A stretch of 64,000 nucleotides of DNA from Acididesulfobacillus acetoxydans (lineage in GTDB: Bacteria; Bacillota; Desulfitobacteriia; Desulfitobacteriales; Desulfitobacteriaceae). This document shows, in pieces, positions 1-64,000 of this stretch. How positions within the stretch are numbered: position 1 is the first letter of the stretch; every line of letters begins with the position of its first letter. Location: assembly GCF_902729405.1 (NCBI RefSeq), contig NZ_LR746496.1, forward strand, positions 1,426,001 through 1,490,000, in the 5' to 3' direction. Position numbers and translations under genes: made by a program. The notes beneath the pieces are model-generated. The model ran no database searches. It had not been told where the DNA came from and worked only from the letters and a program-made list of their open reading frames with translations.

Positions 1-165
1 GAGCATAGCATAATCCGCAGGAGGTGTGCAGATGGCTATAGAAGCCATTGAGAAGAGTAGGAGGCCCTGAGATCCGGGCGGCTATACAAACATCTGGCTA
101 TGCTGCCAAGCCCATGCTATAATGCCTATGGCGACAGAAGCAGGCGGTGACGGGGGGCAAGGACA
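1..165 (+). other. Leader upstream of glpP with possible promoter
   Basis: No recognisable gene is visible. A TATAAT hexamer at 118-123 is a plausible -10 box for glpP, but the hexamer 17 bases upstream (TGGCTA) is a poor -35. A 12-codon reading frame at 32-70 sits behind a good AGGAGGTG ribosome binding site. It could be a leader peptide or chance. Confidence 0.3.
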
Positions 166-747
166 GTGCACAGGACTTTCAAGGGGGTTTTGGCGGATAG
201 TCGGATTGTTCCCGCAGTGAAACATTTGCAGGATTTAGCGGAAGTCCTCAAGATCCCCTGGGTATCCGTGATCTTTCTTCTCGGCGGGGAAATCGGCGGC
301 CTGGATGAGGCTTTGCGCATGTCGCGGAAGCATCCCGAGAAATTTATTTTTGTTCATCTGGATTTGCTGGAGGGTATCGGCAAGGACGCGGCAGGGATTC
401 GTTTTCTCAAACACTTGGGATTGCAAGGTGTGGTCTCGGTAAAGTGGCAGCTGCTGAAGTATGCCAAAGAACAGCACATGCTTACCGTGCAGCGGCTGTT
501 TCTGGTGGATTCGGAAGCCATACACACCGGATTGCGGGTGATAAGCAAAGTCACCCCGGATGCCCTCGAAGTCCTTCCTGCCACAGTGCCGAAATTTGCG
601 ATTGAACAATTTCGCCAGGCGACTGACCTCAGTATCCTCGGAGGCGGGCTCTTGCGGGATGAGGCGGATGTCCGTCTGGCTCTCTTAAATGGGCTCACGG
701 CCGTGACGGCCAGTCGCCGGGATATTTGGAACCTGCATTTGACGTAA
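166..747 (+). CDS. glpP: Glycerol-3-phosphate-responsive antiterminator GlpP
   Basis: This 193-residue protein matches the GlpP (G3P_antiterm) family over its whole usual length. In Bacillus, GlpP binds the leader RNA of glp genes when glycerol-3-phosphate is present and prevents premature termination. Recognisable parts are the N-terminal VLADSRIVPAV segment, the FVHLDLLEGIGKD motif, and the C-terminal TATVPKF and GGGLLRDE segments typical of its TIM-barrel-like phosphate-binding fold. The start is GTG at 166, with a weak purine-rich ribosome site (GGGGGGCAAGG). It lies directly upstream of glpA, and a long hairpin with a T-rich tail sits between the two genes, which fits a local antitermination circuit. 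The family assignment is firm; the target is inferred from position. Confidence 0.9.
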   Translation: MHRTFKGVLADSRIVPAVKHLQDLAEVLKIPWVSVIFLLGGEIGGLDEALRMSRKHPEKFIFVHLDLLEGIGKDAAGIRFLKHLGLQGVVSVKWQLLKYAKEQHMLTVQRLFLVDSEAIHTGLRVISKVTPDALEVLPATVPKFAIEQFRQATDLSILGGGLLRDEADVRLALLNGLTAVTASRRDIWNLHLT

Positions 748-894
748 AAGCTAATGAGGCGTAAAATAACATTGACCAGAAAAAGTGCTGTGGACTCAGT
801 AGATAAGCAGGGTCATGCCGACCCGGTAAAGTTGGGTGCCGGAAAAGTCAAGACGGATAAAATTTGATGAAAGCTTGGCTGAGAGAGCGGGAGA

Positions 895-945
895 AGCCAC
901 CGGAGAAAGCGTCTGAGGGACGGTTTCTGCGGTGGCTATTTGTTT
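895..945 (+). terminator. Leader terminator, probable GlpP antitermination target
   Basis: The arms AGCCACC (895-901) and GGTGGCT (931-937) form a perfect 7-bp stem. Inner AGAAA/TTTCT and CGTC/GACG pairs extend it, and the T-rich run ATTTGTTT follows. It ends about 20 bases before the glpA start. A terminator placed in front of a glp gene and behind glpP is the arrangement known for GlpP control; binding itself is inferred. Confidence 0.6.
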
Positions 946-966
946 GGTAAGGGCGGGGAAGAAGAC

Positions 967-2616
967 ATGGTGCGTTATTCGGCGCAAGTGGTTATCATCG
1001 GCGGGGGGGCGACAGGTGTCGGTATATTGCGGGACCTGAGCCTGAGAGGCATATCTTCCATCCTGGTGGAGCAGGGGGACTTGGCGCACGGTACCAGTTC
1101 ACGGTTCCACGGCCTTTTGCACAGCGGGGCCCGTTATGCGGTCAAAGATCCGGTTTCGGCGGCCGAATGCATTCGGGAAAATAACATCCTCAAGCAGATC
1201 GCACCCGAATGTGTGGCAGCTACGGGAGGATGGTTTGTCCAATTACCGGGGGATGAGGTTGACTACGCACAAGCCTGGCTCAAGGGGTGTGAGAGAACGG
1301 GGATTCCGGTGCACGAAGTTCCCCTGGAGGAAGCCCTGAAAAGGGAACCTCTGTTGGCGAAAGAAGCCCTGCGCGTGTTTGAAGTGCCGGACGCCGCGGT
1401 GGACGGCTTTAAACTGGTCTGGGAGAACGCGAAGTCCGCCCGCCGCTGCGGAGGACGCTATCTGACTTACCACAGGGTGGAGGCGATTCTGCGCGAAGGG
1501 GAGGGAGTGGCCGGAGTTCGGGGAGAAAATCTTCTCACAGGGGAAAGTTTCACGGTTGAGGCCGGAATGGTTGTGAATGCGACCGGAGCCTGGGCCGATC
1601 GGCTGGCGGCTTCGGCGGGCGCTTCCTTGGAAGTAGTGCGCGATAAGGGAATACTTCTGGCTTTCAACCACAGACTCTTTCAGCGCGTGATCAACCGTCT
1701 GCGCCCTCCCGGAGACGGGGATATTTTCGTACCTCACGAAACCATAACGATTCTTGGGACCACATCTGAGTGGGTTGATACTCCTTCGGATAATCAACCC
1801 AGCGACCGGGAGGTGGAGCGAATGATGACTCTGGGTAAGGCACTCCTCCCGGGAATCGCCGAGAAAAGGGTGATCCGCGCTTTTGCCGGAGTCAGGCCGC
1901 TGCACCGGAGCGACAGCGAATGGGCGGAGGGGTCTGAAGGGGGAAGGGTGGAAGAAGGAAGGGGGCGTGCGGTCAGCCGGACTTTTGCCTTGATCGACCA
2001 TGAAGCGGAGGAAGGAATCAAGGGATTTCTCAGTATCGTTGGCGGAAAATTTACGACCTATCGTTTGATGGCGGAAAAAGCCTCCGATTGGGTGGCGGCC
2101 AAGCTCGCGAACGACGTCCCCTGCCGTACGGCAGCCGAACCTCTGCAGCCCGAACTTCCGGCCCACTTGAGGCGGCGGGCCAGGGCCCTTCTGCCCTGTG
2201 CGGCCGCGGAAAAGACGCTGCAAAGACTGGGGCGGGACGCGGCAGCGGTCTTGGAGACTATCGCCCGCGATCCGGATAAGGGTCAGCTTCTTTGTGAATG
2301 CGAAATGGTGACAGTGGCCGAGGTTGAAAAGACCGTGGCCGATGAGGATGCACACCATCTGGCGGACGTGCGGCGCAAGACCCGGTTAGGGATGGGGACT
2401 TGCCAAGGGGCATTCTGTACCTACCGGGCCCTCCCTCTCATGTGGCGCGAAGGAGAAAAATACGATCCGTTGAGCGGGGAGTTGATTCGTTTTCTAAACC
2501 AGCGTTGGAAGGGTATTCGTCCGGTCCTCTGGGGTGACCAATTGCGCGAGACGGAGTTGACTCGGGCGATTTATGCGGGGCTTTTAGATTTACGGGAAGG
2601 TGGGGCAGCCGGGTAG
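967..2616 (+). CDS. glpA: Anaerobic glycerol-3-phosphate dehydrogenase, subunit A
   Basis: This 549-residue flavoprotein oxidises sn-glycerol-3-phosphate to dihydroxyacetone phosphate and feeds electrons to GlpB/GlpC. An N-terminal FAD-binding GGGATGVG fold (residues about 8-16) is followed by the DAO-type oxidase domain with SSRFHGLLHSGARYA. A C-terminal BFD-like [2Fe-2S] domain has the cysteine pattern CECE...GTCQGAFC (about residues 440-480), which separates GlpA from aerobic GlpD. The ATG at 967 is chosen because GGGGAAG precedes it at good spacing; an in-frame TTG at 940 lies inside the leader terminator. A short Gly/Glu/Arg-rich insertion is seen near residue 320. It heads glpABC. No glycerol kinase or facilitator gene is present in the window. 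Confidence 0.93.
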   Translation: MVRYSAQVVIIGGGATGVGILRDLSLRGISSILVEQGDLAHGTSSRFHGLLHSGARYAVKDPVSAAECIRENNILKQIAPECVAATGGWFVQLPGDEVDYAQAWLKGCERTGIPVHEVPLEEALKREPLLAKEALRVFEVPDAAVDGFKLVWENAKSARRCGGRYLTYHRVEAILREGEGVAGVRGENLLTGESFTVEAGMVVNATGAWADRLAASAGASLEVVRDKGILLAFNHRLFQRVINRLRPPGDGDIFVPHETITILGTTSEWVDTPSDNQPSDREVERMMTLGKALLPGIAEKRVIRAFAGVRPLHRSDSEWAEGSEGGRVEEGRGRAVSRTFALIDHEAEEGIKGFLSIVGGKFTTYRLMAEKASDWVAAKLANDVPCRTAAEPLQPELPAHLRRRARALLPCAAAEKTLQRLGRDAAAVLETIARDPDKGQLLCECEMVTVAEVEKTVADEDAHHLADVRRKTRLGMGTCQGAFCTYRALPLMWREGEKYDPLSGELIRFLNQRWKGIRPVLWGDQLRETELTRAIYAGLLDLREGGAAG

Positions 2617-2767
2617 AGTCTAATCCACCCGGTCAAATGTTTGGAGACCGGGACGGGTTTTGGTTCAGACGGGACTTATTGTTACATCTTGATTTCGCGC
2701 GGTCGGCAAGGGTCAGGGAATTTGGAGAGAATTTAGGAATTCGGGGTAAACCGGACGGAGGGGCACT

Positions 2768-3955
2768 ATGTGGGATGGATTGGTCATCGGCGGCGGACTG
2801 GCAGGGCTCATCGCCGGAATCAGGGCGCTCGAACGGGGGAAAAAAATCCTGATTGTCTCGGAAGGGGTGGGAAGCCTGGCTTTCGCGGGGGGAGTCCTGG
2901 ATTTCGGCCGAGTGCGGGAACTGCGGCGGCTGGAAAAACACCCCTACGCTTATGTCGGCGAAATGGCGGAGAGGGCTTTTTCTTATTTCTTGCAACTCAA
3001 CCCGGCCTATACCGGGACCTGGGGGCGGCGGGGGAGCGTTTTAACCCCTCTGGGTACGCTGCGGGAAACGGAACTTCTGCCGCGGCGGTTGGATGCATCT
3101 CCCCTCTTTAAAGCGAACAAGATCGTCGTGGCCGTACCGGGAGGGCTGAAGGACTTTTTTCCGGAAATCGTAAAAGCCAATCTTCAAAAAGAGTTTCCGT
3201 CCGGCAATGTTAGGCTGAAGAAGCTGTCGGTTGAGGAGTTTGCGGATTGGCGAGCCGCCGGTAAATCCATTCCCGGCACGGTTTACGCCGAATTTTGGGG
3301 TACCGAAAGAGGGAACACAGCCTTAAAACGCCATATCTGCGAGATTGCCGGGGAGGCGGACTCGGAAGCCATCGTTTTTCCGGGCTTACCGGCGATCGGC
3401 TGCCCCGAGGTGGATGAGGTTTTAGCCGGGATATCCCTTCCCGTTGTCGGCATGACCTCCTTTCCCCCTTCGGCAATCGGACTGGCACTTTATGAAAGTC
3501 TGACGCGAAGGGTAAAAGCCCTGGGGGGAGAGCTGCTGATCGGGGTGGGTGTGGAGCGGGTTGAAGTTGAATCCGCACGGGCCCGGCGGGCGATTGTCCG
3601 AAGTAAGGGCAAAGAAACGGCTCTGACGGCCGAAACGTTCGTTTTGGCCACAGGAGGTTTCCTGGGGCGGGGACTGGTCGCCACCCCGGATGATGTCAGA
3701 GAAACGGTTTTCGGCTTACCGCTCCACGTCCCTCCGCTCCGGGGAGGGAAAGATTTCTTGGGTGAGCAGCCCTATGCCCGAGCGGGTATCGAAGTTGACC
3801 GACACCTTCGCCCCTGTGATCCGGCGACCGGAGAGGTCTTGTTGGAGAATGTCTTCGCGGCCGGCCGTATTCTGGCCCACTGGGATCCGTGGCTTGAACA
3901 TTGCGGCGGCGGGGTTTCCCTGTCCTCCGGTCTCCTGGCGGGGGAACTCCTGTAG
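2768..3955 (+). CDS. glpB: Anaerobic glycerol-3-phosphate dehydrogenase, subunit B
   Basis: GlpB is the flavoprotein subunit that links the catalytic GlpA to the membrane-associated iron-sulfur subunit GlpC. The 395-residue product is slightly shorter than the E. coli protein. It begins with the dinucleotide-binding segment VIGGGLAGLIAGIRA and has the C-terminal FAD segment ending in VFAAGRILAHWDP and GGGVSLSSG. The ATG at 2768 follows ACGGAGGGG at ideal spacing. It lies 151 bases after glpA in the same direction, so cotranscription is likely. Confidence 0.88.
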   Translation: MWDGLVIGGGLAGLIAGIRALERGKKILIVSEGVGSLAFAGGVLDFGRVRELRRLEKHPYAYVGEMAERAFSYFLQLNPAYTGTWGRRGSVLTPLGTLRETELLPRRLDASPLFKANKIVVAVPGGLKDFFPEIVKANLQKEFPSGNVRLKKLSVEEFADWRAAGKSIPGTVYAEFWGTERGNTALKRHICEIAGEADSEAIVFPGLPAIGCPEVDEVLAGISLPVVGMTSFPPSAIGLALYESLTRRVKALGGELLIGVGVERVEVESARARRAIVRSKGKETALTAETFVLATGGFLGRGLVATPDDVRETVFGLPLHVPPLRGGKDFLGEQPYARAGIEVDRHLRPCDPATGEVLLENVFAAGRILAHWDPWLEHCGGGVSLSSGLLAGELL

Positions 3956-4080
3956 CCGGAACGGCTGCCGCTTCCGCGGCGGCACTCTTTGGGCCCGCGA
4001 TTTACACAACTAATGCGGTCGAAGGATGCCACAGGATGGTAAGAAAGTTTACGAAATCCAAATCAATATTTCCCAGAGAC

Positions 4081-4120
4081 GATATATGAAAAGATATTCA
4101 TATGGAAAGATATATGAAAA
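4081..4120. repeat. AT-rich dyad and direct repeat before glpC
   Basis: ATATGAA (4084-4090) and TTCATAT (4097-4103) form an inverted repeat with a 6-base spacer. The 12-base string GATATATGAAAA occurs at 4081-4092 and again at 4109-4120. It sits within 25-60 bases of the glpC start and could be an operator or a processing site. No regulator can be assigned. Confidence 0.4.
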
Positions 4121-4142
4121 TCGGAAAGGAACTTGAGACAGG

Positions 4143-5561
4143 ATGTACACGCAAACTCAGTGGGGGGAAGAAGGCGGCCCGGGGCCCAAACCGGCAGCTG
4201 AACCCGGTGGGGATGATTCACATCGTCAGGAGTGTGGGGACCCGGCCGGCTTGGACGCCTGTGTCAAGTGCGGCATTTGCACGGCCCACTGCCCAGTGGC
4301 GAGGGCCTATGCGCCTTTTCCCGGTCCCAAGAATCTTGGCCCGGATGCGGAACGCCTGCGCCTTGAAGGAGTGGCTCTTGATCCGGGGTGTTTGGCGTAT
4401 TGTACAAACTGTAAGACCTGTGAAGTGGTATGTCCGTCCGGTGTGCGCATTACGGACATGATTCTGCGGGCACGCCGGCAGCAGGGAAGCGCCCAAGCGG
4501 AAAGCGCTAAAAGCCGGTTGAGAATAAGGGATCACGTTCTGGGACGGGCTGAGTATCTGGGGCGCCTGGGCACGGTTTGGCCTGAATTCACCAACACGGT
4601 GCTGGCCACGAAACTGACACGCCGGCTTTTGCAAAAAGCCCTGGGGATCAGCGCCGAGGCCCCTCTGCCGAAATACAAAAAACGCTTTCGACTCGAGAAG
4701 GGATCCGCTGCCGAGTTGACGAGCGAATCGGGCCAAAACGGTGGCAAGAGTGTAGAGGGGACAGGAAGCTCAAGTATGGGGAGAGGAGCCGCGGGCGACC
4801 CAAGTGCGGGGAACGGATCTGCGAGCAAACAAGTTGTCTATTTTCCGGGTTGTTTCGTCAACTATAACGACGAAGCGACCGGTCTGGCGGTCATTAGGGT
4901 TTTGGAGCACAATGGGTTCGAAGTGATAGTGCCCGGCTTCCATTGTTGTGGGGTGCCGCTCACGGCCAATGGGCGCTTCCGGGAGGCGGAGGGCAATGCC
5001 AGGCGCAATTTGGCTTTGATGGAGCCCTATTTGGAGCGGGGGATTCCGATCATTACCTCCTGCACGAGCTGCGGTTTGGCTTTGAAAGAGGATTATCCGA
5101 GGATTCGGGTTCCCGCGGCCAAACGGATCGGGGCTCAGACCTATGACCTATTCGAGTTCCTTTGGCTGTTGCACGAGCGCGGCGAGTTGAAAGAGGATTT
5201 TCTGGAGGTGAGAGTTCCACTGGCCTATCATGCCCCTTGCCATTTAAAGGCTCAGGGCATCGGAACGCCTTCTCTCCGCATCCTGCGGCTTATCCCCGGA
5301 GTAAAAGCGGAGGAACTGGACGCGGGCTGCTGTGGTCTCTCAGGGAGTTTTGGTTTTAAGGCCGAGAAATATGAACTGTCCCTTCAGATTGGCCATGCCC
5401 TGTTTCAACGCGTACGGCAGGGGATGCGGGAAGGAAAGTTTAAGGCCGTGATCACGGAATGCGGCGGGTGTCAAGTGCAGATCGCACAGGGTTCGGGAGC
5501 GCGGTCACTTCACCCGGTGTGGATATTGGCTCAGGCTTACGGATTGGGAGGCGGGACTTGA
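4143..5561 (+). CDS. glpC: Anaerobic glycerol-3-phosphate dehydrogenase, subunit C
   Basis: GlpC is the iron-sulfur subunit that anchors GlpAB and passes electrons to menaquinone. The N-terminal region has two [4Fe-4S] motifs (CVKCGICTAHCP and CTNCKTCEVVCP, about residues 40-105). Two CCG domains follow: CFVN...CCGVPL with CTSCG, and HAPCHLKAQG with CCGLSGSFG and ECGGCQVQ. Between the ferredoxin and CCG parts, roughly residues 190-225, there is a Gly/Ser-rich low-complexity stretch that is not needed for the fold. It completes glpABC; the start is the ATG at 4143 behind a modest AAAGGAAC site. Confidence 0.9.
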   Translation: MYTQTQWGEEGGPGPKPAAEPGGDDSHRQECGDPAGLDACVKCGICTAHCPVARAYAPFPGPKNLGPDAERLRLEGVALDPGCLAYCTNCKTCEVVCPSGVRITDMILRARRQQGSAQAESAKSRLRIRDHVLGRAEYLGRLGTVWPEFTNTVLATKLTRRLLQKALGISAEAPLPKYKKRFRLEKGSAAELTSESGQNGGKSVEGTGSSSMGRGAAGDPSAGNGSASKQVVYFPGCFVNYNDEATGLAVIRVLEHNGFEVIVPGFHCCGVPLTANGRFREAEGNARRNLALMEPYLERGIPIITSCTSCGLALKEDYPRIRVPAAKRIGAQTYDLFEFLWLLHERGELKEDFLEVRVPLAYHAPCHLKAQGIGTPSLRILRLIPGVKAEELDAGCCGLSGSFGFKAEKYELSLQIGHALFQRVRQGMREGKFKAVITECGGCQVQIAQGSGARSLHPVWILAQAYGLGGGT

Positions 5562-5562
5562 C

Positions 5563-5780
5563 CTGGTGATCACGAAATCCATCAGCCGTTTGCCCGCAAT
5601 ACCCTGGACACGTTGCACTATGTGCGAGCGCTTAAGGAAAAAGGGACTGCCGTGTCCTTTGAAAAAGAGGGTGTGAATACCCTTGACAGCAAGGGGGAAC
5701 ATTTGCTCTCCATTTTGGCAAGCCTGGCCCAGGAGGAGTCCAACACCCTCTCCCAGAATACGCGCATGGGGATTGCTGAC
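5563..5780 (+). pseudogene. Large serine recombinase remnant, frameshifted
   Basis: Translation gives LVITKSISR, then after a one-base loss [18 protein letters not shown], then [14 protein letters not shown] and [18 protein letters not shown]. This is the middle of the catalytic domain of large serine (resolvase/invertase) recombinases. The N-terminal catalytic serine region and the DNA-binding C-terminus are both absent. It begins immediately at the end of glpC and stops abruptly near 5780, where an unrelated minus-strand fragment begins. It is a dead fragment of a former mobile element. Confidence 0.7.
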
Positions 5781-6050
5781 CGTACGGATCGTTTTGATAA
5801 CTCGTGGTCTGTCCCAGTGGGTCAGTGGTGCTTGTCACATAGTTGTTATTGGCATCATAAGCAGCGGTCGTGGCCAGCCTGCCGGGGCTTAAGCGGATAG
5901 TGTCAAATTTGGCCGTACCTTGGGCATTATAGAGCTCCAGCCAGACTTGAACCGTACAACACAACGGGACACCATTCTGGGTGCTTTCGGTCGGGGTTGA
6001 GGTACGGGAGATCTTATGACCGAGTGTTGTCGGAGGTATTGAAATATACA
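5781..6050 (-). pseudogene. YD-repeat (RHS-type) protein remnant
   Basis: Read on the minus strand, an open stretch without start or proper end encodes [27 protein letters not shown], then [17 protein letters not shown] and [14 protein letters not shown]. The YDANNN...[10 protein letters not shown] pattern is typical of YD/RHS repeats of large secreted or toxin-delivery proteins. Only about 90 residues survive, and no complete RHS gene or immunity gene lies nearby. Confidence 0.55.
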
Positions 6051-6182
6051 GACAGTTATGGTAACATTAATAAAATAAAGGCTCATATAAACCGAGGCGG
6101 GGGAAATCGGGACGGACCACAGGTCCAATTAGGCAGATAAGCTACCGCCAGTCCGATATTGCAGTTAATGTACAAGCAATCC

Positions 6183-6296
6183 GGTAGTTAGATACACCAA
6201 TCTGATAGTTGCAAATCCGATAGTTCACCCACAATATGATAGTTGGGGCTAGAGTTTGAGAGAAGCCGCGAATCCGACTGTTTAAACTTAAACAGT
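6183..6296. repeat. GATAGTT repeats and a 20-bp palindrome upstream of the Na/Pi transporter
   Basis: GATAGTT occurs at 6204, 6219 and 6238, with a variant GGTAGTT at 6183. A perfect dyad follows: ACTGTTTAA (6277-6285), AC, TTAAACAGT (6288-6296). The palindrome is AT-rich and has no T tail, so it looks like a protein-binding operator rather than a terminator. It lies about 100 bases before the transporter start. Confidence 0.4.
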
Positions 6297-6395
6297 TCAG
6301 TATTTGCGGTTCTTTTATTTTTTGAAGGCGCCAAGGCCCGACAGGGGAGGGGCCAAAGGAGTTGATGGAAGATAAGGACGTTCGGTGCGGTTTTC

Positions 6396-8006
6396 ATGTT
6401 CTTGGGAGGTCTTGGGTTGTTCATGTACGGGGTGGAGAGCACGTCTGAGGGTTTGCAAAAGTTCGCGGCTCACCGTCTCCAAGCGATCCTCACTTCCATG
6501 ACCAAGCGGACTTTGCTGGCTGCCTTATTCGGTATGGTGATGACTGTGGCTTTTCAAAGCAGTGCGGCCACAACGGTCTTGGTGGTGGAGTTTGTTAACT
6601 CGGGTTTGATGAATCTTACTCAGGCTTTGGGCATTGTGTTGGGTTCGGCGGTCGGAACTTCTCTCACTATCCAGCTTATTGCTTTTCAAATGCTGGATGT
6701 GGCTCTGGGAGCCATTTTTCTGGGTTTCCTTCTTCACAGGATAGGCCAGGGTGCTTGGAAACATCTGGGTCAAGCTTTGATCGGCTTTGGGATTATCTTC
6801 GTGGGTAGGAGTGATATGGCCGGAGCTTCGGCCCCCCTTAAAAACATCCCGGAGCTTTATTCATTCCTGTCCGGTCTGGGTCACAGCCCGATCTTAGGCA
6901 TTCTGGTCGGTTTGGCTTTGACAGTGGTTATCCAGAACAGCACGGCTGTCTTTGCCATCATGATGTCGCTGGCGGGTCAGCACTTACTCGGTCTGGCGGC
7001 CGTCGTGCCGTTGGTCTTAGGCACGCACATTGGGGGAACGGTTACCACATTGTTATCGAGCTTTACCGCTCGGAAGACAGATGCCAAACGGGCGGCCTGG
7101 GCCAACACGGGGTACAAGGTCGTGGCCGCGGCGCTGGTGTATCCCTTCCTGCCGCAAATGGCCAAGTTGGTGCAGTGGAGCACGGGCAACCTTGAGCGCC
7201 AGGTGGCTAACGCCCACTTGTTTTTTGCTCTCTTCATGGTCGTCGTCTTCCTGCCCTTCAATTCGCTCATTGCCCGGGGCTTGAAGCGCTTACTGCCGGG
7301 TCGGGTTCAGCCCGAGCCCCTTCTCAAGCTAAAATACATAGACGAATCTTCCCTGGAGGTTCCGGCCGTAGCCCTGACCCAGACTCTCCAAGAAATTTGG
7401 AGTTTGGGCAGAATGATTTGGGAACAAATGATGCTGCAGGTGCCGAGAGGCGTCCTGGAAGTGGGGGAAGAAAGTCTCCGCCGGATCTTGGAGACGGAAA
7501 AGAAGGTGGATTGGTATCATCACCATATTTCACGGTTTCTGATCGCCTTGTCGAAGAAACAACTGACTGACGAACAGATGGAGGAAAACATTAATGCCCA
7601 GTTTATCTTGAAAGAGTTGGAGTATGTGGGGGATGAACTTGACTACGCGGCCGTGGTCATACAAAAGGTGCGCGCGCAAAATATGGATTTGACACAAGGA
7701 GATCGGGAGGTCTTGCGAGAATTATATCATAAGATTTCGAGGAATTTCTCGTCCGCTTTGGATGCGATGGAAAGGGGAGATGAAGAATTAGCGGCCGGGG
7801 TGATTCGCCAACACCCGGAGATCGTCCGGCTGCAGCGGTCGCTTAGTTTTACGGCCCTGGCGGAAGTCCCCTGCGCGGAAACGACGGCCGAAGACATTCG
7901 GCGGGAGGAAAAAATGCGCTATGCCAAGGTCGATCTGATGAACCATCTCTATAGTGTCGACGAGCATGTGGTCAACATCGCGCAAGTGGTGATGGGGATT
8001 GCATGA
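6396..8006 (+). CDS. Na/Pi-cotransporter II family protein with PhoU-like tail
   Basis: This 536-residue membrane protein belongs to the NptA/YjbB-like sodium:phosphate family. Two Na_Pi_cotrans repeats are visible, each with a QSS/QNS signature (FQSSAATTV near residue 53 and IQNSTAVFA near residue 180). A soluble C-terminal PhoU-like helical domain (about residues 340-536) follows. The ATG at 6396 opens directly into the first glycine-rich helix (LGGLGLFMYG), and its ribosome site is weak. An upstream in-frame stop at 6363 excludes a much longer start. It sits next to the Pho-box-controlled ugp genes, so a role in phosphate movement is plausible. The direction of transport (import or export) cannot be read from sequence. 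Confidence 0.85.
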   Translation: MFLGGLGLFMYGVESTSEGLQKFAAHRLQAILTSMTKRTLLAALFGMVMTVAFQSSAATTVLVVEFVNSGLMNLTQALGIVLGSAVGTSLTIQLIAFQMLDVALGAIFLGFLLHRIGQGAWKHLGQALIGFGIIFVGRSDMAGASAPLKNIPELYSFLSGLGHSPILGILVGLALTVVIQNSTAVFAIMMSLAGQHLLGLAAVVPLVLGTHIGGTVTTLLSSFTARKTDAKRAAWANTGYKVVAAALVYPFLPQMAKLVQWSTGNLERQVANAHLFFALFMVVVFLPFNSLIARGLKRLLPGRVQPEPLLKLKYIDESSLEVPAVALTQTLQEIWSLGRMIWEQMMLQVPRGVLEVGEESLRRILETEKKVDWYHHHISRFLIALSKKQLTDEQMEENINAQFILKELEYVGDELDYAAVVIQKVRAQNMDLTQGDREVLRELYHKISRNFSSALDAMERGDEELAAGVIRQHPEIVRLQRSLSFTALAEVPCAETTAEDIRREEKMRYAKVDLMNHLYSVDEHVVNIAQVVMGIA

Positions 8007-8061
8007 CCGGGGGTTGCTTTCCGACCGGAGAAGACAACAGGGATCCCGCTTTTCAAAGGAT

Positions 8062-8126
8062 TTTACGACTGCTTTACGGTGGCTTTACGTTTATTTTACG
8101 GCAGTTTGACACGGAGGTGTTATGAT
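8062..8126 (+). promoter_or_regulatory. Pho box and promoter of the ugp operon
   Basis: TTTACG occurs at 8062, 8073, 8084 and 8095, exactly 11 bases apart, and a fifth unit TTGACA follows in register at 8106. This matches the Gram-positive PhoP recognition pattern TT(A/C/T)A(C/T)A repeated every 11 bases. TATGAT at 8121-8126 is a suitable -10 box, and there is no independent -35 at the right distance, as is usual for PhoP-activated promoters. Confidence 0.8.
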
Positions 8127-8176
8127 AACAGAGCCCGTGGCTTGAGATGAGGATGTTGAAAACGGAGGGCAGGCTT

Positions 8177-8932
8177 GTGAAAGTGTTAGGGCACAGGGGG
8201 GCTGCCGGCAGCGCCCCGGAAAATACCCTCCCGGCTTTTGAGAAGGGCCTGGAGTACGGAGTGGACGGTTTTGAGTTTGATGTGCAGCTCAGCCGCGACG
8301 GAGAAGTGGTTATTTGCCATGATGAACGCGTGGATCGGACCAGCGACGGGGTGGGCTGGCTGAAGGATTTTACCTTGAAAGAACTGAAAGCGTTAAATTT
8401 CGGGGTGCGTTTTGGCCGGCGGGCCGAGATTCCCAGGCTGAGCGAGCTGCTCGGTCTGCTGGAGGGGAAGGATCTGCTTCTTAACGTTGAGGTAAAGAGC
8501 AGTCCTTTGGTAGAGTATCCCGGAATCGTTGACAAAGTGGTGGAACTCTTGGCCAAGTACCGGGTTTTGCCCCGGAGTGTTTTATCTTCCTTTGACCATC
8601 GGGTGGCAGCGGAAGTGATCCGGAAATACCCCCAGGCGGCAACGGGTTTGCTTTACGCATCCGGTCCGCTGCGGCCCTGGCTCTATGCCGAGAAAATCGG
8701 CGCCGGGCACCTTCACCCGCATTTTGCCTTCGTGGATCCGGAACTTGTCCAGGAAAGCCACGCCAGGGGCATCGGCGTCAATGTTTGGACGGTGGACGAG
8801 CCTTGGGTGATGGAGAAAATGGCCGCGGCCGGGGTGGATTGTGTGATTACGAATTATCCGGAGCGTTTTAAGCTGCCGGCGGCCGTAAACCATGCCGACG
8901 ACACGTTATCGCGGCGAGATGAGGACCGCTGA
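8177..8932 (+). CDS. ugpQ: Glycerophosphodiester phosphodiesterase
   Basis: This 251-residue enzyme hydrolyses glycerophosphodiesters to glycerol-3-phosphate and an alcohol. The GDPD signature is complete: GHRGAAGSAPENT near the N-terminus, DGFEFDVQLSRDG and CHDERVDRTSDG, a metal-binding NVEVK, and C-terminal GVNVWTVDEP. There is no signal peptide, so it acts in the cytoplasm on imported diesters. GTG at 8177 is preferred because GGAGGG lies 7 bases upstream and the family starts at this point; an in-frame ATG at 8147 would add 10 unlikely residues. It is the first gene of a Pho-box-controlled operon with ugpA, ugpE and ugpB. Confidence 0.92.
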   Translation: MKVLGHRGAAGSAPENTLPAFEKGLEYGVDGFEFDVQLSRDGEVVICHDERVDRTSDGVGWLKDFTLKELKALNFGVRFGRRAEIPRLSELLGLLEGKDLLLNVEVKSSPLVEYPGIVDKVVELLAKYRVLPRSVLSSFDHRVAAEVIRKYPQAATGLLYASGPLRPWLYAEKIGAGHLHPHFAFVDPELVQESHARGIGVNVWTVDEPWVMEKMAAAGVDCVITNYPERFKLPAAVNHADDTLSRRDEDR

Positions 8933-9018
8933 AAACCCGGTTGCCGGTAATTCGCGGGAGTTTTTCACGGCAGCACGCGAAGTGGCCGAAGAAAGCTTGA
9001 GAAAGGAGAAGCCGAGCG

Positions 9019-9954
9019 GTGGCTAGAGAAAAACCCAAGCCTACCCCCGGATCTCGGTCAAAATCCGGGGTTAAAGCCAAAGGCGCGAAAGAGTTGGCGC
9101 ATGCTCTTCTATACCTGGGGCCGTCTTTAATTCTTTTTCTGATTTTCGTCTTTTACCCCATGGTTAAGACGGTATACTTGAGCTTTTACCTGACCAATCC
9201 CAGCGGAGATCCCGTAGTTTGGAAGGGGGTTCAGGCTTATCTTAGTTTGTTAGGGAGCGGCGCTTTCCGCAATAGTGTCCTTGTCAGTTTTCTGTTTGTA
9301 CTCTACACGGTGCCCGGAACGATCTTGGCTTCTTTGCTCTTGGCAGTGCTGGCGAATGTCAAACTGCGCGGTATTGGTGTATACCGTACCCTGTATTCTT
9401 TAACCATCGGGGTTTCGGTGGCTTCGGCGGCGACGATCTGGATGTTGCTGTTTTCTCCCGCGGACAGTGGTATGTTAAACTATTGGCTTCATCTCGTGGG
9501 TTTGCCCAAGATTGGCTGGTTAGTGACGACCCGGAGCGCTTTGCCCTCTCTGGCGCTTATGACTGTTTGGATGGGAGTGGGTTTTAATTTTATCGTTTTG
9601 ATGGGCGGGTTACAAAGCCTGCCGGAGGAGATTTTCGAGAGCGCGCGCATCGACGGGGCTGGGCGCTGGAAACAGTTTCGCCATATCACCGTCCCCTTGC
9701 TTTCACCCACGTTGTTTTTTCTCCTGGTGGTGGATACCATTGCGGCGTTTCAATCCTTCGGCCAGTTTAACATTTTGACGCTGGGTGGTCCGGACCATTC
9801 CACCAACGTCATCGTCTACTCTATTTATCGGGAAGCTTTCTTTAACTCCCGCTTTGGCCCGGCCAGCGCCCAGGCCGTCGTCCTCTTTGTGATCATCTTG
9901 GTTTTAACCCTTGTGCAATTCGGGGTGGTTGAGAGGAAGGTGCATTACCAGTGA
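9019..9954 (+). CDS. ugpA: ABC transporter permease, UgpA type
   Basis: This 311-residue MalF/UgpA-type permease has six predicted membrane helices after a basic, Lys-rich N-terminus. The cytoplasmic EAA loop that docks on the ATPase is clear (EIFESARIDGAGRWKQFRHI, about residues 205-225). The start is GTG at 9019 behind AAAGGAG. It overlaps ugpE by four bases (GTGA), so the two permeases are translationally coupled. With UgpQ and UgpB next to it, the substrate is probably glycerol-3-phosphate or glycerophosphodiesters, although sugar-type permeases look very similar. Confidence 0.82.
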   Translation: MAREKPKPTPGSRSKSGVKAKGAKELAHALLYLGPSLILFLIFVFYPMVKTVYLSFYLTNPSGDPVVWKGVQAYLSLLGSGAFRNSVLVSFLFVLYTVPGTILASLLLAVLANVKLRGIGVYRTLYSLTIGVSVASAATIWMLLFSPADSGMLNYWLHLVGLPKIGWLVTTRSALPSLALMTVWMGVGFNFIVLMGGLQSLPEEIFESARIDGAGRWKQFRHITVPLLSPTLFFLLVVDTIAAFQSFGQFNILTLGGPDHSTNVIVYSIYREAFFNSRFGPASAQAVVLFVIILVLTLVQFGVVERKVHYQ

Positions 9955-10784
9955 ACGCCGCAAGTCGCACACGTGCCGCGAAAGTTGTTCAGTACGCCCT
10001 TTTAACTCTGGGGGCTCTGATGATCGTTTTTCCCATCCTCTACGCGTTGGGTTTAAGTCTGATGAGCGGCGGGGAAGCCGCGGCCTATCCTCCGCACATC
10101 ATTCCCCAGCATTTCCAGCTCAAGAACTTTGTGAGCGCGGTATCCGAAGCCCCTTTGGGGCGGTTTATGCTGAACAGCTTCATCGTTTCGGTGATTGTCA
10201 CGCTGGCTCAATTGGTCACAGCTAGCTTAGCTGCCTATGCTTTCGCTTTTATGGAGTTTCCTTTTAAGAAGATCATTTTTCTGGTCTTCTTATCGACGAT
10301 GATGATTCCGGGGGAATCCACCTTGATCCCGAACTACTTGACCATCCGCTCCTGGCACTGGATCAACACCTACCAGGGCTTAACGGTTCCCTTCATGGCC
10401 ACGGCTTTCGGGACGTTTCTCTTGCGCCAGTTTTTTTTGACCTTGCCGCATGACTTATTCGACGCGGCCCGCATCGACGGCTGCGGACGGCTGCGCTTTC
10501 TCTGGTCGATCGCGCTGCCTATGGCCAGGCCGGCCCTGGGCACACTCGGGGTTTATGCTTTCATTAATACGTGGAACCAATATCTCTGGCCTCTTTTGAT
10601 CACAAATTCCACCAGTATGCGCACCGTGCAAATCGGAATTGGCATGTTGCAATTCCAGGATGCCACGACTTGGAATGTGGTCATGGCCGGAGTGGTTATT
10701 ATCTTGTTGCCTTCGCTGCTCACCCTTGTCCTCGGTCAAAAGCAACTGGTCAAGGGTTTAACATCCGGAGCGGTCAAAGGCTGA
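9951..10784 (+). CDS. ugpE: ABC transporter permease, UgpE type
   Basis: This 277-residue permease is of the MalG/UgpE class and is the partner of the preceding UgpA-like subunit. It has six hydrophobic segments and the EAA loop LFDAARIDGCGRLRFLWSIA (about residues 165-185). Translation starts at a GTG overlapping the stop of the previous gene. No ATPase gene follows, so the pair must use an ATPase encoded elsewhere, as shared MsmX/UgpC-type ATPases do in other Firmicutes. Confidence 0.82.
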   Translation: MNAASRTRAAKVVQYALLTLGALMIVFPILYALGLSLMSGGEAAAYPPHIIPQHFQLKNFVSAVSEAPLGRFMLNSFIVSVIVTLAQLVTASLAAYAFAFMEFPFKKIIFLVFLSTMMIPGESTLIPNYLTIRSWHWINTYQGLTVPFMATAFGTFLLRQFFLTLPHDLFDAARIDGCGRLRFLWSIALPMARPALGTLGVYAFINTWNQYLWPLLITNSTSMRTVQIGIGMLQFQDATTWNVVMAGVVIILLPSLLTLVLGQKQLVKGLTSGAVKG

Positions 10785-10990
10785 AGAAGGAGGGGACGCC
10801 CCCAAGAAAACGGGCCGGCACGGGCGGTGACGCCGTGCGGTCCGCATTTCCCGGCGGGAGGGTTAAAGCGACCGGGAACCGGCCGGACAATCGGTCGGAA
10901 GCGCACGCGGCTGAACAGGTACGTTGGAGAGAATTGTGCCTGTAGTGAACGGGTGCAATTACAGACAAGACAGTTGTGAAGGAGGATATC

Positions 10991-12343
10991 ATGAAGAAAA
11001 GGCAAACTTTGAAAATCCTGAGCGTTTTATTGGTGCTCGGTCTTCTCCTTGTGACGGGATGCGGCACAGGAACAACGAAGTCCGGCCAGACAGCGGGGGG
11101 ACCGATCACGGTTACTTTTTGGCATTCCATGGGCGGTGTCCCCGCCAAGACTTTAACTTCCTTGATCGATAAATTCAACGCGACGCACAAGGATATTCAG
11201 GTGAAGTTGGTTTATCAGGGGAGTTATGACGATGCTTTTAATAAGCTAAAAGCCTCGCCTGACCAGGGACCGGATCTGTTCCAAGTCTATGACATCGGCA
11301 CGCGCTACATGATCGATGCGGGTCTGGCGACTCCCATGCAAAATTTCATCGACCAGAGTAAATTTGATCTAAGCCAATTTGAACCCCACGTTTTGCACTA
11401 TTATCAGGTGGGCGGCAAACTCTATTCGATGCCTTTTAACACTTCAGTCCCGGTCCTCTATTATAATAAAACGATGTTCAAAGCCGCGGGGCTCGATCCC
11501 AATAAACCGCCCCTAACCTTTGCCGAAGTGGAGAAAGATGCCAAGGCTTTGACGGCCACCAGCGGGGGCAAGAAAGTCTATGGTTTTTCGCAGGCGATTT
11601 ACGGTTGGTTCTTTGAACAATACCTGGCCCGGGACGGAGCGCTTTATGTCAATAACGGCAATGGCCGTGACAAAGCGGCCACGGAATCACTTGTGAATTC
11701 TCCCGCCGGGGTGCAGATCCTGACTTGGTGGAAAAAGATGATTGACGACGGGGTGGCCACAAATCTCGGCCGGCAAACTTCGGCGACCCAAGCCGCTTTC
11801 GGGGCACAGCAGATTGCCATGACCATCGATTCCTGTGGCATCCTGCCCAACCTGACCACGGCTGCCGCCGGCAAATTCCAGATCGGGATTGCTCCTTTGC
11901 CCAGGGGCAATGACGCGACAGACAGCGGCCCGATTATCGGCGGAGGTTCTCTGTGGATCCTGAAGAATAAACCCAAAGCGGAACAGGAAGCCGCCTGGAA
12001 AGTCGTGCAGTGGCTGACCCAGCCGGCCCAGATGGCGGCTTGGACAGTCGGGACCGGGTACTTGCCGATTAACAAAGCCGCGGTCAATGAACAGACCTAC
12101 AAGGACTTCCTGGCGAAATACCCCTCTTATCAGGTGGCTTTGGACCAACTGCATAATACACCGGAAAACCGGGTAACAGAGGGAGGCCGGATTGGGGTCT
12201 TCACTTCCGCCCGGGCGACAGTGGAAAATGCTATTGAACAAGTAGTGTTGAATAAAGCGACTCCGCAGGCTGCCTTGGACGCGGCGGCCAAGAAAATCAC
12301 CTCAGCTATCCAAGAGTATAACCAAACGATGGGTATCAAGTAG
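10991..12343 (+). CDS. ugpB: ABC transporter substrate-binding lipoprotein, UgpB type
   Basis: This 450-residue extracellular solute-binding protein has a lipoprotein signal: MKKRQTLK, a hydrophobic stretch and the lipobox LVTGC, so it is tethered to the outer face of the membrane. The mature part begins with a Thr/Gly-rich linker and then ITVTFWHSMGG, typical of family 1 binding proteins. ATG 10991 lies 6 bases after GGAGG. A 206-base gap separates it from ugpE, and a good terminator follows. Substrate specificity for glycerol-phosphate compounds is inferred from ugpQ and the Pho box. Confidence 0.82.
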   Translation: MKKRQTLKILSVLLVLGLLLVTGCGTGTTKSGQTAGGPITVTFWHSMGGVPAKTLTSLIDKFNATHKDIQVKLVYQGSYDDAFNKLKASPDQGPDLFQVYDIGTRYMIDAGLATPMQNFIDQSKFDLSQFEPHVLHYYQVGGKLYSMPFNTSVPVLYYNKTMFKAAGLDPNKPPLTFAEVEKDAKALTATSGGKKVYGFSQAIYGWFFEQYLARDGALYVNNGNGRDKAATESLVNSPAGVQILTWWKKMIDDGVATNLGRQTSATQAAFGAQQIAMTIDSCGILPNLTTAAAGKFQIGIAPLPRGNDATDSGPIIGGGSLWILKNKPKAEQEAAWKVVQWLTQPAQMAAWTVGTGYLPINKAAVNEQTYKDFLAKYPSYQVALDQLHNTPENRVTEGGRIGVFTSARATVENAIEQVVLNKATPQAALDAAAKKITSAIQEYNQTMGIK

Positions 12344-12420
12344 GGGCGACGAGGTTGCCCAAAGGGTATGCCCGGTGGCCAAAGCAGGCCGGAAATCTTC
12401 CGATGGATGAAAGAAATAAT

Positions 12421-12463
12421 GCGAACAGCACTCTTCCGGGGAGGATTGCTGTTCGCGTCTTTG
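12421..12463 (+). terminator. Intrinsic terminator after ugpB
   Basis: GCGAACAGCA (12421-12430) pairs perfectly with TGCTGTTCGC (12447-12456) around a 16-base loop, and GTCTTTG follows. It lies about 80 bases after the ugpB stop and closes the ugp operon. Confidence 0.75.
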
Positions 12464-12596
12464 TCGTACCGGTTGGTGCTAAAAGGGCGGCTGCTGACGG
12501 TTTTGCCGACGGATTTCCGTTGATGACCCGAATCGGTCGCCCGGACGGATGTCGCTTCTGGGAGTAAATTTAAGTTGGGGTTTCGCAGGTTTGCTC

Positions 12597-12740
12597 TCAG
12601 CGAACCCGAATACTCTCTCCCGCGTAAATCAGATTAGGGCGGCGGCGAAGCTTAGGATTGAGACGCAGCAGAACATTGACAGAGGTCCGGTTGCGCCTGG
12701 CGATCAGGTGCAAAGTCTCACCGTGACGAACAACGTGCAT
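12597..12740 (-). CDS. LysM-domain mini-protein
   Basis: The 47-residue product is a single LysM fold: VVRHGETLHLIARR at the N-terminus, then VNVLLRLNPKL and PNLIYAGESIRV. LysM domains bind N-acetylglucosamine polymers such as peptidoglycan. The start is set by an excellent ribosome site (GAGGAGGG, 6 bases before the ATG at 12740). No signal peptide or membrane segment is present, so it is either cytoplasmic, secreted by another route, or a relic of a larger cell-wall protein. Stand-alone LysM proteins of this size also occur in spore formers. The fold is convincing; the role is unknown. Confidence 0.7.
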   Translation of the reverse strand: MHVVRHGETLHLIARRNRTSVNVLLRLNPKLRRRPNLIYAGESIRVR

Positions 12741-12969
12741 GGATTTTCCCTCCTCTAATACCGAATTGATGCCAGAGATGGAATATTGTATGAGGGGGAA
12801 AACCCGCGTCGTGCCAGTACACGGGCGCATGCGGGAAATTTCTCAGGGCCGCCTTGTCCGGTGCGCAGCAATTTCCTCCAGCCTGGTTTTGGGTGGCGTT
12901 TCGCGAAGTGGATTCGTTAAGCCTCACTTCCAAGTGAAAGCCCCTTGTTTTGGCGCGATATTAACGATA

Positions 12970-13314
12970 TTAACGCTCTTTTTGTCTGACTTTAGCGGTG
13001 TAATCATCGATCATACGGCAAATGTTAACCATGAGCCGCAGTTCTTCTGGATCTTTATCCTTGGCGATGGCCACCAGCTCATTGATCAAACTGTCGGGTT
13101 CGACCTTGATTTCCTCTTGCAGGAGGTAATCAAGCGTGACTCCCAAGGAATTGGCAATACTTACGACCGTTTCCAGACTGGGGTTCTTTTCCCCCCGTTC
13201 GACCTGGCCGACGTAGGATTCGTTGACCTCCGCGGCTTCTGCTAATTGTTCCTGTGTCAGCCTGTATCGAGTTCTCTCTTCTCTGATGCGTTGGCCCAAA
13301 TGCCTGAATACCAT
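12970..13314 (-). CDS. XRE-family transcriptional regulator
   Basis: This 114-residue repressor-like protein has a helix-turn-helix of the Cro/CI type at residues 6-60 (RIREERTRYRLTQEQLAE, then NESYVGQVERGEKNPSLETV). A Glu/Lys-rich C-terminal helix probably mediates dimerisation. ATG 13314 is chosen because AGGGG lies 8 bases upstream; ATG 13320 is also possible. A promoter whose -10 box lies inside a perfect palindrome immediately precedes the gene, which strongly suggests autoregulation. It is divergent from the cheY gene, which it might also control. Confidence 0.85.
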   Translation of the reverse strand: MVFRHLGQRIREERTRYRLTQEQLAEAAEVNESYVGQVERGEKNPSLETVVSIANSLGVTLDYLLQEEIKVEPDSLINELVAIAKDKDPEELRLMVNICRMIDDYTAKVRQKER

Positions 13315-13331
13315 GGTCATAGCCCCTTTCC

Positions 13332-13365
13332 ATGCCACTATATGGCATTTGGCACGGGGCTTGAA
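13332..13365 (-). promoter_or_regulatory. Promoter of the XRE gene with overlapping operator
   Basis: On the minus strand TTCAAG (13360-13365) and TATAGT (13337-13342) are separated by 17 bases. The -10 hexamer lies in the centre of a perfect palindrome, ATGCCA-CTATA-TGGCAT (13332-13348). A dimeric repressor bound there would block RNA polymerase. The predicted transcript begins only about 16 bases before the start codon. Confidence 0.65.
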
Positions 13366-13479
13366 GACGCTATCGGTATGATCGCAATTGACTCGGGGTA
13401 CTTAAAAGTGCTATTCTTTTCCCAGCAATACTCAATATTGACCTGTGAGATGGGTTAGAGAGTAAGGAGAATCTGTTGT

Positions 13480-13857
13480 ATGGGTCACCGGGTTCTGGTT
13501 GCGGATGACGCGAGTTTTATGCGCCTGATGATTCGTCAGGTCTTGCTCCGTCTGGGATGCACAGAGGTTTTGGAAGCCGGAAATGGGTGGGAGGCAATTG
13601 AGATTTATTTGGCGAAGAGGCCCGTTCTCACGGTTCTGGATATTACCATGCCGGAACTCAATGGTTTGAAGGCCCTTGAACAGATTATTTCCTTTGATCC
13701 GCAGGCGAGGGTAATTATTTGTAGTGCCATTTCTCACAGCAATGTTGTTCGTCAAGCCCTGGATCTCGGTGCCGTTGACTTCATTGCCAAACCATTTCGA
13801 GCGGAGGAGCTTGAAAAGACGCTGATAAAGCATTTAGGTGCCGGAAACAGTTCCTAA
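13480..13857 (+). CDS. Single-domain response regulator, CheY-like
   Basis: This 125-residue receiver domain has no output domain. The acidic pair (VADDAS, residues 6-11), the phospho-acceptor aspartate in VLDITMPELNG, the switch serine in IICSAIS and the lysine in FIAKPF are all present, so it should be phosphorylatable. It starts with ATG 13480 behind AAGGAGA. No histidine kinase or chemotaxis gene lies beside it, so its partner is encoded elsewhere. A strong GC-rich hairpin follows about 85 bases downstream. Confidence 0.88.
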   Translation: MGHRVLVADDASFMRLMIRQVLLRLGCTEVLEAGNGWEAIEIYLAKRPVLTVLDITMPELNGLKALEQIISFDPQARVIICSAISHSNVVRQALDLGAVDFIAKPFRAEELEKTLIKHLGAGNSS

Positions 13858-13942
13858 GGCCGGCGCGCGACGGTAAGAAAGGAGTGGTCAGGCAGACGAT
13901 TCGGCGCAGGAAACCGCCAAAATTGAGTTTACCCAAAGGAAT

Positions 13943-13973
13943 GAGGCAGGAGGCCGTGACGGCCTCCTGCCTC
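13943..13973. terminator. Perfect 13-bp GC-rich hairpin
   Basis: GAGGCAGGAGGCC (13943-13955) and GGCCTCCTGCCTC (13961-13973) pair without mismatch around GTGAC. No T run follows on either strand, so it may be a weak or factor-dependent terminator between cheY and the convergent membrane-protein gene. Confidence 0.45.
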
Positions 13974-14066
13974 GCAGTTCGCAATAGGTGTAGGTGTGCG
14001 GAGCGAGCTTTGCTTTATCCCGCCGGTCTCGCAGGGCTTGTTGCGATGAGGCCGGCAAGTGCCGGT

Positions 14067-15263
14067 TCAGGGCGTCGGGGTGTCCGGGTTACTTGAAGTG
14101 TTTGGCATGTCGGTAGCGTTCAGAGTGCTCGGATTGCGCGGGGGATTCTGATTTGCGGTGCCCGGGGTTTCAGGGATATCCGAGGTAGCCGGGGTATCTG
14201 GGGTATCTGGGGTATGTGAGGTATCTGAGACGTCTTGGGTGTTTGGCGTGTCCAAGGTATTTGGGGTGCTTGTGCTCTCCGAAACAAGGCGCCCAGGCTC
14301 CCCAGACCTGCTCAGAACTGGAGCCTGCGCCGCGGGTGCCCCATAATCTGCGGGGGAACCGCCGGCTTCTTCCTTAAGCAGAGAGAGGACCCAAATCATG
14401 GGCAAGACCATGTTAAACGGTGTAATCGCCAGGGAAACCAGAACATCCAATAAGGGCAAAATCCGGTTCAGCACTAAAAGCACGACTAAGATTAAGAGAG
14501 CCGTACCGATATAGCCCCAGAGGGCAGCCATATGCCGGCGAAAGAAGGTGAAGCTTTCCCGCAGGGTATGCCAGAAACTGTGTTCCCGGCGAGCGAGAAG
14601 ATAGACTTTGGCGGTTCCAAGCCAGGGGATCAGGTAGATGACCAGGGCGGCCAGGGCGATGAGGTAGACGACGAGGAAGAGGGCCAGAAGTATCTTGATC
14701 CGGTGGAAAAGAAGGGCGCCAAGGACGGCAATGGCAGCGACGATGAGCTGGGCCAGGAAGAGGAGAATGTTCCAGCCCAGGATTCGCCAAGTTCCCCGAA
14801 GCCGGAAATCGCGAAATGAAGGTCTTTCTCCCTTAAAAGCTTTGTGGGTAAGCTGATAGGTTCCGGCGGTAAAACCTGCGGAGGTAAAGAGGGAGATGAT
14901 GATTAACCCCAATAAGGACCAGGCCAGGCGGCCAAGGAAGGGGCGCACGAGTGCCGGGTCTTGGAGGAAAGGCAAGCCGGCGCCGAAGGGACCAAAGGGA
15001 CCGAAAGGCATGGGGCCGCCATAAGTGAAGTTCCCGTGCAGGCTTCCGCCGGGAAATGGCGCATAAGGGCCGGGGAACATGGGTGCCCTGTGCAAGAAGG
15101 CGCTTGAGGGAATGGCGGTCGGGGCTTGATGAAACAGGCTAAATACGAAGATGACAATTACGACAGCCATGAGCAGAACGTATATAAGGAACCAGAGGTA
15201 GAGAGCGGGCGCTCCCCGCAGAAAGGTTTGCCAAGTGAGTTTGAGCCGCTCGGACCAGCGCAT
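14067..15263 (-). CDS. Membrane protein with repetitive Pro/Thr/Asp tail
   Basis: The 398-residue product has about five to six hydrophobic segments. The first helix (YLWFLIYVLLMAVVIVIF) is followed by a Pro/Phe/Gly-rich loop, and the other helices lie at about residues 120-300. The C-terminal 75 residues are a hydrophilic low-complexity tail built of three-residue units such as DTP, NTP and DIP. The membrane part resembles uncharacterised Firmicutes proteins related to glycerophosphodiesterase membrane domains, but I cannot assign a family with confidence. ATG 15263 follows AAGGAAAGGA. The tail corresponds to a 9-bp DNA minisatellite, so its length is likely to vary between strains. Confidence 0.6.
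   Translation of the reverse strand: MRWSERLKLTWQTFLRGAPALYLWFLIYVLLMAVVIVIFVFSLFHQAPTAIPSSAFLHRAPMFPGPYAPFPGGSLHGNFTYGGPMPFGPFGPFGAGLPFLQDPALVRPFLGRLAWSLLGLIIISLFTSAGFTAGTYQLTHKAFKGERPSFRDFRLRGTWRILGWNILLFLAQLIVAAIAVLGALLFHRIKILLALFLVVYLIALAALVIYLIPWLGTAKVYLLARREHSFWHTLRESFTFFRRHMAALWGYIGTALLILVVLLVLNRILPLLDVLVSLAITPFNMVLPMIWVLSLLKEEAGGSPADYGAPAAQAPVLSRSGEPGRLVSESTSTPNTLDTPNTQDVSDTSHTPDTPDTPATSDIPETPGTANQNPPRNPSTLNATDMPNTSSNPDTPTP
14164..14280. repeat. 9-bp minisatellite inside the membrane-protein gene
   Basis: From about 14164 to 14280 the sequence keeps a strict 9-base period. The best units are GGGGTATCT at 14191, GGGGTATCT at 14200, GGGGTATGT at 14209 and GAGGTATCT at 14218. The period is a multiple of three, so changes in copy number keep the reading frame and only alter the length of the Pro/Thr/Asp tail. 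Confidence 0.8.
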
Positions 15264-15736
15264 GAAATCATTCCTTTCCTTAATTGCGACAATGTGCGGG
15301 TGGCATGTTTTTGATCATAAGGTAACAGCTTGGAGTTTGCTGATAACAGGAGTTCGCCGTTTAAGTGCGGGATTCCTCTTTTAGCGGAGTTTTAGCGACA
15401 AATGGGTAGACTTTTGTCCGGAGTCAATGCGTGTCGCAGATGGCACTCCGAAGATCATTATATGCCGGGGAGAGGATAATTAATCTTGCCGGCCTGGAAA
15501 AAGGCGAACGCACCTGGTTAAAAGATGAAAAAGAGCTCAGGCAGAGAAAGCAAAGGGGTTCGGGCAGACAGGCACGGCAAGATTCCTTGCGCTAAGGGGT
15601 GTTTGCGGAATTTTCGCTCAGACGGTAGAATTCTGGGAGGTATTTGGTTAGAATGATAGGGAAAACCGTTATGTCATTACATTATCATTATCATTAGATT
15701 ATTATTACATTATAAGGAGAAATGAGGGCGAGAACG
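15264..15736. other. Intergenic region with AT-rich repeat before the hydrolase gene
   Basis: No gene is visible. An AT-rich tract at 15676-15713 contains TTATCATTATCATTA (15682-15696) and further ATTA repeats just before the ribosome site AAGGAG at 15714. The reverse complement GATAATGATAAT resembles two of the three hexamers of a Fur box, but this is only suggestive. Confidence 0.35.
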
Positions 15737-16495
15737 ATGTCTTTTGCCGAGGTGAGCGGTGAGCGGATCCATTATGAAGAAGCAGGCAAGGGGGCAGCGG
15801 GACAGCCGACCGTCCTCTTTGTGCACGGAGCGGGAGGAAGCTCAGGCACTTGGAAGAAACAACTGGCCGGACTCAGGGGCCGGCATCTCGTGGCCGTGGA
15901 TCTGCCCGGACATGGGGAATCCGGGGGTGAGCCCCAGGATGAGATCGCGGGCTACAGGGAGTTCGTCCGCTGCTTCGCTCAGGTTCTGGGCCTAAAGCGC
16001 TTTGTCCTGGCAGGGCATTCTATGGGCGGGGGGATTGCTTTGGATCTTGCTTTAACTTATCCCGAAACCCTGGCCGGAATCATCCTCGTGGGCAGCGGCG
16101 CCCGGTTAAAAGTGAGCCCGGCCATTTTAGAAGTCCTGGCCGAGGGGAAGCACCCGCTGGGGAGTGTCAAGTACATGTATGCCAGGAATGCGGACGAGAA
16201 GATTCTGGACGAGGCCAGGAAAGAGATGGAACAGGTCTCTGCGCAGGTGTTTGAGTCGGATTTCCAAGCCTGTAACCGCTTTGACGTTAGAGAGAGGGTC
16301 GCGTCGGTCGGGGTGCCGGCCCTCATCCTCTGCGGCGAAGACGACCTAATGACCCCGGTCAAGTTCTCCCGCTATCTCCGGGATAAGATGCTTTCGACGA
16401 CCTTGATTCTGGTCCCCGCGGCGGGACATATGGTCATGTCAGAACAGCCGCAAGCTGTTAACCGGTCCATTGAGGATTTTCTGGCGACACTTTGA
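15737..16495 (+). CDS. Alpha/beta hydrolase
   Basis: This 252-residue alpha/beta-hydrolase-fold protein carries an intact catalytic set: the oxyanion region FVHGAGGSSGTW, the nucleophile elbow GHSMGGG (about residue 95), the aspartate in LCGEDDLMTP and the histidine in PAAGHMVMSEQP. It is close in length and motif spacing to carboxylesterases and C-C hydrolases of the MenH/BioH type; the substrate cannot be inferred. The family start favours ATG 15737, although the in-frame ATG at 15722 is nearer the AAGGAG. It stands alone, with no operon partner. Confidence 0.82.
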   Translation: MSFAEVSGERIHYEEAGKGAAGQPTVLFVHGAGGSSGTWKKQLAGLRGRHLVAVDLPGHGESGGEPQDEIAGYREFVRCFAQVLGLKRFVLAGHSMGGGIALDLALTYPETLAGIILVGSGARLKVSPAILEVLAEGKHPLGSVKYMYARNADEKILDEARKEMEQVSAQVFESDFQACNRFDVRERVASVGVPALILCGEDDLMTPVKFSRYLRDKMLSTTLILVPAAGHMVMSEQPQAVNRSIEDFLATL

Positions 16496-16656
16496 TCCGG
16501 GGTTCAAGGAGCCGGCTTGTCCTATGAAGACGCCGGGCTGCATTAAAGATGGGATGCCCTGACAGAGTCTCATTACTCCATCAAGACATCCCGTATCAAT
16601 ACATTAACTCGTTTTGTCAGACACCGGCATTTTAAGCCCAGACGCCGATATTCTGC

Positions 16657-17044
16657 TCAGCCGTCCGAATCCGGAGCCTGGGGTTCACTATCAGGTGACC
16701 CGTCCGTATGATGGACCACGGGGTACGGCACGTTACCCTTGGTCGCGGCCCACAGCATCTTATTGAATTGGGTATCATTGTTGGCGTCTTCCACATTCCA
16801 AATCATCTTATTGGCCACCGCCGCCATCGGGGCGTTTTGACCGTTTTTCGCGTTCACATTGTAGGTAGGCTGGACGACCTTGTACGGGGTGAAGTTCGGC
16901 TTAAAGGTGAAAGCATTCAGCATCGGGGTTGCTTCAGCATCGAATTGAGTCATGGGTTTCACTGTAGTTTGCCAACCAGTTTTTCTCGGTGTAATCGTTG
17001 GAAATGGCCGCAGTGGACCAGTTGTGTCCCTGGGCACTGGTTAA
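16657..17044 (-). pseudogene. YncE-type phosphoesterase remnant with internal deletion
   Basis: Two conserved parts of bifunctional YncE/alkaline-phosphatase-like (AcpA-type) phosphoesterases are joined in different frames. At 16975-17044, minus strand, SAQGHNWSTAAISNDYTEKN is the family's metal-site segment. From about 16960 down, KPMTQFDAEATPML, FTFKPNFTPYKVVQ and QFNKMLWAATKGNVPYP form the C-terminus. More than a hundred residues between them, and the whole N-terminus, are missing. The surviving text ends in a short acidic tail. It is a decayed gene, possibly once part of phosphate scavenging. Confidence 0.7.
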
Positions 17045-17124
17045 CTAATTGTTTCAACAGATATAAAACCATGTTAAAACGAATCCACCGCTTAAGCCGG
17101 CGGGTGCACAAAGTTGCTAACAAT

Positions 17125-17159
17125 AAACCGATGTGGCGCCTGGTTTGCCGCATCGGTTT
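17125..17159. repeat. 9-bp inverted repeat
   Basis: AAACCGATG (17125-17133) and CATCGGTTT (17151-17159) are perfect inverted copies around 17 bases, with TTGTTC downstream. It could be a weak terminator or the end of a decayed insertion sequence. The surrounding 17045-17393 holds no convincing gene. Confidence 0.4.
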
Positions 17160-17393
17160 GTTCATGAGTGCCCAGGGGCTGTCCTGTTTCGGTGGCAGTC
17201 GGGGGTGGGATAAGGACCGTTAACCTAAGTTTACAGACCTGTTGGCGCAATATTCAGGTATTTGCTCCGGCATGCACTTATAATATCTAGTGTGGATTAT
17301 AATCTTTTGATGACGTATACACCTCCTGCCGGCCGGCAGGGAAAGAAGTGTGAGCCGTTGGTTGAGGGACGTTCATCCGGGGGGTGGAAAAGG

Positions 17394-18962
17394 ATGCAAA
17401 CAACGGAAGATCCGAGCATTGCCGGGATTATCGGCGACAGTCCCCAGATTCTTGACCTAAAACAAGCGGTTCTGAAGGTTGCTCCACGTAATACGACCGT
17501 GCTGATCACAGGAGAGACTGGAACGGGGAAAGAGCTGTTTGCCCAAGCGCTGCATCAAGGCAGCTTGCGCCGTTTTAAGCCGTTTGTCCGGGTCAATTGC
17601 GCGGCGATTCCGGAGGCACTTTTGGAATCGGAGTTATTCGGCTATGCCGAGGGAACGTTTACCGGGGGCAAAAAGGGCGGCTACCTGGGAAAATTTGCGC
17701 TTGCGGACGGCGGCACGGTTTTCCTGGACGAAATGGCCGAACTGCCTTTGGCGCTTCAGGCTAAACTTTTGCGCTTCTTGGAAGAACATGAAATTCAACG
17801 CTTGGGGGAGAGTTTGCCCCGGAGAGTCAACGTGAGGGTGGTGGCGGCCACAAATGCCAATCTTGTGCAACTGGTCAAATACAAGAAGTTTCGCAGTGAC
17901 CTCTACTACCGCCTCAATGTTGTGACTTTGGAAATACCGCCCTTGCGCAGCCGGAGGGAAGACATTCCCGTCCTGACCCGAGCTTTTATGAAGCAGCTGA
18001 ACGCGGAGTACGATTATAGGGTTTACCGTCTGGACGCTGACATACAGCGAATTTTCGACAGCTATCACTGGCCGGGAAACGTACGCGAATTACGTAATAT
18101 TTTGGAAACGGCGTTCAACTTGCATGATGGGGGGCAAGAGCTGAACGTCGGACATTTACCCCCGTATTTGCGAAGATGGTTTCAGGAACAAACGGAGAGA
18201 GCAAAAACGGTGAGCCTGGCTTCGGGTGTTTCGACAGTCGGACAGGTTGAGGCGGACGCCGGAGGGGAGAGAAAGGAGGGGATGGACGAAACCGTTCGGC
18301 GGGAAGGCGAAGCGTGGAGAGGCGGGAAGGTCGGCCGCCGGCCCCGAGCAAGCCGGCGGCCGACGGCCAAAGAGGAAAAAGAAAGGGCTTTTTGGCGGCC
18401 TGAAGCGCAGGGGACGATTGAGGCAAGGGGTAGAACAAACGAGTCTGGAGAGGGAGCGAAGGAAGCAGGAAACAGGGCCATGGAAACAGGAGGCGAGGCA
18501 AAGGGGGCAGGGGCCACAGCTAAAGAAGCCGGGAGCGGGGCGAAGGAAGCAGAAGGCAGAGTGAGCGTAGAAGGGAAGAAGGTGAGGGAGGGGGCGGCCG
18601 GGACAAACGAAGAAGAAAGAAGGAACCGGGAAGACCGAACAGACAAAGAAGATAGAGCGGGCGAAGAATGGGGTAAAGCGAGCAAAGGAAGGGGCGGAAG
18701 GGACGAAGGAAGAACCGCAGGGGACAAAGGGAGAACCAGATCAGCCGAGGAATGGGACGGAGCGGGCGAGGCGATAACCTGGACAGAATGGGTAAATATG
18801 ATAGGCAGGCGGTCCCTGGCAGAGATTACCGATCTGTTTGAAGGAAAGCTTTTGCTCCATCTTTTGGGCAGTGGGCGTAACAGGACGGAGATGGCAGACC
18901 TGTTGGGGATCTCACGCCAGGCCCTATATAAGAAACTGCAAAAATACCACCCGGGAAAGTAG
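17394..18962 (+). CDS. Sigma-54-dependent transcriptional activator without sensor domain
   Basis: This 522-residue bacterial enhancer-binding protein starts almost directly with its AAA+ domain. Walker A is GETGTGKE (residues 40-47), the sigma-54 contact loop reads GTFTGG (87-92) instead of the usual GAFTGA, Walker B is GTVFLDEMAEL, and the arginine-finger/sensor region RSDLYYRLNVV and WPGNVREL are present. A roughly 195-residue low-complexity linker (about 265-462) rich in Gly, Glu, Arg, Lys and Ala separates it from a C-terminal Fis-type helix-turn-helix (NRTEMADLLGISRQALYKKL). ATG 17394 is preferred behind GGGGGGTGGAAAAGG; longer in-frame starts at 17262 and 17310 exist. Directly downstream lie a dyad, a -24/-12 promoter and the acyl-CoA genes, its likely target. 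Confidence 0.88.
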   Translation: MQTTEDPSIAGIIGDSPQILDLKQAVLKVAPRNTTVLITGETGTGKELFAQALHQGSLRRFKPFVRVNCAAIPEALLESELFGYAEGTFTGGKKGGYLGKFALADGGTVFLDEMAELPLALQAKLLRFLEEHEIQRLGESLPRRVNVRVVAATNANLVQLVKYKKFRSDLYYRLNVVTLEIPPLRSRREDIPVLTRAFMKQLNAEYDYRVYRLDADIQRIFDSYHWPGNVRELRNILETAFNLHDGGQELNVGHLPPYLRRWFQEQTERAKTVSLASGVSTVGQVEADAGGERKEGMDETVRREGEAWRGGKVGRRPRASRRPTAKEEKERAFWRPEAQGTIEARGRTNESGEGAKEAGNRAMETGGEAKGAGATAKEAGSGAKEAEGRVSVEGKKVREGAAGTNEEERRNREDRTDKEDRAGEEWGKASKGRGGRDEGRTAGDKGRTRSAEEWDGAGEAITWTEWVNMIGRRSLAEITDLFEGKLLLHLLGSGRNRTEMADLLGISRQALYKKLQKYHPGK

Positions 18963-19060
18963 TTCTCATAGATGTCTCAAGCCTCTCTGTCCCAGAGTTT
19001 GTCAACTTATATTTACGTTCCGGTTCCCAGAATTGTGTAAACTTTCCCCCACGTCGCAGT

Positions 19061-19088
19061 CCGGGTGTCAAACAAAGATGACACCCGG
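19061..19088. promoter_or_regulatory. 10-bp dyad, candidate enhancer site for the sigma-54 activator
   Basis: CCGGGTGTCA (19061-19070) and TGACACCCGG (19079-19088) are perfect inverted copies around an 8-base loop. The centre is about 170 bases upstream of the -24 box, a usual distance for an upstream activator sequence. There is no T tail, so a terminator for the activator gene is a weaker reading but cannot be excluded. Confidence 0.5.
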
Positions 19089-19242
19089 CTGAATGCCAGC
19101 CGAACTTTCTGGCACCTTCAGGGGTTCTTCCGGCCGCCCGCTTGGATTGCCCGAACTGTTGAAGGCGCGATAGTCACTATTCAGCGGCCGATCTTAACTT
19201 TTGGGGGTGAACGGCCGGGCGGAGCGCCTGGGGAACACATTG

Positions 19243-19259
19243 TTGGCCGGTAATTTGCT
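19243..19259 (+). promoter_or_regulatory. Sigma-54-type (-24/-12) promoter
   Basis: TTGGCCGG at 19243 and TTGCT at 19255 place the invariant GG (19245-19246) and GC (19257-19258) exactly 10 bases apart, as in TTGGCAC-N5-TTGCW. Two of the less conserved -24 positions differ from consensus. It lies between the sigma-54 activator gene and the acyl-CoA ligase gene and would give a leader of about 105 bases. Confidence 0.6.
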
Positions 19260-19374
19260 ATAAGGCGTAAGCAGGGAAAGAGTCAAGTGCGATTCCCTGG
19301 GGTTGTGCAGAATCTGCGGCCCCAAACCGGCAATGGCCTAGCGGTTCTTAAATAAATGTCAGAGGGGGGAGTTT

Positions 19375-21042
19375 ATGCCTAACGTATTGCACCAAACGAT
19401 CGGGGACCTGCTGGATGAGGTGAGCGAACGGTTGCCGGACAAAGAAGCTATGGTTTATGCGGATCGGCCTGTGCGCCTCAGCTACAAGCGGTTGAGAGAG
19501 GAAGCGGACCGGGTCGCCAAGGCCCTGATTGGCTTAGGGATCCGCAAGGGGGAATCGATTGCCCTCTGGGCCACCAATGTCCCCGAGTGGATACTTTTGC
19601 AAATGGGCAGTGCCAAAATGGGAGCTGTCCTGGTTACGGTGAATACCCAGTATAGGAGTACCGAACTGGAATATCTGCTGAAGCAGTCCGACAGTGCGGT
19701 TATTTTTCTGGTGGAGGGGGTGAAACAGACTCACTATGTCGAGATTTTAAGTTCCGTGCTGCCTGAATTCACGCGCCATCCCCAAGAACAGCCCTACACT
19801 TATCCCGCCTTGCCCAAACTCAGATACAGGATTCTGCTGGCGGATAAACAAGTTCCGGGTTTGCTGAATTGGCCGGAGTTCCTGGCTCACGGCGCCGGGG
19901 TAACGGACGAAGTACTGAAAGAGTATCAAGAGAATACCCGTCCCGAGGATGTCATCAATATCCAGTACACCTCGGGCACGACCGGTTTCCCCAAAGGGGT
20001 TATGCTCACACACTATAATATTGTCAACAATGCTAACGCGGTGGCCGACGCCATGAATCTGCGGGAAGAAGATCGTCTTTGTTTCCCGGTGCCGCTCTTC
20101 CATTGTTTCGGCTGTGTCATGTCATCTCTAGCCTGTGTGACCAAAGGAGCCACTATGGTTCCCGTGGAATACTTTGAACCCAACGCGGTTCTCAAAGCGG
20201 TGGAGCAAGAGGCTTGCACCGGTTTGCAGGGCGTACCTATGATGTTTATTTCCGAACTGGAGACGCTGAAAACCACCCCTTATGATATTGGGACTTTGCG
20301 CAAAGGAATCATGGCGGGGTCTCCCTGTCCGGTGGAAGTGATGAAACAAGTGATCGGGACGATGGGAATGGAGGAGGTGACCATTGCCTATGGGCAGACG
20401 GAGTCCTCACCGGTCATAACCCAAACCCGGATTGACGATCCTCTGGAACGTCGGGTAACGACGGTGGGTCGGAAGTTGGATGGGGTTGAGGTTAAGATCG
20501 TGGATCCGGCTACGGGAGAACCCGTACCCTATGGGCAGCAGGGCGAACTCTGTGCCCGAGGTTACAGCATTATGGCCGGTTACTACAATATGCCGGAAGC
20601 CACCGCCCAGGCCATTGACGCGGAGGGATGGCTGCACACGGGGGATCTGGCGGTTATGGATGAAGCCGGCTACTGTAACATCACCGGCCGCTTGAAAGAC
20701 ATGATCATCCGCGGCGGCGAGAACATTTATCCGCGCGAGATCGAAGAGTTTCTCTACCGTCATCCCAAGATCGCCGACGTTCAAGTCGTGGGGCTGCCGG
20801 ATATAAAGTATGGTGAGGAAGTCTGCGCCGTGATCCGCCTGCGCGAAGGGGAAACGGCCACGGCGGAAGAGATTCGGGACTTTTGCCGGGGGCACATTTC
20901 CAACCACAAGATTCCCCGCTACATTGATTTTGTGCAAGGATATCCGGCGACGGCCAGCGGCAAGATACAAAAATATCGCTTACGCGAGATCTATATTGAG
21001 AAATATAACCTGCAAGAGGCGGCCGCGGTCATCACAGCTTAA
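19375..21042 (+). CDS. AMP-forming acyl-CoA ligase
   Basis: This 555-residue member of the ANL superfamily activates a carboxylic acid to its CoA thioester via an acyl-adenylate. The phosphate-binding loop YTSGTTGFPKG (about residue 200), YGQTESSP, the hinge region WLHTGDLAVMDEAGYCNI and GRLKDMIIRGGENIYP, and the C-terminal catalytic lysine in TASGKIQKYRLRE are all present. It resembles medium/long-chain fatty-acyl-CoA and cyclohexanecarboxyl-type ligases; the true substrate is unknown. The start is ATG 19375 behind AGAGGGGGG. It is the first gene after the -24/-12 promoter and should supply substrate to the downstream thiolase-like protein and acyl-CoA dehydrogenase. Confidence 0.9.
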   Translation: MPNVLHQTIGDLLDEVSERLPDKEAMVYADRPVRLSYKRLREEADRVAKALIGLGIRKGESIALWATNVPEWILLQMGSAKMGAVLVTVNTQYRSTELEYLLKQSDSAVIFLVEGVKQTHYVEILSSVLPEFTRHPQEQPYTYPALPKLRYRILLADKQVPGLLNWPEFLAHGAGVTDEVLKEYQENTRPEDVINIQYTSGTTGFPKGVMLTHYNIVNNANAVADAMNLREEDRLCFPVPLFHCFGCVMSSLACVTKGATMVPVEYFEPNAVLKAVEQEACTGLQGVPMMFISELETLKTTPYDIGTLRKGIMAGSPCPVEVMKQVIGTMGMEEVTIAYGQTESSPVITQTRIDDPLERRVTTVGRKLDGVEVKIVDPATGEPVPYGQQGELCARGYSIMAGYYNMPEATAQAIDAEGWLHTGDLAVMDEAGYCNITGRLKDMIIRGGENIYPREIEEFLYRHPKIADVQVVGLPDIKYGEEVCAVIRLREGETATAEEIRDFCRGHISNHKIPRYIDFVQGYPATASGKIQKYRLREIYIEKYNLQEAAAVITA

Positions 21043-21260
21043 AGAGGAGACCGCGGGAAGGGTCAGCAAGGGAGAGGACGGTCAGCGGGGGACAGGACTT
21101 TCCCCAAGGGAAACCGCGTCGAATTCCGGCTTAGAAGCCCGTAAAAAGAAATTCCCCCGGGCGAAAGCAAGAGGACATCTGCAACGGTAGTTCAAGCAAA
21201 TTCCCAGCGGCAGGAGCGGCTGCCGCCGAGTGTTTATTAAATTTAGGGGAGGAATGTGAC

Positions 21261-22517
21261 TTGAGACCAGTATATATGATTGCCGGGGGCATTACCAAGT
21301 TCGCCAAGGCATCCCCACGCAAAGATTTCCGTTATATGGTCAAAGAAGCCTTTGACCAAGCGATGGCCGATGTGCCCGGTCTGACCTTGGATATGATTGA
21401 CGGCTCGGTGGCGTCTTATTTTTCCGATCATTTTACACGGCAGCTGATGGCCGGGATCATGGTCCACGACTACTTGGGTCTGACGCCGAAACCTTCAAAA
21501 CGGATTGAATCCGGCGGTGCCACCGGGGGAATGTGCATCCAATCGGCCTGGGAGGCAGTGGCCAGCGGGCGGATGGATGTTTGTGCGGCCTTTGGCTTTG
21601 AGACCATGTCCCATGTCAACACTTGGAAAGGGAACGAATTCATTGCCCTTGCTTCCGATACCAACTTCGACTATCCGGTCGGAGGATTTTACACCGGGTA
21701 CTATGCCATGATGGTCAAACGGCACATGTATGAATTCGGCACGACAGAAGAGCAGCTGGCGGCTGTGTCTGTGAAGAATCATGCCAATGCCCTGCACAAT
21801 CCTTATGCCCAATTTCCGGCGGAACTCACCATTGAAGATGTGTTGAAGTCGGAGATGATTGCCGATCCATTAAAACGCCTGGATATCTGTGTCATGTCAG
21901 ATGGGGCTGCGGCGGTCATTCTGGCCTCTGAGGAGATGGCCCGGAAACTCACGGACAAACCGGTGCGGATCAGCGGAGTCGGTACTGGGACTGATGCCAT
22001 GCGCATGGCTGATCGTCCCTCCCGTGAGGTCATTCTCCTTCCGCACGAGAACGCGGCCGACTATAAGGGTCTGAAATATCCCGGGGTCCACTCTTTCCGG
22101 GGCGGCCGGACGGCGGCTAAGGAGGCTTACAAGATGGCCGGTATCACCAATCCTCTGGAAGAACTCGACTTCGTCGAACTGCATGACGCGTTTACCTCTT
22201 CCGAAATCCAGACCTATGAGGACTTGGGCCTGTGCAAATATGGTGAAGGGGGTAAGTTCGTCGAGTCCGGTGCGGCCGGCCTGGGAGGAAAAGTCCCGGT
22301 CAATCCTTCCGGCGGGCTCCTGGCCTGCGGACATCCGGTCGGCGCGACCGGCTTGATGCAAGGAGTCTTTGCTTTGTGGCAGTTGCAAGGCACCATCGGT
22401 CAGCATTTCAACGGGGATGACACCCTCCAGATTAAGAACGCCAAACGGGGGCTCATTCACAGTCATGCCGGCACCGGGACCTATATTACTGTAAGCGTGA
22501 TGGAGAGGGGGTTCTAA
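21261..22517 (+). CDS. Thiolase-superfamily protein lacking the nucleophilic cysteine
   Basis: This 418-residue SCP-x-type thiolase homologue starts at TTG 21261, 8 bases after GGAGG. Against SCP-x thiolases (motif NNNCATGS) the segment reads ESGGATGG, so the position of the acyl-carrying cysteine is Gly86. The other catalytic landmarks remain: His308 in ELHDAF, and His358 in NPSGGLLACGHPVGATG. The last active-site loop reads LIHSHAGTGTY instead of HNLGIGG. It is followed three bases later by a DUF35 gene, the usual partner in archaeal-type thiolases, BbsAB and the Ltp2 aldolase. With no Cys nucleophile, ordinary thiolysis seems unlikely. A retro-aldol or other C-C cleavage/condensation is a reasonable guess, or Cys92 nearby could act instead. 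Confidence 0.85.
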   Translation: MRPVYMIAGGITKFAKASPRKDFRYMVKEAFDQAMADVPGLTLDMIDGSVASYFSDHFTRQLMAGIMVHDYLGLTPKPSKRIESGGATGGMCIQSAWEAVASGRMDVCAAFGFETMSHVNTWKGNEFIALASDTNFDYPVGGFYTGYYAMMVKRHMYEFGTTEEQLAAVSVKNHANALHNPYAQFPAELTIEDVLKSEMIADPLKRLDICVMSDGAAAVILASEEMARKLTDKPVRISGVGTGTDAMRMADRPSREVILLPHENAADYKGLKYPGVHSFRGGRTAAKEAYKMAGITNPLEELDFVELHDAFTSSEIQTYEDLGLCKYGEGGKFVESGAAGLGGKVPVNPSGGLLACGHPVGATGLMQGVFALWQLQGTIGQHFNGDDTLQIKNAKRGLIHSHAGTGTYITVSVMERGF

Positions 22518-22520
22518 AGC

Positions 22521-23030
22521 ATGAGTGCGGAACAACGGACGAACTCGGCGGGCAAAGTGAAACTGGAAGAACAGGAGATAGGGGCGGTTCTTTACAACGT
22601 GGATCCCATCATAATGAAGTACCACTACGAGATTGACTACATGCACAGTTATGCCCAAGATTCGCCCTTCTTTGAGGGCTTGAGCAAAGGAGAACTTTGG
22701 GGGAGCAAGTGCCCGGTTTGCGGCAGTACCTTTGGCACCCCGCGCGGCCATTGCATGAATTGCGGAGCTAAGACGGAATGGATGCAACTTCCGTTGGAAG
22801 CAAAGATCCACACTTATACCACCTGCTATTTCGGCAGTCAGGAATTTCTGGCGGAGACTCCTTTTACTTTGATCCTGGTCGAATGGCCGAATGTGGATAC
22901 TTTTTTCCTTTCCCGTTTGTTGGGGGTGGCCCCGGACGAGGTTAAAATTGGTATGCCGGTGAGGGCCAAGTTCAGACGCCTGAGCCAGTTCAAACCGACG
23001 GATGTCTATTTTGTTCCGGAAGAGAGTTAA
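22521..23030 (+). CDS. DUF35 zinc-ribbon/OB-fold partner protein
   Basis: This 169-residue protein has an N-terminal helical stretch (about residues 1-50), a rubredoxin-like zinc ribbon with four cysteines (CPVCG...CMNCG, about residues 67-87) and an OB-fold (GIH-like KIHTYTTCYFGS through VRAKFRRLS). DUF35 proteins form stable complexes with thiolase-superfamily enzymes and help bind the CoA ester. The gene starts three bases after the stop of the thiolase-like gene, which argues for a complex. A Phe/Tyr-rich segment precedes the ribbon (YMHSYAQDSPFFEGLSKGEL), as in partners of acyl-CoA thiolases and the ChsH2 DUF35 domain. Confidence 0.88.
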   Translation: MSAEQRTNSAGKVKLEEQEIGAVLYNVDPIIMKYHYEIDYMHSYAQDSPFFEGLSKGELWGSKCPVCGSTFGTPRGHCMNCGAKTEWMQLPLEAKIHTYTTCYFGSQEFLAETPFTLILVEWPNVDTFFLSRLLGVAPDEVKIGMPVRAKFRRLSQFKPTDVYFVPEES

Positions 23031-23140
23031 CGGCCCCGGCGTGAGCAAAGCGAGTTTTTCGCCAAAGCGTTCTTGTAAAAGCGGCCCATGGGTTCCGGAA
23101 GCAGCGTACGACAAAAAAAGGTTACGGAGGAGGGGTAAAC

Positions 23141-24283
23141 ATGTTGGATTTAACGGCCGAACAAAAAGCCCTCCAAGACATGGTACATTCCTTCGCTCAG
23201 GAAGTCATCGCTCCGGGAGCGGCCCAACGCGATAAAACGGGAGAGTTTCCCTTGTCCATCGTAAAGCAGATGGGGGAATTGGGGCTTCTGGGGCTTCCCT
23301 TTGCGGAGGAATTCGGTGGGACGGGCGGGGATTATGTTTCTTACGCGATTGCCGTGGAAGAGATCACCCGGGCTTGTGCCTCCACGGGTATCACTTATGC
23401 GGCCGACCTTTCCCTCGGGATCAGTCCCATTTATCTCTTCGGTACGGCGGAGCAAAAAGAAAGGTACCTTCCCTCCCTCTTTCGCGGGGATTACTTGGCG
23501 GCTTTCGGGCTGACGGAGCCGGAGGCCGGCTCGGATGCCGGCGGCACCCGGACCCGGGCTGTGCGCGGAGAGAACGGTTGGGTGCTGAACGGTTCCAAGT
23601 GTTTTATTACCAATGCCGGCTACGCCGGGGTGGTGACCGCCACCGCGGTTACGGCTCCCGAGCGCGGCACCCGGGGAATCAGCGCTTTCCTGATCGAACC
23701 GGGAACCCGGGGTTTTCAGGTCAATTCTTCTTACGAAAAACTGGGTCTCCATGCCTCCAATACGACCGAACTCGTCTTTGACGAGGCGAATATTCCCCTG
23801 GGGAATCTTTTGGGGAAGGAAGAAAATGTAGGTTTCAAGCAGTTCCTGCAAATTCTGGATAGGGGAAGAATCAGCATTGGAGCTATGGGAGTGGGTTTGG
23901 CCCAGGCCTCCCTGGATGCAGCCCTGGCCTATGCCAAGGTGCGCAAGCAATTCGGCCAGCTCTTGAGTTCCTTTCAGGCCATTCAGTTTAAACTGGCGGA
24001 TATGGCGACCCATGTGCAGCTTTCCCGGCTGGCGGTTTGGAATGCAGCCCGTTTAAAAGACGCGGGTAAGCCTTTTACCCAGGCTGCGGCTATGGCCAAA
24101 CTCCATGCCTCGGAAACCGCCGTCAAGTGTGCCCTGGAGGCTATCCAAATCCACGGAGGGTACGGCTACATGCGGGAATACCCGGTGGAACGCTATCTGA
24201 GAGATGCCAAGCTCCTGGAGATCGGGGAAGGGACTTCGGAGATCCAGCGCCTGGTGATCGCCCGTTCTTTGGGGTGTGCCTGA
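23141..24283 (+). CDS. Acyl-CoA dehydrogenase
   Basis: This 380-residue FAD enzyme introduces an alpha,beta double bond into an acyl-CoA. The family signatures [15 protein letters not shown] (about residue 120) and [22 protein letters not shown] are present, as is the segment [15 protein letters not shown]; the catalytic glutamate is expected in GEGTSE. The start is ATG 23141 behind GGAGGAGGGG. It is the last gene of the acyl-CoA module. Its electrons would normally go to an electron-transfer flavoprotein, which is not encoded in the window. The stop codon region is tandemly repeated three times. Confidence 0.92.
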
Positions 24284-24309
24284 GGGTGGTACCTGAATGT
24301 GGTGCCTGA
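24271..24309 (+). repeat. Three 13-bp tandem units each ending in TGA at the dehydrogenase stop
   Basis: The units 24271-24283, 24284-24296 and 24297-24309 share the pattern GGGTGGTRCCTGA. The first contains the real stop codon. Because 13 is not a multiple of three, the three TGA triplets fall in three different frames. Confidence 0.75.
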
Positions 24310-24351
24310 AGCCAGGGGCGACGCGATCACGGTCCGCCCTTAGTTTGACCG

Positions 24352-24438
24352 GAAAGCCCAACGGGCTTTCCCAATTGGATCAAGAAAAGAGGCACCTTTC
24401 CGGGCTTGCTTAAAGTCCCGGGGGCGCCTCCTTTTTTT
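24352..24438 (+). terminator. Tandem hairpins with a T run ending the acyl-CoA operon
   Basis: GAAAGCCC (24352-24359) pairs with GGGCTTTC (24363-24370) around AAC. A second, larger hairpin (GAGGC at 24389 with GCCTC near 24426, plus inner CCGGG/CCCGG) is followed by seven T residues (24432-24438). The second is a textbook intrinsic terminator. Confidence 0.85.
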
Positions 24439-24680
24439 GCCGCGGTAAAATGGGGCCGCTCATCTGCACAAAAATTGACAGATGTAGGCGCTTGACATTT
24501 CGGCCCGGAAGGCTGAGTCCAAGGAAAAGGCTCCGGCAGATACTATGGGAGAGATCGCGCGGACATATTGTTCGGCTTTTTTGAAAAACCTGAGAAATAG
24601 CGCCGGGAACCAGGAATTACGAGGAGGTGCAAGCTAAATTTGGGTTTGCGTCCGACGTGAAAAGGAGACCGTAGAGGTGG
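24439..24680. other. Gap between convergent operons
   Basis: No gene or clear regulatory site is visible. A GAGGAGGTGC string at about 24622 and an AAAAGGAGACC string at 24659 look like ribosome sites, but no open frame follows them. Confidence 0.3.
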
Positions 24681-25472
24681 TTAGCCGTGGTGTCTGGCAG
24701 CACCGACGTGAAAATGAGAGCGCTCGTGGATCAAGTTGACATCTAAGAGCAAGTTGCGGTCGGACAGAATTTTTAACGTGGGGCCGTCGGCGGCCAGGGT
24801 ATGATCCTCCCGGATGACGATGACTCGCTCCGCAATGTCTTCGACGATAGAAAGGTCATGTGTGGCTATGATCACGGTTTTGCCCGCGTCTTTTAAGGCG
24901 GTGAGGAATTCCACCAGCCAGAATTGGGTGCGGGGATCCAGACCGTTAGTGGGTTCGTCCAAGAAGAGAACTTCGGGATTGACGGCTAGGACGCTGGCCA
25001 AGGCGACTTTCTTTTTCTCGCCGCCGCTTAAACGGTAAGGGGGGCGCTCCAAGAGATGTTGAATTCCCAGGAGTTCCGCTGTGTCCCGGACCCTTGTCTG
25101 TACCGTTTCGGTGGGGAGTCCGGCCTGCAGCGGGGCGAAAGCGAGTTCATCCCAAACGGTGGCCGAAAACAACTGCGCATCGGAGTTTTGAAAGACAAAG
25201 CCAACCTGTTGCCGGAAATTTTGCAAAAAAGCCTGGTTTCGCAGACTTTCCTCACTGAGTGTCTGGCCGAACGCCGTAATCTCTCCCGCGGTCGGAAAAA
25301 TCAGCCCGCAAAGCAACTTGAGCAAAGTGGATTTGCCGCTGCCGTTGGCTCCTAATATGGCTAAACTCTCCCCTTGATACAGATCCAAGTTGATCTGCGT
25401 CAAGACGGGCTTGTCCGGAAGGTAATTATAGGAAACGCTTCTTAAGGTAAAAAGCGGTATTGACTTCGTCAT
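24681..25472 (-). CDS. ECF-type transporter ATPase, CbiO/NikO-like
   Basis: This 263-residue ABC ATPase belongs to the energy-coupling-factor group for cobalt/nickel. It has Walker A GANGSGKST, the Q-loop VFQNSDAQLF, the signature LSGGEKKKVALAS, Walker B VLFLDEPTNGLD and the switch histidine in IATHDLSIVED. ATG 25472 follows GGGAGG at 6 bases; the GTG at 25478 would overlap the ribosome site. The upstream CbiQ-like gene stops within the same few bases, so the two are coupled. Located with cooT, nickel is the likeliest cargo. Confidence 0.9.
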   Translation of the reverse strand: MTKSIPLFTLRSVSYNYLPDKPVLTQINLDLYQGESLAILGANGSGKSTLLKLLCGLIFPTAGEITAFGQTLSEESLRNQAFLQNFRQQVGFVFQNSDAQLFSATVWDELAFAPLQAGLPTETVQTRVRDTAELLGIQHLLERPPYRLSGGEKKKVALASVLAVNPEVLFLDEPTNGLDPRTQFWLVEFLTALKDAGKTVIIATHDLSIVEDIAERVIVIREDHTLAADGPTLKILSDRNLLLDVNLIHERSHFHVGAARHHG

Positions 25473-25474
25473 AT

Positions 25475-26416
25475 TCACCCTCCCAATACTTTGTCCGCGG
25501 CATAGAGAGTAAGGCTGGAAAGAAGGATGACCCCTGTTGTGAAGAGATCAAGCCACGTGAGCTTAAAGTGCCGGGAGAGGCGGACTTCGCCGTTGTAACC
25601 CCGGGCGGCCATGGCCTGATAGATTTCTTCGCTCATCAATTGGGATTTACCGAAGAGCCCGCCCATAGAGGAGGCTACAAAGCGACGTTGTTCCTTGATA
25701 TCGGAAAGACCGGCATCGCGCGCCTTGCGGGCCATGAACATTTCCTCCAGGCTCATAACTAAGACAAAAATGTAGCGGTACGTCATTTCCAAAGTGGCGA
25801 CAAATATCTTTGGCAGGAAGAAGGTGCGCAGAGCGCGCAGAAGATCATGCCAGCGAGTGGTGAGCGTGATGATCATGGCCAAACTGACGGAGATTCCTAC
25901 CCGGCTCACGAGCAGAGCGTCCCCCTGCAGGCCTTGTTTGGTAATGGCCAGGGTGGCAGGAAGGCGCCAAGGGCCGATCCGGAGCGGAGCCCCCAGATGA
26001 AAGAGGGTAAAGAGGGGGTCTCCGGGCCGCACCCAGCTAAAAAGTGCGGGCAGGGCCATGATTCCGGTGAACAGCGGCACGACCAGCCAAACCCTTTTCA
26101 GAAGAGAGCGGACTGAAAGGCCGGACAAGTGGGCCGCCAAGAGGAGAACCAGGTAAAATCCCCAGAGAAGGGTAAGATGGCTTAGCAAATTAAGGGAGAT
26201 CAACAAGAGGAGGAGGGCCATCACTTTAACCCGAGGATCGAGAGATTGCAAAAACCCGGGTTGTAAAGCGACTTCTTCCGAGAAGACGGAAGCGTGCAGG
26301 AAACGAATGATATCTTCCAAAGTCTTTTGCACAAACCCCTGCTTCTTCCGTCTGCCCAGGCAGCCACAGGGGCAAAGAGCGGGGCTGTTTTCTTGGAGCC
26401 AATCGGGAAGCTTCAT
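25475..26416 (-). CDS. ECF transporter transmembrane (T) component, CbiQ-like, with Cys-rich N-terminus
   Basis: This 313-residue protein has about five to six membrane helices and the cytoplasmic coupling motifs of the EcfT family (MFMARKARDAG and YQAMAARGYNGE, where AARG is the conserved signature). The first 40 residues form an unusual soluble extension with the cysteine cluster CPCGC (residues 15-19) followed by basic residues, which could bind metal. ATG 26416 is chosen with GGGGGA 6 bases upstream; a longer frame to 26512 lacks a ribosome site. No substrate-binding S component (CbiM/NikM type) is encoded next to it. Confidence 0.85.
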   Translation of the reverse strand: MKLPDWLQENSPALCPCGCLGRRKKQGFVQKTLEDIIRFLHASVFSEEVALQPGFLQSLDPRVKVMALLLLLISLNLLSHLTLLWGFYLVLLLAAHLSGLSVRSLLKRVWLVVPLFTGIMALPALFSWVRPGDPLFTLFHLGAPLRIGPWRLPATLAITKQGLQGDALLVSRVGISVSLAMIITLTTRWHDLLRALRTFFLPKIFVATLEMTYRYIFVLVMSLEEMFMARKARDAGLSDIKEQRRFVASSMGGLFGKSQLMSEEIYQAMAARGYNGEVRLSRHFKLTWLDLFTTGVILLSSLTLYAADKVLGG

Positions 26417-26545
26417 GGTCGTTCCCCCACTGTCTTGTTTTTTGCCGGCATGCGCCGGGGCGAAACCCCGAACTGATGTGCTTGGACTCCCATCCCGGGG
26501 CCCGGCCGGCATCGGAGTAGCGAGTCCGGCCTTTGTGTCCGGGAG

Positions 26546-26806
26546 TTAACGAGCTAAGATGTCCGCCCTGTCTGTTTGAGCGGTGCTGACGACCGCATGA
26601 GGAGCGGGCCGGCGGCCTTCTTCCGCTTCCAGGACGATGCGGTGGCTTAGGAGGGTCATGTCTTTGATCCTGGCTCTGATGAATTTTTGCCGGCCGAAAA
26701 TATCCACGAGTTTGAGTCCGTCCTCGTAGGGTTCGATAATGTCGACGGCTTCCATGAACAGCGCTTCGCCCTCGCTGTTTTTTAGATAAGCATTGGCTTC
26801 ACACAT
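26546..26806 (-). CDS. cooT: CooT-family nickel-binding protein
   Basis: This 86-residue protein matches CooT: it begins MCEANAY and has ESVDIIEP-like EAVDIIEPYEDGLKLVDIFG and QKFIRARIKDMTLLSHRIVLE. In characterised CooT the cysteine at position 2 binds Ni(II), and Cys2 is present here. The C-terminal 20 residues are a nonconserved tail. An excellent GAGGAGGG precedes ATG 26806. It heads the minus-strand set cooT-cbiQ-cbiO and supports nickel rather than cobalt for the transporter. Confidence 0.88.
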   Translation of the reverse strand: MCEANAYLKNSEGEALFMEAVDIIEPYEDGLKLVDIFGRQKFIRARIKDMTLLSHRIVLEAEEGRRPAPHAVVSTAQTDRADILAR

Positions 26807-27183
26807 GGTATTCCCTCCTCAAATTGATTAAAGCAAATGTTACGAAGGCTTGGCTGACCCGCGATCGCTCAGGTGGAGCAAGGCGCGGGGCGAGAACAAA
26901 AAAAGCCAGGAGCAAGCCATTCTCATTTCCGAGTGCTCCGAGTCCACACTCAGCAGAGAAGGGTCCAGACCTCCATGGCCTTTGCTTCCGCGAATTTTCA
27001 ATTAGTTGCGTTTCTACTGGCTACATCCCATTATACCCGGTCCGCTTTCGAATTTGTAGGGGTTCTAAGCTTTTTATTTAAAGAATCTTTGCGCAAGCCG
27101 CGGTATGGCCGCGGGTATTTTTTAAAGGGAAAAAGGGCATTCTTTTTGACGGACAGAATTATCATCTTCGGGGGTGTAGTAAG
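26807..27183. other. Divergent intergenic region between cooT and the tautomerase gene
   Basis: On the minus strand a TATAAT (27030-27035) could be the -10 of the cooT operon, but its -35 is poor. On the plus strand CCGCGG (27098-27103) and CCGCGG (27109-27114) form a short hairpin followed by GTATTTTTT, a terminator-like element about 60 bases before the tautomerase start. I see no known metal riboswitch. Confidence 0.4.
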
Positions 27184-27402
27184 ATGCCAACCATTCATTT
27201 TGACGGCCCGGCGCTCACAATTGATCAAAAGCGCAGTTTGATTCACGGAATGACTCAGGCCGCTTCACAAGCTCTGGGGTTACCTATGGCCGCCTTCAAT
27301 GTGGTACTTGATGAACACGAGCGCAGCAACATGGGCGTCGGCGGCGAACTGTTGGCGGAAAGCCCGTTTTACGAACAACGCCGTGACAAACTTGAGGATT
27401 AG
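27184..27402 (+). CDS. 4-oxalocrotonate tautomerase family protein
   Basis: This 72-residue protein has the family hallmark of proline directly after the initiator methionine (MPTIHFDGPALT). The mature N-terminal Pro acts as the general base in keto-enol tautomerisation. The rest (IDQKRSLIHGMTQAASQ, then FNVVLDEHERSNMGVGG) fits the short hexameric 4-OT/DmpI class. Its substrate is unknown. The start is ATG 27184, with GGGGGTG about 10 bases upstream. It stands alone between a terminator-like hairpin and a downstream terminator. Confidence 0.85.
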   Translation: MPTIHFDGPALTIDQKRSLIHGMTQAASQALGLPMAAFNVVLDEHERSNMGVGGELLAESPFYEQRRDKLED

Positions 27403-27418
27403 ACCGAGGAAAAACGAG

Positions 27419-27455
27419 AAGCCGAGCGGTCGTAAAACTACCGGTCGGCTTTTGC
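27419..27455 (+). terminator. Intrinsic terminator after the tautomerase gene
   Basis: AAGCCGAGCGGT (from 27419) pairs with ACCGGTCGGCTT around a short A-rich loop with one mismatch, and TTTGCG follows. It lies 17 bases after the stop codon. Confidence 0.75.
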
Positions 27456-27623
27456 GTAACCTACTGTGTGCTGCGCTTGGCATAATTGCTTCGAGTCTGC
27501 ACTCCGTTCAAGCGCTCTGCACCGCCATCTTCTCACGTGCGGCATGACCCAAAACGGCTGTTTCCATGGATGATGCCTTGCGAAAAATCTTTTGCGGCTT
27601 CCTGATTTTCCGGGCGGGTGGGA

Positions 27624-28409
27624 TCATTGCGCATCTTTGAAGCGAACCATCGGACATTTCTTACAGACGTCCAGCCCCGGCCATTCCGTCCCGGTGTACG
27701 GGAAGGAGGCTCCGTCAGACACTTCAGTGCGGTAGGCCAGCTGCCGGGCCACGTCCAGGATCTGGTCACCCGGTATGAAGACGTTGACCTCCCCCTTCTC
27801 GGTTTTGCCGGAGGTATAACTGCCCGAGCACATGGTGCTCATGTTAGGCTTGTGGTTCAGGTAACTCCAGACGGCGCCTCCACAGACCGCTGAGTTCACG
27901 GTGTGATTGAATTGAAGGGGATGAACTTTGAAAGCGCCGATGAAATCATTCAGGATGTGGTAAGCCTGCAGGGGGTTGCAGACGAACATGACCACGTCGG
28001 GATCCACCGGCGTTTTGGCGAGCGGAGCAGTCATGAATACTTTCAACTCCCCCAGGGGCAGGCGAGGCTTGGTGGCTAAGACCTGTTTGGCAAGTTCCAT
28101 ATCCGCCACATACTTAAAATGCCCTTTGGCTTCTTCATCGGACGGGGCGGTATAGCCGAAACTGGTCAGGCAGTTTTCACATAAAATATTATCATTCGTT
28201 CCTTTGAGGACATAGTTGGCCATGCGGGTAGCCGCCGTAAATTGGCAGAAGGTGAGTTTCGCGGCCGCCCTCTTCTCAGCCGGGTATTTTGCCGCTTCTT
28301 CCGCAGACTTAAAGAACTTTATGGCTACCGGGTGATAATCGAGTTTTAAGAGGCGTTCAAACAGTTCCTGAGCGTCAGCATAGGTCGTGATGGATTTCGG
28401 ATCAACCAA
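27624..28409 (-). CDS. DUF169 family protein
   Basis: This 261-residue cytoplasmic protein belongs to DUF169, a family of unknown function common in anaerobes. It has a conserved basic/aromatic core (YHPVAIKFFKSAEEAAKYP) and several cysteines in pairs or conserved spots: FCQF, LCENCLTSFGY, AVCGGAVWSY, STMCSGSY, and the C-terminal VCKKCPMVRF. These suggest metal or iron-sulfur binding. The start is TTG 28409 behind GAGGAG. It is the distal gene of a minus-strand operon with a TSUP exporter and a small membrane protein, so a role in sulfur-compound handling is possible but unproven. Confidence 0.82.
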   Translation of the reverse strand: MVDPKSITTYADAQELFERLLKLDYHPVAIKFFKSAEEAAKYPAEKRAAAKLTFCQFTAATRMANYVLKGTNDNILCENCLTSFGYTAPSDEEAKGHFKYVADMELAKQVLATKPRLPLGELKVFMTAPLAKTPVDPDVVMFVCNPLQAYHILNDFIGAFKVHPLQFNHTVNSAVCGGAVWSYLNHKPNMSTMCSGSYTSGKTEKGEVNVFIPGDQILDVARQLAYRTEVSDGASFPYTGTEWPGLDVCKKCPMVRFKDAQ

Positions 28410-28541
28410 TTCTATCTTCTCCTCTCGGGTTGCATTGCAGGTTCGGATGCCGGTAAGTTTCGTGGGTTCATGGGACCGAGTGCAGATCTTGACGGCGCCA
28501 AAGGGGCGAATTGGCTGAGTCCGCTGCGGTGCTTGCGCCGG

Positions 28542-29498
28542 CTAGATAATCTTGATTCCTACCGTGTGCAGGATGAGGGGGCCAAAGACATAACCGATGC
28601 CGATATAAGTGAGGACGACGGCCAGGAAAGCTTTAAGGTAGACCCCCTTGATGTATTTGGAAAGAGTGGGTCCCAAGTATGAACCGATGAGGATGCCGAT
28701 GAGTTCGAAACCGATCATGGCGAAGTCCAGGTGGCTGCCCATGCGCAAATAGTTGCCGATGCTGGTGAGAGAAGAGATGAGAATGGACATAGTTGAGGTG
28801 CCAGCCACAATGAACATCGGAAAGCCGAGCATGCTGCTCAGGAAAGGTACCAACAAAAAGCCACCGCCCACACCCAGGGCCGCTGAGATGATGGCTACAA
28901 ACATTCCGGCCAGGAAAGGAGCGAAGGCATTATAGCGGAACGTTTCACCTGCGAAGGAAAAAGTATTGTTGATGCCCATCTCACTAAAATTCACGCCGAT
29001 TTCTTTAATCTCATTGAGCTTTCCGGCCGCTTTCAGTTCCTTGACCTTGCTCTCAAAAGCTTTGGTCGCTTTTTTGACGACCTGTTGCTTGTCACGAAAA
29101 CGGGGGGTCAGCTCATACCACATGCGACCCGCAATGACAAAAGTGATCAAGCCGAAAAGGGGCTGATACGATTTCATGTCCGGCAGATAAGTGTGTGAAA
29201 GCCAGGAACCGATCAGGGCTCCGATGATTCCGCCCAAACCGAGGGTTACCGCCGCCGGAATCACCAGCCGTTTTTCCCGCAGGTATAGAGGGGTGGAAAT
29301 GACCGGACTGACCAAAGTGAGAATTTGGTTCATGGGTTTGATGACGTTGGCTTTTTTCATACCGAAGATGGTAATATGCCCGACTCCGGCCAAGATTCCC
29401 CCGGCCGCGCCGATGGTCGAAAAGACGAACCCGACAAACATCATCCAGATTATGATGACGATGGGGTTGACGGTGACGCCCGCCACATGAAAAATCAT
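28542..29498 (-). CDS. TSUP (TauE/SafE) family membrane transporter
   Basis: This 318-residue integral membrane protein has eight or more predicted helices. The two glycine-rich TauE repeats are visible: STIGAAGGILAGVGH near residue 28 and SAALGVGGGFLLVPF near residue 210. A charged cytoplasmic loop (about residues 140-170) separates the two halves. Family members export sulfite, sulfoacetate or related anions. ATG 29498 follows CGGAGGTG. The gene overlaps the stop of the preceding small membrane-protein gene by four bases, which indicates coupled synthesis. Confidence 0.88.
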   Translation of the reverse strand: MIFHVAGVTVNPIVIIIWMMFVGFVFSTIGAAGGILAGVGHITIFGMKKANVIKPMNQILTLVSPVISTPLYLREKRLVIPAAVTLGLGGIIGALIGSWLSHTYLPDMKSYQPLFGLITFVIAGRMWYELTPRFRDKQQVVKKATKAFESKVKELKAAGKLNEIKEIGVNFSEMGINNTFSFAGETFRYNAFAPFLAGMFVAIISAALGVGGGFLLVPFLSSMLGFPMFIVAGTSTMSILISSLTSIGNYLRMGSHLDFAMIGFELIGILIGSYLGPTLSKYIKGVYLKAFLAVVLTYIGIGYVFGPLILHTVGIKII

Positions 29499-29938
29499 TG
29501 AACAGCACCTCCGACTGTTTTTTCCCGGTTACATGGGGTTACCGGGTTAACCCGAGCGCCCGGAGAATATTTGCGCAATAAATGGCGTCCTGCGTAGAAT
29601 AGAATTGCGGCTGTCGGATACCAGATGATGACAGGAAGTTGGTTGCCGATCCAGGGCAGTTGCAGGGGGACAACTAAGTAAGGGAAGCGGAAATTGATCA
29701 ACCACATGACCACAACGTGCGGAATGAGAAAACCGATCCCATCCAGAAAGGCCAGAGTCAAATATTCGCAAAAGACTTCGTTCATCTCTCGCTGCAGCAG
29801 GGAGTACATGAGCTTACTTTCACTTTCCAGGGCCAAGGAAGACAAATCCCGGTACTCAGCCAGTCTAGCCAATAGTTTTTCCTGCTTCTTCCGGTGGGGA
29901 TGCAGAAATTTGTCGACCATGCCGAGCCACGCCTTCAT
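29495..29938 (-). CDS. Small membrane protein, unknown function
   Basis: The 147-residue product begins with a basic, amphipathic region (HPHRKKQEKLLARLAEYRDL) and a Ser/Leu/Glu-rich helix. Two to three hydrophobic segments follow (about residues 55-120: FCEYLTLAFLDGIGFLIP, VVVMWLINF and IIWYPTAAILFYAGRHLL). I do not recognise a family. It is first in the operon with the TSUP transporter and the DUF169 gene, and the four-base overlap with the transporter suggests it is an accessory subunit. The promoter region behind it carries a striking operator array. Confidence 0.65.
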   Translation of the reverse strand: MKAWLGMVDKFLHPHRKKQEKLLARLAEYRDLSSLALESESKLMYSLLQREMNEVFCEYLTLAFLDGIGFLIPHVVVMWLINFRFPYLVVPLQLPWIGNQLPVIIWYPTAAILFYAGRHLLRKYSPGARVNPVTPCNREKTVGGAVQ

Positions 29939-30093
29939 AGAGACACCTCACTTGTCAGGAGACTTATCAAGAGTAAACAGCATCTCGCCAACCATCGGAA
30001 AAAGATACAGCTCGCGCCGCGGTATATTAGGTTGTTGCCATAAAGTGAATGTGCCCCCTTTCTTAAATCAATGGCCAGATAGACTCTACCTAA

Positions 30094-30204
30094 AGCATAG
30101 CAAATTAAGGAGTCAGCAGATGTCAGCGGAGCGACAAAAACAATGTCGGCAGTACGACAAAAAGAATGTCATCTGCACGACATTAGGCGGTCGCGCAGAT
30201 GACA
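30094..30204 (-). promoter_or_regulatory. Tandem CooA-like operators and promoter of the TSUP/DUF169 operon
   Basis: TGTCA-N6-CGACA occurs at 30121-30136, TGTCG-N6-CGACA at 30144-30159, and TGTCA-N6-CGACA at 30167-30182. The starts are exactly 23 bases apart. A degenerate fourth copy (GGTCG-N6-TGACA) lies at 30189-30204. A minus-strand TATGCT (30094-30099) would place the nearest site at -41.5, the class II activator position of Crp-family proteins. The pattern equals the published CooA target. The neighbouring Crp/Fnr-family gene is the likely binder. Confidence 0.75.
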
Positions 30205-30253
30205 TTGTCCGGAAAAATACGATATTCATCTAATATTCATCCAATGGTTTTCC

Positions 30254-30922
30254 TTACATAATCCAGCGAACGAGTTTATCCGGATTGACGATTTTGATCT
30301 CCCGGCCTTCGTACGAAATGCTTTTTTCGTGCTTAAATGTATTGAGCAAGGTTGTCACCGTCTGGCGTGAGGCTCCCACCATACTGGCCAATTCCTCGTG
30401 GGTAAGAGGCAAACCGATCTTGATTCCGTTCTTGGCCTCCACCCCGCAGCGCTCGCTCATTTTTAAGAGAGTCAGGGCCAGGCGTCCCGGTGTCTGCCAG
30501 CTTACCATCTCATGGATGATTCCTTCCGCTTCCCGCATTCTGGCCCCCAGCAATTTAGCGACCTTAATGGCCAGAAAGGGGTGAGTGGCCATAAGTTCTT
30601 CGAATTTATTCCTGCGTAAAACGACCATGGTCACATTATCAATGGCACCGGCGAAACAAGTCCGTTCGCCTCCCCAGAGAGTCTCGGCCAGCCCCATCAT
30701 TTCGCCGGGACTGCGGATGCTTCCCACGGTCACCCGATGTCCGTCGGAGGAAAGGCGGTAGATCTTGACCCAACCGCTTTCAATCAGGTATACCCGATCG
30801 GCAATGTCGCCGGCAGCAAAGACTATATGTCCTTTGGGATAATGGACCAACGAACCTGCCTGGCGGACAAGGACTTTCTCCAAATCATCCAGGGCTGCTG
30901 TTTCCAGGTTGGCGGCTTCCAT
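30254..30922 (-). CDS. Crp/Fnr-family transcriptional regulator
   Basis: This 222-residue protein has an N-terminal cyclic-nucleotide-binding-type beta-roll (GHIVFAAGDIADRVYLIESGWVKIYRL and SPGEMMGLAETLWGGERTC), a long dimerisation helix and a C-terminal winged helix (LTHEELASMVGASRQTVTTL). It lacks the N-terminal cysteine cluster of Fnr, and I see no equivalent of the CooA haem ligands (Cys75/His77). Its recognition helix SRQTVTTLLN resembles that of CooA. ATG 30922 is chosen for the GGAGGG 7 bases upstream. Its own promoter has consensus boxes. Effector unknown; the adjacent TGTCR operator array is the expected target. Confidence 0.88.
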   Translation of the reverse strand: MEAANLETAALDDLEKVLVRQAGSLVHYPKGHIVFAAGDIADRVYLIESGWVKIYRLSSDGHRVTVGSIRSPGEMMGLAETLWGGERTCFAGAIDNVTMVVLRRNKFEELMATHPFLAIKVAKLLGARMREAEGIIHEMVSWQTPGRLALTLLKMSERCGVEAKNGIKIGLPLTHEELASMVGASRQTVTTLLNTFKHEKSISYEGREIKIVNPDKLVRWIM

Positions 30923-31061
30923 ACATCGCCCTCCTTCTTCGGTAGGTATTTTCGCGAGCGTGCCGGGCATGGGTCGGGTTTCAAAGGAGAGAGAAAAAAG
31001 GGCGAACAACAACGTCTTTGTCTGCGGCGGCGCGAGCCCGGCGCCTTCCGAAAGGTTTAAG

Positions 31062-31104
31062 ATAACGCATACTTATTATAGAGTTAAGCATACGTTATTG
31101 TCAA
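31062..31104 (-). promoter_or_regulatory. Consensus promoter of the Crp/Fnr gene with flanking dyad
   Basis: On the minus strand TTGACA (31099-31104) and TATAAT (31075-31080), both perfect, are 18 bases apart. An imperfect inverted repeat flanks the -10 box: ATAACGCATAC (31062-31072) and GCATACGTTAT (31088-31098). It may be an operator. The predicted leader is about 145 bases long. Confidence 0.7.
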
Positions 31105-31288
31105 TTGCCTTATCGGTGATAATTGTCGGTATTATCTGTAAAGTTCGCCCGGGGGCAGGGCACCTGTCGAGTTTTCTTCATGTTTCATACCCGAGCCTCA
31201 TGCCGCACGGCGGTACAAGCGATGAGTGAACTCGTTCAACGGTCAGTGCCGTATCTTGCTTCGGGTGAAGATTTACGGCCTGGCCCGG

Positions 31289-32242
31289 CTACCGTGCCAG
31301 TAAGAGGCTCAGAGACAATAACAGCCCGAATAGGGTATTGGTCTGGGCCGTGGCTTTAACGGCCGGCATCATTTCCCAAGGCAGATGTTTGCCGACAAGA
31401 CGAAAGACGGCTTGCGCGGCTTTCGGGATACTCAAGAAAACGAGCAGGAGCCAGGGACTGACGACATCCCGGAGAGCCAAGGCGGCAATCCAGAGATAAG
31501 CGGCTGCGAACATCAGCCCCAGGCCGCAAACGGCACGGTTATGGCCCAGTAAAATAGCCAGGGTTCTGCGGCCGGAGGCCTTGTCCCCCGCCCGGTCTCG
31601 AATATTATTGGCCATATTGATGGCTCCGACCAGGATGGTCGTGGGCAGGGAAAGAAGGAGGGCTTCCTTGTTTACGTATCCGGTTTGGATGAAAAAAGAT
31701 ATGAGGATAAACATGCCCCCCATCAACACGCCGGAAAAAATCTCACCCAAGGGGGTGTAAGCGATGGGCAGAGGCCCCCCGGTGTACAGATAGCCAATCA
31801 GCATTCCGACCAGACCGATCAGGGCTAACCACCAACTGCTGTTGGCGCAGATATAAACACCCGCCAATATGGATAAAACGTAGGCGGCCAAGGCCATGGC
31901 CATAACGGTCCGGGGCCGGAAACCCTCGCGTACAATAGCCCCCCCAATGCCGATGGAAGCTTGCGTGTCCAGACCGCGCTTAAAATCGTAGTATTCATTA
32001 AATAAGTTGGTAGCGATTTGGATCAGGAGGCAAGCCGTGAGCATCGCGAGGAAAAGCAGAAGGTGGGTCCTGCCGTAGCGGCGGGCCAAAGCGGTGCCGA
32101 CGAAGACCGGTATGACTGAGGCCGTTAGGGTATGCGGCCGGGTGATTTTCCACAAGACCCGCCCCAGGCTGCGTTTTTGCGGGGCCGTCTTGGGGGAGAG
32201 TGGTTGCTGAGAAATGCTGTACATTGTTTTTAGGCCTTTCAT
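31289..32242 (-). CDS. menA: 1,4-dihydroxy-2-naphthoate polyprenyltransferase-like (UbiA family)
   Basis: This 317-residue UbiA-type prenyltransferase has eight to nine membrane helices. Both aspartate-rich motifs are intact: NLFNEYYDFKRGLD (about residue 85) and NNIRDRAGDKASGRRTL (about residue 210), which bind the prenyl diphosphate through Mg2+. The pattern fits MenA, which attaches the polyprenyl tail during menaquinone synthesis. Menaquinone would serve GlpABC and NarGHI in this window. The start is uncertain: ATG 32242 and ATG 32224 are possible and neither has a strong ribosome site. A minus-strand TATAAT at 32298-32303 may be its -10 box. Confidence 0.82.
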   Translation of the reverse strand: MKGLKTMYSISQQPLSPKTAPQKRSLGRVLWKITRPHTLTASVIPVFVGTALARRYGRTHLLLFLAMLTACLLIQIATNLFNEYYDFKRGLDTQASIGIGGAIVREGFRPRTVMAMALAAYVLSILAGVYICANSSWWLALIGLVGMLIGYLYTGGPLPIAYTPLGEIFSGVLMGGMFILISFFIQTGYVNKEALLLSLPTTILVGAINMANNIRDRAGDKASGRRTLAILLGHNRAVCGLGLMFAAAYLWIAALALRDVVSPWLLLVFLSIPKAAQAVFRLVGKHLPWEMMPAVKATAQTNTLFGLLLSLSLLLAR

Positions 32243-32571
32243 AATCAGAGAGGGATCCAAGAAAGGAGGATTCCAAGAAAACTTTTTAAGAAGTTTTATT
32301 ATAGAGGATTCTATAAAGGATTCCGAGAAAGCTTTTTCGCCGGGTGAAGAAGTGCCGGGAGCATGTGGCTTCAGGCTAGTTTTATTATGACACCTTTTGG
32401 GCCGGAAACCAACGACGGAAAAAGGGTGTCCGTAGGAGCCAAAAGCCGAATGTGGTATAATGGCCGAAGATATGTTTTATGGTTGTACATAAGACGAGTT
32501 TCTCGTCTGCGGATGCTCTCGTATTTCAGCCAAGCGTATGCAGGCGTATTCCACGGAAAGGATGTTAGGAT
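32243..32571. repeat. Divergent promoter region with a 50-bp-spaced direct repeat
   Basis: AGGATTCC followed by AAGAAAACTTTTT begins at 32267, and AGGATTCC followed by GAGAAAGCTTTTT begins at 32317, giving two near-identical copies of about 21 bases. They surround the probable -10 box of menA. The rest up to 32571 holds no gene. GGAAAGGATGTTAGGA at its right end serves the radical SAM gene. Confidence 0.5.
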
Positions 32572-33510
32572 GTGCGCTGGGGAGAGAAGCGCTATAACAA
32601 TTTTAATGGGCATCTGCGGCAGGTGTTTGGGGAAAAGGTTTTCAAGGTTCCGCTGGACGCCGGGTTTACCTGTCCCAATCGGGACGGAACTCTGGGCAGC
32701 GGGGGATGTGTCTATTGCAGTGCCCGCGGATCGGGAGACTTTGCCGGGGAACAAGGGAAGTCTATATCTGTTCAGTTTGCGCAGGTGAAAGAGCAAATGC
32801 GCAAGAAGTGGCCCAGGGGTAAATACTTGGCTTACTTTCAAGCCTACACCAACACTTACGCCCCGGTTGGGTATTTGCGGAAGGTTTTTGAGGAGGCACT
32901 GACTCAAGACGGGGTCGTGGGTCTTTCTGTCGCCACCCGGCCGGATTGTCTGCCGGATGATGTCCTGGATTATTTGCAAGAGTTACAGGAACGAACCTAT
33001 CTGTGGGTTGAGCTGGGTCTGCAAACGATTCACAAGCGGAGTTTGGAATGGATGCGTCGCGGGCATGACTATTCCGCTTTTTTGGAGGGGCTCGCGAAAC
33101 TGCGTGAGCGCGGGGTCCGGGTATGTGCCCACCTGATCTTGGGTTTACCGGGAGAAAGCCGCCGGGATATCATGGCGACAGCCGAGGCCGTGGCTCAACT
33201 GCCGCTTCAGGGTATAAAACTGCATCTTTTGCACGTGTTGAAAGGAACAACGTTGGCGCGGCTCTATGAAAGAGAACCCTTTCCGCTCTTAACGAAAGAG
33301 GAGTATGTCACATACGTGGCTGACATTCTGGAGATCCTGCCGCCCGAGATGATTATCCAGCGTCTGACGGGGGACGGGCCGCCGGACGATCTCATTGCAC
33401 CCCTCTGGAGCCTTCGCAAATGGGAAATCCTCAATGGCATTGACAAGGAACTGACCATGAGGGGCAGTTGGCAAGGCAAACGCGCCGTACTTACCAGACC
33501 CGCGACATAG
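32572..33510 (+). CDS. Radical SAM protein of the YtqA/YhcC (TIGR01212) family
   Basis: This 312-residue protein begins WGEKRYNNFN and has the atypical cluster motif CPNRDGTLGSGGCVYC (about residues 31-46) of the family, instead of the common CX3CX2C spacing. Downstream motifs VGLSVATRPDCLP, LWVELGLQT and HLILGLPGE complete the barrel. Family members are thought to act on tRNA or sulfur-containing substrates, but the reaction is not firmly known. The start is GTG 32572. The gene stands alone, and its 3' end including the stop codon is partly duplicated downstream. Confidence 0.87.
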   Translation: MRWGEKRYNNFNGHLRQVFGEKVFKVPLDAGFTCPNRDGTLGSGGCVYCSARGSGDFAGEQGKSISVQFAQVKEQMRKKWPRGKYLAYFQAYTNTYAPVGYLRKVFEEALTQDGVVGLSVATRPDCLPDDVLDYLQELQERTYLWVELGLQTIHKRSLEWMRRGHDYSAFLEGLAKLRERGVRVCAHLILGLPGESRRDIMATAEAVAQLPLQGIKLHLLHVLKGTTLARLYEREPFPLLTKEEYVTYVADILEILPPEMIIQRLTGDGPPDDLIAPLWSLRKWEILNGIDKELTMRGSWQGKRAVLTRPAT

Positions 33511-33565
33511 GCTGACGACCTAGACCGACTCTCAGACCCGCGACATAGATCGACCTAGTCCGACG
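33495..33565 (+). repeat. Duplicated 3' end of the radical SAM gene
   Basis: CAGACCCGCGACATAG, which contains the stop codon, occurs at 33495-33510 and again at 33533-33548. The flanking CGACCTAG(A/T)CCGAC is also repeated, so a unit of about 38 bases was duplicated in tandem. Confidence 0.75.
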
Positions 33566-33610
33566 GGGAGGGTGGGAAAGGCAGGCACGGAGAAGGGCAG
33601 GCGCGCATAA

Positions 33611-33640
33611 AAGAGCAACCCCTAGCCAGGGGCTGCTCTC
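33611..33640 (-). terminator. Hairpin terminator, mainly minus strand
   Basis: AGAGCAACCCCT pairs with AGGGGCTGCTCT (33612-33639) with one bulge. On the minus strand TTTTA follows, and on the plus strand a run of A follows. It fits termination of the small minus-strand gene at 33701-33877. Confidence 0.6.
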
Positions 33641-33700
33641 AAAAAAGGGGAACAGAAAAGCAGTTAAAATCGACCAGACGGTAAGAATAATCTATCGGTC

Positions 33701-33877
33701 TCAAACGACCATGGGTAAACGATGATCAACCGGGACGGGGAGGGAAGTTGTCTCCTCTGTCCGGTTTGTTGGTAATTTGAGGCTGGGAGCCAGAGCGAGG
33801 TACTGTTCGATATCCGAATTGAGAGTAAGGATCTGATGGAAAACTTCTTGATCCCTTTGATCGCGCCTTTCAGACAT
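33701..33877 (-). CDS. Small hypothetical protein
   Basis: This possible 58-residue protein begins MSERRDQRDQEVFHQIL and has a Leu-rich middle (YLALAPSLKLP) and a Pro/Val-rich end. I recognise no family. Support comes from a good ribosome site (AAAGGAG, 9 bases before ATG 33877), a lack of overlap with other genes, and a terminator just downstream in the same direction. Longer frames reaching 34054 have no ribosome site. It may be real but could be chance. Confidence 0.4.
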   Translation of the reverse strand: MSERRDQRDQEVFHQILTLNSDIEQYLALAPSLKLPTNRTEETTSLPVPVDHRLPMVV

Positions 33878-34217
33878 ATCGACCGGCTCCTTTCCAGAGT
33901 AAATTGCACTTGGCTCGTCAAAATTGTATACTCTTGCATAGTATCTAAATGTGGATCCGCCCAAGAGAGACTCCGCAGAGCCCCATCCGACAACCCTATG
34001 ATACACAGAAAGTTGTCTGGAGTCAAGGGGTTTAGCGCTATGTTTTTTTGCCAATATTATAGGGGTAAAAATGGAGAAAACTGGGCTGAAGAGGACAATG
34101 AAGTTGCACTTATGCGGCCGCAGACTTTATACTTGCAGATATGGCGGGACCCTACGGCCCTTAGGACCGGAGGTGGGGCGGATTGTGGCGTAAGGAGAAC
34201 AGGAAAGGAGCGGCAGG
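33878..34217. other. Divergent upstream region of the BusR-like gene
   Basis: No gene is convincing. A plus-strand promoter candidate TTGCAC (34104-34109) with TATACT (34128-34133) has an 18-base spacer. GGGACCCTACGG and TAGGACCGG at 34146-34171 form a rough inverted repeat between the promoter and the start of the regulator gene, a possible operator. Confidence 0.35.
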
Positions 34218-34847
34218 ATGGATCAGGCTCGTTATCAGGAGATTGCCTTGGAGTTGGCTCATTCCATTGTCATGGGGGAATACCGCGAAGGAGAAAAAAT
34301 TCACGGGCGCTCAACCTTAGCGGGGCGCTTTAACGTTTCGCCGGAGACGATTCGGCGAGCTATCGCCATTTTACAAAATGCCGGGGTCGTGATTGTAAAT
34401 CAGGGGGTCGGGATCACGGTGACATCCAGGGCGATGGCGGACAGGTTCCTCAAGTCGTTTGACCAAAAAGGCGAGATGCAGGTTTTTCAGGAGGAGTTGA
34501 AGCGCCTGCTGGACCAGCGCCGGGAAATTGATTTAAAGATTGAAGAATATCTGGATAAAGTTCTTAATTACGCCGAGCGCCTCATGTCACGCTGGATGGA
34601 TGTGGGGGAAATCGAGGTGGGAACGGGCTCAGCGGCGATTGGCAAAACTCTTCGGGAATTGAAGATCAGGGAACATACCGGGACGACGATTGTAGCCATC
34701 GTCCGGGAAGGTCTGGAACAATTTTCCCCGGCGGCCAATTTTATTCTGCAGGAGGGAGACATTCTGCTCGTGGTGGGCTCGGGAGAAGGCCAAAAAAAAC
34801 TGCAGGCATTGCTGGCTAAAGGGCGGTCCTTGCCCAAGCCGCAGTGA
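34218..34847 (+). CDS. GntR/RCK_C fusion regulator, BusR-like
   Basis: This 209-residue protein combines an N-terminal GntR winged helix (about residues 5-75, with GRFNVSPETIRRAIAIL), a central coiled coil (about 85-125) and a C-terminal RCK_C (TrkA-C) domain (about 130-205, GKTLRELKIREHTGTTIVAI and EGDILLVVGS). This architecture is that of BusR, a c-di-AMP-responsive repressor of osmolyte uptake in lactic acid bacteria. Potassium or osmolyte genes are not seen here, so the target is unknown. ATG 34218 follows GGAAAGGAG. Confidence 0.85.
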   Translation: MDQARYQEIALELAHSIVMGEYREGEKIHGRSTLAGRFNVSPETIRRAIAILQNAGVVIVNQGVGITVTSRAMADRFLKSFDQKGEMQVFQEELKRLLDQRREIDLKIEEYLDKVLNYAERLMSRWMDVGEIEVGTGSAAIGKTLRELKIREHTGTTIVAIVREGLEQFSPAANFILQEGDILLVVGSGEGQKKLQALLAKGRSLPKPQ

Positions 34848-34954
34848 GTTCAGGCAGCCGGCTCAGTTTCCCCGGGGCTTTTGCCAAGGTTAAAAGGACT
34901 TTGCTTCCCGATGTCGAACTGTTAAATAATAAGCCGTAGATGAGGGATGGGCAA

Positions 34955-36250
34955 ATGCGCTGGCAAATTCTCTTGACCCTGGGGCTTGAAAGTGTATTGG
35001 GGTTTTACTTCCGGCAGCCGGTAGTTTTTTTCCTTTTTTTGCTCTTAAACACTCTTGTTTTGGCTTGGCGCTTTGAGCGTTATCGGCGGCTTCAGGCCAA
35101 GGAGCCGGAGCACCGCAATGAGGATTTGAGCGTTAAAATCGCGCACGAAACCCTGCCTTATTTGCGGCGGGGTTTGGATGAGAGCAACGCTGAGGCGATT
35201 GCCCAGATTATTCAATCTATCAGCCAGGTGGCGGCGGTGGCCATCACGGATCGGGAGAGGGTGCTTTCTTACTTAGGGGTCGGGTGTGACCAACACCATC
35301 CGGGAGACCGGATTCTCACGGAGGCGACCAAGGAAGTGATCCGAACCGGTAACTATAAAGTGGTGCGGACACAGAAACAGTTGAATTGTGCCCGTAAAGA
35401 CATCTGCAATTGTCCTTTGGCGGCGGCGGTGATTGTTCCCTTGCGCAATCGGAGCGAAGTGGTCGGAACGGTTAAACTCTACGAGACCAAGGACGGTCAG
35501 CTTTCCCCGGATGTGATTCGTTTGGCCTTGGGCATGGCGCAGCTCCTGGGTATGCAAATTGAACTGGCGGAATTGGATCACCAGGCGAAACTCACGGCTG
35601 AGGCTCAGCTGGATGCCTTACATGCCCAGATTAACCCGCATTTTTTCTTTAACGTTTTGAACACAATTATTGCCACCAGCCGTTCCAATCCGAACAGGAC
35701 GCGCAGGCTTCTCATTCATCTGGCGGAGTTTTTCCGCAGGGCTCTGAAATCCAAAGGAACGGTCATCCCTCTCAGGGAAGAGATGGAGTTCGTAAATACC
35801 TATTTAATTCTGGAGAAAGCCCGTTTTGGTCGCAAACTCCAGGTTAAAGAAGAGATCCCGGAGGAATTGTGGGATATAGTCATTCCGCGCCTGAGCATTC
35901 AGCCCCTGGTGGAAAATGCCGTCAAGCACGGTATCACTCCTAAGATGGGTAACGGCACCGTGCTGATTCACGTCGAGTGTCAAGAGGATGAAGTCTTGAT
36001 CCGGGTGAAGGATGATGGTGTGGGCATTCCCCTCGACCGGATCCGCAATGTTTTGCTGCCGGGTTTCGGTTCGGGCAATGGAGTGGGCATGGCTAATGTG
36101 CACGAGCGTTTGAAGGGCCTTTACGGGGAGTCTTATGGGCTCAAAGTCGTGAGCGAACCGGGTGCCGGTACGACAGTCTCCATGCGGCTGCCCTTGGCCA
36201 AGAAAGCGGAAAACAAGGTACAGGATTTTCTTCCGCGGCCGGAAGTGTGA
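34955..36250 (+). CDS. LytS-type sensor histidine kinase
   Basis: This 431-residue orphan kinase has one or two N-terminal membrane helices, a GAF-like domain (about residues 70-205) with clustered cysteines (LNCARKDICNCPLAAA), and a His_kinase domain with the phospho-acceptor histidine in QINPHFFFNVLNTI. The ATPase parts are LVENAVKHG (N box), DDGVGIP (G1) and GVGMANVHERL. The multi-helix LytS sensor is missing, so input probably comes through the GAF domain. ATG 34955 is preferred (GAGGGA 6 bases upstream) over ATG 34940. No LytTR response regulator lies beside it. Confidence 0.87.
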   Translation: MRWQILLTLGLESVLGFYFRQPVVFFLFLLLNTLVLAWRFERYRRLQAKEPEHRNEDLSVKIAHETLPYLRRGLDESNAEAIAQIIQSISQVAAVAITDRERVLSYLGVGCDQHHPGDRILTEATKEVIRTGNYKVVRTQKQLNCARKDICNCPLAAAVIVPLRNRSEVVGTVKLYETKDGQLSPDVIRLALGMAQLLGMQIELAELDHQAKLTAEAQLDALHAQINPHFFFNVLNTIIATSRSNPNRTRRLLIHLAEFFRRALKSKGTVIPLREEMEFVNTYLILEKARFGRKLQVKEEIPEELWDIVIPRLSIQPLVENAVKHGITPKMGNGTVLIHVECQEDEVLIRVKDDGVGIPLDRIRNVLLPGFGSGNGVGMANVHERLKGLYGESYGLKVVSEPGAGTTVSMRLPLAKKAENKVQDFLPRPEV

Positions 36251-36252
36251 GA

Positions 36253-36282
36253 GGATGTCCGGAAAGCGGATGTCCGGGAATA
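36253..36282 (+). repeat. 15-bp tandem duplication just after the kinase stop
   Basis: GGATGTCCGGAAAGC (36253-36267) is followed directly by GGATGTCCGGGAATA (36268-36282). It starts two bases after the TGA stop of the kinase gene. Confidence 0.65.
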
Positions 36283-36360
36283 GGAATTTTTTCCGGCCCG
36301 GTGAGCAGTCACCGGGCAGTTCTGCCGTTGAGTCGGCTGCGGAGAGGAGCGCCAAGTGAA

Positions 36361-36726
36361 GTGGCCATCTACCCGGGAGTGGATATCCTCGAAATTGAAA
36401 GGTTTGCCGCGGCATATGCCCGGCGTCCTGCTCTGGCGGAGCGTCTTTTTACCGACAGAGAAAGGGCTGACCTAAGTGAGCGCGGGGTGCAAAGCTGGGC
36501 CGGTCGGTTCGCTGCCAAGGAAGCGGTGCTCAAAGCGCTGGGCACCGGCCTGAAGGGGTTATCCTGGCACGACATCGAGATTATCAGCGGGGAGAGCGGG
36601 GAACCCCTTGTCTTGCTGGGTCCGAAAGCCCGGGCTCTGGCTCAGGCCCGGGGAGGCTCGGCAGTAAGGCTGAGTCTCAGTCATGACCGGGACAAAGTCG
36701 TAGCGTTCGCCTTGCTCATGCCGTAG
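36361..36726 (+). CDS. acpS: Holo-[acyl-carrier-protein] synthase
   Basis: This 121-residue enzyme transfers 4'-phosphopantetheine from CoA to acyl carrier protein. The two family motifs are GVDILEIERF near the N-terminus, with the Mg-binding aspartate, and WAGRFAAKEAVLKALGTG in the middle; the C-terminal LSLSHDRDKVVAFAL is also typical. GTG 36361 gives the expected length and lies about 11 bases after AGGAG; upstream in-frame codons are nonconserved. It precedes nnr and alr, the usual Firmicutes order. Its stop codon region is tandemly duplicated. Confidence 0.92.
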   Translation: MAIYPGVDILEIERFAAAYARRPALAERLFTDRERADLSERGVQSWAGRFAAKEAVLKALGTGLKGLSWHDIEIISGESGEPLVLLGPKARALAQARGGSAVRLSLSHDRDKVVAFALLMP

Positions 36727-36757
36727 ATTTCCCGCGGGGCGTAGATTTACCGCGGGG
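36722..36757 (+). repeat. 18-bp tandem duplication containing the acpS stop
   Basis: CGTAGATTTCCCGCGGGG (36722-36739) is followed without gap by CGTAGATTTACCGCGGGG (36740-36757), one mismatch. Each copy holds a TAG in the same frame. Confidence 0.8.
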
Positions 36758-36991
36758 AGTCCGTGACACTCACGGTCGGGGCACGGGTGGGGGAGCCGTT
36801 TCCGGCAGGTGAATTTCCGCCCGGTCCAGTGTCCGGAGACTTGGTGCGGATATTCAGCGGAGCCGCGGGCCGGCGGTTTCCGTCTTGCGGGGGGGGGCCG
36901 CGGGGCGAGCGGCGGAATCGCGCCGCCCGGCCTGAGCCAGCTTACGGTGGCCGCAAGGGGACTACGGGAACCGGTTGGGAAGGAGAAAAGC

Positions 36992-38578
36992 ATGCGGGTT
37001 GTAAATTCAGAACAGATGCGTCAAATCGAGGAGAGGGCGATCCAAGACTACGGCATTCCCAGTCTTCTCCTCATGGAAAATGCGGCCCTGGCGGTGGTGC
37101 GCGAGATCCGGGCGCACTTTGCCGGTATGGGTGTACTTGACCCGAAGGGACACAAAGCCGTCATCTTGGTCGGCAAAGGGAATAACGGCGGAGACGGCTT
37201 GGCGGTAGCCAGGCACCTCGTGCTTCTGGGCATGGGGGTAACGGTTTTCCTCTTTTCCCCTCCCGAGGATTTCCGGGGGGATGCGGCCCTCAACCTTCGC
37301 CTTTACCAGGGAACCGGTGCCAAGTTCTTTGTCGTCCGGGGGGATAGGCAGCACCTGACCCGCTTAGCGCTCAACCAGGCGGAAGTTATCGTTGATGCCA
37401 TTTACGGCACCGGTTTCAGGGGGGCCCTGCCCACCTTCATTCGCGAATATGTGGAACAGGTAAACCAGGCGGCCGCCTGGGTCATCTCCGTGGATATTCC
37501 CAGCGGAGTCGAAGCCGGAAGCGGGAACGTTTCCGGGACGGCTGTCCGGGCGGAAGAAACCGTGACTTTCGGCCTGCCCAAATTGGGCCACTATTTGGGG
37601 GAGGGACCGGATTTCCGGGGAGAATTGGTTGTGGACCCGATATCCATCCCCGAAACTTATTTCGAGTCGGAGGCCATCGCCAACTTCGTTTTAACGGATC
37701 GCCTGGTCAGCTCCTTTTTGCCCCGGCGGCTGAGACAGGGACATAAAGGGCAGCACGGCCGGGGAATTCTGGTCGCCGGTTCCCCGGGTATGAGCGGAGC
37801 GGCGATTCTGGCAGGGCGCGCGGCCCTGCGTACAGGGGTTGGCCTTTTGCAAATTATCGCTCCGCGCCAAATCAGTCCTTTGGTTGATGAAGGGGTGGTG
37901 GAAGCGACGGTTTGGGCGGGCCCCGAGGAAGAGTATCTGGGGCTGGACTCCTGGACCCGGATCCGGGAACGGTGCCAGGGAGCTCAGGCCTTAGCCGTCG
38001 GGCCCGGCTTGGGGCAGAACCCGGAATTTCTGCCGGTCTTGGAGAAAGTGCTGCAAAGCATTTCCCTGCCGCTTGTTTTGGATGCCGACGCCTTGAACCT
38101 GGTTGCCGCGGCTCCGGACATTTTAGCCGGGCGCCAGGGACACGGCTCCCGGATTTTGACGCCCCATCCGGGGGAAATGGCTCGCCTCTGCCGGCTGACG
38201 GTAGCCGAGGTGCAGGCCAACCGCTTGGAACTCGCGATCAGCAAGGCGGTGGAATGGGAAGCGACTGTCGTTTTGAAGGGAGCCACAACTGTCGTGGCGG
38301 CCCCTGACGGGAGGGCTTTTTTGAATCCCAGCGGGAACCCGGGTTTGGGAGCGGGGGGGACCGGGGATGTTCTGACCGGAAGTATTTTGGCTTGGCTGGC
38401 GCAGGGGGTCGACCCAGTGGAGGCTGCCTGTCTGGGAGTATACATACACGGGAAGGCGGGGGACCTTTTGGCCCAAACATACGGCTTCTCCGGCTATACG
38501 GCCGGAGAAGTGGCCGACATGCTTCCCCGGGCCCGGCGGGCTCTGGAAGAGAGCGGGCGCGGGGGCGGAGGGAACTGA
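36992..38578 (+). CDS. nnr: Bifunctional NAD(P)H-hydrate repair enzyme (epimerase and dehydratase)
   Basis: This 528-residue fusion repairs hydrated NADH/NADPH. The N-terminal YjeF_N epimerase domain has MENAA, GKGNNGGDGLAVARHL and VDAIYGTGFRG. The C-terminal carbohydrate-kinase-like ADP/ATP-dependent dehydratase domain (from about residue 245) has GRGILVAGSPGMSGAA, LTPHPGEMARL, VVLKGATTVVAAP and GNPGLGAGGTGDVLTG. ATG 36992 is chosen with AAGGAG 7 bases upstream, since the long in-frame extension is nonconserved. A 265-base GC-rich gap separates it from acpS. Confidence 0.93.
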   Translation: MRVVNSEQMRQIEERAIQDYGIPSLLLMENAALAVVREIRAHFAGMGVLDPKGHKAVILVGKGNNGGDGLAVARHLVLLGMGVTVFLFSPPEDFRGDAALNLRLYQGTGAKFFVVRGDRQHLTRLALNQAEVIVDAIYGTGFRGALPTFIREYVEQVNQAAAWVISVDIPSGVEAGSGNVSGTAVRAEETVTFGLPKLGHYLGEGPDFRGELVVDPISIPETYFESEAIANFVLTDRLVSSFLPRRLRQGHKGQHGRGILVAGSPGMSGAAILAGRAALRTGVGLLQIIAPRQISPLVDEGVVEATVWAGPEEEYLGLDSWTRIRERCQGAQALAVGPGLGQNPEFLPVLEKVLQSISLPLVLDADALNLVAAAPDILAGRQGHGSRILTPHPGEMARLCRLTVAEVQANRLELAISKAVEWEATVVLKGATTVVAAPDGRAFLNPSGNPGLGAGGTGDVLTGSILAWLAQGVDPVEAACLGVYIHGKAGDLLAQTYGFSGYTAGEVADMLPRARRALEESGRGGGGN

Positions 38579-38755
38579 AAGAGCCGTCGCGGCACCGGTC
38601 GGGTTTTTCATCGGGACCCGCGAGCCGGTCGACCGGTAATTCATGTCCGCCCCGGGGCTGAAAGGCAGGGGAAGCCGAGCTGTGGCTGCAGCCCGCACCT
38701 TGTTCGTCATAAGCTTAGTTAGAAGGAAGCCGTTGGCCGAAAAGAGGGAGAGAGA

Positions 38756-39871
38756 ATGGAGTTTATGCGTCCGGTTTGGGCCGAGATTAACCTAGCCGCC
38801 CTGCGCCGGAATTATGCCAGGGTCCAGTCCTATACTCACGCCGAGATGATGCCGATTGTCAAAGCGAATGCCTACGGGCACGGGGCCCTGCCCGTGGCAG
38901 GAGCCTTGCGTGCTTTGGGAGCCAAACGTTTCGGTGTGGCTTTGCTCGAAGAAGCTTTGGAGATCAAGCAGGCCTATCCGGATTTGACTCTCATGGTGAT
39001 CGGGACAACCCCGGAAGAAGCTTCCGATGTGCTGGTGCGAGAAGACATCATACCCGGCATCAGCCGGCTCAGCCAGGCGGCCGCACTTTCAGCCGCCGCG
39101 GTCCGGCAGGAGAGGGTGGCGCGGCTGCACGTCAAAGTGGACACCGGGATGGGGCGCATCGGTTTTCGGCACGAAGATGCGGCGAGTATCCTGGAGATAG
39201 CCGCGCTGCCGAACTTGCGGATCGAAGGGATTTACACGCATTTCGCTGCGGCGGACCAACAAGACCTTTCTTTTGCCCATGAGCAATTGGATCGTTTCAA
39301 CCGCATTTACAGCCGGTTGCGCGCGCAGGGATTGAGCATTCCGCTCAGGCATGCGGCCAACAGTGCGGCTATTCTGCGCTTGCCGGAGGCTCATTTTGAG
39401 CTCGTGCGCCCGGGCATTGTGCTCTACGGTCTTCCCCCTTCGCGGCAGGTCGGTCCGGAGGCGGAATTGGAACCGGTCCTTTCCTGGAAGACAAAGATTA
39501 CCCACCTTAAGATGATTGCCCAAGGGGAAACGGTAAGCTACGGGCGGACATTTTGTGCCGCCTATCCCACCCGGGTGGCCACGATTCCGGTGGGTTACGC
39601 CGACGGATTGCGCCGGGCCTTGTCGAACCGGGGGGAAGCTCTGATCCGCGGTCGAAGGGTGCCGATGATCGGACGTATCTGCATGGACCAGACTTTGCTC
39701 GATGTGACCAAGCTCCCGGCGGCAGAGGTCGGGGATGTGGTGACCTTGATCGGTGCGGACGGGTCGGACCGCCTGGAAGCGACGGAGATGGCAGAAGTCC
39801 TGAAGACGATTAATTATGAGATAGTTTGCGGGATTTCCGGGCGTGTGCCCCGGGTTTATGCGGAAAACTGA
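38756..39871 (+). CDS. alr: Alanine racemase
   Basis: This 371-residue PLP enzyme interconverts L- and D-alanine for peptidoglycan synthesis. The PLP lysine is in IVKANAYGHGA (about residue 39), the barrel has KVDTGMGRIGF and HAANSAAIL, and the C-terminal domain supplies the second catalytic base region with GRICMDQTLLDVT. ATG 38756 follows GAGGGAGAGA. In related Firmicutes alr is followed closely by mazEF; here about 9 kb of other genes separate them. Confidence 0.94.
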   Translation: MEFMRPVWAEINLAALRRNYARVQSYTHAEMMPIVKANAYGHGALPVAGALRALGAKRFGVALLEEALEIKQAYPDLTLMVIGTTPEEASDVLVREDIIPGISRLSQAAALSAAAVRQERVARLHVKVDTGMGRIGFRHEDAASILEIAALPNLRIEGIYTHFAAADQQDLSFAHEQLDRFNRIYSRLRAQGLSIPLRHAANSAAILRLPEAHFELVRPGIVLYGLPPSRQVGPEAELEPVLSWKTKITHLKMIAQGETVSYGRTFCAAYPTRVATIPVGYADGLRRALSNRGEALIRGRRVPMIGRICMDQTLLDVTKLPAAEVGDVVTLIGADGSDRLEATEMAEVLKTINYEIVCGISGRVPRVYAEN

Positions 39872-39897
39872 TCTCGTTAGCCGCTGTGATGCCAAAA

Positions 39898-40098
39898 GTA
39901 ATATCCGTCATGTGAATAACCAAAACTTTGTGCAGATTCCGCTGGAAGTTCCGTCGTTTTTTAAAGTACGTGTGCGAGAAAAACGGCATTGAGTATGTGG
40001 AAGTTACGGAAAGCTATACTTCCAAGGCCAGCTTCCCAGATCGGGACATATTGCTTGAATTCGACCCAGAGCGCACGCGGGGAGGAAGTCAACCTTAG
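39898..40098 (+). pseudogene. TnpB/OrfB remnant of an IS200/IS605-type element
   Basis: VNNQNFVQIP in one frame is continued, after a frameshift, by WKFRRFLKYVCEKNGIEYVE, then VTESYTSKASFPDRD and a short tail ending at TAG 40096. The ESYTSKASF motif and the preceding NQ(N/S)FVxIP motif are conserved in the C-terminal nuclease part of TnpB proteins. The N-terminal two thirds and any TnpA are absent. It lies between alr and the glutamate synthase genes. Confidence 0.7.
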
Positions 40099-40112
40099 TT
40101 TTGGGACGCGGG

Positions 40113-40155
40113 CGTGTCAAACTTCTCAACGGAGTTTGACACGTCTTTCTGTTAT
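40113..40155 (+). terminator. 11-bp hairpin with T-rich tail after the tnpB remnant
   Basis: CGTGTCAAACT (40113-40123) pairs perfectly with AGTTTGACACG (40133-40143) around a 9-base loop; TCTTTCTGTTATTT follows. It is either an intrinsic terminator or the end hairpin of the former IS200/605 element. Downstream to 40391 only the leader of the next gene is seen. Confidence 0.65.
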
Positions 40156-40391
40156 TTAATAGACTTTAAGTTATAGAAAAAATACATAATACTTTAACTC
40201 GAACGGTTACCTGAGGGCCGGAGATGTGCTAAAATTAAACACACTTGAGCGAAGAATCGGCATCAATCACCCCTGCCAAGAGCTTAATCGACGTTGGCGG
40301 CGGGGGCAGTATACGTCTTGTCCCGTCTGGGGCCGGGATTTGCCTGGGCTTAAGAGGAAAGTTTTTAAGAGGATTTGGGGAGGGGAAGAAT

Positions 40392-41486
40392 TTGCTGCGA
40401 GAAGGTCAGGTCCGGATTCCGTCCGGATGTGCCATTAGTGGAATTATGAACAAACGTGGCGAAGTGTTTTCCGGACAGGATATCATTAAATCCATTGCCC
40501 TGATGCATGATCGCTCAAACGGTTTGGGCGGCGGCTTTGCGGCCTACGGTATTTACCCGGATTTTCCTGAACACTACGCTTTTCATCTCTACTATGAGGA
40601 GCAGGCCGCGAAAGAGAAAACCGAGCAAAGGCTCAACAGTCTGTTTCACGTGGCCGAAAGCGGGAAGATTCCCACCCGGCGGGTGGGCTCCATTCACCAG
40701 GCGCCCTTGGCCTGGCGCTATTTTGTCAGGCCCAAGCCGGAAAGCCTTTTGGAAGACGAAAGCGAGGACGAACTCGTCGTCCGGACGGTGATGCACATCA
40801 ATTCACAGATCAAAGGGGCTTTCGTCGTTTCCAGCGGCAAAAACATGGGAGCCTTCAAAGGAGTGGGATTTCCCGAGGACATGGGGGAATATTTCCGCCT
40901 GGAGGAGTATAAAGGGAATATCTGGCTGGCCCACGGCCGCTTTCCGACCAATACGCCCGGCTGGTGGGGGGGGGCGCACCCGTTTACTCTTTTGGACTGG
41001 TCGATAGTGCATAACGGTGAGATTTCGTCCTACGGGGCCAACAAGCGCTATTTGGAGATGTTCGGTTACAGATTGACGATGCAGACGGACACCGAGGCCA
41101 TCACTTATGCGTTTGACCTTTTAGTGCGCAAACACAATGTGCCCTTGGACATTGCCATCGCTACCCTGGCGGCTCCGTTCTGGCGCGATATTGAAAGGAT
41201 GGATCCGGAGCGGCAGAAGCTCTTTAAGACAGTACGCGCCGTTTATGGCAGTCTCCTGCTCAATGGGCCGTTTTCGATCATACTGGGTTCCAACCAAGGG
41301 ATTGTGGCTTTGAACGATCGCCTGAAACTGCGCTCTCTGGTCGCGGCCAGCCAAGGGGACTTCCTCTATGTGGCTTCGGAAGAGTCGGCTATCCGGGAAA
41401 TTTGCCCGAGCCCGGAACGGGTCTGGGCTCCTCGCGGCGGTGAGCCTGTGATCGGGTTATTTGAAGAGGGGGGGAATTTGGTATGA
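40392..41486 (+). CDS. Glutamate synthase glutamine amidotransferase module (class II)
   Basis: This 364-residue class II amidotransferase releases ammonia from glutamine for the split glutamate synthase. The N-terminal nucleophile Cys13 lies in SGCAISGIMNKRG; HGRFPTNTPGWWGGAHPF and VHNGEISSYGANKRYL complete the Ntn fold. TTG 40392 is chosen because GGGGAGGGG lies 6 bases upstream. This gives a 12-residue propeptide (MLREGQVRIPSG) that must be removed to expose the cysteine, as in other GltB-type enzymes. An upstream TTG at 40245 would give a 61-residue leader. It is the first of five coupled genes. Confidence 0.87.
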   Translation: MLREGQVRIPSGCAISGIMNKRGEVFSGQDIIKSIALMHDRSNGLGGGFAAYGIYPDFPEHYAFHLYYEEQAAKEKTEQRLNSLFHVAESGKIPTRRVGSIHQAPLAWRYFVRPKPESLLEDESEDELVVRTVMHINSQIKGAFVVSSGKNMGAFKGVGFPEDMGEYFRLEEYKGNIWLAHGRFPTNTPGWWGGAHPFTLLDWSIVHNGEISSYGANKRYLEMFGYRLTMQTDTEAITYAFDLLVRKHNVPLDIAIATLAAPFWRDIERMDPERQKLFKTVRAVYGSLLLNGPFSIILGSNQGIVALNDRLKLRSLVAASQGDFLYVASEESAIREICPSPERVWAPRGGEPVIGLFEEGGNLV

Positions 41487-42985
41487 CACTCAGCTTGAGC
41501 ACCCCGGACTTCTTAATCGAGCGCAACCGCGATCGTTGTATCAACTGCCAGGTCTGTGTCCGCCAGTGCGCCAACGAAGCCCATATCTGGGATGAAGAAG
41601 AACAGCGGGTCAAATCCGATGACGCTTTGTGTGTGGACTGTCAGCGCTGTGTCACTCTCTGCCCCACCCATGCCTTGACCATCCGCAAATATCCTTTGGA
41701 ATTCCGGGAAAATGCCAACTGGAGCGCCAATGCTATCAAAGCTATTTACAAGCAGGCGGAGAGCGGGGGTATCCTCTTGACCGGCATGGGCAATGACCAA
41801 CCGTACCCGATCTTCTGGGACCATCTGTTGCTTAACGCCAGTCAGGTCACGAATCCCTCGATTGATCCCTTGCGCGAACCCATGGAACTGAAGACTTTTC
41901 TGGGCCGCAAGCCGGAAAAGCTGATGGTGCAAGACGGTAAACTGGTGGAGGAGATGCCGCCTCAGTTGGAGTTGGAAGTTCCGATCATGTTTTCCGCTAT
42001 GTCCTATGGTTCGATTAGCTTGAACGCAATCAAATCCCTGGCCGCGGCGGCCGAAAAAACCGGCATTATGTACAATACGGGCGAAGGCGGACTGCACAAG
42101 GATCTCTATAAATACGGGAAAAACACGATTGTCCAGGTGGCTTCGGGTCGCTTTGGCGTCCATCCGCAATACCTGGAGGCGGGGGCGGCGATCGAGATTA
42201 AGATCGGTCAGGGGGCCAAGCCGGGAATCGGCGGGCATCTGCCCGGCGAAAAGGTGGGACTGGAAGTTTCCCAGACCCGTATGATTCCGGAAGGAACCGA
42301 TGCCATTTCTCCCGCTCCTCATCACGACATCTATTCGATCGAAGACCTGCGTCAGCTAATCTATTCCTTGAAAGAAGCGACTCAGTACCGCAAACCGGTG
42401 GGTGTTAAGATTGCGGCGGTGCACAATATTGCGGCTATCGCTTCCGGAATTGCCCGGGCCGGGGCGGATATCATTGCTATTGACGGATTTAGGGGCGGGA
42501 CCGGAGCCGCTCCCCTGAGAACCCGGGATAATGTGGGTCTGCCGATTGAATTGGCCCTGGCGGCCGTGGATTCGCGTTTGAGGGAGGAAGGAATTCGCAA
42601 CCAAGTCTCCCTGGTTATCGGCGGCAGCATCCGCAACAGTGCCGATATTGTCAAGGCGATTGCCTTGGGCGCCGATGCCGTCTATATCGGGACGGCTGCC
42701 CTCATTTCCTTGGGCTGCCATCTCTGCCAGAAATGCAATACAGGCAAATGCAACTGGGGGATTGCTACCCAGAACCCTCTACTGGTCAAACGCCTCAATC
42801 CCGAGATTGGGGCCGAACGGGCAGCCAATCTCATTTCGGCCTGGGAACACGAGATTAAGGAACTGCTGGGGGGCATGGGAATCAACGCCATTGAAAGCTT
42901 GCGCGGAAACCGCCTGATGCTGAGAGGAATCGGCCTGAGCGACCGGGAATTGAGCATTCTCGGAGTCATGTCGGCAGGGGAGTGA
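41483..42985 (+). CDS. Glutamate synthase FMN-binding module with ferredoxin domain
   Basis: This 500-residue protein is the synthase domain of the archaeal-type split enzyme. Two N-terminal [4Fe-4S] motifs (CINCQVCVRQC and CVDCQRCVTLCP, residues about 19-60) precede the FMN barrel with MSYGSISLNAIKSL, NTGEGG, QGAKPGIGGHLPG and DGFRGGTGAAPL. A cysteine set GCHLCQKCNTGKCNWGIAT (about residue 413) binds the 3Fe-4S cluster. It combines ammonia with 2-oxoglutarate. It overlaps the preceding gene by four bases (ATGA). Confidence 0.92.
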   Translation: MTLSLSTPDFLIERNRDRCINCQVCVRQCANEAHIWDEEEQRVKSDDALCVDCQRCVTLCPTHALTIRKYPLEFRENANWSANAIKAIYKQAESGGILLTGMGNDQPYPIFWDHLLLNASQVTNPSIDPLREPMELKTFLGRKPEKLMVQDGKLVEEMPPQLELEVPIMFSAMSYGSISLNAIKSLAAAAEKTGIMYNTGEGGLHKDLYKYGKNTIVQVASGRFGVHPQYLEAGAAIEIKIGQGAKPGIGGHLPGEKVGLEVSQTRMIPEGTDAISPAPHHDIYSIEDLRQLIYSLKEATQYRKPVGVKIAAVHNIAAIASGIARAGADIIAIDGFRGGTGAAPLRTRDNVGLPIELALAAVDSRLREEGIRNQVSLVIGGSIRNSADIVKAIALGADAVYIGTAALISLGCHLCQKCNTGKCNWGIATQNPLLVKRLNPEIGAERAANLISAWEHEIKELLGGMGINAIESLRGNRLMLRGIGLSDRELSILGVMSAGE

Positions 42986-43136
42986 ACTCTCTTTGAGGGT
43001 ATGCGGGACCTGTTCCCGCCGGCAGAAACGGAAATTTTACGCCTGGATAAAGTGCTTCGCCGCCGGTCCCGGTGGGGTCTCAGCGAGTTGCGGGGCCGGT
43101 GCGGATTATTTTGCGAGGAAGAGGGGAAAGCCAAGA

Positions 43137-43595
43137 ATGAAGCGCGTATACGCCCGTGAGGAATTTTGTGCCGGATGTAAGCTTTGTGAGGTGCATTGTG
43201 CCGTTGCCCATTCCGAATACCCTAATGATATTATTAAAGCGTTTTTGAAGCAGAAAGTTAAACCCACCCCCCGGGTCCTGGTGGAGGAAAACCAACCGGT
43301 TTCTTTTGCGCTCCAGTGCCGGCACTGTGATGACGCTCCCTGCACCAAGGCTTGCATCAGCGGCGCTATGCAGAAAGATTCGCTGACCGGGGTGGTCACG
43401 AACGACGAAAGCCGTTGTGTCGGCTGTTGGACCTGCATTCTCGTCTGTCCTTTCGGAGCCGTTCAGCGGGATGCCGGAGGACACAAAGTCGCGTCCAAGT
43501 GTGACCTCTGCAGCAGCAACGGAGGCTTGCCCGTCTGTGTTCAGAACTGTCCCAACGGCGCCCTCGTCTTTACCGATGAACTGTGGAGGAGGTAG
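43137..43595 (+). CDS. 4Fe-4S ferredoxin, electron carrier of the split glutamate synthase
   Basis: This 152-residue protein resembles HycB/CooF-type polyferredoxins. Cysteine motifs are CAGCKLCEVHC, CRHCDDAPCTKAC, CVGCWTCILVCPFG and CDLCSS...CVQNCP, enough for four [4Fe-4S] clusters. ATG 43137 follows GAGGGG at 9 bases; the upstream extension is nonconserved. It sits between the synthase module and the FAD oxidoreductase and probably carries electrons between them. Confidence 0.88.
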   Translation: MKRVYAREEFCAGCKLCEVHCAVAHSEYPNDIIKAFLKQKVKPTPRVLVEENQPVSFALQCRHCDDAPCTKACISGAMQKDSLTGVVTNDESRCVGCWTCILVCPFGAVQRDAGGHKVASKCDLCSSNGGLPVCVQNCPNGALVFTDELWRR

Positions 43596-43600
43596 AAAAG

Positions 43601-44881
43601 ATGGACTATGTGATTGTGGGCAACTCCGCTGCCGGCATCGGGGCGGTCGAGGGAATCCGAAGTTCGGACAAGACAGGAAAAATCACTCTTTTCTCGGATG
43701 AACCTTATCACACCTACTCGCGGCCTTTGATTTCCTATTATTTATACGGCAAAGTGGCGGAAGATAAGATGTATTACCGTCCTCCGGATTTCTATGAGCG
43801 CCAGGGCGTGACGGCACGCCTGGGAACCAGGGTGAATTCACTTTCAACAGCGGCGAAAGAGTTGGTGCTGGAATCCGGGGAAAAAGTACGCTTTGAACGT
43901 TTGCTGCTGGCTGCCGGAGGGAAGCCGATCGTGCCGCCCATGCCCGGTCGAGATTTGGAGGGAGTCTTCACTTTCCTGAAATGGGATGATGTCAAAGCCC
44001 TGGAAAAAACTCTCTATCCCGGGGTGCGCACGGTGGTCATCGGTGCCGGTCTGATCGGGCTCAAGGCGACGGAAGCTCTCTGCCATCGGGGAGCGGAGGT
44101 GAGCGTGGTGGAACTGGCCAACCGGGTCTTGAGTGCCATCTTGGATGAGGTTGCGGCTGGACTGGTTCAGGAAAGTTTGGCAGAGCATGGAGTGCGCTTT
44201 TACTTGGAAAATACGGTAGCCGAGATTCTTGGCGAGGACGGCCGGGTGAAAGGAGTGCGCTTGCAGGACGGAAGAGAACTGCCCTGTGATCGCCTGGTCA
44301 TCGCCATCGGAGTCAGTCCCAATACCTCTTTGGCCCAAGGGACGGAGATAGAGATCAACCGGGGCATTGTGGTAGACGAGTTTTTGGCGACTAACGTCGC
44401 CGGCATTTTCGCTGCCGGGGATGTGGCCGAGGGGTACGATTTTCTTTATCGCCAGAGGCGGGTTTTGCCGATTCTGCCGAATGCTTATAAACAAGGTTTC
44501 AGCGCCGGCGTGAACATGACGGGGGGAAGAGAGAGCTACCGCGGCGGCTTTGCCATGAATTCCATCGGCTTTTTTGACTTGCCCATGATCACGGCCGGGA
44601 TCGTTAAGCCCGAAGGTTCGGAATTCCGTGAGCTCATCCACGCGGACGCGGCGAAAAGGGTATACAAGAAGGTCGTCCTGCGTGAAGGCAAGGTCGTCGG
44701 TTTTATCGCCTTGAACGCGATCGACCGGGCCGGGATCTTAACGGGTCTGATGGAGAAAGAAATCGACGTGGCACCCTTTCAAGAGCATTTGCTCAAGGAG
44801 AATTTCGGTTACCTTCATTTCCCCAAAGAATACCGGCAGGAAGAATTGTGGAAAGGAGTGCTGAAGCATGAGCGTGCTTAA
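43601..44881 (+). CDS. FAD/NAD(P)-dependent oxidoreductase of the glutamate synthase cluster
   Basis: This 426-residue pyridine nucleotide-disulfide-type reductase has the FAD motif VIVGNSAAGIGAVEGI, a second dinucleotide fold VVIGAGLIGLKATEAL (about residue 150) and the FAD-closing motif NVAGIFAAGDVAEG. The sequence YHTYSRPLISYYL resembles NADH:rubredoxin and nitrite-reductase-type flavoproteins. Here it likely supplies reducing power to the synthase. ATG 43601 follows GGAGGAGG; the last codons overlap the next gene. Confidence 0.88.
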   Translation: MDYVIVGNSAAGIGAVEGIRSSDKTGKITLFSDEPYHTYSRPLISYYLYGKVAEDKMYYRPPDFYERQGVTARLGTRVNSLSTAAKELVLESGEKVRFERLLLAAGGKPIVPPMPGRDLEGVFTFLKWDDVKALEKTLYPGVRTVVIGAGLIGLKATEALCHRGAEVSVVELANRVLSAILDEVAAGLVQESLAEHGVRFYLENTVAEILGEDGRVKGVRLQDGRELPCDRLVIAIGVSPNTSLAQGTEIEINRGIVVDEFLATNVAGIFAAGDVAEGYDFLYRQRRVLPILPNAYKQGFSAGVNMTGGRESYRGGFAMNSIGFFDLPMITAGIVKPEGSEFRELIHADAAKRVYKKVVLREGKVVGFIALNAIDRAGILTGLMEKEIDVAPFQEHLLKENFGYLHFPKEYRQEELWKGVLKHERA

Positions 44882-45608
44882 TGCCAAAGGGGTTTATTAC
44901 AGGGAACTTAACCGGCAGATCCGCGCTCAGTTCGCCTCCGGTGTCGAGGAGGTCCGGGTGCAAAACGTCAACGGCCAGCGTTATATCGGGGATGGTATCA
45001 GCGGTTCGCAACGCCTGATTCTGGAGGGGACGCCGGGGAATGATCTGGCGGCTTACATGGATGGCTTGGAACTCATTGTGGAGGGAAATGCCCAGGACGC
45101 GATGGCCAATACCATGAACAAGGGCAGGATCATCGTCCATGGCCATGCCGGCGACACGGTCGGGTATGCCATGCGCGGCGGGGAAATCTACATTCGGGAC
45201 AGTGTCGGTTATCGCGTCGGAATTCATATGAAAGAATACCTTGACAGGGTGCCGGCGATTGTCATCGGCGGTACGGGCGGGGAATTTTTCGGTGAGTATA
45301 TGGCAGGAGGAGTGCTGATGCTCCTGGGGCTCGGGCTTGCCGACGCTGCACCGATCGTCGGCAGCTATTGCGGCACCGGTATGCACGGAGGTGTGATGTA
45401 CATCCGGGGCGAGGTGGAAGAGTATAAATTGGGCAAAGAAGTCAAGAGCGTCTCTTTGACTGCGGAAGATGAGGAGAAGATTCAGCATTATGTGTCCGAG
45501 TATGTGCGATATTTCGGAGGAGATGCGGCGCAAATCCTGGCCCGGCCTTTCAATAAACTGATTCCCGCCAATAAGCGGCCCTACGGTGATCTTTACTGTG
45601 CCTGGTAG
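44868..45608 (+). CDS. Glutamate synthase GXGXG-motif module
   Basis: This 246-residue right-handed beta-helix protein corresponds to the C-terminal domain of large glutamate synthase subunits. It shows repeated glycine-rich turns (GNDLAAYMDGLELIVEGNAQ, GHAGDTVGYAMRGGEIYIRD and GGTGGEFFGEYMAGGVLMLLG), the structural repeats of this fold. It has a scaffold rather than catalytic role. It starts inside the previous gene (14-base overlap) and ends the five-gene set. Confidence 0.9.
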   Translation: MSVLNAKGVYYRELNRQIRAQFASGVEEVRVQNVNGQRYIGDGISGSQRLILEGTPGNDLAAYMDGLELIVEGNAQDAMANTMNKGRIIVHGHAGDTVGYAMRGGEIYIRDSVGYRVGIHMKEYLDRVPAIVIGGTGGEFFGEYMAGGVLMLLGLGLADAAPIVGSYCGTGMHGGVMYIRGEVEEYKLGKEVKSVSLTAEDEEKIQHYVSEYVRYFGGDAAQILARPFNKLIPANKRPYGDLYCAW

Positions 45609-45669
45609 GGACTGCGAAAGGTCTAATCCCCTCCCCTGCTTCATAGACTTAGAAGAAGGGGGGAAGAAA

Positions 45670-45921
45670 ATGTCCTATTTGGCGTTGGGATTTACCTATG
45701 GGTTTTTCGTCTTCTGCCTGGTCCTGGGCTGGATTGCGGCCGGGATGTTGGATTTAGACGGGATCTTGCGCCGCTCCGGCGCGCGCTGGGGACGTTTTCT
45801 TCTCCGTCTGGGGGTGGCCCTGGTTTTGGCGGAGGGTTTCCGTGTTTTTCTCAGCTACGCGCTGGGGCCGCTGGTGGAGATTTTGGTTAACCGGAGTGTG
45901 ACCGGATTCAAGACGTTCTGA
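45670..45921 (+). CDS. Small two-helix membrane protein
   Basis: The 83-residue product has two hydrophobic segments (FTYGFFVFCLVLGWIAAGML and the region around LRLGVALVLAEGF) joined by a basic loop (LRRSGARWGRFL). It resembles short DUF1146/YwzB-like proteins, but the match is not secure. ATG 45670 follows GGGGGGAAG. It lies 61 bases after the glutamate synthase genes and before a terminator, so it may be cotranscribed with them. Confidence 0.6.
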   Translation: MSYLALGFTYGFFVFCLVLGWIAAGMLDLDGILRRSGARWGRFLLRLGVALVLAEGFRVFLSYALGPLVEILVNRSVTGFKTF

Positions 45922-46018
45922 ACCTTGCAGCCCGCAAGGTTTTAGTTTTCTGAGTTCTCCCAGTTCTTCTCCGGGTTCTTGTGCAAGCAAGTTCGGGATC
46001 GTTCACCTGTCGCCGGGA

Positions 46019-46104
46019 TTTTTCAGGAAAGCGGCGGAGGTTCTTTTCAGGCGGCGGGGGTGTTTTCAGGCAGCGGCTGCATGAGCCACTGCCTGAAAAG
46101 TTTC
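46019..46104 (+). terminator. Terminator hairpin preceded by TTTTCAGG repeats
   Basis: TTTTCAGGCAG (46063-46073) pairs perfectly with CTGCCTGAAAA (46089-46099), and GGCT/AGCC pairs extend the stem inward. TTTTCAGG is also present at about 46020 and 46044 with similar GC-rich followers, giving three imperfect units of about 20 bases. The rest of the gap up to the murT promoter is without features. Confidence 0.65.
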
Positions 46105-46245
46105 AAACCAAAGCTCCGGCAGGACTGGGTCTGCCGGGGGCTTTACAGTGTTAACGGCCCGGACGGCAGAGGCGGAATTTCAGGTTCGCTGCAGACGGGG
46201 CTGTGTTTGGAGCAATGAGGGCGCTTTGGTCCGAAGATGAGCCGG

Positions 46246-46275
46246 TTGATGATTCCCCCTCTGAGGATGTATAAT
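46246..46275 (+). promoter_or_regulatory. Promoter of murT-gatD
   Basis: TTGATG (46246-46251) and TATAAT (46270-46275) are 18 bases apart, a good housekeeping-type promoter. It would give a leader of about 35 bases before GTG 46317. Confidence 0.7.
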
Positions 46276-46316
46276 CATTGGGGACAGACGAGAACGGTTG
46301 GGATAGGAGAAACTTT

Positions 46317-47765
46317 GTGAAACGGACATGGCGTTTTTACGCGGCGGTTTGGGCAGGGAAGCTGAGCGGCGCTCTTTTGAAGCTTCTGGGGAGGACGGGA
46401 ACGACCCTGCCGGGGGCGGTGGCCCAACGCCTTGATCCCGCGTGTATCGCGCATCTAGGCGCCTCTCTTCCGGAGGGTGTTCTGCTCGTCACAGGCACCA
46501 ACGGGAAAACAACCACGGCCAACCTGCTGGCGAACATCCTGAGAGCGGCCGGCAAGGACTTCGCCTTTAATCAGGCCGGAGCCAACCTCGTCACCGGCAT
46601 TACCGGTGCCTTGCTGCAGGATACCGGTTGGTCGGGAAGACTGCGGGTGCCACTGGCTTTGCTCGAAGTGGACGAGGCCACGGTTCCCAAAGTTTGTGCT
46701 CAGATTACACCCAGGCTGGCCATTATTACCAATTTTTTCCGGGACCAGCTTGATCGTTATGGGGAGTTAGATACAACGGTCCGCTTGGTTCGGAATGCAC
46801 TGCCGAGAGCGACGGCGCTGGTTCTCAATGCCGATGATCCTCTTGTGGCCCAATTCGGGATCGGGCGCTCGGACAAGCGGGCGGCGGACCCTTCCGGGGT
46901 CATGCACCAAGGGGTTATTTATTATGGAGTGGAACGAATTCCGGAGAGCAGCGCGGTAAGCGGAGAGACCAGGGAAGCCCGGTTCTGCCCTTTGTGCGGT
47001 GCTCCTCTGGAGTATACCTTATTTCATTACGGTCAATTGGGCCTTTTTGCTTGCCCGTCTTGTTCCTTCCGGAGGCCGCTGCCGCATTTGCAGGCCCAGC
47101 AAGTCAGAATGGAAGAGGGTAAGCTTTATTTCAGAGTCGGGGTCAATGCTTACGAGGTGGCTTTGCAGGGATATTACAATCTTTACAATGCCCTGGCAGC
47201 AGTGGCGGCCGCCGTGCAGCTGGATATTGACGGAGAGGCCATTGCTCGGGGGTTAAGGGAGTTTGTTCCGCAGGCAGGACGTATGGAGCGCTTTCTTCTG
47301 CTCGAAGGGGAGGTCACCCTGGCTTTGGTCAAGAATCCCACCGGCTTTAATCAAGTGATTCATACCGTGTTAAACGGTGGTGCCGCCGGGATACGTCTCC
47401 TGATTGCGATTAACGATCTGGCGGCTGACGGCAGGGATGTCTCTTGGCTTTGGGATGTTGATTTTGAACGGTTAGGAGCGGCCGCCGAAGCCGGGGAGGG
47501 CCGCGTGGACCTGGTTGTCTGTACAGGATTGCGGGCAGAGGACATGGCTTTGCGCCTGAAATATGCCGGTGTGCCCGAAGATAGATTGAGGATCGAACAC
47601 TCAGCCGAGAAGGCTTTGGCCCTGGTGTCCGCCGGACGCGGCGGGCGGGAAGCGGTCTACGTCCTCCCGACCTACACGATGCTTTTTCCGCTGCGCACCC
47701 TGCTCGAAGCCGCAGCCGCCCACACCGGCCGGGGCCTGAGTGCCGAGGGGAGGGCGAGCGCTTGA
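46317..47765 (+). CDS. murT: Lipid II isoglutaminyl synthase, MurT subunit
   Basis: This 482-residue Mur-ligase-like protein amidates the D-glutamate of lipid II together with GatD. The ATP-binding motif GTNGKTTTANLL (about residue 60), the central domain LEVDEATVPKV and TNFFRDQLDRYGELD, a zinc ribbon insertion (CPLCGAPLEY...CPSCSF, about residues 225-260) and the C-terminal DUF1727 domain (VKNPTGFNQV, INDLAADGRDVSWLWDVDFE) are all typical. GTG 46317 has AGGAGA 6 bases upstream; an earlier TTG at 46278 overlaps the promoter. It overlaps gatD by four bases. Confidence 0.93.
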   Translation: MKRTWRFYAAVWAGKLSGALLKLLGRTGTTLPGAVAQRLDPACIAHLGASLPEGVLLVTGTNGKTTTANLLANILRAAGKDFAFNQAGANLVTGITGALLQDTGWSGRLRVPLALLEVDEATVPKVCAQITPRLAIITNFFRDQLDRYGELDTTVRLVRNALPRATALVLNADDPLVAQFGIGRSDKRAADPSGVMHQGVIYYGVERIPESSAVSGETREARFCPLCGAPLEYTLFHYGQLGLFACPSCSFRRPLPHLQAQQVRMEEGKLYFRVGVNAYEVALQGYYNLYNALAAVAAAVQLDIDGEAIARGLREFVPQAGRMERFLLLEGEVTLALVKNPTGFNQVIHTVLNGGAAGIRLLIAINDLAADGRDVSWLWDVDFERLGAAAEAGEGRVDLVVCTGLRAEDMALRLKYAGVPEDRLRIEHSAEKALALVSAGRGGREAVYVLPTYTMLFPLRTLLEAAAAHTGRGLSAEGRASA

Positions 47766-48667
47766 AAATAACTATTTGCCATCTTTATCCGGACCTGCTG
47801 GATCTCTACGGGGACCGGGGAAATATCCTGGCTTTAGCGGCTCGCTGCAGCTGGCGCGGCATTGAGGGTTTGGTTCAACGTTCCAGTCTCGGGGATCCAT
47901 TGGATTTCCGCCATATTGACATTCTTTTTATCGGCGGAGGCTCCGACCGTGAGCAGAGTATTCTGGTTAATGACCTCAAGCGGCGGGAAACGGAATTGCG
48001 CGAGGCTATTGAGGAGGGACTGGTGGTTCTCGGTATCTGCGGCGGGTACCAGCTGCTGGGCCAGTATTATCAAACGGGCGGGGGCGACAAAATACCGGGA
48101 TTGGGCATCTTGAACCTGTGGACTGTGGCCGGTCGGGAACGGCTCATCGGCAATGTGATTGCAGATCTCAACCCTGCGGCCTGGGGGCAGGAGCCGACGG
48201 GGGAAGCGGCCGTCCGGGGAACAGGGAACAGCGAAGGCAGGGGGGGCGGTTTGCAAACCGGACCGGGCACCGGCTGCAGCTTGGGAAGCGTGGCAGGGAC
48301 CGATAACGGAGCGGCAGCCAAGGCAGAGACCGGCAGCGGAGCGGCGAGCGGGAGTGGCATTTTGACGACTCTGGTAGGTTTTGAAAATCACTCAGGCAGG
48401 ACGTATCTGGGAGAAGGGCTGTTACCTCTGGGTTTGATTCGGCACGGGTACGGAAATAACGGTCAGGATCAAGGGGAAGGGGTCCGCTATCGCAACGTTT
48501 TCGGTACGTATTTGCACGGGCCCCTTTTGCCTAAGAACCCGCATTTAGCCGACTTGCTGCTCGCTTTGGCTCTGCGGCGCCGGGGTGTTGCCGTTCTCCC
48601 GGCTGTGCTCGACGACCGCCTGGAAATCAGGGCTCATCAGGCTGTGGTGCGGCGGTTTTTGTCTTAG
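47762..48667 (+). CDS. gatD: Lipid II isoglutaminyl synthase, GatD glutaminase subunit
   Basis: This 301-residue class I-type glutaminase supplies ammonia to MurT. HLYPDLLDLYGDRGN, the nucleophile region LGICGGYQLLG (about residue 95) and the histidine region FGTYLHGPLLPKNP are present. Between about residues 143 and 200 a Gly/Ala/Ser/Thr-rich low-complexity insertion replaces a short loop; ordinary GatD is about 240-250 residues. The TTG start overlaps the murT stop. The last codons are tandemly duplicated after the stop. Confidence 0.92.
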   Translation: MKITICHLYPDLLDLYGDRGNILALAARCSWRGIEGLVQRSSLGDPLDFRHIDILFIGGGSDREQSILVNDLKRRETELREAIEEGLVVLGICGGYQLLGQYYQTGGGDKIPGLGILNLWTVAGRERLIGNVIADLNPAAWGQEPTGEAAVRGTGNSEGRGGGLQTGPGTGCSLGSVAGTDNGAAAKAETGSGAASGSGILTTLVGFENHSGRTYLGEGLLPLGLIRHGYGNNGQDQGEGVRYRNVFGTYLHGPLLPKNPHLADLLLALALRRRGVAVLPAVLDDRLEIRAHQAVVRRFLS

Positions 48668-48688
48668 TACCTGTTTTTGTCTTAGCAC
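48655..48688 (+). repeat. 18-bp-offset duplication of the gatD end
   Basis: GTTTTTGTCTTAGTAC (48655-48670), which includes the TAG stop, is repeated as GTTTTTGTCTTAGCAC (48673-48688) with one mismatch. Confidence 0.7.
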
Positions 48689-48913
48689 ATCAGATGAGGA
48701 TTGAAAGTATAAGTCCGTGGCTGCCTAAGTGCCACTTTTGCTTCTGCCATCGCCCGGACGAGCCCGGTCGCTTCCCTGGAGCAACCGGAGTGAGGGCCGA
48801 GTTTTGCTTGAAATCCCGCCGGTTTTTGCTGACCGGACGGAAATTTTTGCCTGGTCCACCCGGAGACAGTGCAACACGGTTCGTCGGTAAAGATTTATAA
48901 AGTATATCGCTCT

Positions 48914-48955
48914 TGCAATACCGGCATAATATAAATGCAATACCGGCATAATATA
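48914..48955. repeat. Perfect 20-bp direct repeat with a 22-bp period
   Basis: TGCAATACCGGCATAATATA occurs at 48914-48933 and again at 48936-48955, separated by two bases. Identical 20-mers two helical turns apart look like tandem protein-binding sites. They lie about 115 bases before the mazE -35 box, in a gap (48689-49070) that otherwise has no gene. Confidence 0.7.
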
Positions 48956-49070
48956 CTTGAAGTACACGGTAGGAAGGACTGCCGGGAACCGAGACTGCGA
49001 AATGGCAAAATTTACATGGGGGATTCGGCCTGAATACCGGTTCTCTGGCTTGTTTAGTCAGCCCAGTTCG

Positions 49071-49100
49071 TTGACACTTTGGAGCATTACTATCTATAAT
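49071..49100 (+). promoter_or_regulatory. Consensus promoter of mazEF
   Basis: TTGACA (49071-49076) and TATAAT (49095-49100) are both perfect and 18 bases apart. Transcription would start near 49107, which excludes the ATG at 49099 as the mazE start. Confidence 0.8.
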
Positions 49101-49137
49101 GGAATATAGCCTTGGCAGAAAACATGGGGGTGCTGGT

Positions 49138-49413
49138 GTGGCAGAAAGTAAGCGGATCATGATCAGTTTACCGGAAAGTTTGCTCGCGGAAGTGGATGGG
49201 ATTGTTACACTGGAAAAACGTAACCGCAGCGAATTCATTCGCGAGGCGATCAATAGTGTTCTCCATGAACGCCGCAGGAGGGGAATACGGGAGCAGATGC
49301 GCAGGGGATATCAGGAAATGGCTCAACTCAACCTGGCCATCGCCAAGGAACTGTTTTCTACAGAACAAGAAGCATTGGAGGATTTTGAGAGAACAATTGT
49401 GGAGTGTCGATGA
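49138..49413 (+). CDS. mazE: Antitoxin of the EndoA toxin (MazE/EndoAI type)
   Basis: This 91-residue ribbon-helix-helix protein has the DNA-binding strand [19 protein letters not shown] and the helices [16 protein letters not shown]. The C-terminal part ([19 protein letters not shown]) is the toxin-binding region conserved with B. subtilis EndoAI. GTG 49138 is chosen because the promoter ends at 49100 and GGGGGTG lies upstream. It overlaps the toxin gene by four bases. It should neutralise MazF and repress its own promoter. Confidence 0.92.
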
Positions 49414-49763
49414 TGATCATTAAGCGCGGGGAAATTTATTACGCAGAGTTAAACCCCGTCGTCGGCTCAGAGCAAGGGGGGACGCGGCCGGTTCTGGTCA
49501 TTCAAAACGATATAGGGAACCAGTTCAGCCCGACGACGATTATTGCCGCTATTACTTCGCAAATTGCGAAGGCCAAGTTGCCCACTCATGTTGAAGTTCG
49601 TGCCAAAAGAAGCGGGTTGGAACGAGATTCCGTGATCCTGACTGAGCAGATCCGGACGATTGATAAGAGCAGGCTGAAAGAAAAAGTCGCCGTCTTAGAT
49701 GAAGAAGTGATGTTGCGGGTGGATCAGGCAATTGAGATCAGTTTGGGGCTGGCGGACATTTAG
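49410..49763 (+). CDS. mazF: MazF/EndoA-type mRNA interferase toxin
   Basis: This 117-residue endoribonuclease closely matches the B. subtilis EndoA (NdoA) type: [30 protein letters not shown], split here as [20 protein letters not shown] and [12 protein letters not shown]; then [20 protein letters not shown] and [20 protein letters not shown], with the catalytic arginine and threonine in these motifs. ATG 49410 overlaps the antitoxin stop, with GGAG 6 bases upstream. The enzyme cuts single-stranded mRNA at a short motif, UACAU in the Bacillus homologue. Confidence 0.94.
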
Positions 49764-50042
49764 ACGGGCTGACACATAAAAACTGATGGCGCAAGAGACA
49801 GCGTTGAAGGGTGGACGCTGTTTTTTGGGTATATCTGAGGGTATACAATCTGTGGGTACATAAGTGTACTGCGGCTTTTGATGGACAGCGCCTGATTGCT
49901 TCAGGGGATCAACCGCAACACAAGCCAAGTCTTTTACGGAAATTTGGTGTGCTTTTGTCAGTGGCGGTTTTAAGCAGCTTTGTGAACGGAAGTTTATCGC
50001 GGTTTGCTCAGTACTGGGTGGTAGAAAGGAGTTACCGAGACG

Positions 50043-50465
50043 GTGGAGATCGAAGAAAATACATATCGTCTCTGTTTTGTTTGCGGGATGGATAATCCGA
50101 GGGGTTTGCGCGTGAGTTATAGGCATAAGGATGGGGAAACAAGTGCAAAAGTGATCATAGAGGACGCTTTTGCCGGATATCCGGGGATAGTGCATGGGGG
50201 GATCGTTACGACCCTTCTGGATGAAACCATGGCCAAAACCATTGAGCATCTAGGTATTTGGGCTGTAACGGCCAGCATCGAAGTGAGCTTTCGGTGTCCC
50301 ACCCCAGTCAATACCCCGCTAGTGCTCTTGGGCAGACGGGTTAAGGGCGAAACCCGTCTGTTCCGCACGGAAGCCACTCTCTGCTTGGAGGATGGAACCG
50401 TTTTGGCCGAGGCTCGTGCTGTCTTTGTCAAGAGTCCGAAACCTATCGCCGACAAATTGGGTTAA
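50043..50465 (+). CDS. PaaI-type hotdog-fold thioesterase
   Basis: This 140-residue hotdog-fold protein has CFVCGMDNPRGLRV at the N-terminus and the active-site helix region GYPGIVHGGIVTTLLDETMA with the conserved HGG and acidic residue. VTASIEVSFRCPTPVNTPL completes the fold. It hydrolyses an acyl-CoA thioester of unknown identity. GTG 50043 is about 12 bases after AAAGGAG. The 279 bases between mazF and this gene hold no recognisable feature. Confidence 0.85.
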   Translation: MEIEENTYRLCFVCGMDNPRGLRVSYRHKDGETSAKVIIEDAFAGYPGIVHGGIVTTLLDETMAKTIEHLGIWAVTASIEVSFRCPTPVNTPLVLLGRRVKGETRLFRTEATLCLEDGTVLAEARAVFVKSPKPIADKLG

Positions 50466-50576
50466 GAGCCGTGGCGAATTGTCCGGGATAGAGGGAAGGC
50501 TAAGGCAGACAGTAACATTAGCAAAGGCAACGTGACTGAAGCATCATATTGAGTCTTGTGTAAGGAGTTGGGGAAA

Positions 50577-51296
50577 ATGGTCAGGCCTTTTATCGGTATC
50601 ACTGTCGCCCACCATGCGGAGGAGCTGGAGAACTTTCCCAGGCATAATTATGTTCAGAGTATTCGGAAGGCGGGAGGGGTTCCTATTCTCATCCCCCCTC
50701 CCGCGGACCGGCAGGAAAGTGAGATTCTGCTGGCAAAATTGGATGGACTCGTTCTCTCAGGCGGGGGAGATATTTCTCCCCTCTACCTGGGGGAATCACC
50801 GAGAGCAGGAATCCGCAATTGTTTTCCCGAACGCGATCTGGGCGAGATCCTGCTCGCCCGCTCAGCTATGGAAAAGAACATACCTCTCCTGGGGATTTGC
50901 CGGGGGATTCAGGTCATGGCCGTGGCCGCGGGCGGGAGTATCTACCAAGATATTCCTTCCCAATGCCCTGCCGCTTTGGAGCACAGCCAGACCGCGCCGC
51001 GGGATTGTCCCTGGCACGAGGTTGAGATCCTGGACTCCGGCCTGCTGCGGATCGTCGGGCTGAAGAAGTTGCAGGTCAACAGTTTTCACCACCAGGCGGT
51101 TTCTGTCTTACCTTCTGCTTTCCGCACGGCCGCTTTGGCGCCGGACGGAATCATTGAAGGGATCGAAGCCCCGCAGCTCAAGTTTTGCCTGGGCGTGCAG
51201 TGGCATCCGGAGGGCATGCCCAGCGCGGAGCACAGTCAGGCGATTTTCGCGGCCCTGATCCGGGTCTGTGGAAACTCATCTGCTCCAACGGCCTGA
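50577..51296 (+). CDS. Gamma-glutamyl-gamma-aminobutyrate hydrolase family (class I GATase-like peptidase C26)
   Basis: This 239-residue protein has the class I glutaminase-like fold. GITVAHHAEE and YVQSIRKAGGVPILIP begin the domain, LDGLVLSGGGDISPLYLGE follows, the nucleophile cysteine is in LLGICRGIQVMAVAAGG (about residue 110), and the histidine and glutamate are in VQWHPE. Family members cut gamma-glutamyl bonds, as in PuuD of putrescine degradation, but no other putrescine gene is present. ATG 50577 follows AAGGAG at 9 bases; an in-frame start at 50556 is less likely. Confidence 0.88.
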   Translation: MVRPFIGITVAHHAEELENFPRHNYVQSIRKAGGVPILIPPPADRQESEILLAKLDGLVLSGGGDISPLYLGESPRAGIRNCFPERDLGEILLARSAMEKNIPLLGICRGIQVMAVAAGGSIYQDIPSQCPAALEHSQTAPRDCPWHEVEILDSGLLRIVGLKKLQVNSFHHQAVSVLPSAFRTAALAPDGIIEGIEAPQLKFCLGVQWHPEGMPSAEHSQAIFAALIRVCGNSSAPTA

Positions 51297-51338
51297 CATG
51301 GGTCGCTCAGCAAAGAAGAAAGCGGGGAGGAATAGACC

Positions 51339-51582
51339 ATGATAGGTGTGGAAATTGATTTTGTGGTATCCGACTGCCTGAAGGTGTTGGAACTCTATGA
51401 GAGTATTCTTGAAGTACAGCGCGCGTGGAGGTCACGTCCTGTGCGCGTGGGCTGAATGAGGCGGGGGCTTCATTAGTAGCAGCCGTGGTGAAAAATCGGT
51501 ATACTTGACTGAAGAGGGCGCTCAGAAAGCCAAGGAATTGGCTAAAAGGTGTTTGAAAGAAAGGGGCAGTAATTTGGAGTGA
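51339..51582 (+). pseudogene. Mosaic of VOC-family and winged-helix regulator remnants
   Basis: From ATG 51339, behind GGGAGG, MIGVEIDFVVSDCLKVLELYE matches the start of VOC (glyoxalase/bleomycin-resistance fold) proteins. After a one-base shift it continues as RVEVTSCARGLNEA. The text then changes frame to SSSRGEKSVYLTEEGAQKAKE and LAKRCLKERGSNLE (stop 51580-51582), which looks like the wing and last helix of a winged-helix regulator. Neither gene is complete, so this is a decayed junction. Confidence 0.5.
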
Positions 51583-51719
51583 ACTCGTTGTGCTAAAGCT
51601 GAACATCGAGACTTCGGTGCGGGAGTCTACCCCTGACGAGGCGGAGTATGGGGTACCACTCTCACTTGTAGAAGTGGGAATCTCACGATTGGATGAAATT
51701 TTGTCTGAAAGGATAAAGG

Positions 51720-51880
51720 TGTGGTTAGTAATAACAAAAAAGACATTGAATGGGCCGAAGCAAAAAAGAAATGCAAACTGAACGAAGAAACCGTGAATAT
51801 GGCTAAGAGATGGGTTTAAATCCAAGAAGCCTGATTAAAAATATCCCTAATACGCAATTCGGCCTCGACAGCTTTTCGTG
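51720..51880 (+). pseudogene. Frameshifted remnant of a small hypothetical protein
   Basis: NNKKDIEWAEAKKKCKLNEE and TVNMAKR continue, after a one-base shift, as MGLNPRSLIKNIPNTQ. The second part resembles the family of short proteins with an AKE(L/M)G.NPRSLIKNIP motif. The rest is lost. The preceding 51583-51719 is open but unrecognised. Confidence 0.45.
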
Positions 51881-51923
51881 GGTTTGGGCATCCGTTAAGA
51901 AATGGATGCCTGGCCTTTCTTAT

Positions 51924-51966
51924 TGTGATTTGCATCACGAACTTTGAACTTTTTAGCTTGTATAAT
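51924..51966 (+). promoter_or_regulatory. FNR-type operator and -10 box of narK-narGHJI
   Basis: TGTGA-TTTGCA-TCACG (51924-51939) matches the Bacillus FNR/Crp consensus TGTGA-N6-TCACA at nine of ten positions. A perfect TATAAT at 51961-51966 puts its centre at -41.5. No -35 hexamer is present, as expected for activator-dependent promoters. Confidence 0.78.
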
Positions 51967-52020
51967 ATGGACAAAAGCAAAAGTGAAAAAAGGTACCACC
52001 GATTCAAAGGGAGGATGAAC

Positions 52021-53322
52021 ATGCGTAGAGAAGAAATTGTTCAGACTTATCACTTAAAAGGCAATCCCGGTCAAGGGCTGGCTTTGGCCACATTTGGTTT
52101 TTTTGTCGGCTTTGCTGCGGTCTCCTTATTTGGCCCGGTGACGAACAATTTCAACCATCTCATGCACATGAAGGGCTTGCTGCTGGGTTTGTTGATTGCC
52201 GCTCCGAATCTCAGCGGCTCTTTGCTCCGCATTCCTTTTGGAGCTTGGGTCGATAAGGCGGGAGGGAAAAAACCCTTCATCATCTTGCTGCTGCTTTCTC
52301 TATTAGGGATGGCGGGTTTAACGGCGATACTCTTTTTCTATTATCCCCGAGGCATTACGTTGAACATGTACCCGGTTATTTTTTTCTTTGGTTTGCTCAG
52401 CGGCTGCGGAATAGCGACCTTCTCGGTCGGCGTGCCGCAAACCTCGTACTGGTTTCCTCAGAAGAAGCAGGGCCTGGCCTTGGGTACATACGGCGGGCTG
52501 GGGAATACGGCTCCGGGGGTATTCGGCATGATTTTGCCCTTCGCTTTGGCGGCGCTGGGCTTAACCGCATCTTACGCGGCCTGGTTTGTCTTCCTGCTTG
52601 TCGGAACAGTTATCTACAGTCTGTTTGCGCAAGACGCCTATTATTTTCAACTCGCCCAGACGGGTAAGAGTCAGGAGGAAGCAAAGCAAATCGCTCAGGA
52701 TTTGGGACAGGAACTGTTTCCTTCCGGGAAGATGAAAGAGGCTTTACGAATCTCCGCCAAAACCCCTAAGACCTGGCTGTTAGTCATTCTCTATTTCACG
52801 TCATTCGGAGGCTTCCTGGCTCTGACCGGTTGGTTTCCGACCTATTGGAACCAGTATTTTGGGCTTAGTGCGGGCCAGGCAGGACTACTGATGGCATTGG
52901 GATTTTCCATCCTAGCTTCTCTGGTGAGGATATACGGCGGGCATCTCAGCGATAAGTTCGGCGGGGAATTGACGGCTGTCCTTAGCTATGGGGTTGTGCT
53001 TAGCGGTGCACTTATACTCATTTTCACGCACAATTTTTGGTTCGCTCTTTTCGGCGAAATAACGGTTGGGATTGGAATGGGGACTGCCAACGCGGCTGTC
53101 TTTAAGCTCGTCCCCAAATACGTGCCTCAGGCCCCCGGCGGAGCGAGCGGCTGGGTCGGGGGCTTAGGTGCTTTTGGCGGCTTTGTCGTTCCCCCGATCC
53201 TTGGGGCTTTTACAGACCTCTATGGGAAAAAAGGATATGCGGCCGGCTTTTGGGTCTACGTTGTCCTGGCCGCTATTGCAATTGTGACTTCATTTATACT
53301 CAGGCGAAGCGCCCAGTCTTAA
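52021..53322 (+). CDS. narK: Nitrate/nitrite transporter, NarK family (MFS)
   Basis: This 433-residue major facilitator protein has twelve predicted helices. The NarK hallmarks are glycine-rich segments in helices 5 and 11 (FGLLSGCGIATFSVGVPQ, GTYGGLGNTAPGVFGMI, and VGGLGAFGGFVVPPILG), and the conserved region RIPFGAWVDKAGGKKPF after helix 2. It imports nitrate and/or exports nitrite. ATG 52021 follows GGGAGG at 6 bases. It is the first gene of the narKGHJI set, 55 bases before narG. Confidence 0.92.
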   Translation: MRREEIVQTYHLKGNPGQGLALATFGFFVGFAAVSLFGPVTNNFNHLMHMKGLLLGLLIAAPNLSGSLLRIPFGAWVDKAGGKKPFIILLLLSLLGMAGLTAILFFYYPRGITLNMYPVIFFFGLLSGCGIATFSVGVPQTSYWFPQKKQGLALGTYGGLGNTAPGVFGMILPFALAALGLTASYAAWFVFLLVGTVIYSLFAQDAYYFQLAQTGKSQEEAKQIAQDLGQELFPSGKMKEALRISAKTPKTWLLVILYFTSFGGFLALTGWFPTYWNQYFGLSAGQAGLLMALGFSILASLVRIYGGHLSDKFGGELTAVLSYGVVLSGALILIFTHNFWFALFGEITVGIGMGTANAAVFKLVPKYVPQAPGGASGWVGGLGAFGGFVVPPILGAFTDLYGKKGYAAGFWVYVVLAAIAIVTSFILRRSAQS

Positions 53323-53377
53323 GACTGGCAGCCGGAAACAAAATCAGATAAAAGCCGGAACGGAAAGGAGAGGCCGG

Positions 53378-56300
53378 ATGCAAAAGAAAAGGAGCCCGCT
53401 TTTGAAAAAACTGAGATTTTTTAAGGCGGGAGAAAAATTATCAGGCTCGTGGACCGAAGTGACCCCTCAGGATCGAGGATGGGAGGATTTCTACCGGGCG
53501 CGCTGGCAGCATGACAAAGTTGTGCGAACCACTCACGGCGTCAATTGCACAGGTTCGTGCAGCTGGAGGGTTTTTGTTAAGAACGGGATCATCGCCTGGG
53601 AAAATCAAGCGACGGACTATCCGACGACAGGACCGGACCTGCCTGAATATGAGCCCAGGGGATGCCCCCGCGGCGCTTCCTTTTCCTGGTACAGCTACAG
53701 CCCCTTGCGGGTGAAATATCCGTATATTCGCGGGGCTCTGCTGCGCTTCTGGCGGGAAGCCATAGAAGCGGCAAAGAACCCGGTGCTGGCCTGGAAAAGC
53801 ATTGTTGAAGATCCGGAAAAGGCGAAAACCTACAAAGCGTTGCGGGGAAAAGGCGGCTTAGTGCGCGCCTCCTGGGAAGAAGTGAAAGAGATCATTTCCG
53901 CGATGCTGATCTATACGATTCAGACGTATGGACCGGACCGACTGGCCGGCTTTACTCCAATACCGGCTATGTCCATGGTCAGTTATGCTGCGGGCTCCCG
54001 CTTTCTCTCCCTGCTCGGTTCCCCAATGCTCAGCTTCTATGACTGGTATGCAGACCTGCCTCCTGCGTCCCCGCAAGTCTGGGGAGACCAGACCGACGTC
54101 CCGGAAAGCGGCGACTGGTATAATGCCGGCTACATCATCATGTGGGGTTCCAATGTCCCTTTGACAAGGACCCCAGACGCACATTTCATGACCGAGGTCC
54201 GCTACAAGGGAACGAAAGTGATCAGCATCAGTCCCGATTACGCGGAATCGGTGCGCTTTGCCGATCATTGGCTGGCGGTGAATCCGGGGACGGACGGGGC
54301 TCTGGCCCAGGCGATGACCCATGTCATTCTTAAGGAGTTTTATGTGGAAGAAAAAACAGAGTATTTTCTGGATTATGCCCGGAAGTATACGGATATGCCC
54401 CATCTTTTGCTTCTGGAAAGGAGGGGCGAGTCTTATACCGCCGGCCGCTATTTGCGGGCCTCCGACCTCGGCCTGCCGCTGGAAAAGGCGGAATGGAAAA
54501 CCGTAGTCCTTGATCAAGCGACAGGGGAATTCAGAATTCCGAACGGAAGTATCGGACACCGCTGGGAAGGAAAAGGCACGTGGAACTTGAAACCGGAAGA
54601 CGAGGAAGGGGTTCCGTGCCATCCGCTGCTGACCCTGCTCGGGACGGAAGACGGGGTCGTACCCATCGAACTGCCGTACTTCGCGGAAGGCAATCAAGCG
54701 GTCTTGAGCCGCTCCGTACCCGTCAAGCGCCTTGAGCGGAAAGGGAAGACGGTTTATATTACCACGGTTTATGACCTGATGCTGGCCAATTACGGTATCG
54801 ACCGGGGTTTGCCGGGAGAATATCCGCGGGATTACGACGATCCTCTTCCCTATACTCCCGCCTGGCAGGAACGATACACCGGTGTCAAGGGAAGCCTGGC
54901 CCTTCAGATTGCCCGGGAATTTGCCCGTAATGCCGCAGATACCCGGGGACGTTCTATGATCATCATGGGCGCGGGAATCAACCACTGGTACCAAGCGGAT
55001 ACGATTTACCGCACGATCCTGAATCTGGTTCTCCTGACCGGCTGTGAAGGAGTTAACGGCGGAGGATGGGCTCATTATGTCGGTCAAGAAAAGGTGCGTC
55101 CCATGGAAGGCTGGCAGACGGTCGCTTTTGCCCGGGATTGGTCTCTGCCGCCCAGACTGCAAAACGCGACGTCCTTCTATTACTTCGCCACCGATCAATG
55201 GCGCTATGAGGAACTGCCCATGTCTGAGCTCAGCGCGCCGACGAGCCGGGGGGCGACCTATCTTCACCCGGCGGACTACAACGCCTTGGCCGTACGCCTC
55301 GGCTGGCTTCCTTCCTATCCCCAATTCAACCGGAATCCGCTCGCCTTGGCGCAAGAAGCGCAAAAGGCCGGCGCTTCGACGAATGAAGAAGTCGTCTCGT
55401 ATCTGGTGAAGGCGTTAAAGACCAAGACTTTGGAATTTGCCGTGGAAGACCCGGACAACCCGCTCAATTTTCCCAAGGGTTTGTTCGTCTGGCGCGCCAA
55501 TCTTATTTCCAGCTCAGGCAAAGGGCATGAATACTTCCTGAAGCACTTGCTGGGAACATCCCATGGACTTCTGGGAAATGACCGGGAGAAGCTGAGAACG
55601 GAAGAGATCAAATGGCATGACGAGGCCCCCGAAGGAAAACTCGACCTCTTGGTTAACCTGGAATTTCGCATGTCGGGTACGGCCCTGTATTCGGATATTG
55701 TCCTTCCTGCGGCCACCTGGTATGAAAAGCATGACTTAAGCAGTACGGACATGCATCCGTTTGTCCACCCGTTTAATCCGGCGATCGCCCCTCCTTGGGA
55801 AGCAAAGACGGATTGGGATATCTTCAAAAGTTTAGCCGAAAGATTCTCGGAGATGGCGAGGACTTATTTGCCGGGGCTGAGCAAGGATATCGTCATGGTT
55901 CCTTTGATGCATGATTCGCCGGATGAGCTTGCCCAGCCATTCGGACAAGTGAGAGACTGGCGAGCCGGCGAAACCGAGGCTGTCCCCGGTCGGACCATGC
56001 CTAAGTTTACAATCGTCGAACGCAATTATCCTCAGATTTATGAGAAATTTACGGCCTTGGGACCGCTGCTCGAGAAAAATCCGCTCGGAGCTCACGGGAT
56101 ATCTTTTCCCGCCCAGGAACAATACGAGGAACTCAAGCGGATAAACGGGGTCGTGAAGGGGACAGGCGCCGGGTCCGGCTGCCCGAGCCTGGCAGACGGC
56201 CGGCAGGCGGCAAAAGCCATCCTGGCTTTATCCAGCGCCACAAACGGCAGATTGGCCGTAAAAGCCTGGCGGGCCGAAGAAGAAAAAACCGGCGTGTCTC

Positions 56301-57064
56301 TGCAGGATATCGCTGCCTCCCAAGCGGGAAACCGCCTGACTTTCGACAGCATCACCGCCCAGCCCGGGCAGGCTATTTCTTCGCCCATATTCAGCGGGAA
56401 CACGGAGGGCAACCGGAGGTACTCTCCGTTCACGACCAATATTGAACGGCTGGTTCCGTTTCGGACCTTGACGGGGCGCCAGCATTTCTATGCCGACCAC
56501 GAGATTATGCTGGAATTCGGGGAAGGGTTGCCCGTGTTTAAGCCGGCGCTCCCGAACCGAGCCTTTACGGGCGGTGACCAGTTTAGTGGCGAGGGCAAAA
56601 AAACGATTGAGCTGCGCTATTTGACCCCGCACGGGAAGTGGAACATTCACAGCATGTACGGAGATTCCCAGATCATGCAAACCCTTTTCCGCGGTGGGCC
56701 GAATATATGGCTAAACGACCGGGATGCGGCGGAGATTGAGGTCAAAGACAACGATTGGGTGGAGGTTTTCAACCGCAATGGGGTCGTGGTGGCCCGTGCC
56801 GTTGTCAGTCACCGGATGCCGCAGGGAACAACTTACATGTATCACGCCCAGGATAAGACCCTGAATACTCCCGGATCCCGTCTGACCGGGGAGCGGGCCG
56901 GAACCCACAACAGTCCGACGAGGATCCATTTGAAGCCGACGCATGTCATCGGCGGCTACGCTCAGTTCAGTTATGGATTTAACTATTACGGTCCGACGGG
57001 AAATCAGAGAGATCTTACGGTCCTAATCGCGAAGCTCGGGGAGGTGTCTTGGCTTGAAGATTAA
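53378..57064 (+). CDS. narG: Respiratory nitrate reductase, alpha subunit
   Basis: NarG is the catalytic Mo-bisMGD subunit that reduces nitrate to nitrite. It has 1228 residues, the normal length. The FS0 [4Fe-4S] site is His53, Cys57, Cys61 and Cys96 (THGVNCTGSC and RGCPRG). The Mo ligand Asp226 lies in WYADLPPASPQ, followed by QTDVPES. There is no Tat signal, so the active site faces the cytoplasm, as in other membrane-bound Nar enzymes. ATG 53378 follows GGAAAGGAGAGG. narH begins within its last codons. Confidence 0.96.
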   Translation: MQKKRSPLLKKLRFFKAGEKLSGSWTEVTPQDRGWEDFYRARWQHDKVVRTTHGVNCTGSCSWRVFVKNGIIAWENQATDYPTTGPDLPEYEPRGCPRGASFSWYSYSPLRVKYPYIRGALLRFWREAIEAAKNPVLAWKSIVEDPEKAKTYKALRGKGGLVRASWEEVKEIISAMLIYTIQTYGPDRLAGFTPIPAMSMVSYAAGSRFLSLLGSPMLSFYDWYADLPPASPQVWGDQTDVPESGDWYNAGYIIMWGSNVPLTRTPDAHFMTEVRYKGTKVISISPDYAESVRFADHWLAVNPGTDGALAQAMTHVILKEFYVEEKTEYFLDYARKYTDMPHLLLLERRGESYTAGRYLRASDLGLPLEKAEWKTVVLDQATGEFRIPNGSIGHRWEGKGTWNLKPEDEEGVPCHPLLTLLGTEDGVVPIELPYFAEGNQAVLSRSVPVKRLERKGKTVYITTVYDLMLANYGIDRGLPGEYPRDYDDPLPYTPAWQERYTGVKGSLALQIAREFARNAADTRGRSMIIMGAGINHWYQADTIYRTILNLVLLTGCEGVNGGGWAHYVGQEKVRPMEGWQTVAFARDWSLPPRLQNATSFYYFATDQWRYEELPMSELSAPTSRGATYLHPADYNALAVRLGWLPSYPQFNRNPLALAQEAQKAGASTNEEVVSYLVKALKTKTLEFAVEDPDNPLNFPKGLFVWRANLISSSGKGHEYFLKHLLGTSHGLLGNDREKLRTEEIKWHDEAPEGKLDLLVNLEFRMSGTALYSDIVLPAATWYEKHDLSSTDMHPFVHPFNPAIAPPWEAKTDWDIFKSLAERFSEMARTYLPGLSKDIVMVPLMHDSPDELAQPFGQVRDWRAGETEAVPGRTMPKFTIVERNYPQIYEKFTALGPLLEKNPLGAHGISFPAQEQYEELKRINGVVKGTGAGSGCPSLADGRQAAKAILALSSATNGRLAVKAWRAEEEKTGVSLQDIAASQAGNRLTFDSITAQPGQAISSPIFSGNTEGNRRYSPFTTNIERLVPFRTLTGRQHFYADHEIMLEFGEGLPVFKPALPNRAFTGGDQFSGEGKKTIELRYLTPHGKWNIHSMYGDSQIMQTLFRGGPNIWLNDRDAAEIEVKDNDWVEVFNRNGVVVARAVVSHRMPQGTTYMYHAQDKTLNTPGSRLTGERAGTHNSPTRIHLKPTHVIGGYAQFSYGFNYYGPTGNQRDLTVLIAKLGEVSWLED

Positions 57065-58499
57065 GGCGCAAATGGCCATGGTCATAAACTTGGATAAGTG
57101 TCTGGGCTGCCACACGTGCAGCATAACCTGCAAAAATACCTGGACCAACCGTTCGGGTCTGGAATACGCCTGGTTTAACAATGTCGAAACCAAGCCGGGG
57201 GTGGGCTATCCCCGAGAATGGGAGAGACAGGAGAAGTATAAAGGCGGCTGGGTTCTGAAAAGCAAAGGCAAGCTTGAACTGAGAGCGGGGAACAGGCTGT
57301 CGAAATTGCTCAATATCTTCTATAATCCGGATCTTGCGGACATAGACGACTATTATGAACCTTGGACCTATGACTATAAGGCCTTGACCCAGAGTCCCGA
57401 GAAGAAGCATCAGCCCGTAGCCCGTCCCCATTCCCTGCTCACCGGAGATCCGCTGGAGTTGAAGTGGGGGCCGAACTGGGAAGACGACCTGGCAGGCGCT
57501 CCTGAGACGGGCAAGAAGGACTCCAATTTAAGGAGCCTGGAAGAAAAAGTCCGCCTCACTTTTGAGGAAGTGTTTATGTTCCATCTCCCGCGCCTCTGCG
57601 AGCATTGCCTCAACCCGGCCTGTGTCGCCTCCTGCCCGTCGGGGGCGATCTATAAGCGGGATGAAGACGGGATCGTTCTGGTGGACCAGGATGCCTGCCG
57701 CGGCTGGCGGTTTTGTATGTCAGGCTGCCCCTATAAAAAAGTGTATTTCAACTGGCAGACGAGGAAAGCGGAAAAATGTACTCTCTGTTTTCCACGCCTT
57801 GAAGCCGGGCTGCCAACTGTCTGTTCGGAAACCTGTTCCGGCCGCGTGCGCTATGTCGGGGTGCTGCTCTATGACGCGGACCGTGTCCAGGTGGCGGCCT
57901 CCCCCGTTTCCGAGCGGGAATTATACAAGAATCAATTGCAACTGTTCCTTGATCCGTATGATCCGGAGGTGCTGGCCCAGGCGCGGAGGGACGGCCTGGA
58001 CGAGGATTGGCTGGCCGCCGCTCAAAGGTCGCCGGTCTACAAATTAGCCGTCGAGTTTGGCCTCGCTCTGCCTTTGCATCCGGAATACCGCACGCTCCCC
58101 ATGGTTTGGTATATTCCGCCGCTCAGTCCCATGATGCAGGTCGTGAACAGCGGCCAGACGGAAGCAGAGAGCGGGGAGTTCTTTGCCGCGATTGAGCGCA
58201 TGCGCACCCCAATTGAATATCTTGCCAATCTCCTGACGGCGGGAGATACGGAAACGGTGGCGGACGTATTCAAGAAAATGGTTTTGCTCAGGCAATACAT
58301 GCGCAGCAAAAACCTTCTCGGTCAGGATGTGCCGGTTGAAGACAATCCTTGGGGGTTAAACGGGGCCGCCTTGCAGGAAATGTATGCCTTGCTGGCGCTT
58401 GCGAAGTACCGGGATCGATTTGTCATTCCGAACGCCCATAAAGAAAAGGCCGGCGACCTTTATGAAAGACAGGGAATGACGGGGTACGACCCGGCGTGA
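57054..58499 (+). CDS. narH: Respiratory nitrate reductase, beta subunit
   Basis: This 481-residue polyferredoxin relays electrons from NarI to NarG. Cysteine groups CLGCHTCSITC, CEHCLNPACVASCP, CRGWRFCMSGCP and CTLCFPR...CSETC are present; the tryptophan in CRGW marks the [3Fe-4S] cluster site as in other NarH proteins. TTG 57054 is used with GGGGAGG 9 bases upstream and lies inside the narG reading frame. The stop overlaps the start region of narJ. Confidence 0.95.
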   Translation: MKIKAQMAMVINLDKCLGCHTCSITCKNTWTNRSGLEYAWFNNVETKPGVGYPREWERQEKYKGGWVLKSKGKLELRAGNRLSKLLNIFYNPDLADIDDYYEPWTYDYKALTQSPEKKHQPVARPHSLLTGDPLELKWGPNWEDDLAGAPETGKKDSNLRSLEEKVRLTFEEVFMFHLPRLCEHCLNPACVASCPSGAIYKRDEDGIVLVDQDACRGWRFCMSGCPYKKVYFNWQTRKAEKCTLCFPRLEAGLPTVCSETCSGRVRYVGVLLYDADRVQVAASPVSERELYKNQLQLFLDPYDPEVLAQARRDGLDEDWLAAAQRSPVYKLAVEFGLALPLHPEYRTLPMVWYIPPLSPMMQVVNSGQTEAESGEFFAAIERMRTPIEYLANLLTAGDTETVADVFKKMVLLRQYMRSKNLLGQDVPVEDNPWGLNGAALQEMYALLALAKYRDRFVIPNAHKEKAGDLYERQGMTGYDPA

Positions 58500-58534
58500 G
58501 GCTGCCGGGAGCGTGCCGGGGAAGGTGGTTGGCG

Positions 58535-59044
58535 GTGAAAGACGAAGGACGGATTTGCCATATCCTTTCCGTGTTATTCCGATATCCGGAGGAATGGCTG
58601 GATGATATCGACGACCAGATCACGAGCGAACTGAGCGGCATCCAGAATGAGGATGCCGCGGCACGCTTGGCAAAATTCGTTCAGGACCTTCAAGTGAAGG
58701 AGCGGGAGGAAGCCCTTGAGCGCTATGTCGAGACATTTGATTTTAGCGAACGAACGAATTTATATCTTACTTCGCATCTAATGGAGGACAAACAGGAACG
58801 CGGCCGGCGCCTGGCAGAACTCAAGGACTTCTATGCTGAAGCGGGAGTCCTCATGACCGAGGAAGAACTGCCGGACTATCTTCCGCTCGTTCTGGAGTTT
58901 TGTTTTTTGAAGCCTGAGTACGCGCCGAAAATACTGAAACGGTTTGAGGCTGCCATCAGGGAACTGACAGGAAATTTAAGCGAGCTTAACAGTCCGTATG
59001 CAAAGCTCATGCAAGTCTTGGCGCTGGTTATGGAGAAGAACTAG
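58535..59044 (+). CDS. narJ: Nitrate reductase molybdenum cofactor assembly chaperone
   Basis: This 169-residue all-helical chaperone of the TorD/NarJ family binds apo-NarG and promotes insertion of the Mo cofactor. The family features seen are LSVLFRYPEEWLDDID near the N-terminus, YVETFDFSERTNLYLT, and LPDYLPLVLEFC in the middle. GTG 58535 fits the family length; GTG 58496, overlapping the narH stop, would add 13 residues. It has no role in the final complex. Confidence 0.9.
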   Translation: MKDEGRICHILSVLFRYPEEWLDDIDDQITSELSGIQNEDAAARLAKFVQDLQVKEREEALERYVETFDFSERTNLYLTSHLMEDKQERGRRLAELKDFYAEAGVLMTEEELPDYLPLVLEFCFLKPEYAPKILKRFEAAIRELTGNLSELNSPYAKLMQVLALVMEKN

Positions 59045-59057
59045 GAGGTGGCTTGCT

Positions 59058-59786
59058 TTGGGGATCTTTTGGTGGGCGATATTCCCCTATCTCATGATTA
59101 CGGTTTTTGTGCTCGGACACATTTACCGTTATCAGAAAGATCAATGGGGTTGGACGGCCAGGTCAAGTGAGTTCCTGGAAAAGAAGTATCTGAAATGGGG
59201 CAGCGTTTTGTTTCATACCGGGATTCTGCTCGTCTTCGGCGGCCATGTCGTCGGAATGTTGATTCCGGAAGCTGTGACGGAGAGGTTGGGAATTAGCGAC
59301 AAGATCTTTCATACGGCGGCGATCATCACAGGCAGTACAGCAGGCTTCATAACCCTGGCCGGTATCGTCCTGCTTTTAGTCCGGCGCGTCTCGGTGAAGC
59401 GGGTCCGCAAGACGAGCAGCTTTGCCGACATGTTGATTGCGGTTCTTTTGTTCCTTGTGGTCAGCATGGGTCTTTTCAACACGTTCGGGTTCAATCTGTT
59501 CGTCAAGAGCAGCTTCGATTACCGGGCCACCATCGCGCCTTGGATACGGGGAGTCCTTGTCTTCGCGCCGGATCCCGGTCTGATGAACAATGTTCCCCTT
59601 TTCTTTCGCTTGCACATTATTTTCGCGTTTGCCATTTTTGGAGTCTGGCCGTTTACCCGCTTAGTGCATGTCTGGAGTGTGCCGCTTGAATATTTGGGGC
59701 GCCGGAGTTACATTCTTTATCGCAGTGTAGGGCCGGTCGCAAAACCGGTCAAAGAGTGGGAGAGGGCTTCAGGAGATGTTGGCTGA
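59058..59786 (+). CDS. narI: Respiratory nitrate reductase, gamma subunit (cytochrome b)
   Basis: This 242-residue membrane subunit oxidises menaquinol and carries two b-type haems. It has five hydrophobic segments. The histidine pairs lie in VLGHIYRY and GGHVVGM near the N-terminal half and in RLHIIFAF and RLVHVWSVP in the C-terminal half. TTG 59058 is preferred, with AGGAGGTGG 7-8 bases upstream. It ends narGHJI; no terminator is obvious directly after it. Confidence 0.94.
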   Translation: MGIFWWAIFPYLMITVFVLGHIYRYQKDQWGWTARSSEFLEKKYLKWGSVLFHTGILLVFGGHVVGMLIPEAVTERLGISDKIFHTAAIITGSTAGFITLAGIVLLLVRRVSVKRVRKTSSFADMLIAVLLFLVVSMGLFNTFGFNLFVKSSFDYRATIAPWIRGVLVFAPDPGLMNNVPLFFRLHIIFAFAIFGVWPFTRLVHVWSVPLEYLGRRSYILYRSVGPVAKPVKEWERASGDVG

Positions 59787-60298
59787 TCGAAGTGCGGCTT
59801 ATTCTCCGGCGAACGCCCATGGGGCGGCGAACTATGGTCAATGGATGCACGCAAGACGGGTGCCCAGTTTTCGACGGAGATGGCCCGCTCGGTGCGTGAA
59901 GCTTTGAAGAACTGGAGGGGGATCTTATACAGATCCATACTCAGGTTGAGGTCTATAGTCATGGGGGTGAAATCGGTGAGGGTTTTAGCGCTGTTAAGGG
60001 GTCCGGAGAAAAAGAAGTTGGAGTAGCTGGAGAACGGGAAGTTGGAGTATATAAAGAACGGGGGGAGGGGCCCTCGCTTCCTGGATTTCCTGAATGGCCG
60101 CGCGGGGTTCAATGCTCATCTCTTGCAGGGAGAGGACAAGATTTTCCGGTAGGAGGATGGGGTGTGAACAAGCGGTGTCAAGTGAGCTTATGCTAAGCCT
60201 TCTTGGACAAAATCATAAAACTATGAAATCACGAGAATAAGGGAGTAAGGCTCTAAAATTAGGAGGTTGCCCCGCCCACCCCCTCTCTCACAACTATC
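59787..60298. other. Gap after narI without recognisable genes
   Basis: Overlapping short frames exist on both strands (for example 59841-60026 plus), but none has a convincing start or family match. GAAAAAGAAGTTGGAGTA and GAACGGGAAGTTGGAGTATA near 60010-60055 are imperfect direct repeats. No mo-cofactor or terminator element is seen. Confidence 0.3.
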
Positions 60299-60667
60299 TT
60301 AGCACAATGGAGGGACGATGGGGTGGCGACAAGAGAGACTTGAATCAGCCCGACAAGTGCCTGGAGTTTCGTGATCGCAGAAGACTTGCCTCAACAAGTC
60401 AAAGAACTGTTTGGTGGCGCGTTCGAGCAAAATTCTTTCCGAGATAAACGAGTCATACGGACTGTCAAGAAGTTCCCGAACCCTACGCACGGGCAAATCA
60501 ATTTCTGCCGCGAGACGCAGAAGTATTGCAAAACGTGGGCTGCGACGTTGGCCACTGAGGATCTTACTCAAATAACTCTCGCTAAGACCGCATGATTTGG
60601 CTAACGCCGCCTGACGGATATTGTGCTCGCTAAGGTAAGCCTTTAGGGCCGTGCCCCCCTTCAACAT
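60299..60667 (-). CDS. XRE-family transcriptional regulator
   Basis: This 122-residue protein has a Cro/CI helix-turn-helix at about residues 6-60: LKAYLSEHNIRQAALAKSCG and LSESYLSKILSGQRRSPRFA. The following segment (PVRRVRELLDSPYDSF) is helical, and a Cys-containing tail (VFCDHETPGTCRAD) follows. ATG 60667 is chosen with AGGAGCGGCGAGGGG upstream; a longer frame to 60778 has no ribosome site. It lies downstream of tdh on the same strand, with a terminator between, so it is probably its own unit. Confidence 0.8.
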   Translation of the reverse strand: MLKGGTALKAYLSEHNIRQAALAKSCGLSESYLSKILSGQRRSPRFAILLRLAAEIDLPVRRVRELLDSPYDSFISERILLERATKQFFDLLRQVFCDHETPGTCRADSSLSCRHPIVPPLC

Positions 60668-60878
60668 ACCCCTCGCCGCTCCTTTCTGCAAATCCGCTCT
60701 CCCAGCGTTCGACGTTACTGTGGCAGCTTCCTGCAACAAACGAAACGATCTATGTTTTTTCAAATATGTTCTGTGCACATAGGCCGTAAATGTAAACCGT
60801 ATTTGGTCGTTGATGCCACCTATGAAAAAGGTATTGGGAACGGAAGCAGCTGCTGTTGGGGTGGCGAAGACGAAAACG

Positions 60879-60898
60879 GAGGCGGGTGTCCCCGCCTC
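60879..60898 (-). terminator. Terminator downstream of tdh
   Basis: GAGGCGGG (60879-60886) pairs perfectly with CCCGCCTC (60891-60898) around four bases. On the minus strand CGTTTTCGTC follows, so it can end the kbl-tdh transcript. The rest of 60668-60976 holds only the XRE leader. Confidence 0.7.
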
Positions 60899-60976
60899 TC
60901 AAATAGACATTTCCAGTTGCTTGCGCAGCCTCTCGCGCGATCAGGGCACTTTCGTGCGGCCCGGGATCACGGTGAC

Positions 60977-61936
60977 TCAGCTCACTTTGTGGAGTTTTGT
61001 CTGCAGCTTATCCAGCATGTCGACGGTCATTTTCGCCAAGTCAAAATCGGCCGAGAATCCCCATTCTTCGACGGCGTCGGAAGGATCGAGAGAGTTGGGC
61101 CAGCTGTCGGCAATGGCCTGGCGGGCCGGGTCAACGGCGTAGTCCAGTTTGAAATCAGGAATGTGCTTGCGGATTTCCTTATGAAAATCTTCCGGTTCGA
61201 CGCTCATGGCCGTGATGTTATAAGCATTGCGGTGGATGAGTTTGGCCGGGTCGGCTTCCATCACGTCGATGACGGCTTTGAGGGCATCCGGCATATACAT
61301 CATATCCATATAGGTTCCGGGGGCAATATAAGAAGTGTAGTGCCCTTTGAGGATCGCTTCATAGTAAATGTCGACCGCGTAATCGGTGGTGCCGCCGCCG
61401 GGAGGGGAGACATAAGAAATCAAGCCGGGGAAGCGAACTCCTCGGGTATCGAGCCCGAATTTGCTATAATAGTAGTCGCAGAGCAGTTCGCCGGAAACTT
61501 TGCTCACACCGTAGATCGTGGCCGGACGCTGGATCGTAACCTGAGGGGTGTGATCTTTGGGGGTCTCCGGGCCAAAAGCGCCGATGGAGCTGGGGGTAAA
61601 GAATTGACAGCCCAGTTCACGGGCGACTTCCAAGGCGTTGACCAAGCCGCCCATGTTCAGATTCCAGGCGAAAAGGGGTTTGGTCTCCGCCGTGGCGGAG
61701 AGCAAAGCCGCCAGGTGTATGATCGTATCGACTTCGTATTTTTTGGCGATGTCAAAGAAGTCTTTCGCCCGGGTGACGTCCAGCGTTTCATAAGGACCGG
61801 ATTGAGTGAGCCGATGGTTCTTATCACTGCGAATGTCTGTGGCGACGACCTGATCGGCGCCATAGCTATCCCGCAAACGGGCGGTTAGTTCGGAACCGAT
61901 TTGGCCGAGAGCTCCGGTGACCAGTATTTTCTTCAT
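60977..61936 (-). CDS. tdh: L-threonine 3-dehydrogenase, SDR (epimerase-like) type
   Basis: This 319-residue extended short-chain dehydrogenase has the NAD motif TGALGQIGSEL, IHLAALLSATAE, and the catalytic YGVSK with upstream serine in FTPSSIGAFG. Segments such as RFPGLISYVSPPGGGTTDYA are specific for GalE-type threonine dehydrogenases. It oxidises L-threonine to 2-amino-3-ketobutyrate, which the kbl product cleaves. ATG 61936 follows GAGGAGG. It is 151 bases downstream of kbl and cotranscribed. Confidence 0.92.
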   Translation of the reverse strand: MKKILVTGALGQIGSELTARLRDSYGADQVVATDIRSDKNHRLTQSGPYETLDVTRAKDFFDIAKKYEVDTIIHLAALLSATAETKPLFAWNLNMGGLVNALEVARELGCQFFTPSSIGAFGPETPKDHTPQVTIQRPATIYGVSKVSGELLCDYYYSKFGLDTRGVRFPGLISYVSPPGGGTTDYAVDIYYEAILKGHYTSYIAPGTYMDMMYMPDALKAVIDVMEADPAKLIHRNAYNITAMSVEPEDFHKEIRKHIPDFKLDYAVDPARQAIADSWPNSLDPSDAVEEWGFSADFDLAKMTVDMLDKLQTKLHKVS

Positions 61937-62087
61937 GCGGATACCTCCTCAGGTGTTTATCATTAGCTGTCTGTCATTGCCAAGATCCGGTCCGCGTACT
62001 CAAACATTAAGTGGGCTCTTTTGACTGGGCAGTGACAACGGAACCTGCATATTTCGGGCAGTCTCCCGCCTTGCCCAAGCGAAGGCG

Positions 62088-63278
62088 CTAGAGTATTCCC
62101 AGCTCACGCCCGACTTTGGCATAGACGGAGAGGGCCTGATCCAGCATCTCGCGGGTGTGGGCCGCGGTCGGCATGTTTCTCACTCTTCCCGTGCCCTTGG
62201 GAACCGTGGGAAAAACGATGGCTTTGGCATAAACCCCTTCTTCATAAAGTCTTTGGCTGAATTTCTGGGTTTGTTTCTCTTCGCCGATAATACAGGGGGT
62301 GATCGGCGTTTGGCTGGAACCGATGTTGAAGCCCAGCGCTTTCAGTCCCTGTTTCAGGTAGTTACCATTAGCCCAAAGTCTTTCCTGCAACTCGGTGCTG
62401 TTCATGAGAATATCGACGGCAGTTAAACAAGCGGCGGTATCAGCCGGGGTCAAGGCGGTGGAGAAAAGGAAGGGGCGGCTGCGGACTTTGAGCCAGTCAA
62501 TCAGTTCTTTGCGGCCGGCGACATAACCGCCGACAACTCCCAGAGCTTTGGAAAGAGTACCGATCTGAAAATCGATTTTGTCAGACAGGCCAAAGTGCTT
62601 AACGGTGCCCGCCCCGTTGCCCAGGACGCCCGAGCCGTGAGCGTCATCGACATACGTAATGAGATCGAGTTTCTCAGCAATTTCAACCATATCCGGGAGT
62701 TTGGCAATGTCCCCATCCATGGAAAAAACGCCGTCGGTGATCACCATGAGCTTGTTGTAATTGCCGGATTGTTTGGCTTCTTGGGCTTTGCGCTGCAAAT
62801 CCGACATATCGAGATGCTTAAAAGGAATGATCTTTGCTCTGGACAAGCGGCAGCCGTCGATAATGGAGGCATGGTTCAATTCGTCGGAAAGAATGGCATC
62901 TTCTTTGTCCATGACGGCGGAAATTGCGGCCATGTTGCAGTTGAAGCCTGACTGGTAAGCGATGGCGGCTTCTGTGTGCTTAAAAGCGGCCAGCTTCTCT
63001 TCCAGTTGGAGGTGGAGTTTCAGGGTGCCATTGATCGTTCTGACCGCCCCGGCACCGACTCCGAACTCCTCAATGGCTGCCTTGGCGGCCTCCTTGAGAC
63101 GTCGGTCAGTGGCCAGGCCCAGATAGTTGTTGGAAGAGAGATTGATGAATTCTTTGCCCGCGATTTTGATCAGAGGACCATTGGGACTTTCCAAAGGATC
63201 GATGACATTGTAGAGGCCTTTGCTCTTCAGATCCTCCAGGTTGGTGGTGAGGAATTCCGACAACACGCGACTGGACAT
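62088..63278 (-). CDS. kbl: Glycine C-acetyltransferase (2-amino-3-ketobutyrate CoA ligase)
   Basis: This 396-residue PLP enzyme of the alpha-oxoamine synthase family converts 2-amino-3-ketobutyrate and CoA to glycine and acetyl-CoA. The family motifs are [51 protein letters not shown] and the PLP lysine in [13 protein letters not shown] (about residue 240). ATG 63278 follows AAGGAGGAGG. It is first in the kbl-tdh pair for threonine breakdown. Confidence 0.93.
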
Positions 63279-64000
63279 GGGTACATCCTCCTCCTTACGT
63301 CTGATGGTATCGTTTTATGGTACATTTGCGAAAAAGCTTACGACGGAAAAACCAACTGGGTCACGGGGTCGATGTCTCAAGGGATATACTTCTCTGCGGC
63401 ACATATGTCCTCCCCCGGAAGACAGCAGAATTTGGGACAATCGCGTAAAACAGTGGATTTCTACTTTTTAAGATAACACTATTTCCGTAAAATGTACACA
63501 CTCAAGAGACAGCAAAAGTAAGATTTCGGCGAACTTTTTTGAAGTATAAGGTACGCCCGTTATCACGGAGCTTCAATCCATCTGCCGGCAGTAATATAAA
63601 ACGAAAGATGATAGAAGGTGTCTGCCAACATCCTTCGGGAGACTTGGGAATCCCGTATTCAGCGCGCGGAGGAAGTCAGATGCCTTTGAGATTCGAAGTT
63701 GTTTTTTGAGAATTCTCTCCCATAACTGTGGAGGAATCTCTCTGCAAAGGGAGTGACTGACTCTGATTCGGAGAACGGCGCTCTCAATGAGCAGTTGGCA
63801 GAGGCCTAAGGCGCGGAAATTTCCTGCGAATAGCAGGAATTACGGAGACTTTGGCGAAATAAGCTGGTTGGTCGGGAACAGACCGGTCTTGCCCCCGCCA
63901 GGATGGTGGCGTTCCCGGTCCAAAGGCAGTCCCGGTGAAAAGAAAGACCTGTCGAGAGGCAGCCTAGTCAAAAGGCACCTCAGTCAAAAGGAAGTCTCAG
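63279..64000. other. Long noncoding end of the window
   Basis: No gene is seen. Small hairpins occur on the plus strand (GAAGG/CCTTC around 63620-63645 and CGGGA/TCCCG around 63637-63653). A 9-codon frame at 63680 (MPLRFEVVF, behind GGAGGAAG) could be a leader peptide. The region may be the leader of a plus-strand gene beyond the window. The far end carries tandem repeats. Confidence 0.35.
63921..64000 (+). repeat. Degenerate 15-17-bp tandem repeats at the window edge
   Basis: From about 63920 five successive units share an A-rich start, a GGCA-like core and a purine/CTCAG-type end. The best two are AAAAGGCACCTCAGTC (about 63970-63985) and AAAAGGAAGTCTCAG (63986-64000). The array may continue past the window. 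Confidence 0.5.

Follow-up and report, generated by a model that had tools for sequence, protein, structure and literature searches.

A predicted sigma-54 cassette with a sensorless activator upstream of an acyl-CoA operon in Acididesulfobacillus acetoxydans

The window analysed here, a stretch of 64,000 nucleotides from the Acididesulfobacillus acetoxydans genome (a single 4.52-Mb contig), carries on its plus strand the gene for a sigma-54 activator, or enhancer-binding protein (EBP), of 522 residues (17394..18962). Its stop codon at 18962 is separated by a gap of 412 bp from the start at 19375 of a same-strand run of four genes that we predict to form an acyl-CoA operon. The first of these encodes an acyl-CoA ligase of the AMP-binding type (19375..21042; PF00501, PF13193), whose best NCBIfam model, NF009233, scores just below its cut-off (805.7 against 832 bits). 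It is followed on the same strand by a thiolase-family protein (21261..22517; PF22691 and PF00108, with NF004982 above cut-off), a ChsH2-type OB-fold/zinc-ribbon partner (22521..23030; PF01796, PF12172) and, as the last gene of the run, an acyl-CoA dehydrogenase (23141..24283; PF00441, PF02771, PF02770). Beyond the operon lie a DUF169 protein on the minus strand (27624-28409) and a convergent ABC transporter pair.

The gap between activator and operon holds the two elements that the first-pass annotation had placed there, a perfect dyad and a -24/-12 promoter. The dyad (19061..19088, no strand assigned) pairs CCGGGTGTCA (19061-19070) with TGACACCCGG (19079-19088) across the 8-nt loop AACAAAGA, giving 10+10 bp with arms that are 100% complementary, and its core, GTGTCA-N8-TGACAC at 19065-19084, has the form TGT-N12-ACA and is the predicted enhancer site. 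The predicted sigma-54 promoter, TTGGCCGG-TAAT-TTGCT on the plus strand (19243..19259), sets the GG of its -24 half (19245-19246) and the GC of its -12 half (19257-19258) exactly 10 bases apart within TGGC...TTGCW (19244-19259), the spacing of a -24/-12 element. From the dyad centre at 19074.5 to the GG at 19245 is about 170 bp, as had been claimed, and the end of the core lies 159 bp before the start of the -24 element. All figures given in the first-pass annotation hold.

When the 412-bp gap was shuffled 1000 times with dinucleotides preserved, 6 shuffles gained a perfect arm of 10 and 2 a strict -24/-12. In its native form, TGGCCGGTAATTTGCT at 19244-19259 is the sole match to TGGCN2GN4TTGCW in the window (0.30 expected). 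Genome-wide, GTGTNA-N8-TNACAC matches once, at the dyad, its backwards-pattern control giving three matches. In the whole genome we count 61 strict -24/-12 sites (34 + 27), as against 9 (6 + 3) when the pattern is reversed, so that most such sites are probably real. The genome also has one rpoN match (PF04552, 203 bits), and of its 50 matches to the sigma-54 activator family we judge 38 to be full or nearly full length. For 13 of these 38 a strict -24/-12 lies no more than 4 kb away; random placement gives 3.9, with a maximum over 2000 trials that was also 13. By these counts the cassette is one of many such in the genome. The -24 half of the promoter reads CCG after TGG where the consensus has CACG, which counts against our reading. 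Because the dyad and the -24/-12 element are each unusual against shuffles but not decisive alone, comparison with relatives must decide.

The comparison drew on a search of 100 relatives for the ligase gene and of 84,980 genomes for the thiolase, where the best 80 of 235 loci were kept; activator genes beside these operons were located by tblastn. The nearest named relative in the thiolase search is Peptococcaceae bacterium CEB3, described as a close relative of A. acetoxydans INE (PMC8982180). With CEB3 (also G001) and BP4 (also G045) each counted once, four relatives have the same activator, their AAA+ parts being 95% (CEB3), 84% (G003), 83% (G011) and 74% (BP4) identical to that of the window. 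All four have a -24/-12 element between the activator and ligase genes with exact GG-N10-GC (TGGCCGGCGATTTGCT, TGGCGAGGGTTTTGCT twice, and TGGCAGGCAATTTGCT); together with the window's element these score 10-11 of 12, and the N4 spacer varies. The conserved place of the element and the presence of rpoN bear out the earlier assignment of the promoter to sigma-54, and rpoN was likewise found in 9 of 9 relatives tested, including G254, G325, G348, G412 and G014, to which we return below. Canonical -24/-12 elements, for example TGGCACTAATATTGCT, also stand at four Desulfosporosinus-type loci that have a different, PAS-bearing activator (about 43-46% identical); thus, sigma-54 control of such acyl-CoA operons appears wider than one activator.

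The activator itself combines a sigma-54 interaction AAA+ domain with Walker motifs and a Fis-type HTH, the make-up of a bacterial EBP. Its Pfam matches are PF00158 (residues 12-179, 220 bits), PF25601 (185-268) and PF02954 (482-518, 32 bits); Pfam recognizes only AAA+, lid and HTH_8, with no N-terminal sensor domain. We set the start at the ATG at 17394 because MQT(T/I)EDPSIA is common to five orthologues. Between AAA+ and HTH, the plus-strand stretch 18180..18773 encodes a low-complexity linker of 198 residues, rich in E/G/A/R/K (76% purine on the coding strand) and with KEAG/AKEA-like repeats; CEB3 has a linker of comparable length and those of G003, G011 and BP4 are much shorter, so that the long form may be a recent expansion. 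The loop that contacts sigma-54 (codons within 17480-17700) reads GTFTGG in place of GAFTGA, keeping the F, the T and the first two G while changing both A. An alignment of the five orthologues gives GTFTGG in the window, CEB3 and G003, GSFSGG in G011 and GTFTGA in BP4. At 30 other activator loci of the same genome we count 23 GAFTGA, 2 GSFTGA, 1 GAFSGA and 4 without a match to the expression, a tally in which up to two rows may be double-counted neighbouring activators. Judged from these sequences, the loop has departed throughout this lineage from a motif that hardly varies elsewhere.

This deviant loop counts against our reading, as most changes to the GAFTGA motif are harmful or abolish activation, while some changes in NorR are reported to release the protein from its repressing domain with activation retained (PMC7175178, PMC2941729); GTFTGG is not among the variants named in the passage of PMC6615313 compared here. 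An activator with a GTFTGG or GSFSGG loop could, then, have ceased to work with sigma-54, leaving the -24/-12 element fortuitous or inactive and the operon to a sigma-A promoter; in favour of this there is one sigma-70-type match in 17000-19460, weak, on the opposite strand and at chance expectation. Yet each of the five loci that carry the activator retains the -24/-12, although its N4 spacer varies, and BP4, of the same clade, has GTFTGA. Nor did a promoter scan reveal a good sigma-A promoter in the activator–ligase gap. We regard a fortuitous or inactive -24/-12, with sigma-A control of the operon, as very improbable.

The dyad changes among relatives in a manner that separates its core from its outer pairs. 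In CEB3 the core is intact (GTGTCA-AAGAAAAA-TGACAC) and the outer CCGG pairs are lost; in G003 and G011 both arms have changed with symmetry preserved (GTGTAA-ACAAAAGA-TTACAC); and in BP4 the site reads GTGTTA-AGTTTAG-TAACAA, with N7 and 9 of 10 matches. A wider activator search, covering 398 genomes of the phylum and 73 of the order, added G325, with a 14-bp perfect dyad around GTGTTA-AGTTTGT-TAACAC, and G348, which retains GTGTTA-AGTTTGG-TAACAC and has no outer pairs; these two activators are homologues from another family, and they too precede acyl-CoA dehydrogenase genes. This pattern bears on a rival reading in which the dyad serves, as an RNA hairpin, to end transcription of the activator gene or of an antisense RNA, and only the -24/-12 is regulatory. 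As RNA the dyad does fold well, at -23.2 kcal/mol, a stability equalled by 0 of 200 shuffles. A T-run follows the stem on neither strand, however, so that the dyad does not have the form of an intrinsic terminator despite its hairpin. A terminator scan made no plus-strand call at the dyad, and its minus-strand calls nearby use other stems at a frequency not above that in shuffles. In CEB3, moreover, the fold falls to -13.7 kcal/mol, matched by 26 of 200 shuffles, and G003 has a separate T-run hairpin, CCCCACACGGGGGATTTTTTT, downstream of the dyad. The core half-sites are kept while the outer pairs are lost in CEB3 and G348, which points to a protein site of TGT-N11/12-ACA form, and not a hairpin, as the conserved unit; that the dyad acts only as a terminator is thus very improbable.

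If the dyad is a protein site, the protein that binds it might be another regulator, such as a repressor, the neighbouring activator acting elsewhere and the sigma-54 promoter being real nonetheless. Many kinds of regulator bind dyads. We applied one common scan (spacer 7 or 8, threshold of at least 9 of 10 matches) to 14 loci. L046, whose gap contains an N run, was left out, as was the downstream one of the L037 activators, whose next gene is not an operon homologue; in L034-L036 and L041-L043 either no activator match precedes the thiolase or the locus stops short. The site was found in 9 of 10 gaps behind the window's activator clade, the exception, G254, scoring 8 of 10. Of the 4 gaps that follow the PAS-type Desulfosporosinus activator, which sits at the corresponding acyl-CoA operon, none had it, and the best score there, 7 of 10, was reached by 391-431 of 500 shuffles. 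Full 10-of-10 sites occur in six genomes of three genera. The recognition-helix region follows the same division, with ISR(Q/P)(A/G)LYKK common to the clade and DISTLLRKCKK in the other, PAS-type activators. The pattern GTGTNA-N8-TNACAC has 1, 2 and 3 genomic matches in G001, G003 and G011, one in each lying in the homologous gap, while across 61 genomes searched it occurs at chance-like rates and is found in 33.

Site and promoter are not always found together, which leaves some room for a different regulator. In the gaps of G254, G325, G348, G412 and G014 no convincing -24/-12 was detected, the best GG-N10-GC scores of 0-8 of 12 being no better than those of shuffles, yet four of the five have the predicted enhancer site at 9 of 10 or better. 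Either the promoter lies elsewhere or is degenerate in these genomes, or the site serves another promoter, and on sequence the full pair of site and promoter is seen only in the closer clade of five. Still, that the site tracks the activator clade and fits the TGT-N10-12-ACA class tells against another binding protein, a reading we think very improbable; with a core kept through two-sided changes, the dyad's proposed role as the activator's enhancer is supported.

Taken together, we favour a single-operon sigma-54 cassette made up of the activator (17394-18962), its site (19065-19084), the promoter (19243-19259) and the four-gene operon, and assign this reading a probability of roughly 0.88. 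What we observe is where site and promoter lie, their sequence and their conservation, together with the domain make-up of the activator and the presence of rpoN; for binding, looping, remodelling, start point and co-transcription we reason from established knowledge of the family. A dimer of the activator's Fis-type HTH would bind GTGTCA-N8-TGACAC (19065-19084), perhaps assisted by two weaker upstream sites. Looping of the DNA would bring the AAA+ hexamer to sigma-54 RNA polymerase waiting at 19243-19259, which the hexamer would remodel, opening it at the expense of ATP. A transcript from near 19270 would then carry the genes for the ligase, thiolase, OB-fold protein and acyl-CoA dehydrogenase. 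The weaker candidates on the plus strand are TTGTCAACTTATATTTACGT (18999..19018; 7 of 10 matches, as at the same place in CEB3, one base different) and GTGTAAACTTTCCCCCACGT (19035..19054), which likewise has 7 of 10 and aligns in CEB3 with GTGTAAACCTTTCTTCACAT, at 9 of 10. Windows scoring 7 of 10 or better number 4 in the gap, against 0.87 expected by chance, which is no more than suggestive of additional enhancer sites at 18999 and 19035. The predicted plus-strand leader (19270..19374), its start placed from the position of the -12 element, was also considered as a riboswitch or structured leader; its fold is no better than that of shuffles (z = 0.55). Rfam gave no match at the gathering threshold in the whole window and, in 18900-19460, nothing beyond a chance-level match. 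Within the interval between enhancer and promoter, 19143-19243 (GTTGAAGGCG...TATTCAG...GATCTTAACTTTT...GAACGGCCGGGCGGAGCGC) is strongly conserved between the window and CEB3, above its flanks, and could possibly bind a DNA-bending protein or a second regulator.

The cassette resembles the sigma-54 regulons described for Clostridiales. There, the EBP gene adjoins one target operon and 65% of 263 EBPs control a single operon, with upstream activating sequences of the form TGT-N10-12-ACA located 100-250 bp upstream of the promoter and with variants of GAFTGA tolerated (Nie et al. 2019, PMC6615313). The dyad, as TGT-N12-ACA lying 159 bp upstream of the -24 element, fits this class in form and spacing, and the likeness extends to an EBP gene beside one predicted target operon. 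Among the Clostridiales EBPs an N-terminal sensor is the rule, with 11 of 490 lacking an N-terminal domain (PMC6615313); the window's activator differs in having no recognizable sensor. The main text of that paper names no matching group under acyl-CoA, fatty acid or Desulfosporosinus; likewise, a literature search by name, covering passages of that text, found no published regulon for the acyl-CoA operon genes.

Among sensorless EBPs, PspF is alike in combining AAA+ and Fis HTH without an N-terminal regulatory domain, but the window's activator differs in its operon, its long linker and its GTFTGG loop, and it scores 250.3 bits against the cut-off of 443.55 for the PspF equivalog TIGR02974 (NCBIfam). 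It shares the AAA+ domain with one-component or response-regulator EBPs of the PrdR and AtoC type as well. PrdR is its best NCBIfam match at 328 bits, far below the cut-off of 795, and unlike PrdR it has no sensor or receiver domain. PspF has an inhibitor, PspA. With no recognizable sensor in the window's activator, our guess is that operon expression would depend on how much activator is present, or on an unlinked inhibitor of that kind, and not on ligand sensing by the activator itself. For the same reason, to call the cassette complete and self-contained, as the first-pass annotation did, is too strong; what the comparison upholds is site and promoter. A conserved upstream partner replacing the sensor was also considered; for the alpha/beta hydrolase gene at 15722-16495 no counterpart was detected near the activator in CEB3 or BP4, and the ORFs upstream of the activator in these two have nothing obvious in common.

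A tree of 58 rows joins the clade of five (100/96) to a group with G254, G412, G325 and G348, whose activators are 60-62% identical to the window's and each stand directly before an acyl-CoA dehydrogenase gene, followed in G254 and G412 by the same kind of ligase; the activator of G084, 56% identical, is not beside acyl-CoA genes. By Pfam, the G254 and G412 activators have PAS-type matches of modest score, and those of G325 and G348 have none. In the next sister group, PAS domains are present in the one member scanned (G014), and nearly all others have N-terminal parts of similar length. The short N-termini of rows own_L158 and own_L161, neighbouring activators cut by the locus edge, are for that reason uninformative. 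This distribution is most simply explained if the sensor was lost twice. We tentatively propose, as a scenario with rather less than an even chance, that target and DNA site were kept through both losses of the PAS sensor, and that in the window's lineage the loss came with the GTFTGG loop and, for one genus, with a linker some 200 residues long. Control would in that case lie in the amount of activator or in a partner, and the changed loop might tune the output of an activator that is otherwise always on.

To our knowledge, there has been little direct work on gene control in acidophilic sulfate reducers, and our analysis offers a precise, testable assignment of activator, site and promoter for an acyl-CoA operon in an apparent member of that group. 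On the sequence comparison, the cassette is an evolutionarily conserved gene switch of well-known type, predicted to turn on acyl-CoA genes of fatty-acid type, with one unusual trait, an activator without a recognizable sensor. What makes it of interest is chiefly the loss of the sensor together with the altered loop, and not the cassette itself. An activator that has no sensor and departs from GAFTGA, with PAS-bearing kin to compare it with, offers a natural way to ask what a sensor and a strict GAFTGA are needed for.

Several further observations concern neighbouring or related loci. Upstream of the activator gene, 17215-17305 is nearly identical in CEB3 and contains TATAAT without a good -35 element; with the weak half-symmetric CCGTTA-N8-TTACAG at 17217 it is possibly the activator's own regulated promoter. 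Identical in CEB3 and with 7 of 10 matches, that element is too weakly matched to be called a second enhancer site. At L172 (3576-3608) and L173 (3649-3667), GTGTTA-N7-TAACAC stands behind sensorless activators in gaps with no recognizable -24/-12; TGGCAG is retained at similar places in both, and the -12 GC is lost in one. Finally, in the Desulfosporosinus-type genomes at L037 and L038, two paralogous PAS-type activators lie around the same acyl-CoA gene group.

Follow-up and report, generated by a model that had tools for sequence, protein, structure and literature searches.

The stretch of DNA analyzed here (the window; 64,000 nucleotides) comes from Acididesulfobacillus acetoxydans, an acid-mine sulfate-reducing bacterium. 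It carries an open reading frame that begins with a TTG codon after a plausible ribosome-binding site and encodes a thiolase-fold protein of 418 amino acids, followed after a gap of three bases by a gene for a DUF35 protein (Table 1). Pfam recognizes Thiolase_N and Thiolase_C_1 in the former and zf-ChsH2 and OB_ChsH2_C in the latter. The DUF35 partner has a C4 zinc ribbon (C64/C67/C78/C81), an OB fold, and a conserved extension at the N terminus that contains H42-S43-Y44 and F50-F51; the four zinc-ribbon cysteines, together with P29, Y36, Y40, H42, S43, F50, and F51, are kept throughout the 72 aligned partners, among them the window's own. A gene for a FadD-like acyl-CoA ligase lies upstream of the pair and an acyl-CoA dehydrogenase gene lies downstream, with a motif that we take to be of the Glu376 type.

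Table 1. Genes, sequence features, and active-site codons at the locus (positions are those of the window)
Feature	Position	Strand	Evidence or remark
Sigma-54-dependent activator gene, AAA+ domain and Fis-type HTH	17262..18962	+	Pfam Sigma54_activat, E 2e-65; HTH_8
Perfect inverted repeat CCGGGTGTCA-N8-TGACACCCGG	19061..19088	.	Sequence and repeat scan
Putative -24/-12 (sigma-54) promoter TGGCCGGTAATTTGCT	19244..19259	+	Motif match, 115 bp upstream of fadD
AMP-forming acyl-CoA ligase, FadD-like, PRK12583 group	19375..21042	+	806 bits, below the cut-off of 832
Thiolase-fold protein without the nucleophilic Cys (PRK06365 family), proposed CoA-thioester aldolase	21261..22517	+	NF004982 score; AlphaFold2 model
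Gly86 codon, where thiolases have the nucleophilic Cys	21516..21518	+	Alignments, 80/80 relatives
His308 codon (ELHDA), opposite the catalytic tyrosines Tyr302 (Sal) and Tyr294 (Ltp2)	22182..22184	+	Alignment; PMC12329534
His358 codon (GHPVGA), facing catalytic Tyr344 of Ltp2	22332..22334	+	Alignment; PMC12329534
His402 codon (HSHAGTG), invariant in both subfamilies	22464..22466	+	Alignments
DUF35 partner gene, 169 amino acids	22521..23030	+	Pfam
Acyl-CoA dehydrogenase gene, Glu376-type motif (presumed)	23141..24283	+	Pfam; most loci with a dehydrogenase beside the gene have this type

Alignments by phmmer and by profile pair Gly86 with the nucleophilic cysteine of 6esq and 7yvy (EAACASG), of BbsB in 7pxp (QSACSAG), and of the SCP2-thiolase 6hsj (NNNCSTG), and with a serine in 4yzo. 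The protein has the N and C domains of SCP2-type thiolases and their histidines in HDxF and GHPxGA; the nucleophilic cysteine with which their buried helix starts is missing. Across the 80 closest relatives, which were fetched from genome contigs and are 71 to 98% identical to the window protein, Gly86, Ala310, and His358 are invariant (80/80), His308 occurs in 79, and His402 is found in all 79 sequences readable at that position. The sole exception at position 308 is L021, a single MAG sequence with a tyrosine there, as in Sal and Ltp2. Since Gly86 is invariant in the 80 relatives, it is a family trait rather than a sequencing error. These alignments bear out the original prediction, which had placed a glycine where the acyl-carrying cysteine should be and had both His308 and His358 retained. 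No other cysteine aligns at the nucleophile position; Cys92 and Cys108, the two that had been named as possible occupants, were rejected as replacement nucleophiles because they are conserved in only 62 and 72 of the 80 relatives, respectively. Judged from its sequence, the pair cannot use the classical thiolase mechanism with its cysteine-bound acyl group.

The window protein scores 704.8 bits against NF004982 (PRK06365; cut-off, 695). NCBI names this family by domain only, as "thiolase domain-containing protein." Many close relatives fall just below the cut-off, so it captures the group incompletely. The record titles place close relatives in Firmicutes, Chloroflexi, Nitrospirae, Deltaproteobacteria (including relatives of Geobacter), anammox bacteria, and Planctomycetes and further in Acidobacteria (Terriglobia), Methylomirabilota, Tectomicrobia, Thermoleophilia, and Thermoplasmata. 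The protein had been presented as that of an anaerobe, which is too narrow a setting for a family also found in soil Nitrospirota, Acidobacteria, Planctomycetes, and Thermoplasmata. The nearest sequenced relative of A. acetoxydans INE is Peptococcaceae CEB3 (PMC8982180); its version of the protein shares 98% identity with that of the window. A DUF35 gene lies beside the thiolase-fold gene in 71 of the 80 main-family loci, nearly always directly downstream and mostly starting within ∼100 bases of the gene end, in agreement with the predicted pairing; 72 of the loci extend 700 bases or more downstream, and short contigs account for most loci without DUF35.

A sister subfamily in Desulfobacterota (L085 to L092; about 41 to 43% identity) likewise has Gly86. 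It retains the motifs GGATGG, ELHDAFT, and SHAG, with GHPVGA replaced by MHAVGA, and its neighbors are DUF35, mostly a dehydrogenase, and once a B12 mutase. Down to ∼42% identity, Glu306, His308, Ala310, His358, and His402 show little or no variation, a pattern that speaks against a dead enzyme. No characterized PRK06365 member was found in the papers searched, and these open-access papers (subscription papers lay mostly outside the search) yielded nothing on a PRK06365-type family, a 3-hydroxyisovaleryl-CoA aldolase, or a link between the mutase and DUF35. The cysteine-less thiolase-DUF35 pair is a real, widespread, and uncharacterized variant of a known fold and partnership.

The AlphaFold2 model of the thiolase-fold protein (pLDDT, 85.7; pTM, 0.90) matches 6esq (Z = 55.2), 7yvy (53.5), 7pxp (51.1), and 4yzo (50.3), with weaker matches to Ltp2 (6ok1; Z = 46.0) and Sal (9myr; Z = 44.5). 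The archaeal acetoacetyl-CoA thiolase (6esq and 6et9; with DUF35 and HMG-CoA synthase) and PFC_04095 (7yvy) share the fold, 34 to 38% identity, and the equivalents of His308 and His358 with the window protein, and 6esq has a DUF35 partner, as does the window protein. However, these archaeal proteins retain the nucleophilic cysteine, and the HMG-CoA synthase of the archaeal complex has no counterpart adjoining the window gene. Benzoylsuccinyl-CoA thiolase BbsAB (7pxp) is similar in combining a thiolase with a zinc-ribbon subunit, in its HDAF motif with alanine, and in a Ser-His pair near the C terminus, close to the place of His402. BbsB again keeps the cysteine where the window protein has glycine, and the latter reaches only 201 bits against the BbsB model (cut-off, 750). 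ST0096 of Sulfolobus tokodaii (4yzo) is thiolase-like and also lacks the cysteine, with a serine instead, but it clusters with a Pro-type paralogue of the window genome and not with the Gly86 family.

Ltp2-ChsH2 (6ok1) and Sal-Shy (9myr) resemble the window pair in the thiolase fold, in the DUF35 partner, and in the glycine at the nucleophile position. The original prediction had described Ltp2 correctly: it has the same change to glycine, a DUF35 partner, and a tyrosine opposite both His308 (YDHF) and His358 (GEAYIHG). Beyond these likenesses the proteins diverge (24 to 26% identity): the catalytic tyrosine of the YDxF/Y motif of Sal and Ltp2 is replaced by His308, and the second catalytic residue, Cys304 in Sal or Tyr344 in Ltp2, is absent, with Ala310 and His358 at these places. 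The window protein thus has HDA(Y/F) and His358 against YDHF and Tyr344 in Ltp2 or YDCY (Tyr302 and Cys304) in Sal. Known Ltp2 and Sal partners also carry a MaoC hydratase (PMC12329534); among the neighbors of the window gene as labeled here, none was recognized.

The best tree unites the two Gly86 subfamilies in one clade (100/99) and puts them on the side of the archaeal acetoacetyl-CoA thiolases, together with BbsB, SCP2-thiolase, and ST0096; Ltp2, Sal, and the SLP-like proteins fall on the other side of this split (100/100). The PDB rows of this tree were rebuilt from printed alignments, with some ends missing. It leans toward a loss of the cysteine separate from that in Sal and Ltp2, but a tree that groups the Gly86 family with these two is not rejected by the AU test (P = 0.52), so that a shared loss is also plausible. 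The description of the protein as an intermediate form between thiolases and Ltp2 is not supported: the best tree places it elsewhere, and it has an invariant set of its own (G86, H308, A310, H358, and H402), without the two tyrosines of Ltp2 or the Tyr/Cys pair found in Sal.

Sal and Ltp2 are the two experimentally characterized aldolases of the thiolase fold, and in both a glycine replaces the nucleophile, its backbone amide being proposed to contact the substrate hydroxyl (PMC12329534). The same glycine in 80 of 80 relatives and in the sister subfamily suggests that aldolase-type chemistry, as originally predicted, is the most likely function here, and the best fold matches of the model, which are DUF35-bound thiolases, are consistent with this. 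We put the probability that the pair catalyzes aldol-type C-C cleavage or formation on CoA thioesters, with any substrate and in either direction, at roughly 60%. The thiolase-fold protein and its DUF35 partner would form a physical complex in which His308, at the place of the catalytic tyrosine of Sal and Ltp2, would take the proton from the 3-hydroxyl group of a 3-hydroxyacyl-CoA. Cleavage between C2 and C3 would follow, and the acyl-CoA enolate would be kept in the thiolase oxyanion hole with His358, perhaps also His402, before being protonated. The released aldehyde or ketone may fill the space of the acyl-cysteine, against the backbone amide of Gly86. In Sal, Tyr302 acts as the base and Cys304 as the acid, the corresponding residues of Ltp2 are Tyr294 and Tyr344, and the Sal variant C304A is inactive (PMC12329534). 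As Ala310 occupies the place of Cys304, the proton donor here must differ, with His358 or His402 as candidates. The natural His308-to-Tyr variant L021 fits a base at this position.

Other enolate chemistry, such as decarboxylation or C-acyl transfer from a nonthioester donor, or a noncatalytic scaffold role seems rather unlikely. TbSLP, which groups with Sal, slowly decarboxylates malonyl-CoA, but CtSal lacks malonyl-CoA decarboxylase activity (PMC12329534), and the histidine set, invariant over ∼42% identity and a wide phyletic range, also speaks against this explanation.

We examined gene context by label transfer over all open reading frames of the relatives' loci. An acyl-CoA dehydrogenase lies near the gene in 37 of the 80 loci, and the small and large subunits of a B12 mutase lie near it in 28 and 25, respectively. 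Wherever they are readable, the two diagnostic positions of the mutase hold Phe and Gln, which we take to mark isobutyryl-CoA mutase, with Tyr and Arg marking methylmalonyl-CoA mutase. Each kind of mutase is represented once in the window genome, far from the window in both cases. Less frequent neighbors are a YtnP-lactonase-like hydrolase (15 loci), 3-hydroxybutyryl-CoA dehydrogenase (14), the MeaB GTPase (13), a canonical thiolase (12), 2-oxoacid dehydrogenase E2 (10), and enoyl-CoA hydratase (7); a hydratase-like gene stands between the mutase and aldolase genes in L037, L043, and L072. The 12 loci with a canonical thiolase already have a source of thiolase activity. The E1/E2 genes match general pyruvate/2-oxoglutarate dehydrogenase models and carry no branched-chain label. 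In Desulfosporosinus, the corresponding stretch also contains CoA-transferase genes, one of them like butyryl-CoA:acetate CoA-transferase. No such metabolic neighbors were seen in the Thermoplasmata loci. Taken together, the gene context probably reflects catabolism of short branched acyl-CoAs derived from branched-chain amino or fatty acids.

The neighboring ligase or transferase, dehydrogenase, hydratase, and aldolase genes fit a tertiary 3-hydroxyacyl-CoA that is not oxidizable at C3. For such a compound an aldolase is a natural exit, as with Ltp2 and its C3-side-chain steroid substrate. The simplest tertiary 3-hydroxyacyl-CoA is 3-hydroxyisovaleryl-CoA. We tentatively prefer this compound, formed from leucine or isovalerate, as the substrate, which would be cleaved to acetone and acetyl-CoA. 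HMG-CoA lyase exceeds the cut-off in only 1 of 49 carriers of the gene, and the beta subunit of MCC occurs in 2 of 60; the classical leucine route thus appears to be mostly missing in carriers, consistent with 3-hydroxyisovaleryl-CoA as the substrate. In Desulfococcus multivorans, isovalerate is degraded via MCC and HMG-CoA lyase (PMC5109826). Background frequencies of HMG-CoA lyase, from samples of genomes with shared ancestry and small counts, are 56/198 in Desulfobacterota (including 1/9 high-scoring carriers), 18/198 in Nitrospirota (0/7 carriers), and 3/48 in Geobacteraceae (1/9 carriers). With a background this low, or an overlap near expectation, mutual exclusion between the gene and HMG-CoA lyase cannot prove the leucine route, and we discarded this argument.

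Several observations count against the preferred substrate. The neighboring dehydrogenase is of the Glu376 type and presumably not of the isovaleryl-CoA dehydrogenase type. Acetone would have no obvious onward route, since acetone carboxylase occurs in just 3 of 60 carriers; we rejected this carboxylase as the onward enzyme for that reason. In L029, a full MCC and hydratase set adjoins the gene. If 3-hydroxyisovaleryl-CoA is nevertheless the substrate, many bacterial phyla and Thermoplasmata may possess a carboxylation-free end to leucine and isovalerate degradation, beside an isobutyryl-CoA-mutase route for valine; we propose this only tentatively. Isovaleryl-CoA would be dehydrogenated, hydrated, and then cleaved as acetone and acetyl-CoA or, in reverse, formed from them.

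Other substrates would leave the aldol chemistry unchanged. Retro-aldol cleavage of another branched 3-hydroxyacyl-CoA, e.g., of 3-hydroxyisobutyryl-CoA to propionyl-CoA and formaldehyde or of 2-methyl-3-hydroxybutyryl-CoA to propionyl-CoA and acetaldehyde, would agree with the tight linkage to the isobutyryl-CoA-mutase-type enzyme and with the PrpB/C/D methylcitrate-cycle genes in several Nitrospirota and anammox clusters, which would consume propionyl-CoA. We consider it unlikely, since ordinary oxidative routes exist for those substrates, the valine variant would be redundant given the mutase, and A. acetoxydans does not grow on propionate (PMC8982180).

Also of the same class, and improbable, is cleavage of 3-hydroxy-3-methylglutaryl-CoA to acetoacetate and acetyl-CoA, with the pair as a nonhomologous replacement of HMG-CoA lyase; the window protein matches thiolase models and not the HMG-CoA lyase family (PRK05692). 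The L029 cluster, where the aldolase pair accompanies both MCC subunits (alpha and beta) and a methylglutaconyl-CoA-hydratase-like gene in a genome (G015) without an HMG-CoA lyase over the cut-off, favors this substrate, as do CoA-transferases near the gene in L010, L011, L055, L094, and L097. However, the 58 carriers without MCC-beta, the window genome among them, would form no HMG-CoA from leucine.

We regard the synthetic direction, in which acetyl-CoA would be joined with an aldehyde or with acetone, e.g., acetone derived from 2-propanol, as very unlikely. The acetone carboxylase gamma subunit was not found in the window genome, and A. acetoxydans oxidizes 2-propanol (PMC8982180), but the linked dehydrogenase, ligase, and transferase genes point to acid catabolism, and there is no MCC to take the product onward. 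Finally, an ordinary thiolase with a different nucleophile, e.g., a bound thiol or the invariant Cys210, is highly improbable, as Cys210 lies in another strand (C-x-x-SDGA) and has an equivalent in Ltp2, BbsB, and SCP2-thiolase whether or not the nucleophile is present, and canonical thiolases already occur in 12 clusters.

Genomes annotate the members of this family as thiolases despite the missing essential residue, although the family keeps more than 70% identity between archaea and bacteria and is nearly always accompanied by DUF35. If it is an aldolase, some maps of branched-chain degradation would be wrong at the cleavage step, and aldolase chemistry on the thiolase fold would extend well beyond steroid breakdown. 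An enzyme that joins acetone and acetyl-CoA would, in that case, also be directly useful in biocatalysis.

The sigma-54-dependent activator encoded upstream is likely the regulator of the operon; 13 of the 80 loci, mostly from Desulfosporosinus-type genomes, have a regulator of this type close to these genes. The perfect inverted repeat between the activator and ligase genes could be an activator site or, equally, something else, and it is absent at the equivalent place in L005. The window contains one -24/-12 motif against 1.45 expected by chance, a count that alone is not significant. Matches to this motif recur just upstream of fadD, the acyl-CoA dehydrogenase gene, or the aldolase gene in nine Firmicute loci (L005, L006, and L008 to L014), and it is this recurrence in relatives, not the count in the window, that supports the putative promoter.

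One member of the proposed aldolase family carries a natural substitution of a conserved histidine: a metagenome-assembled genome encodes a protein with the motif ELYDAYT, in which His308 is replaced by Tyr, the rest of the protein being ordinary for the family. Tyr is likewise present in the active sites of the steroid aldolases Sal and Ltp2. An actinobacterial SLP/Sal-like protein with the motifs HMGGASS and YDCF is another candidate aldolase.

The Desulfobacterota hold a sister subfamily (L085 to L092; about 42% identity) with the motifs IKTGGATGG, ELHDAFT, MHAVGA, and SHAGVGSH. At one of these loci (L087), an isobutyryl-CoA-mutase-type mutase and an adenosyltransferase-like gene adjoin the subfamily gene. 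A YtnP-lactonase-like metallo-hydrolase lies amid or next to mutase subunit and aldolase genes in about 15 loci. On contig JASMDC010000005.1, titled Candidatus Undinarchaeales, the carboxylase MCC, a LiuC-like hydratase, and the aldolase pair occur in one leucine/ETF cluster. This cluster is bacterial in look, yet the metagenome-assembled genome is named as an archaeon; the contig may be misbinned, or the cluster may have been transferred.

The window genome encodes a second thiolase-like protein without the nucleophilic Cys, with Pro at that position (VENGPASG) and in the same tree group as the Ser-bearing ST0096 of Sulfolobus tokodaii. A DUF35 gene follows here too, and by eye the stretch includes carbamate kinase, FdrA-like, and xanthine-dehydrogenase-like genes. 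Also identified by eye, another stretch of this genome (L113) contains a hydratase, a 3-hydroxyacyl-CoA dehydrogenase, two acyl-CoA ligases, an HMG-CoA-synthase-like protein (472 aa), and a Cys-bearing SCP2-type thiolase (L002). Within the window, the genes that follow the operon look, by eye only, like a cobalt/nickel (CbiO/CbiQ-type) uptake system.

Coordinates of the features
Feature	Location	Strand	Remark
Family member with Tyr at position 308	L021 8001-9254		
SLP/Sal-like protein	L103 (G458:C1:1423019-1424140)		
YtnP-lactonase-like metallo-hydrolase	L038 6749-7609		209 bits, cut-off 425
Second Cys-less thiolase-like protein, window genome	G000:C1:1752650-1753666; L003 1315-2535; L114 8459-9682		
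DUF35 gene after the preceding	L003 2489-2878		
Hydratase/ligase stretch	L113 (G000:C1:2037000-2052000)		
ABC ATPase and transmembrane genes	window 24681-26512	(-)	directly after operon

Follow-up and report, generated by a model that had tools for sequence, protein, structure and literature searches.

Three exact palindromes of the form TGTCR-N6-YGACA, followed by a fourth, degenerate copy, stand in tandem upstream of a small operon of the acidophilic sulfate reducer Acididesulfobacillus acetoxydans, within the 64,000-nucleotide stretch of DNA analysed here (the window). They are very probably operators at which tandem dimers of the adjacently encoded Crp/Fnr-family regulator would activate transcription in class II fashion, as part of a putative sulfur-oxyanion regulon. 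The tandem row recurs in front of the operon in more than 20 related species.

The array, its promoter and its operon

A pattern scan of the window re-found the three exact sites of the preliminary description at 30121-30136, 30144-30159 and 30167-30182, in 23-bp steps (TGTCAGCGGAGCGACA, TGTCGGCAGTACGACA and TGTCATCTGCACGACA, respectively), and likewise the degenerate copy, GGTCGCGCAGATGACA at 30189-30204, which has one mismatch and lies 22 bp beyond copy three. All are assigned, with the promoter, to the minus strand, on which the proximal operator reads TGTCGCTCCGCTGACA. On this strand 21 nt run from the end of the proximal site to TATGCT (30099-30094), which has TGC in front of it; the predicted extended -10 element is TGCTATGCT (30094-30102), and its TGnTAnnnT pattern is found at the same offset in relatives. 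With TATGCT taken as the -10, the proximal operator is centred at -41.5 and the second and third at -64.5 and -87.5, recomputed values that agree with those first given, and transcription of the operon is predicted to start near 30087. No -35 hexamer was found in the window promoter at the matching distance from TATGCT. The arrangement—centre at -41.5, -10 present, -35 hexamer lacking—is that of a class II promoter, relative to a start that is itself predicted.

The minus-strand gene order is crp, an intergenic region of about 315 nt, a gene for a small membrane protein (SMP; 147 aa, 29495-29938, first gene of the operon, without a Pfam family), one for a TSUP/TauE-type anion permease with orthologues in relatives (318 aa, 28542-29498, overlapping the SMP gene by 4 nt) and one for a DUF169 protein (261 aa, 27624-28409). 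The operon had been described as encoding a sulfur-anion-type exporter (TSUP), a DUF169 protein and a small membrane protein, and the families were confirmed as PF01925 and PF02596. The third gene encodes DUF169 or DUF1847, depending on lineage. SMP has an N-terminal coiled region and then membrane helices; its structure model (mean pLDDT 73, pTM 0.49) yielded no significant fold match. One of 19 SMP members bears a faint, unconfirmed resemblance to EMC3/TMCO1 (E 0.073). Downstream of the DUF169 operon, at 24681-26806 of the window, a gene for the CODH accessory protein CooT lies beside cbiQ and an ECF-type ATPase gene.

Orthologous operons were taken from Desulfosporosinus, Desulfitobacterium, Desulfotomaculum copahuensis, Desulfofundulus, Desulfocucumis, Desulforamulus and others (for part of the Desulfitobacterium-like genomes the genus is inferred), the nearest relative being strain CEB3, with a TSUP protein 99% identical. 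Chains of two to seven sites occur at 26 orthologous promoters; among their 71 steps, for which the search range was 18 to 28 bp, 63 measure 23 bp, seven 22 bp and one 28 bp. TGnTAnnnT starts exactly 18 nt past the proximal site at 23 of the 26 loci, and once at any of 55 other offsets; for the three remaining loci, inspection by eye showed a shift of one base at L110 and chaining errors of the script at L117 and L182. Across the 26 promoters, information content is 1.1-1.9 bits at positions 2-4 and 13-16 and near 0 in the inner columns, which together with the step counts indicates that half-sites and spacing were kept and the rest drifted. A lack of conservation upstream of orthologous operons had been named in advance as refuting evidence; at these 26 promoters the sites are present, and the proposal stands. 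No array accompanies the second copy of TSUP in D. acididurans (L109), near which there is a CooT-like gene (L109:12337).

The promoter layout also bears on the direction of control. Crp/Fnr proteins can activate and repress, and part of the array lies in the -35 region, so the same regulator might act as a repressor or in both ways. We consider this improbable: nearly all relatives have the extended -10, no -35 hexamer and a centre at exactly -41.5, the usual arrangement for activation, as established with CRP at class II promoters, and occlusion needs no upstream tandem sites.

The neighbouring Crp/Fnr protein and the CooA question

The gene adjoining the array (30254-30922, minus strand) encodes a member of the Crp/Fnr superfamily, with a cNMP-type beta-roll (PF00027, 1.1e-19) and a Crp-type HTH (PF13545, 4.8e-18). 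Its reading frame is open to a TTG at 31012; in the alignment, orthologues begin at an ATG near 30922. Upstream lies a sigma-70-type promoter of full consensus, TTGACA-18-TATAAT (31075-31104, minus strand), which suggests constitutive expression of the regulator. The structure model is an ordinary Crp fold that matches NtcA, GlxR and CRP (best Z 21.6, 208 aligned, rmsd 3.1). E. coli CRP contacts cAMP through Glu72, Arg82, Ser83 and Thr127; aligned with E. coli CRP, the regulator keeps Arg and Thr at 82/83 and does not keep the residues at the Glu72 and Thr127 positions. An RTC motif in the ligand-pocket region is invariant in the alignment of orthologues. The recognition helix reads [ST]RQ[TN]VTSLLN, with RQ[TN]VT in all orthologues and RQTVT in the window protein; it comes close to the CooA helix (2fmy: RQTVSVLLN) and is unlike the E. 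coli CRP helix (RETVGRILK), and this CooA-like helix fits the TGTC half-site.

Of 27 family genomes with a TSUP orthologue, 25 also have a regulator orthologue (48-97% identity), as against 0 of the 19 that lack TSUP, counts that come from related genomes rather than independent events and carry no phylogenetic correction. No regulator orthologue was found in two TSUP-bearing family genomes, of which one is 79% complete and the other has 9% contamination. Five genomes of the phylum picked by the DNA pattern alone all have the orthologue, the best match in the four other than A. acetoxydans being 66-76% identical. That the adjacent Crp/Fnr protein binds the array, as first proposed, is thus made probable by conservation and co-occurrence. 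In three genomes, D. acididurans (G006), G014 and G024, the regulator gene is away from the operon and still in the genome (strain FKB is among the non-adjacent cases). A gene for an eight-heme (CxxCH) hydroxylamine oxidoreductase-like cytochrome adjoins the relocated regulator gene of D. acididurans, and a similar gene is found at that place in G014 (L163:2961-4244; L162:9447-10727).

The operators had been labelled CooA-type, and as to the half-site the label holds: the CooA consensus is TGTC-N8-GACA (PMC7306483), and the CooA target has been given as TGTCGGCNNGCCGACA (PMC545781). The implied link to CO and CooA is not supported, in view of a regulator without the heme histidine and of a separate CooA-like gene. 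We took CooA to be marked by the axial heme ligand His77 in a GD-x-F-C-x-H motif, an RQT[TV]S recognition helix and linkage to cooF/cooS or a CO hydrogenase. The aligned region of the regulator, GEMMGLAETLWGGERTCFAGA, has no His at the heme position, where 1ft9 and 2fmy read FCMH and FCTH; the helix, RQTVT, does correspond; and the neighbours are SMP-TSUP-DUF169/DUF1847 genes. At about 183 kb from the array, the coo locus has a CooA-like gene of its own, whose product carries a histidine at the heme position, in GDVYSEHS. This gene is followed by a single TGTCGGGAAGCTGACA and then by the cooF-cooS (CO dehydrogenase) operon (L238, G000:C1:1268500-1277000, 2483-5753), the site standing at -41.5 with no 23-bp partner. 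At two Desulfitobacterium CooA-side loci, too, the site is single, with no 23-bp partner.

The identity of the half-sites with the CooA consensus and the presence in the genome of a CooA-like protein with a heme-position histidine might suggest that a true CooA-type CO sensor occupies the array and renders the operon CO-responsive. This is very unlikely: CooA-side promoters carry single sites and not 23-bp tandems, the regulator that co-occurs with the array lacks the heme histidine, and in CEB3 (G001), D. acididurans, G014 and G024 no CooA match was found above other Crp/Fnr proteins, yet the array is kept. On this distribution CooA was rejected as the array binder.

A third Crp paralogue in the same genome, with the helix CRQTVTTTL, precedes a DASS anion symporter gene and an aprAB-like and HdrA-like operon (L237, G000:C1:4379000-4389000, 2468-7708). 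The DASS and aprAB-like promoters have one site each (TGGTACAAT and TGGTACCAT), of the form TGTC-N8-GAC[AT], centred at -41.5 and with the same spacing to an extended -10. With TGTC-type sites for the CooA-like protein, the third paralogue and the array regulator alike, a single cell seems to contain three sensors with a common half-site. Tentatively, and with more doubt than conviction, we suggest that a distinct subfamily of Crp/Fnr activators may work as a packed multi-dimer assembly, the 23-bp step and two to seven sites acting as a code that avoids cross-talk: single sites would be read by CooA or the other paralogue, arrays by the regulator.

Hairpin and chance controls

Copies three and four are also the arms of a terminator-like hairpin of the crp gene (30155-30206, minus strand), of 17 pairs, 8 of them GC, with an 8-nt loop and then CTTTTTG, about 50 nt past the crp stop. 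A GC-containing stem and a T-run behind the crp gene are the marks of an intrinsic terminator, and the strand folds with much greater stability than its shuffles (z -6.75). The repeats could accordingly be RNA or terminator hairpins of the crp transcript rather than operators, a proposal to which we give very little credence: in most relatives crp is followed by a separate, GC-rich hairpin and the array is kept nonetheless, the strict spacing to the -10 is left unexplained, and arrays stand before LysR, lone DUF169 and molybdoenzyme genes that have no crp upstream. The last observation led us to reject termination as the sole function. Copies three and four likely have a dual role as operators and terminator arms, and in this genus the stretch probably does two jobs.

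The source genome, a single contig of 4,520,225 bases, was scanned for the motif, as had been suggested. The single motif is at background frequency, its exact form being present 15 times and the reversed pattern 12 times; outside the array the exact form is present 12 times, in 11 cases within an ORF and once at cooFS. What exceeds chance is the 23-bp tandem. Of 46 family genomes, 13 contain GTC-N8-GACA-N8-GTC-N8-GACA and 0 its reversed control; a two-site pattern with the extended -10 at fixed distance occurs in five of 398 genomes of the phylum (reversed control 0); and the layout with up to two mismatches in 24 of the 46 family genomes (control 0), a few of these matches being probably due to chance. 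Near-exact sites number 76 in the DNA upstream of 24 related operons, where dinucleotide shuffles give 2.1; pairs spaced by 23 bp number 34 there and 0 in the shuffles. An array arisen by chance or neutral tandem duplication, to which the background of single sites in the genome might have pointed, is refuted by conservation and merits practically no belief, half-sites and spacing having persisted across genera with inner and linker bases diverged and controls at zero. Iteron-like origin repeats were rejected, each unit being a palindrome in fixed register with a promoter.

Targets, proposed mechanism and known systems

The tandem layout is found before other genes: a LysR gene in seven Desulfosporosinus, at the same -41.5 offset; in Desulfosporosinus, molybdoenzyme operons that lie downstream of TSUP (L117, L122); PhsA-like operons in Desulfofundulus (L108) and G413, whose enzymes have PhsA (thiosulfate reductase) as best NCBIfam match, below its cut-off; a lone DUF169 gene (G255); and a second crp gene (Desulfocucumis, L111). 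The set united by this promoter layout is a predicted regulon, and that it serves sulfur-oxyanion handling is a reasoned guess from the gene families. The targets would fit a role in reduction and transport of thiosulfate- or sulfite-type oxyanions, with a signal of the same class, a proposition that we hold at a little less than even confidence. No description of regulon or regulator was found in the literature searched.

In the mechanism we favour, activation by tandem dimers of the adjacent regulator, the array would control the operon (29938-27624) as part of an activator-dependent class II promoter. Once switched on by an effector, dimers of the 30254-30922 protein would dock on the TGTC-N8-GACA sites; the dimer at -41.5 would sit where a -35 box is missing and contact RNA polymerase on the extended -10, and those at -64.5 and -87.5 would pack alongside at the fixed 23-bp step and, through added occupancy or cooperativity, steepen or stabilise the response. 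Since 23 bp make about 2.2 helical turns, neighbouring dimers would be rotated by about 70 degrees and would pack edge to edge. The regulon would be small, comprising TSUP with its small membrane partner, DUF169/DUF1847, PhsA-like molybdoenzyme operons and, in Desulfosporosinus, the LysR gene. Against this mechanism count the non-adjacent regulator of three genomes, the two TSUP-bearing genomes in which no regulator orthologue was found, the array-less second TSUP copy and the off-face 23-bp step.

These results define a conserved regulator and a predicted regulon in spore-forming sulfate reducers (Desulfosporosinus, Desulfotomaculum and relatives). Shared control of TSUP, DUF169 and DUF1847 gives these families a testable role in sulfur-oxyanion handling, and the system is a natural one in which to ask how Crp-type sensors with the same half-site avoid cross-talk.

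The layout resembles the class II and tandem class III promoters of E. coli CRP, in which a dimer at -41.5 replaces the -35 box and extra sites lie upstream; it differs in its fixed 23-bp packing of two to seven sites. Textbook tandem CRP promoters have one-face spacings, whereas dimers at successive 23-bp steps are not on one DNA face. By sequence as well as by structure model, the closest solved relatives of the regulator are GlxR, NtcA and the CRP of Mycobacterium tuberculosis, at 25-32% identity and a Z of about 21; it differs from them in its ligand-pocket residues, the Glu of CRP's GEL motif not being kept. With the CooA systems (the coo promoters of Rhodospirillum rubrum, Carboxydothermus and Desulfovibrio) it shares the Crp/Fnr fold, the TGTC..GACA half-site, a near-identical recognition helix and the -41.5 position of the proximal site, which the cooFS promoter of the same genome also shows; it departs from them in the absence of the heme histidine, in the 23-bp tandem arrays and in sulfur-type targets rather than CO dehydrogenase. 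The Desulfovibrio "nitrate cluster" (DVU0251-0245 / Dde_0597-0605) has adjacent DUF169 and TauE-type genes with a conserved hypothetical gene beside them, and breaking the DUF169 and TauE genes is reported to lead to nitrate resistance (PMC4001038). By that paper's annotation the likeness is one of DUF169 and TauE-type genes kept together in a sulfate reducer, and that DUF169/TauE genes of a similar set decide nitrate resistance there is of practical interest for souring control (PMC4001038). The Desulfovibrio cluster differs in that the genes listed for it include a histidine kinase and a response regulator, and no Crp protein (PMC4001038).
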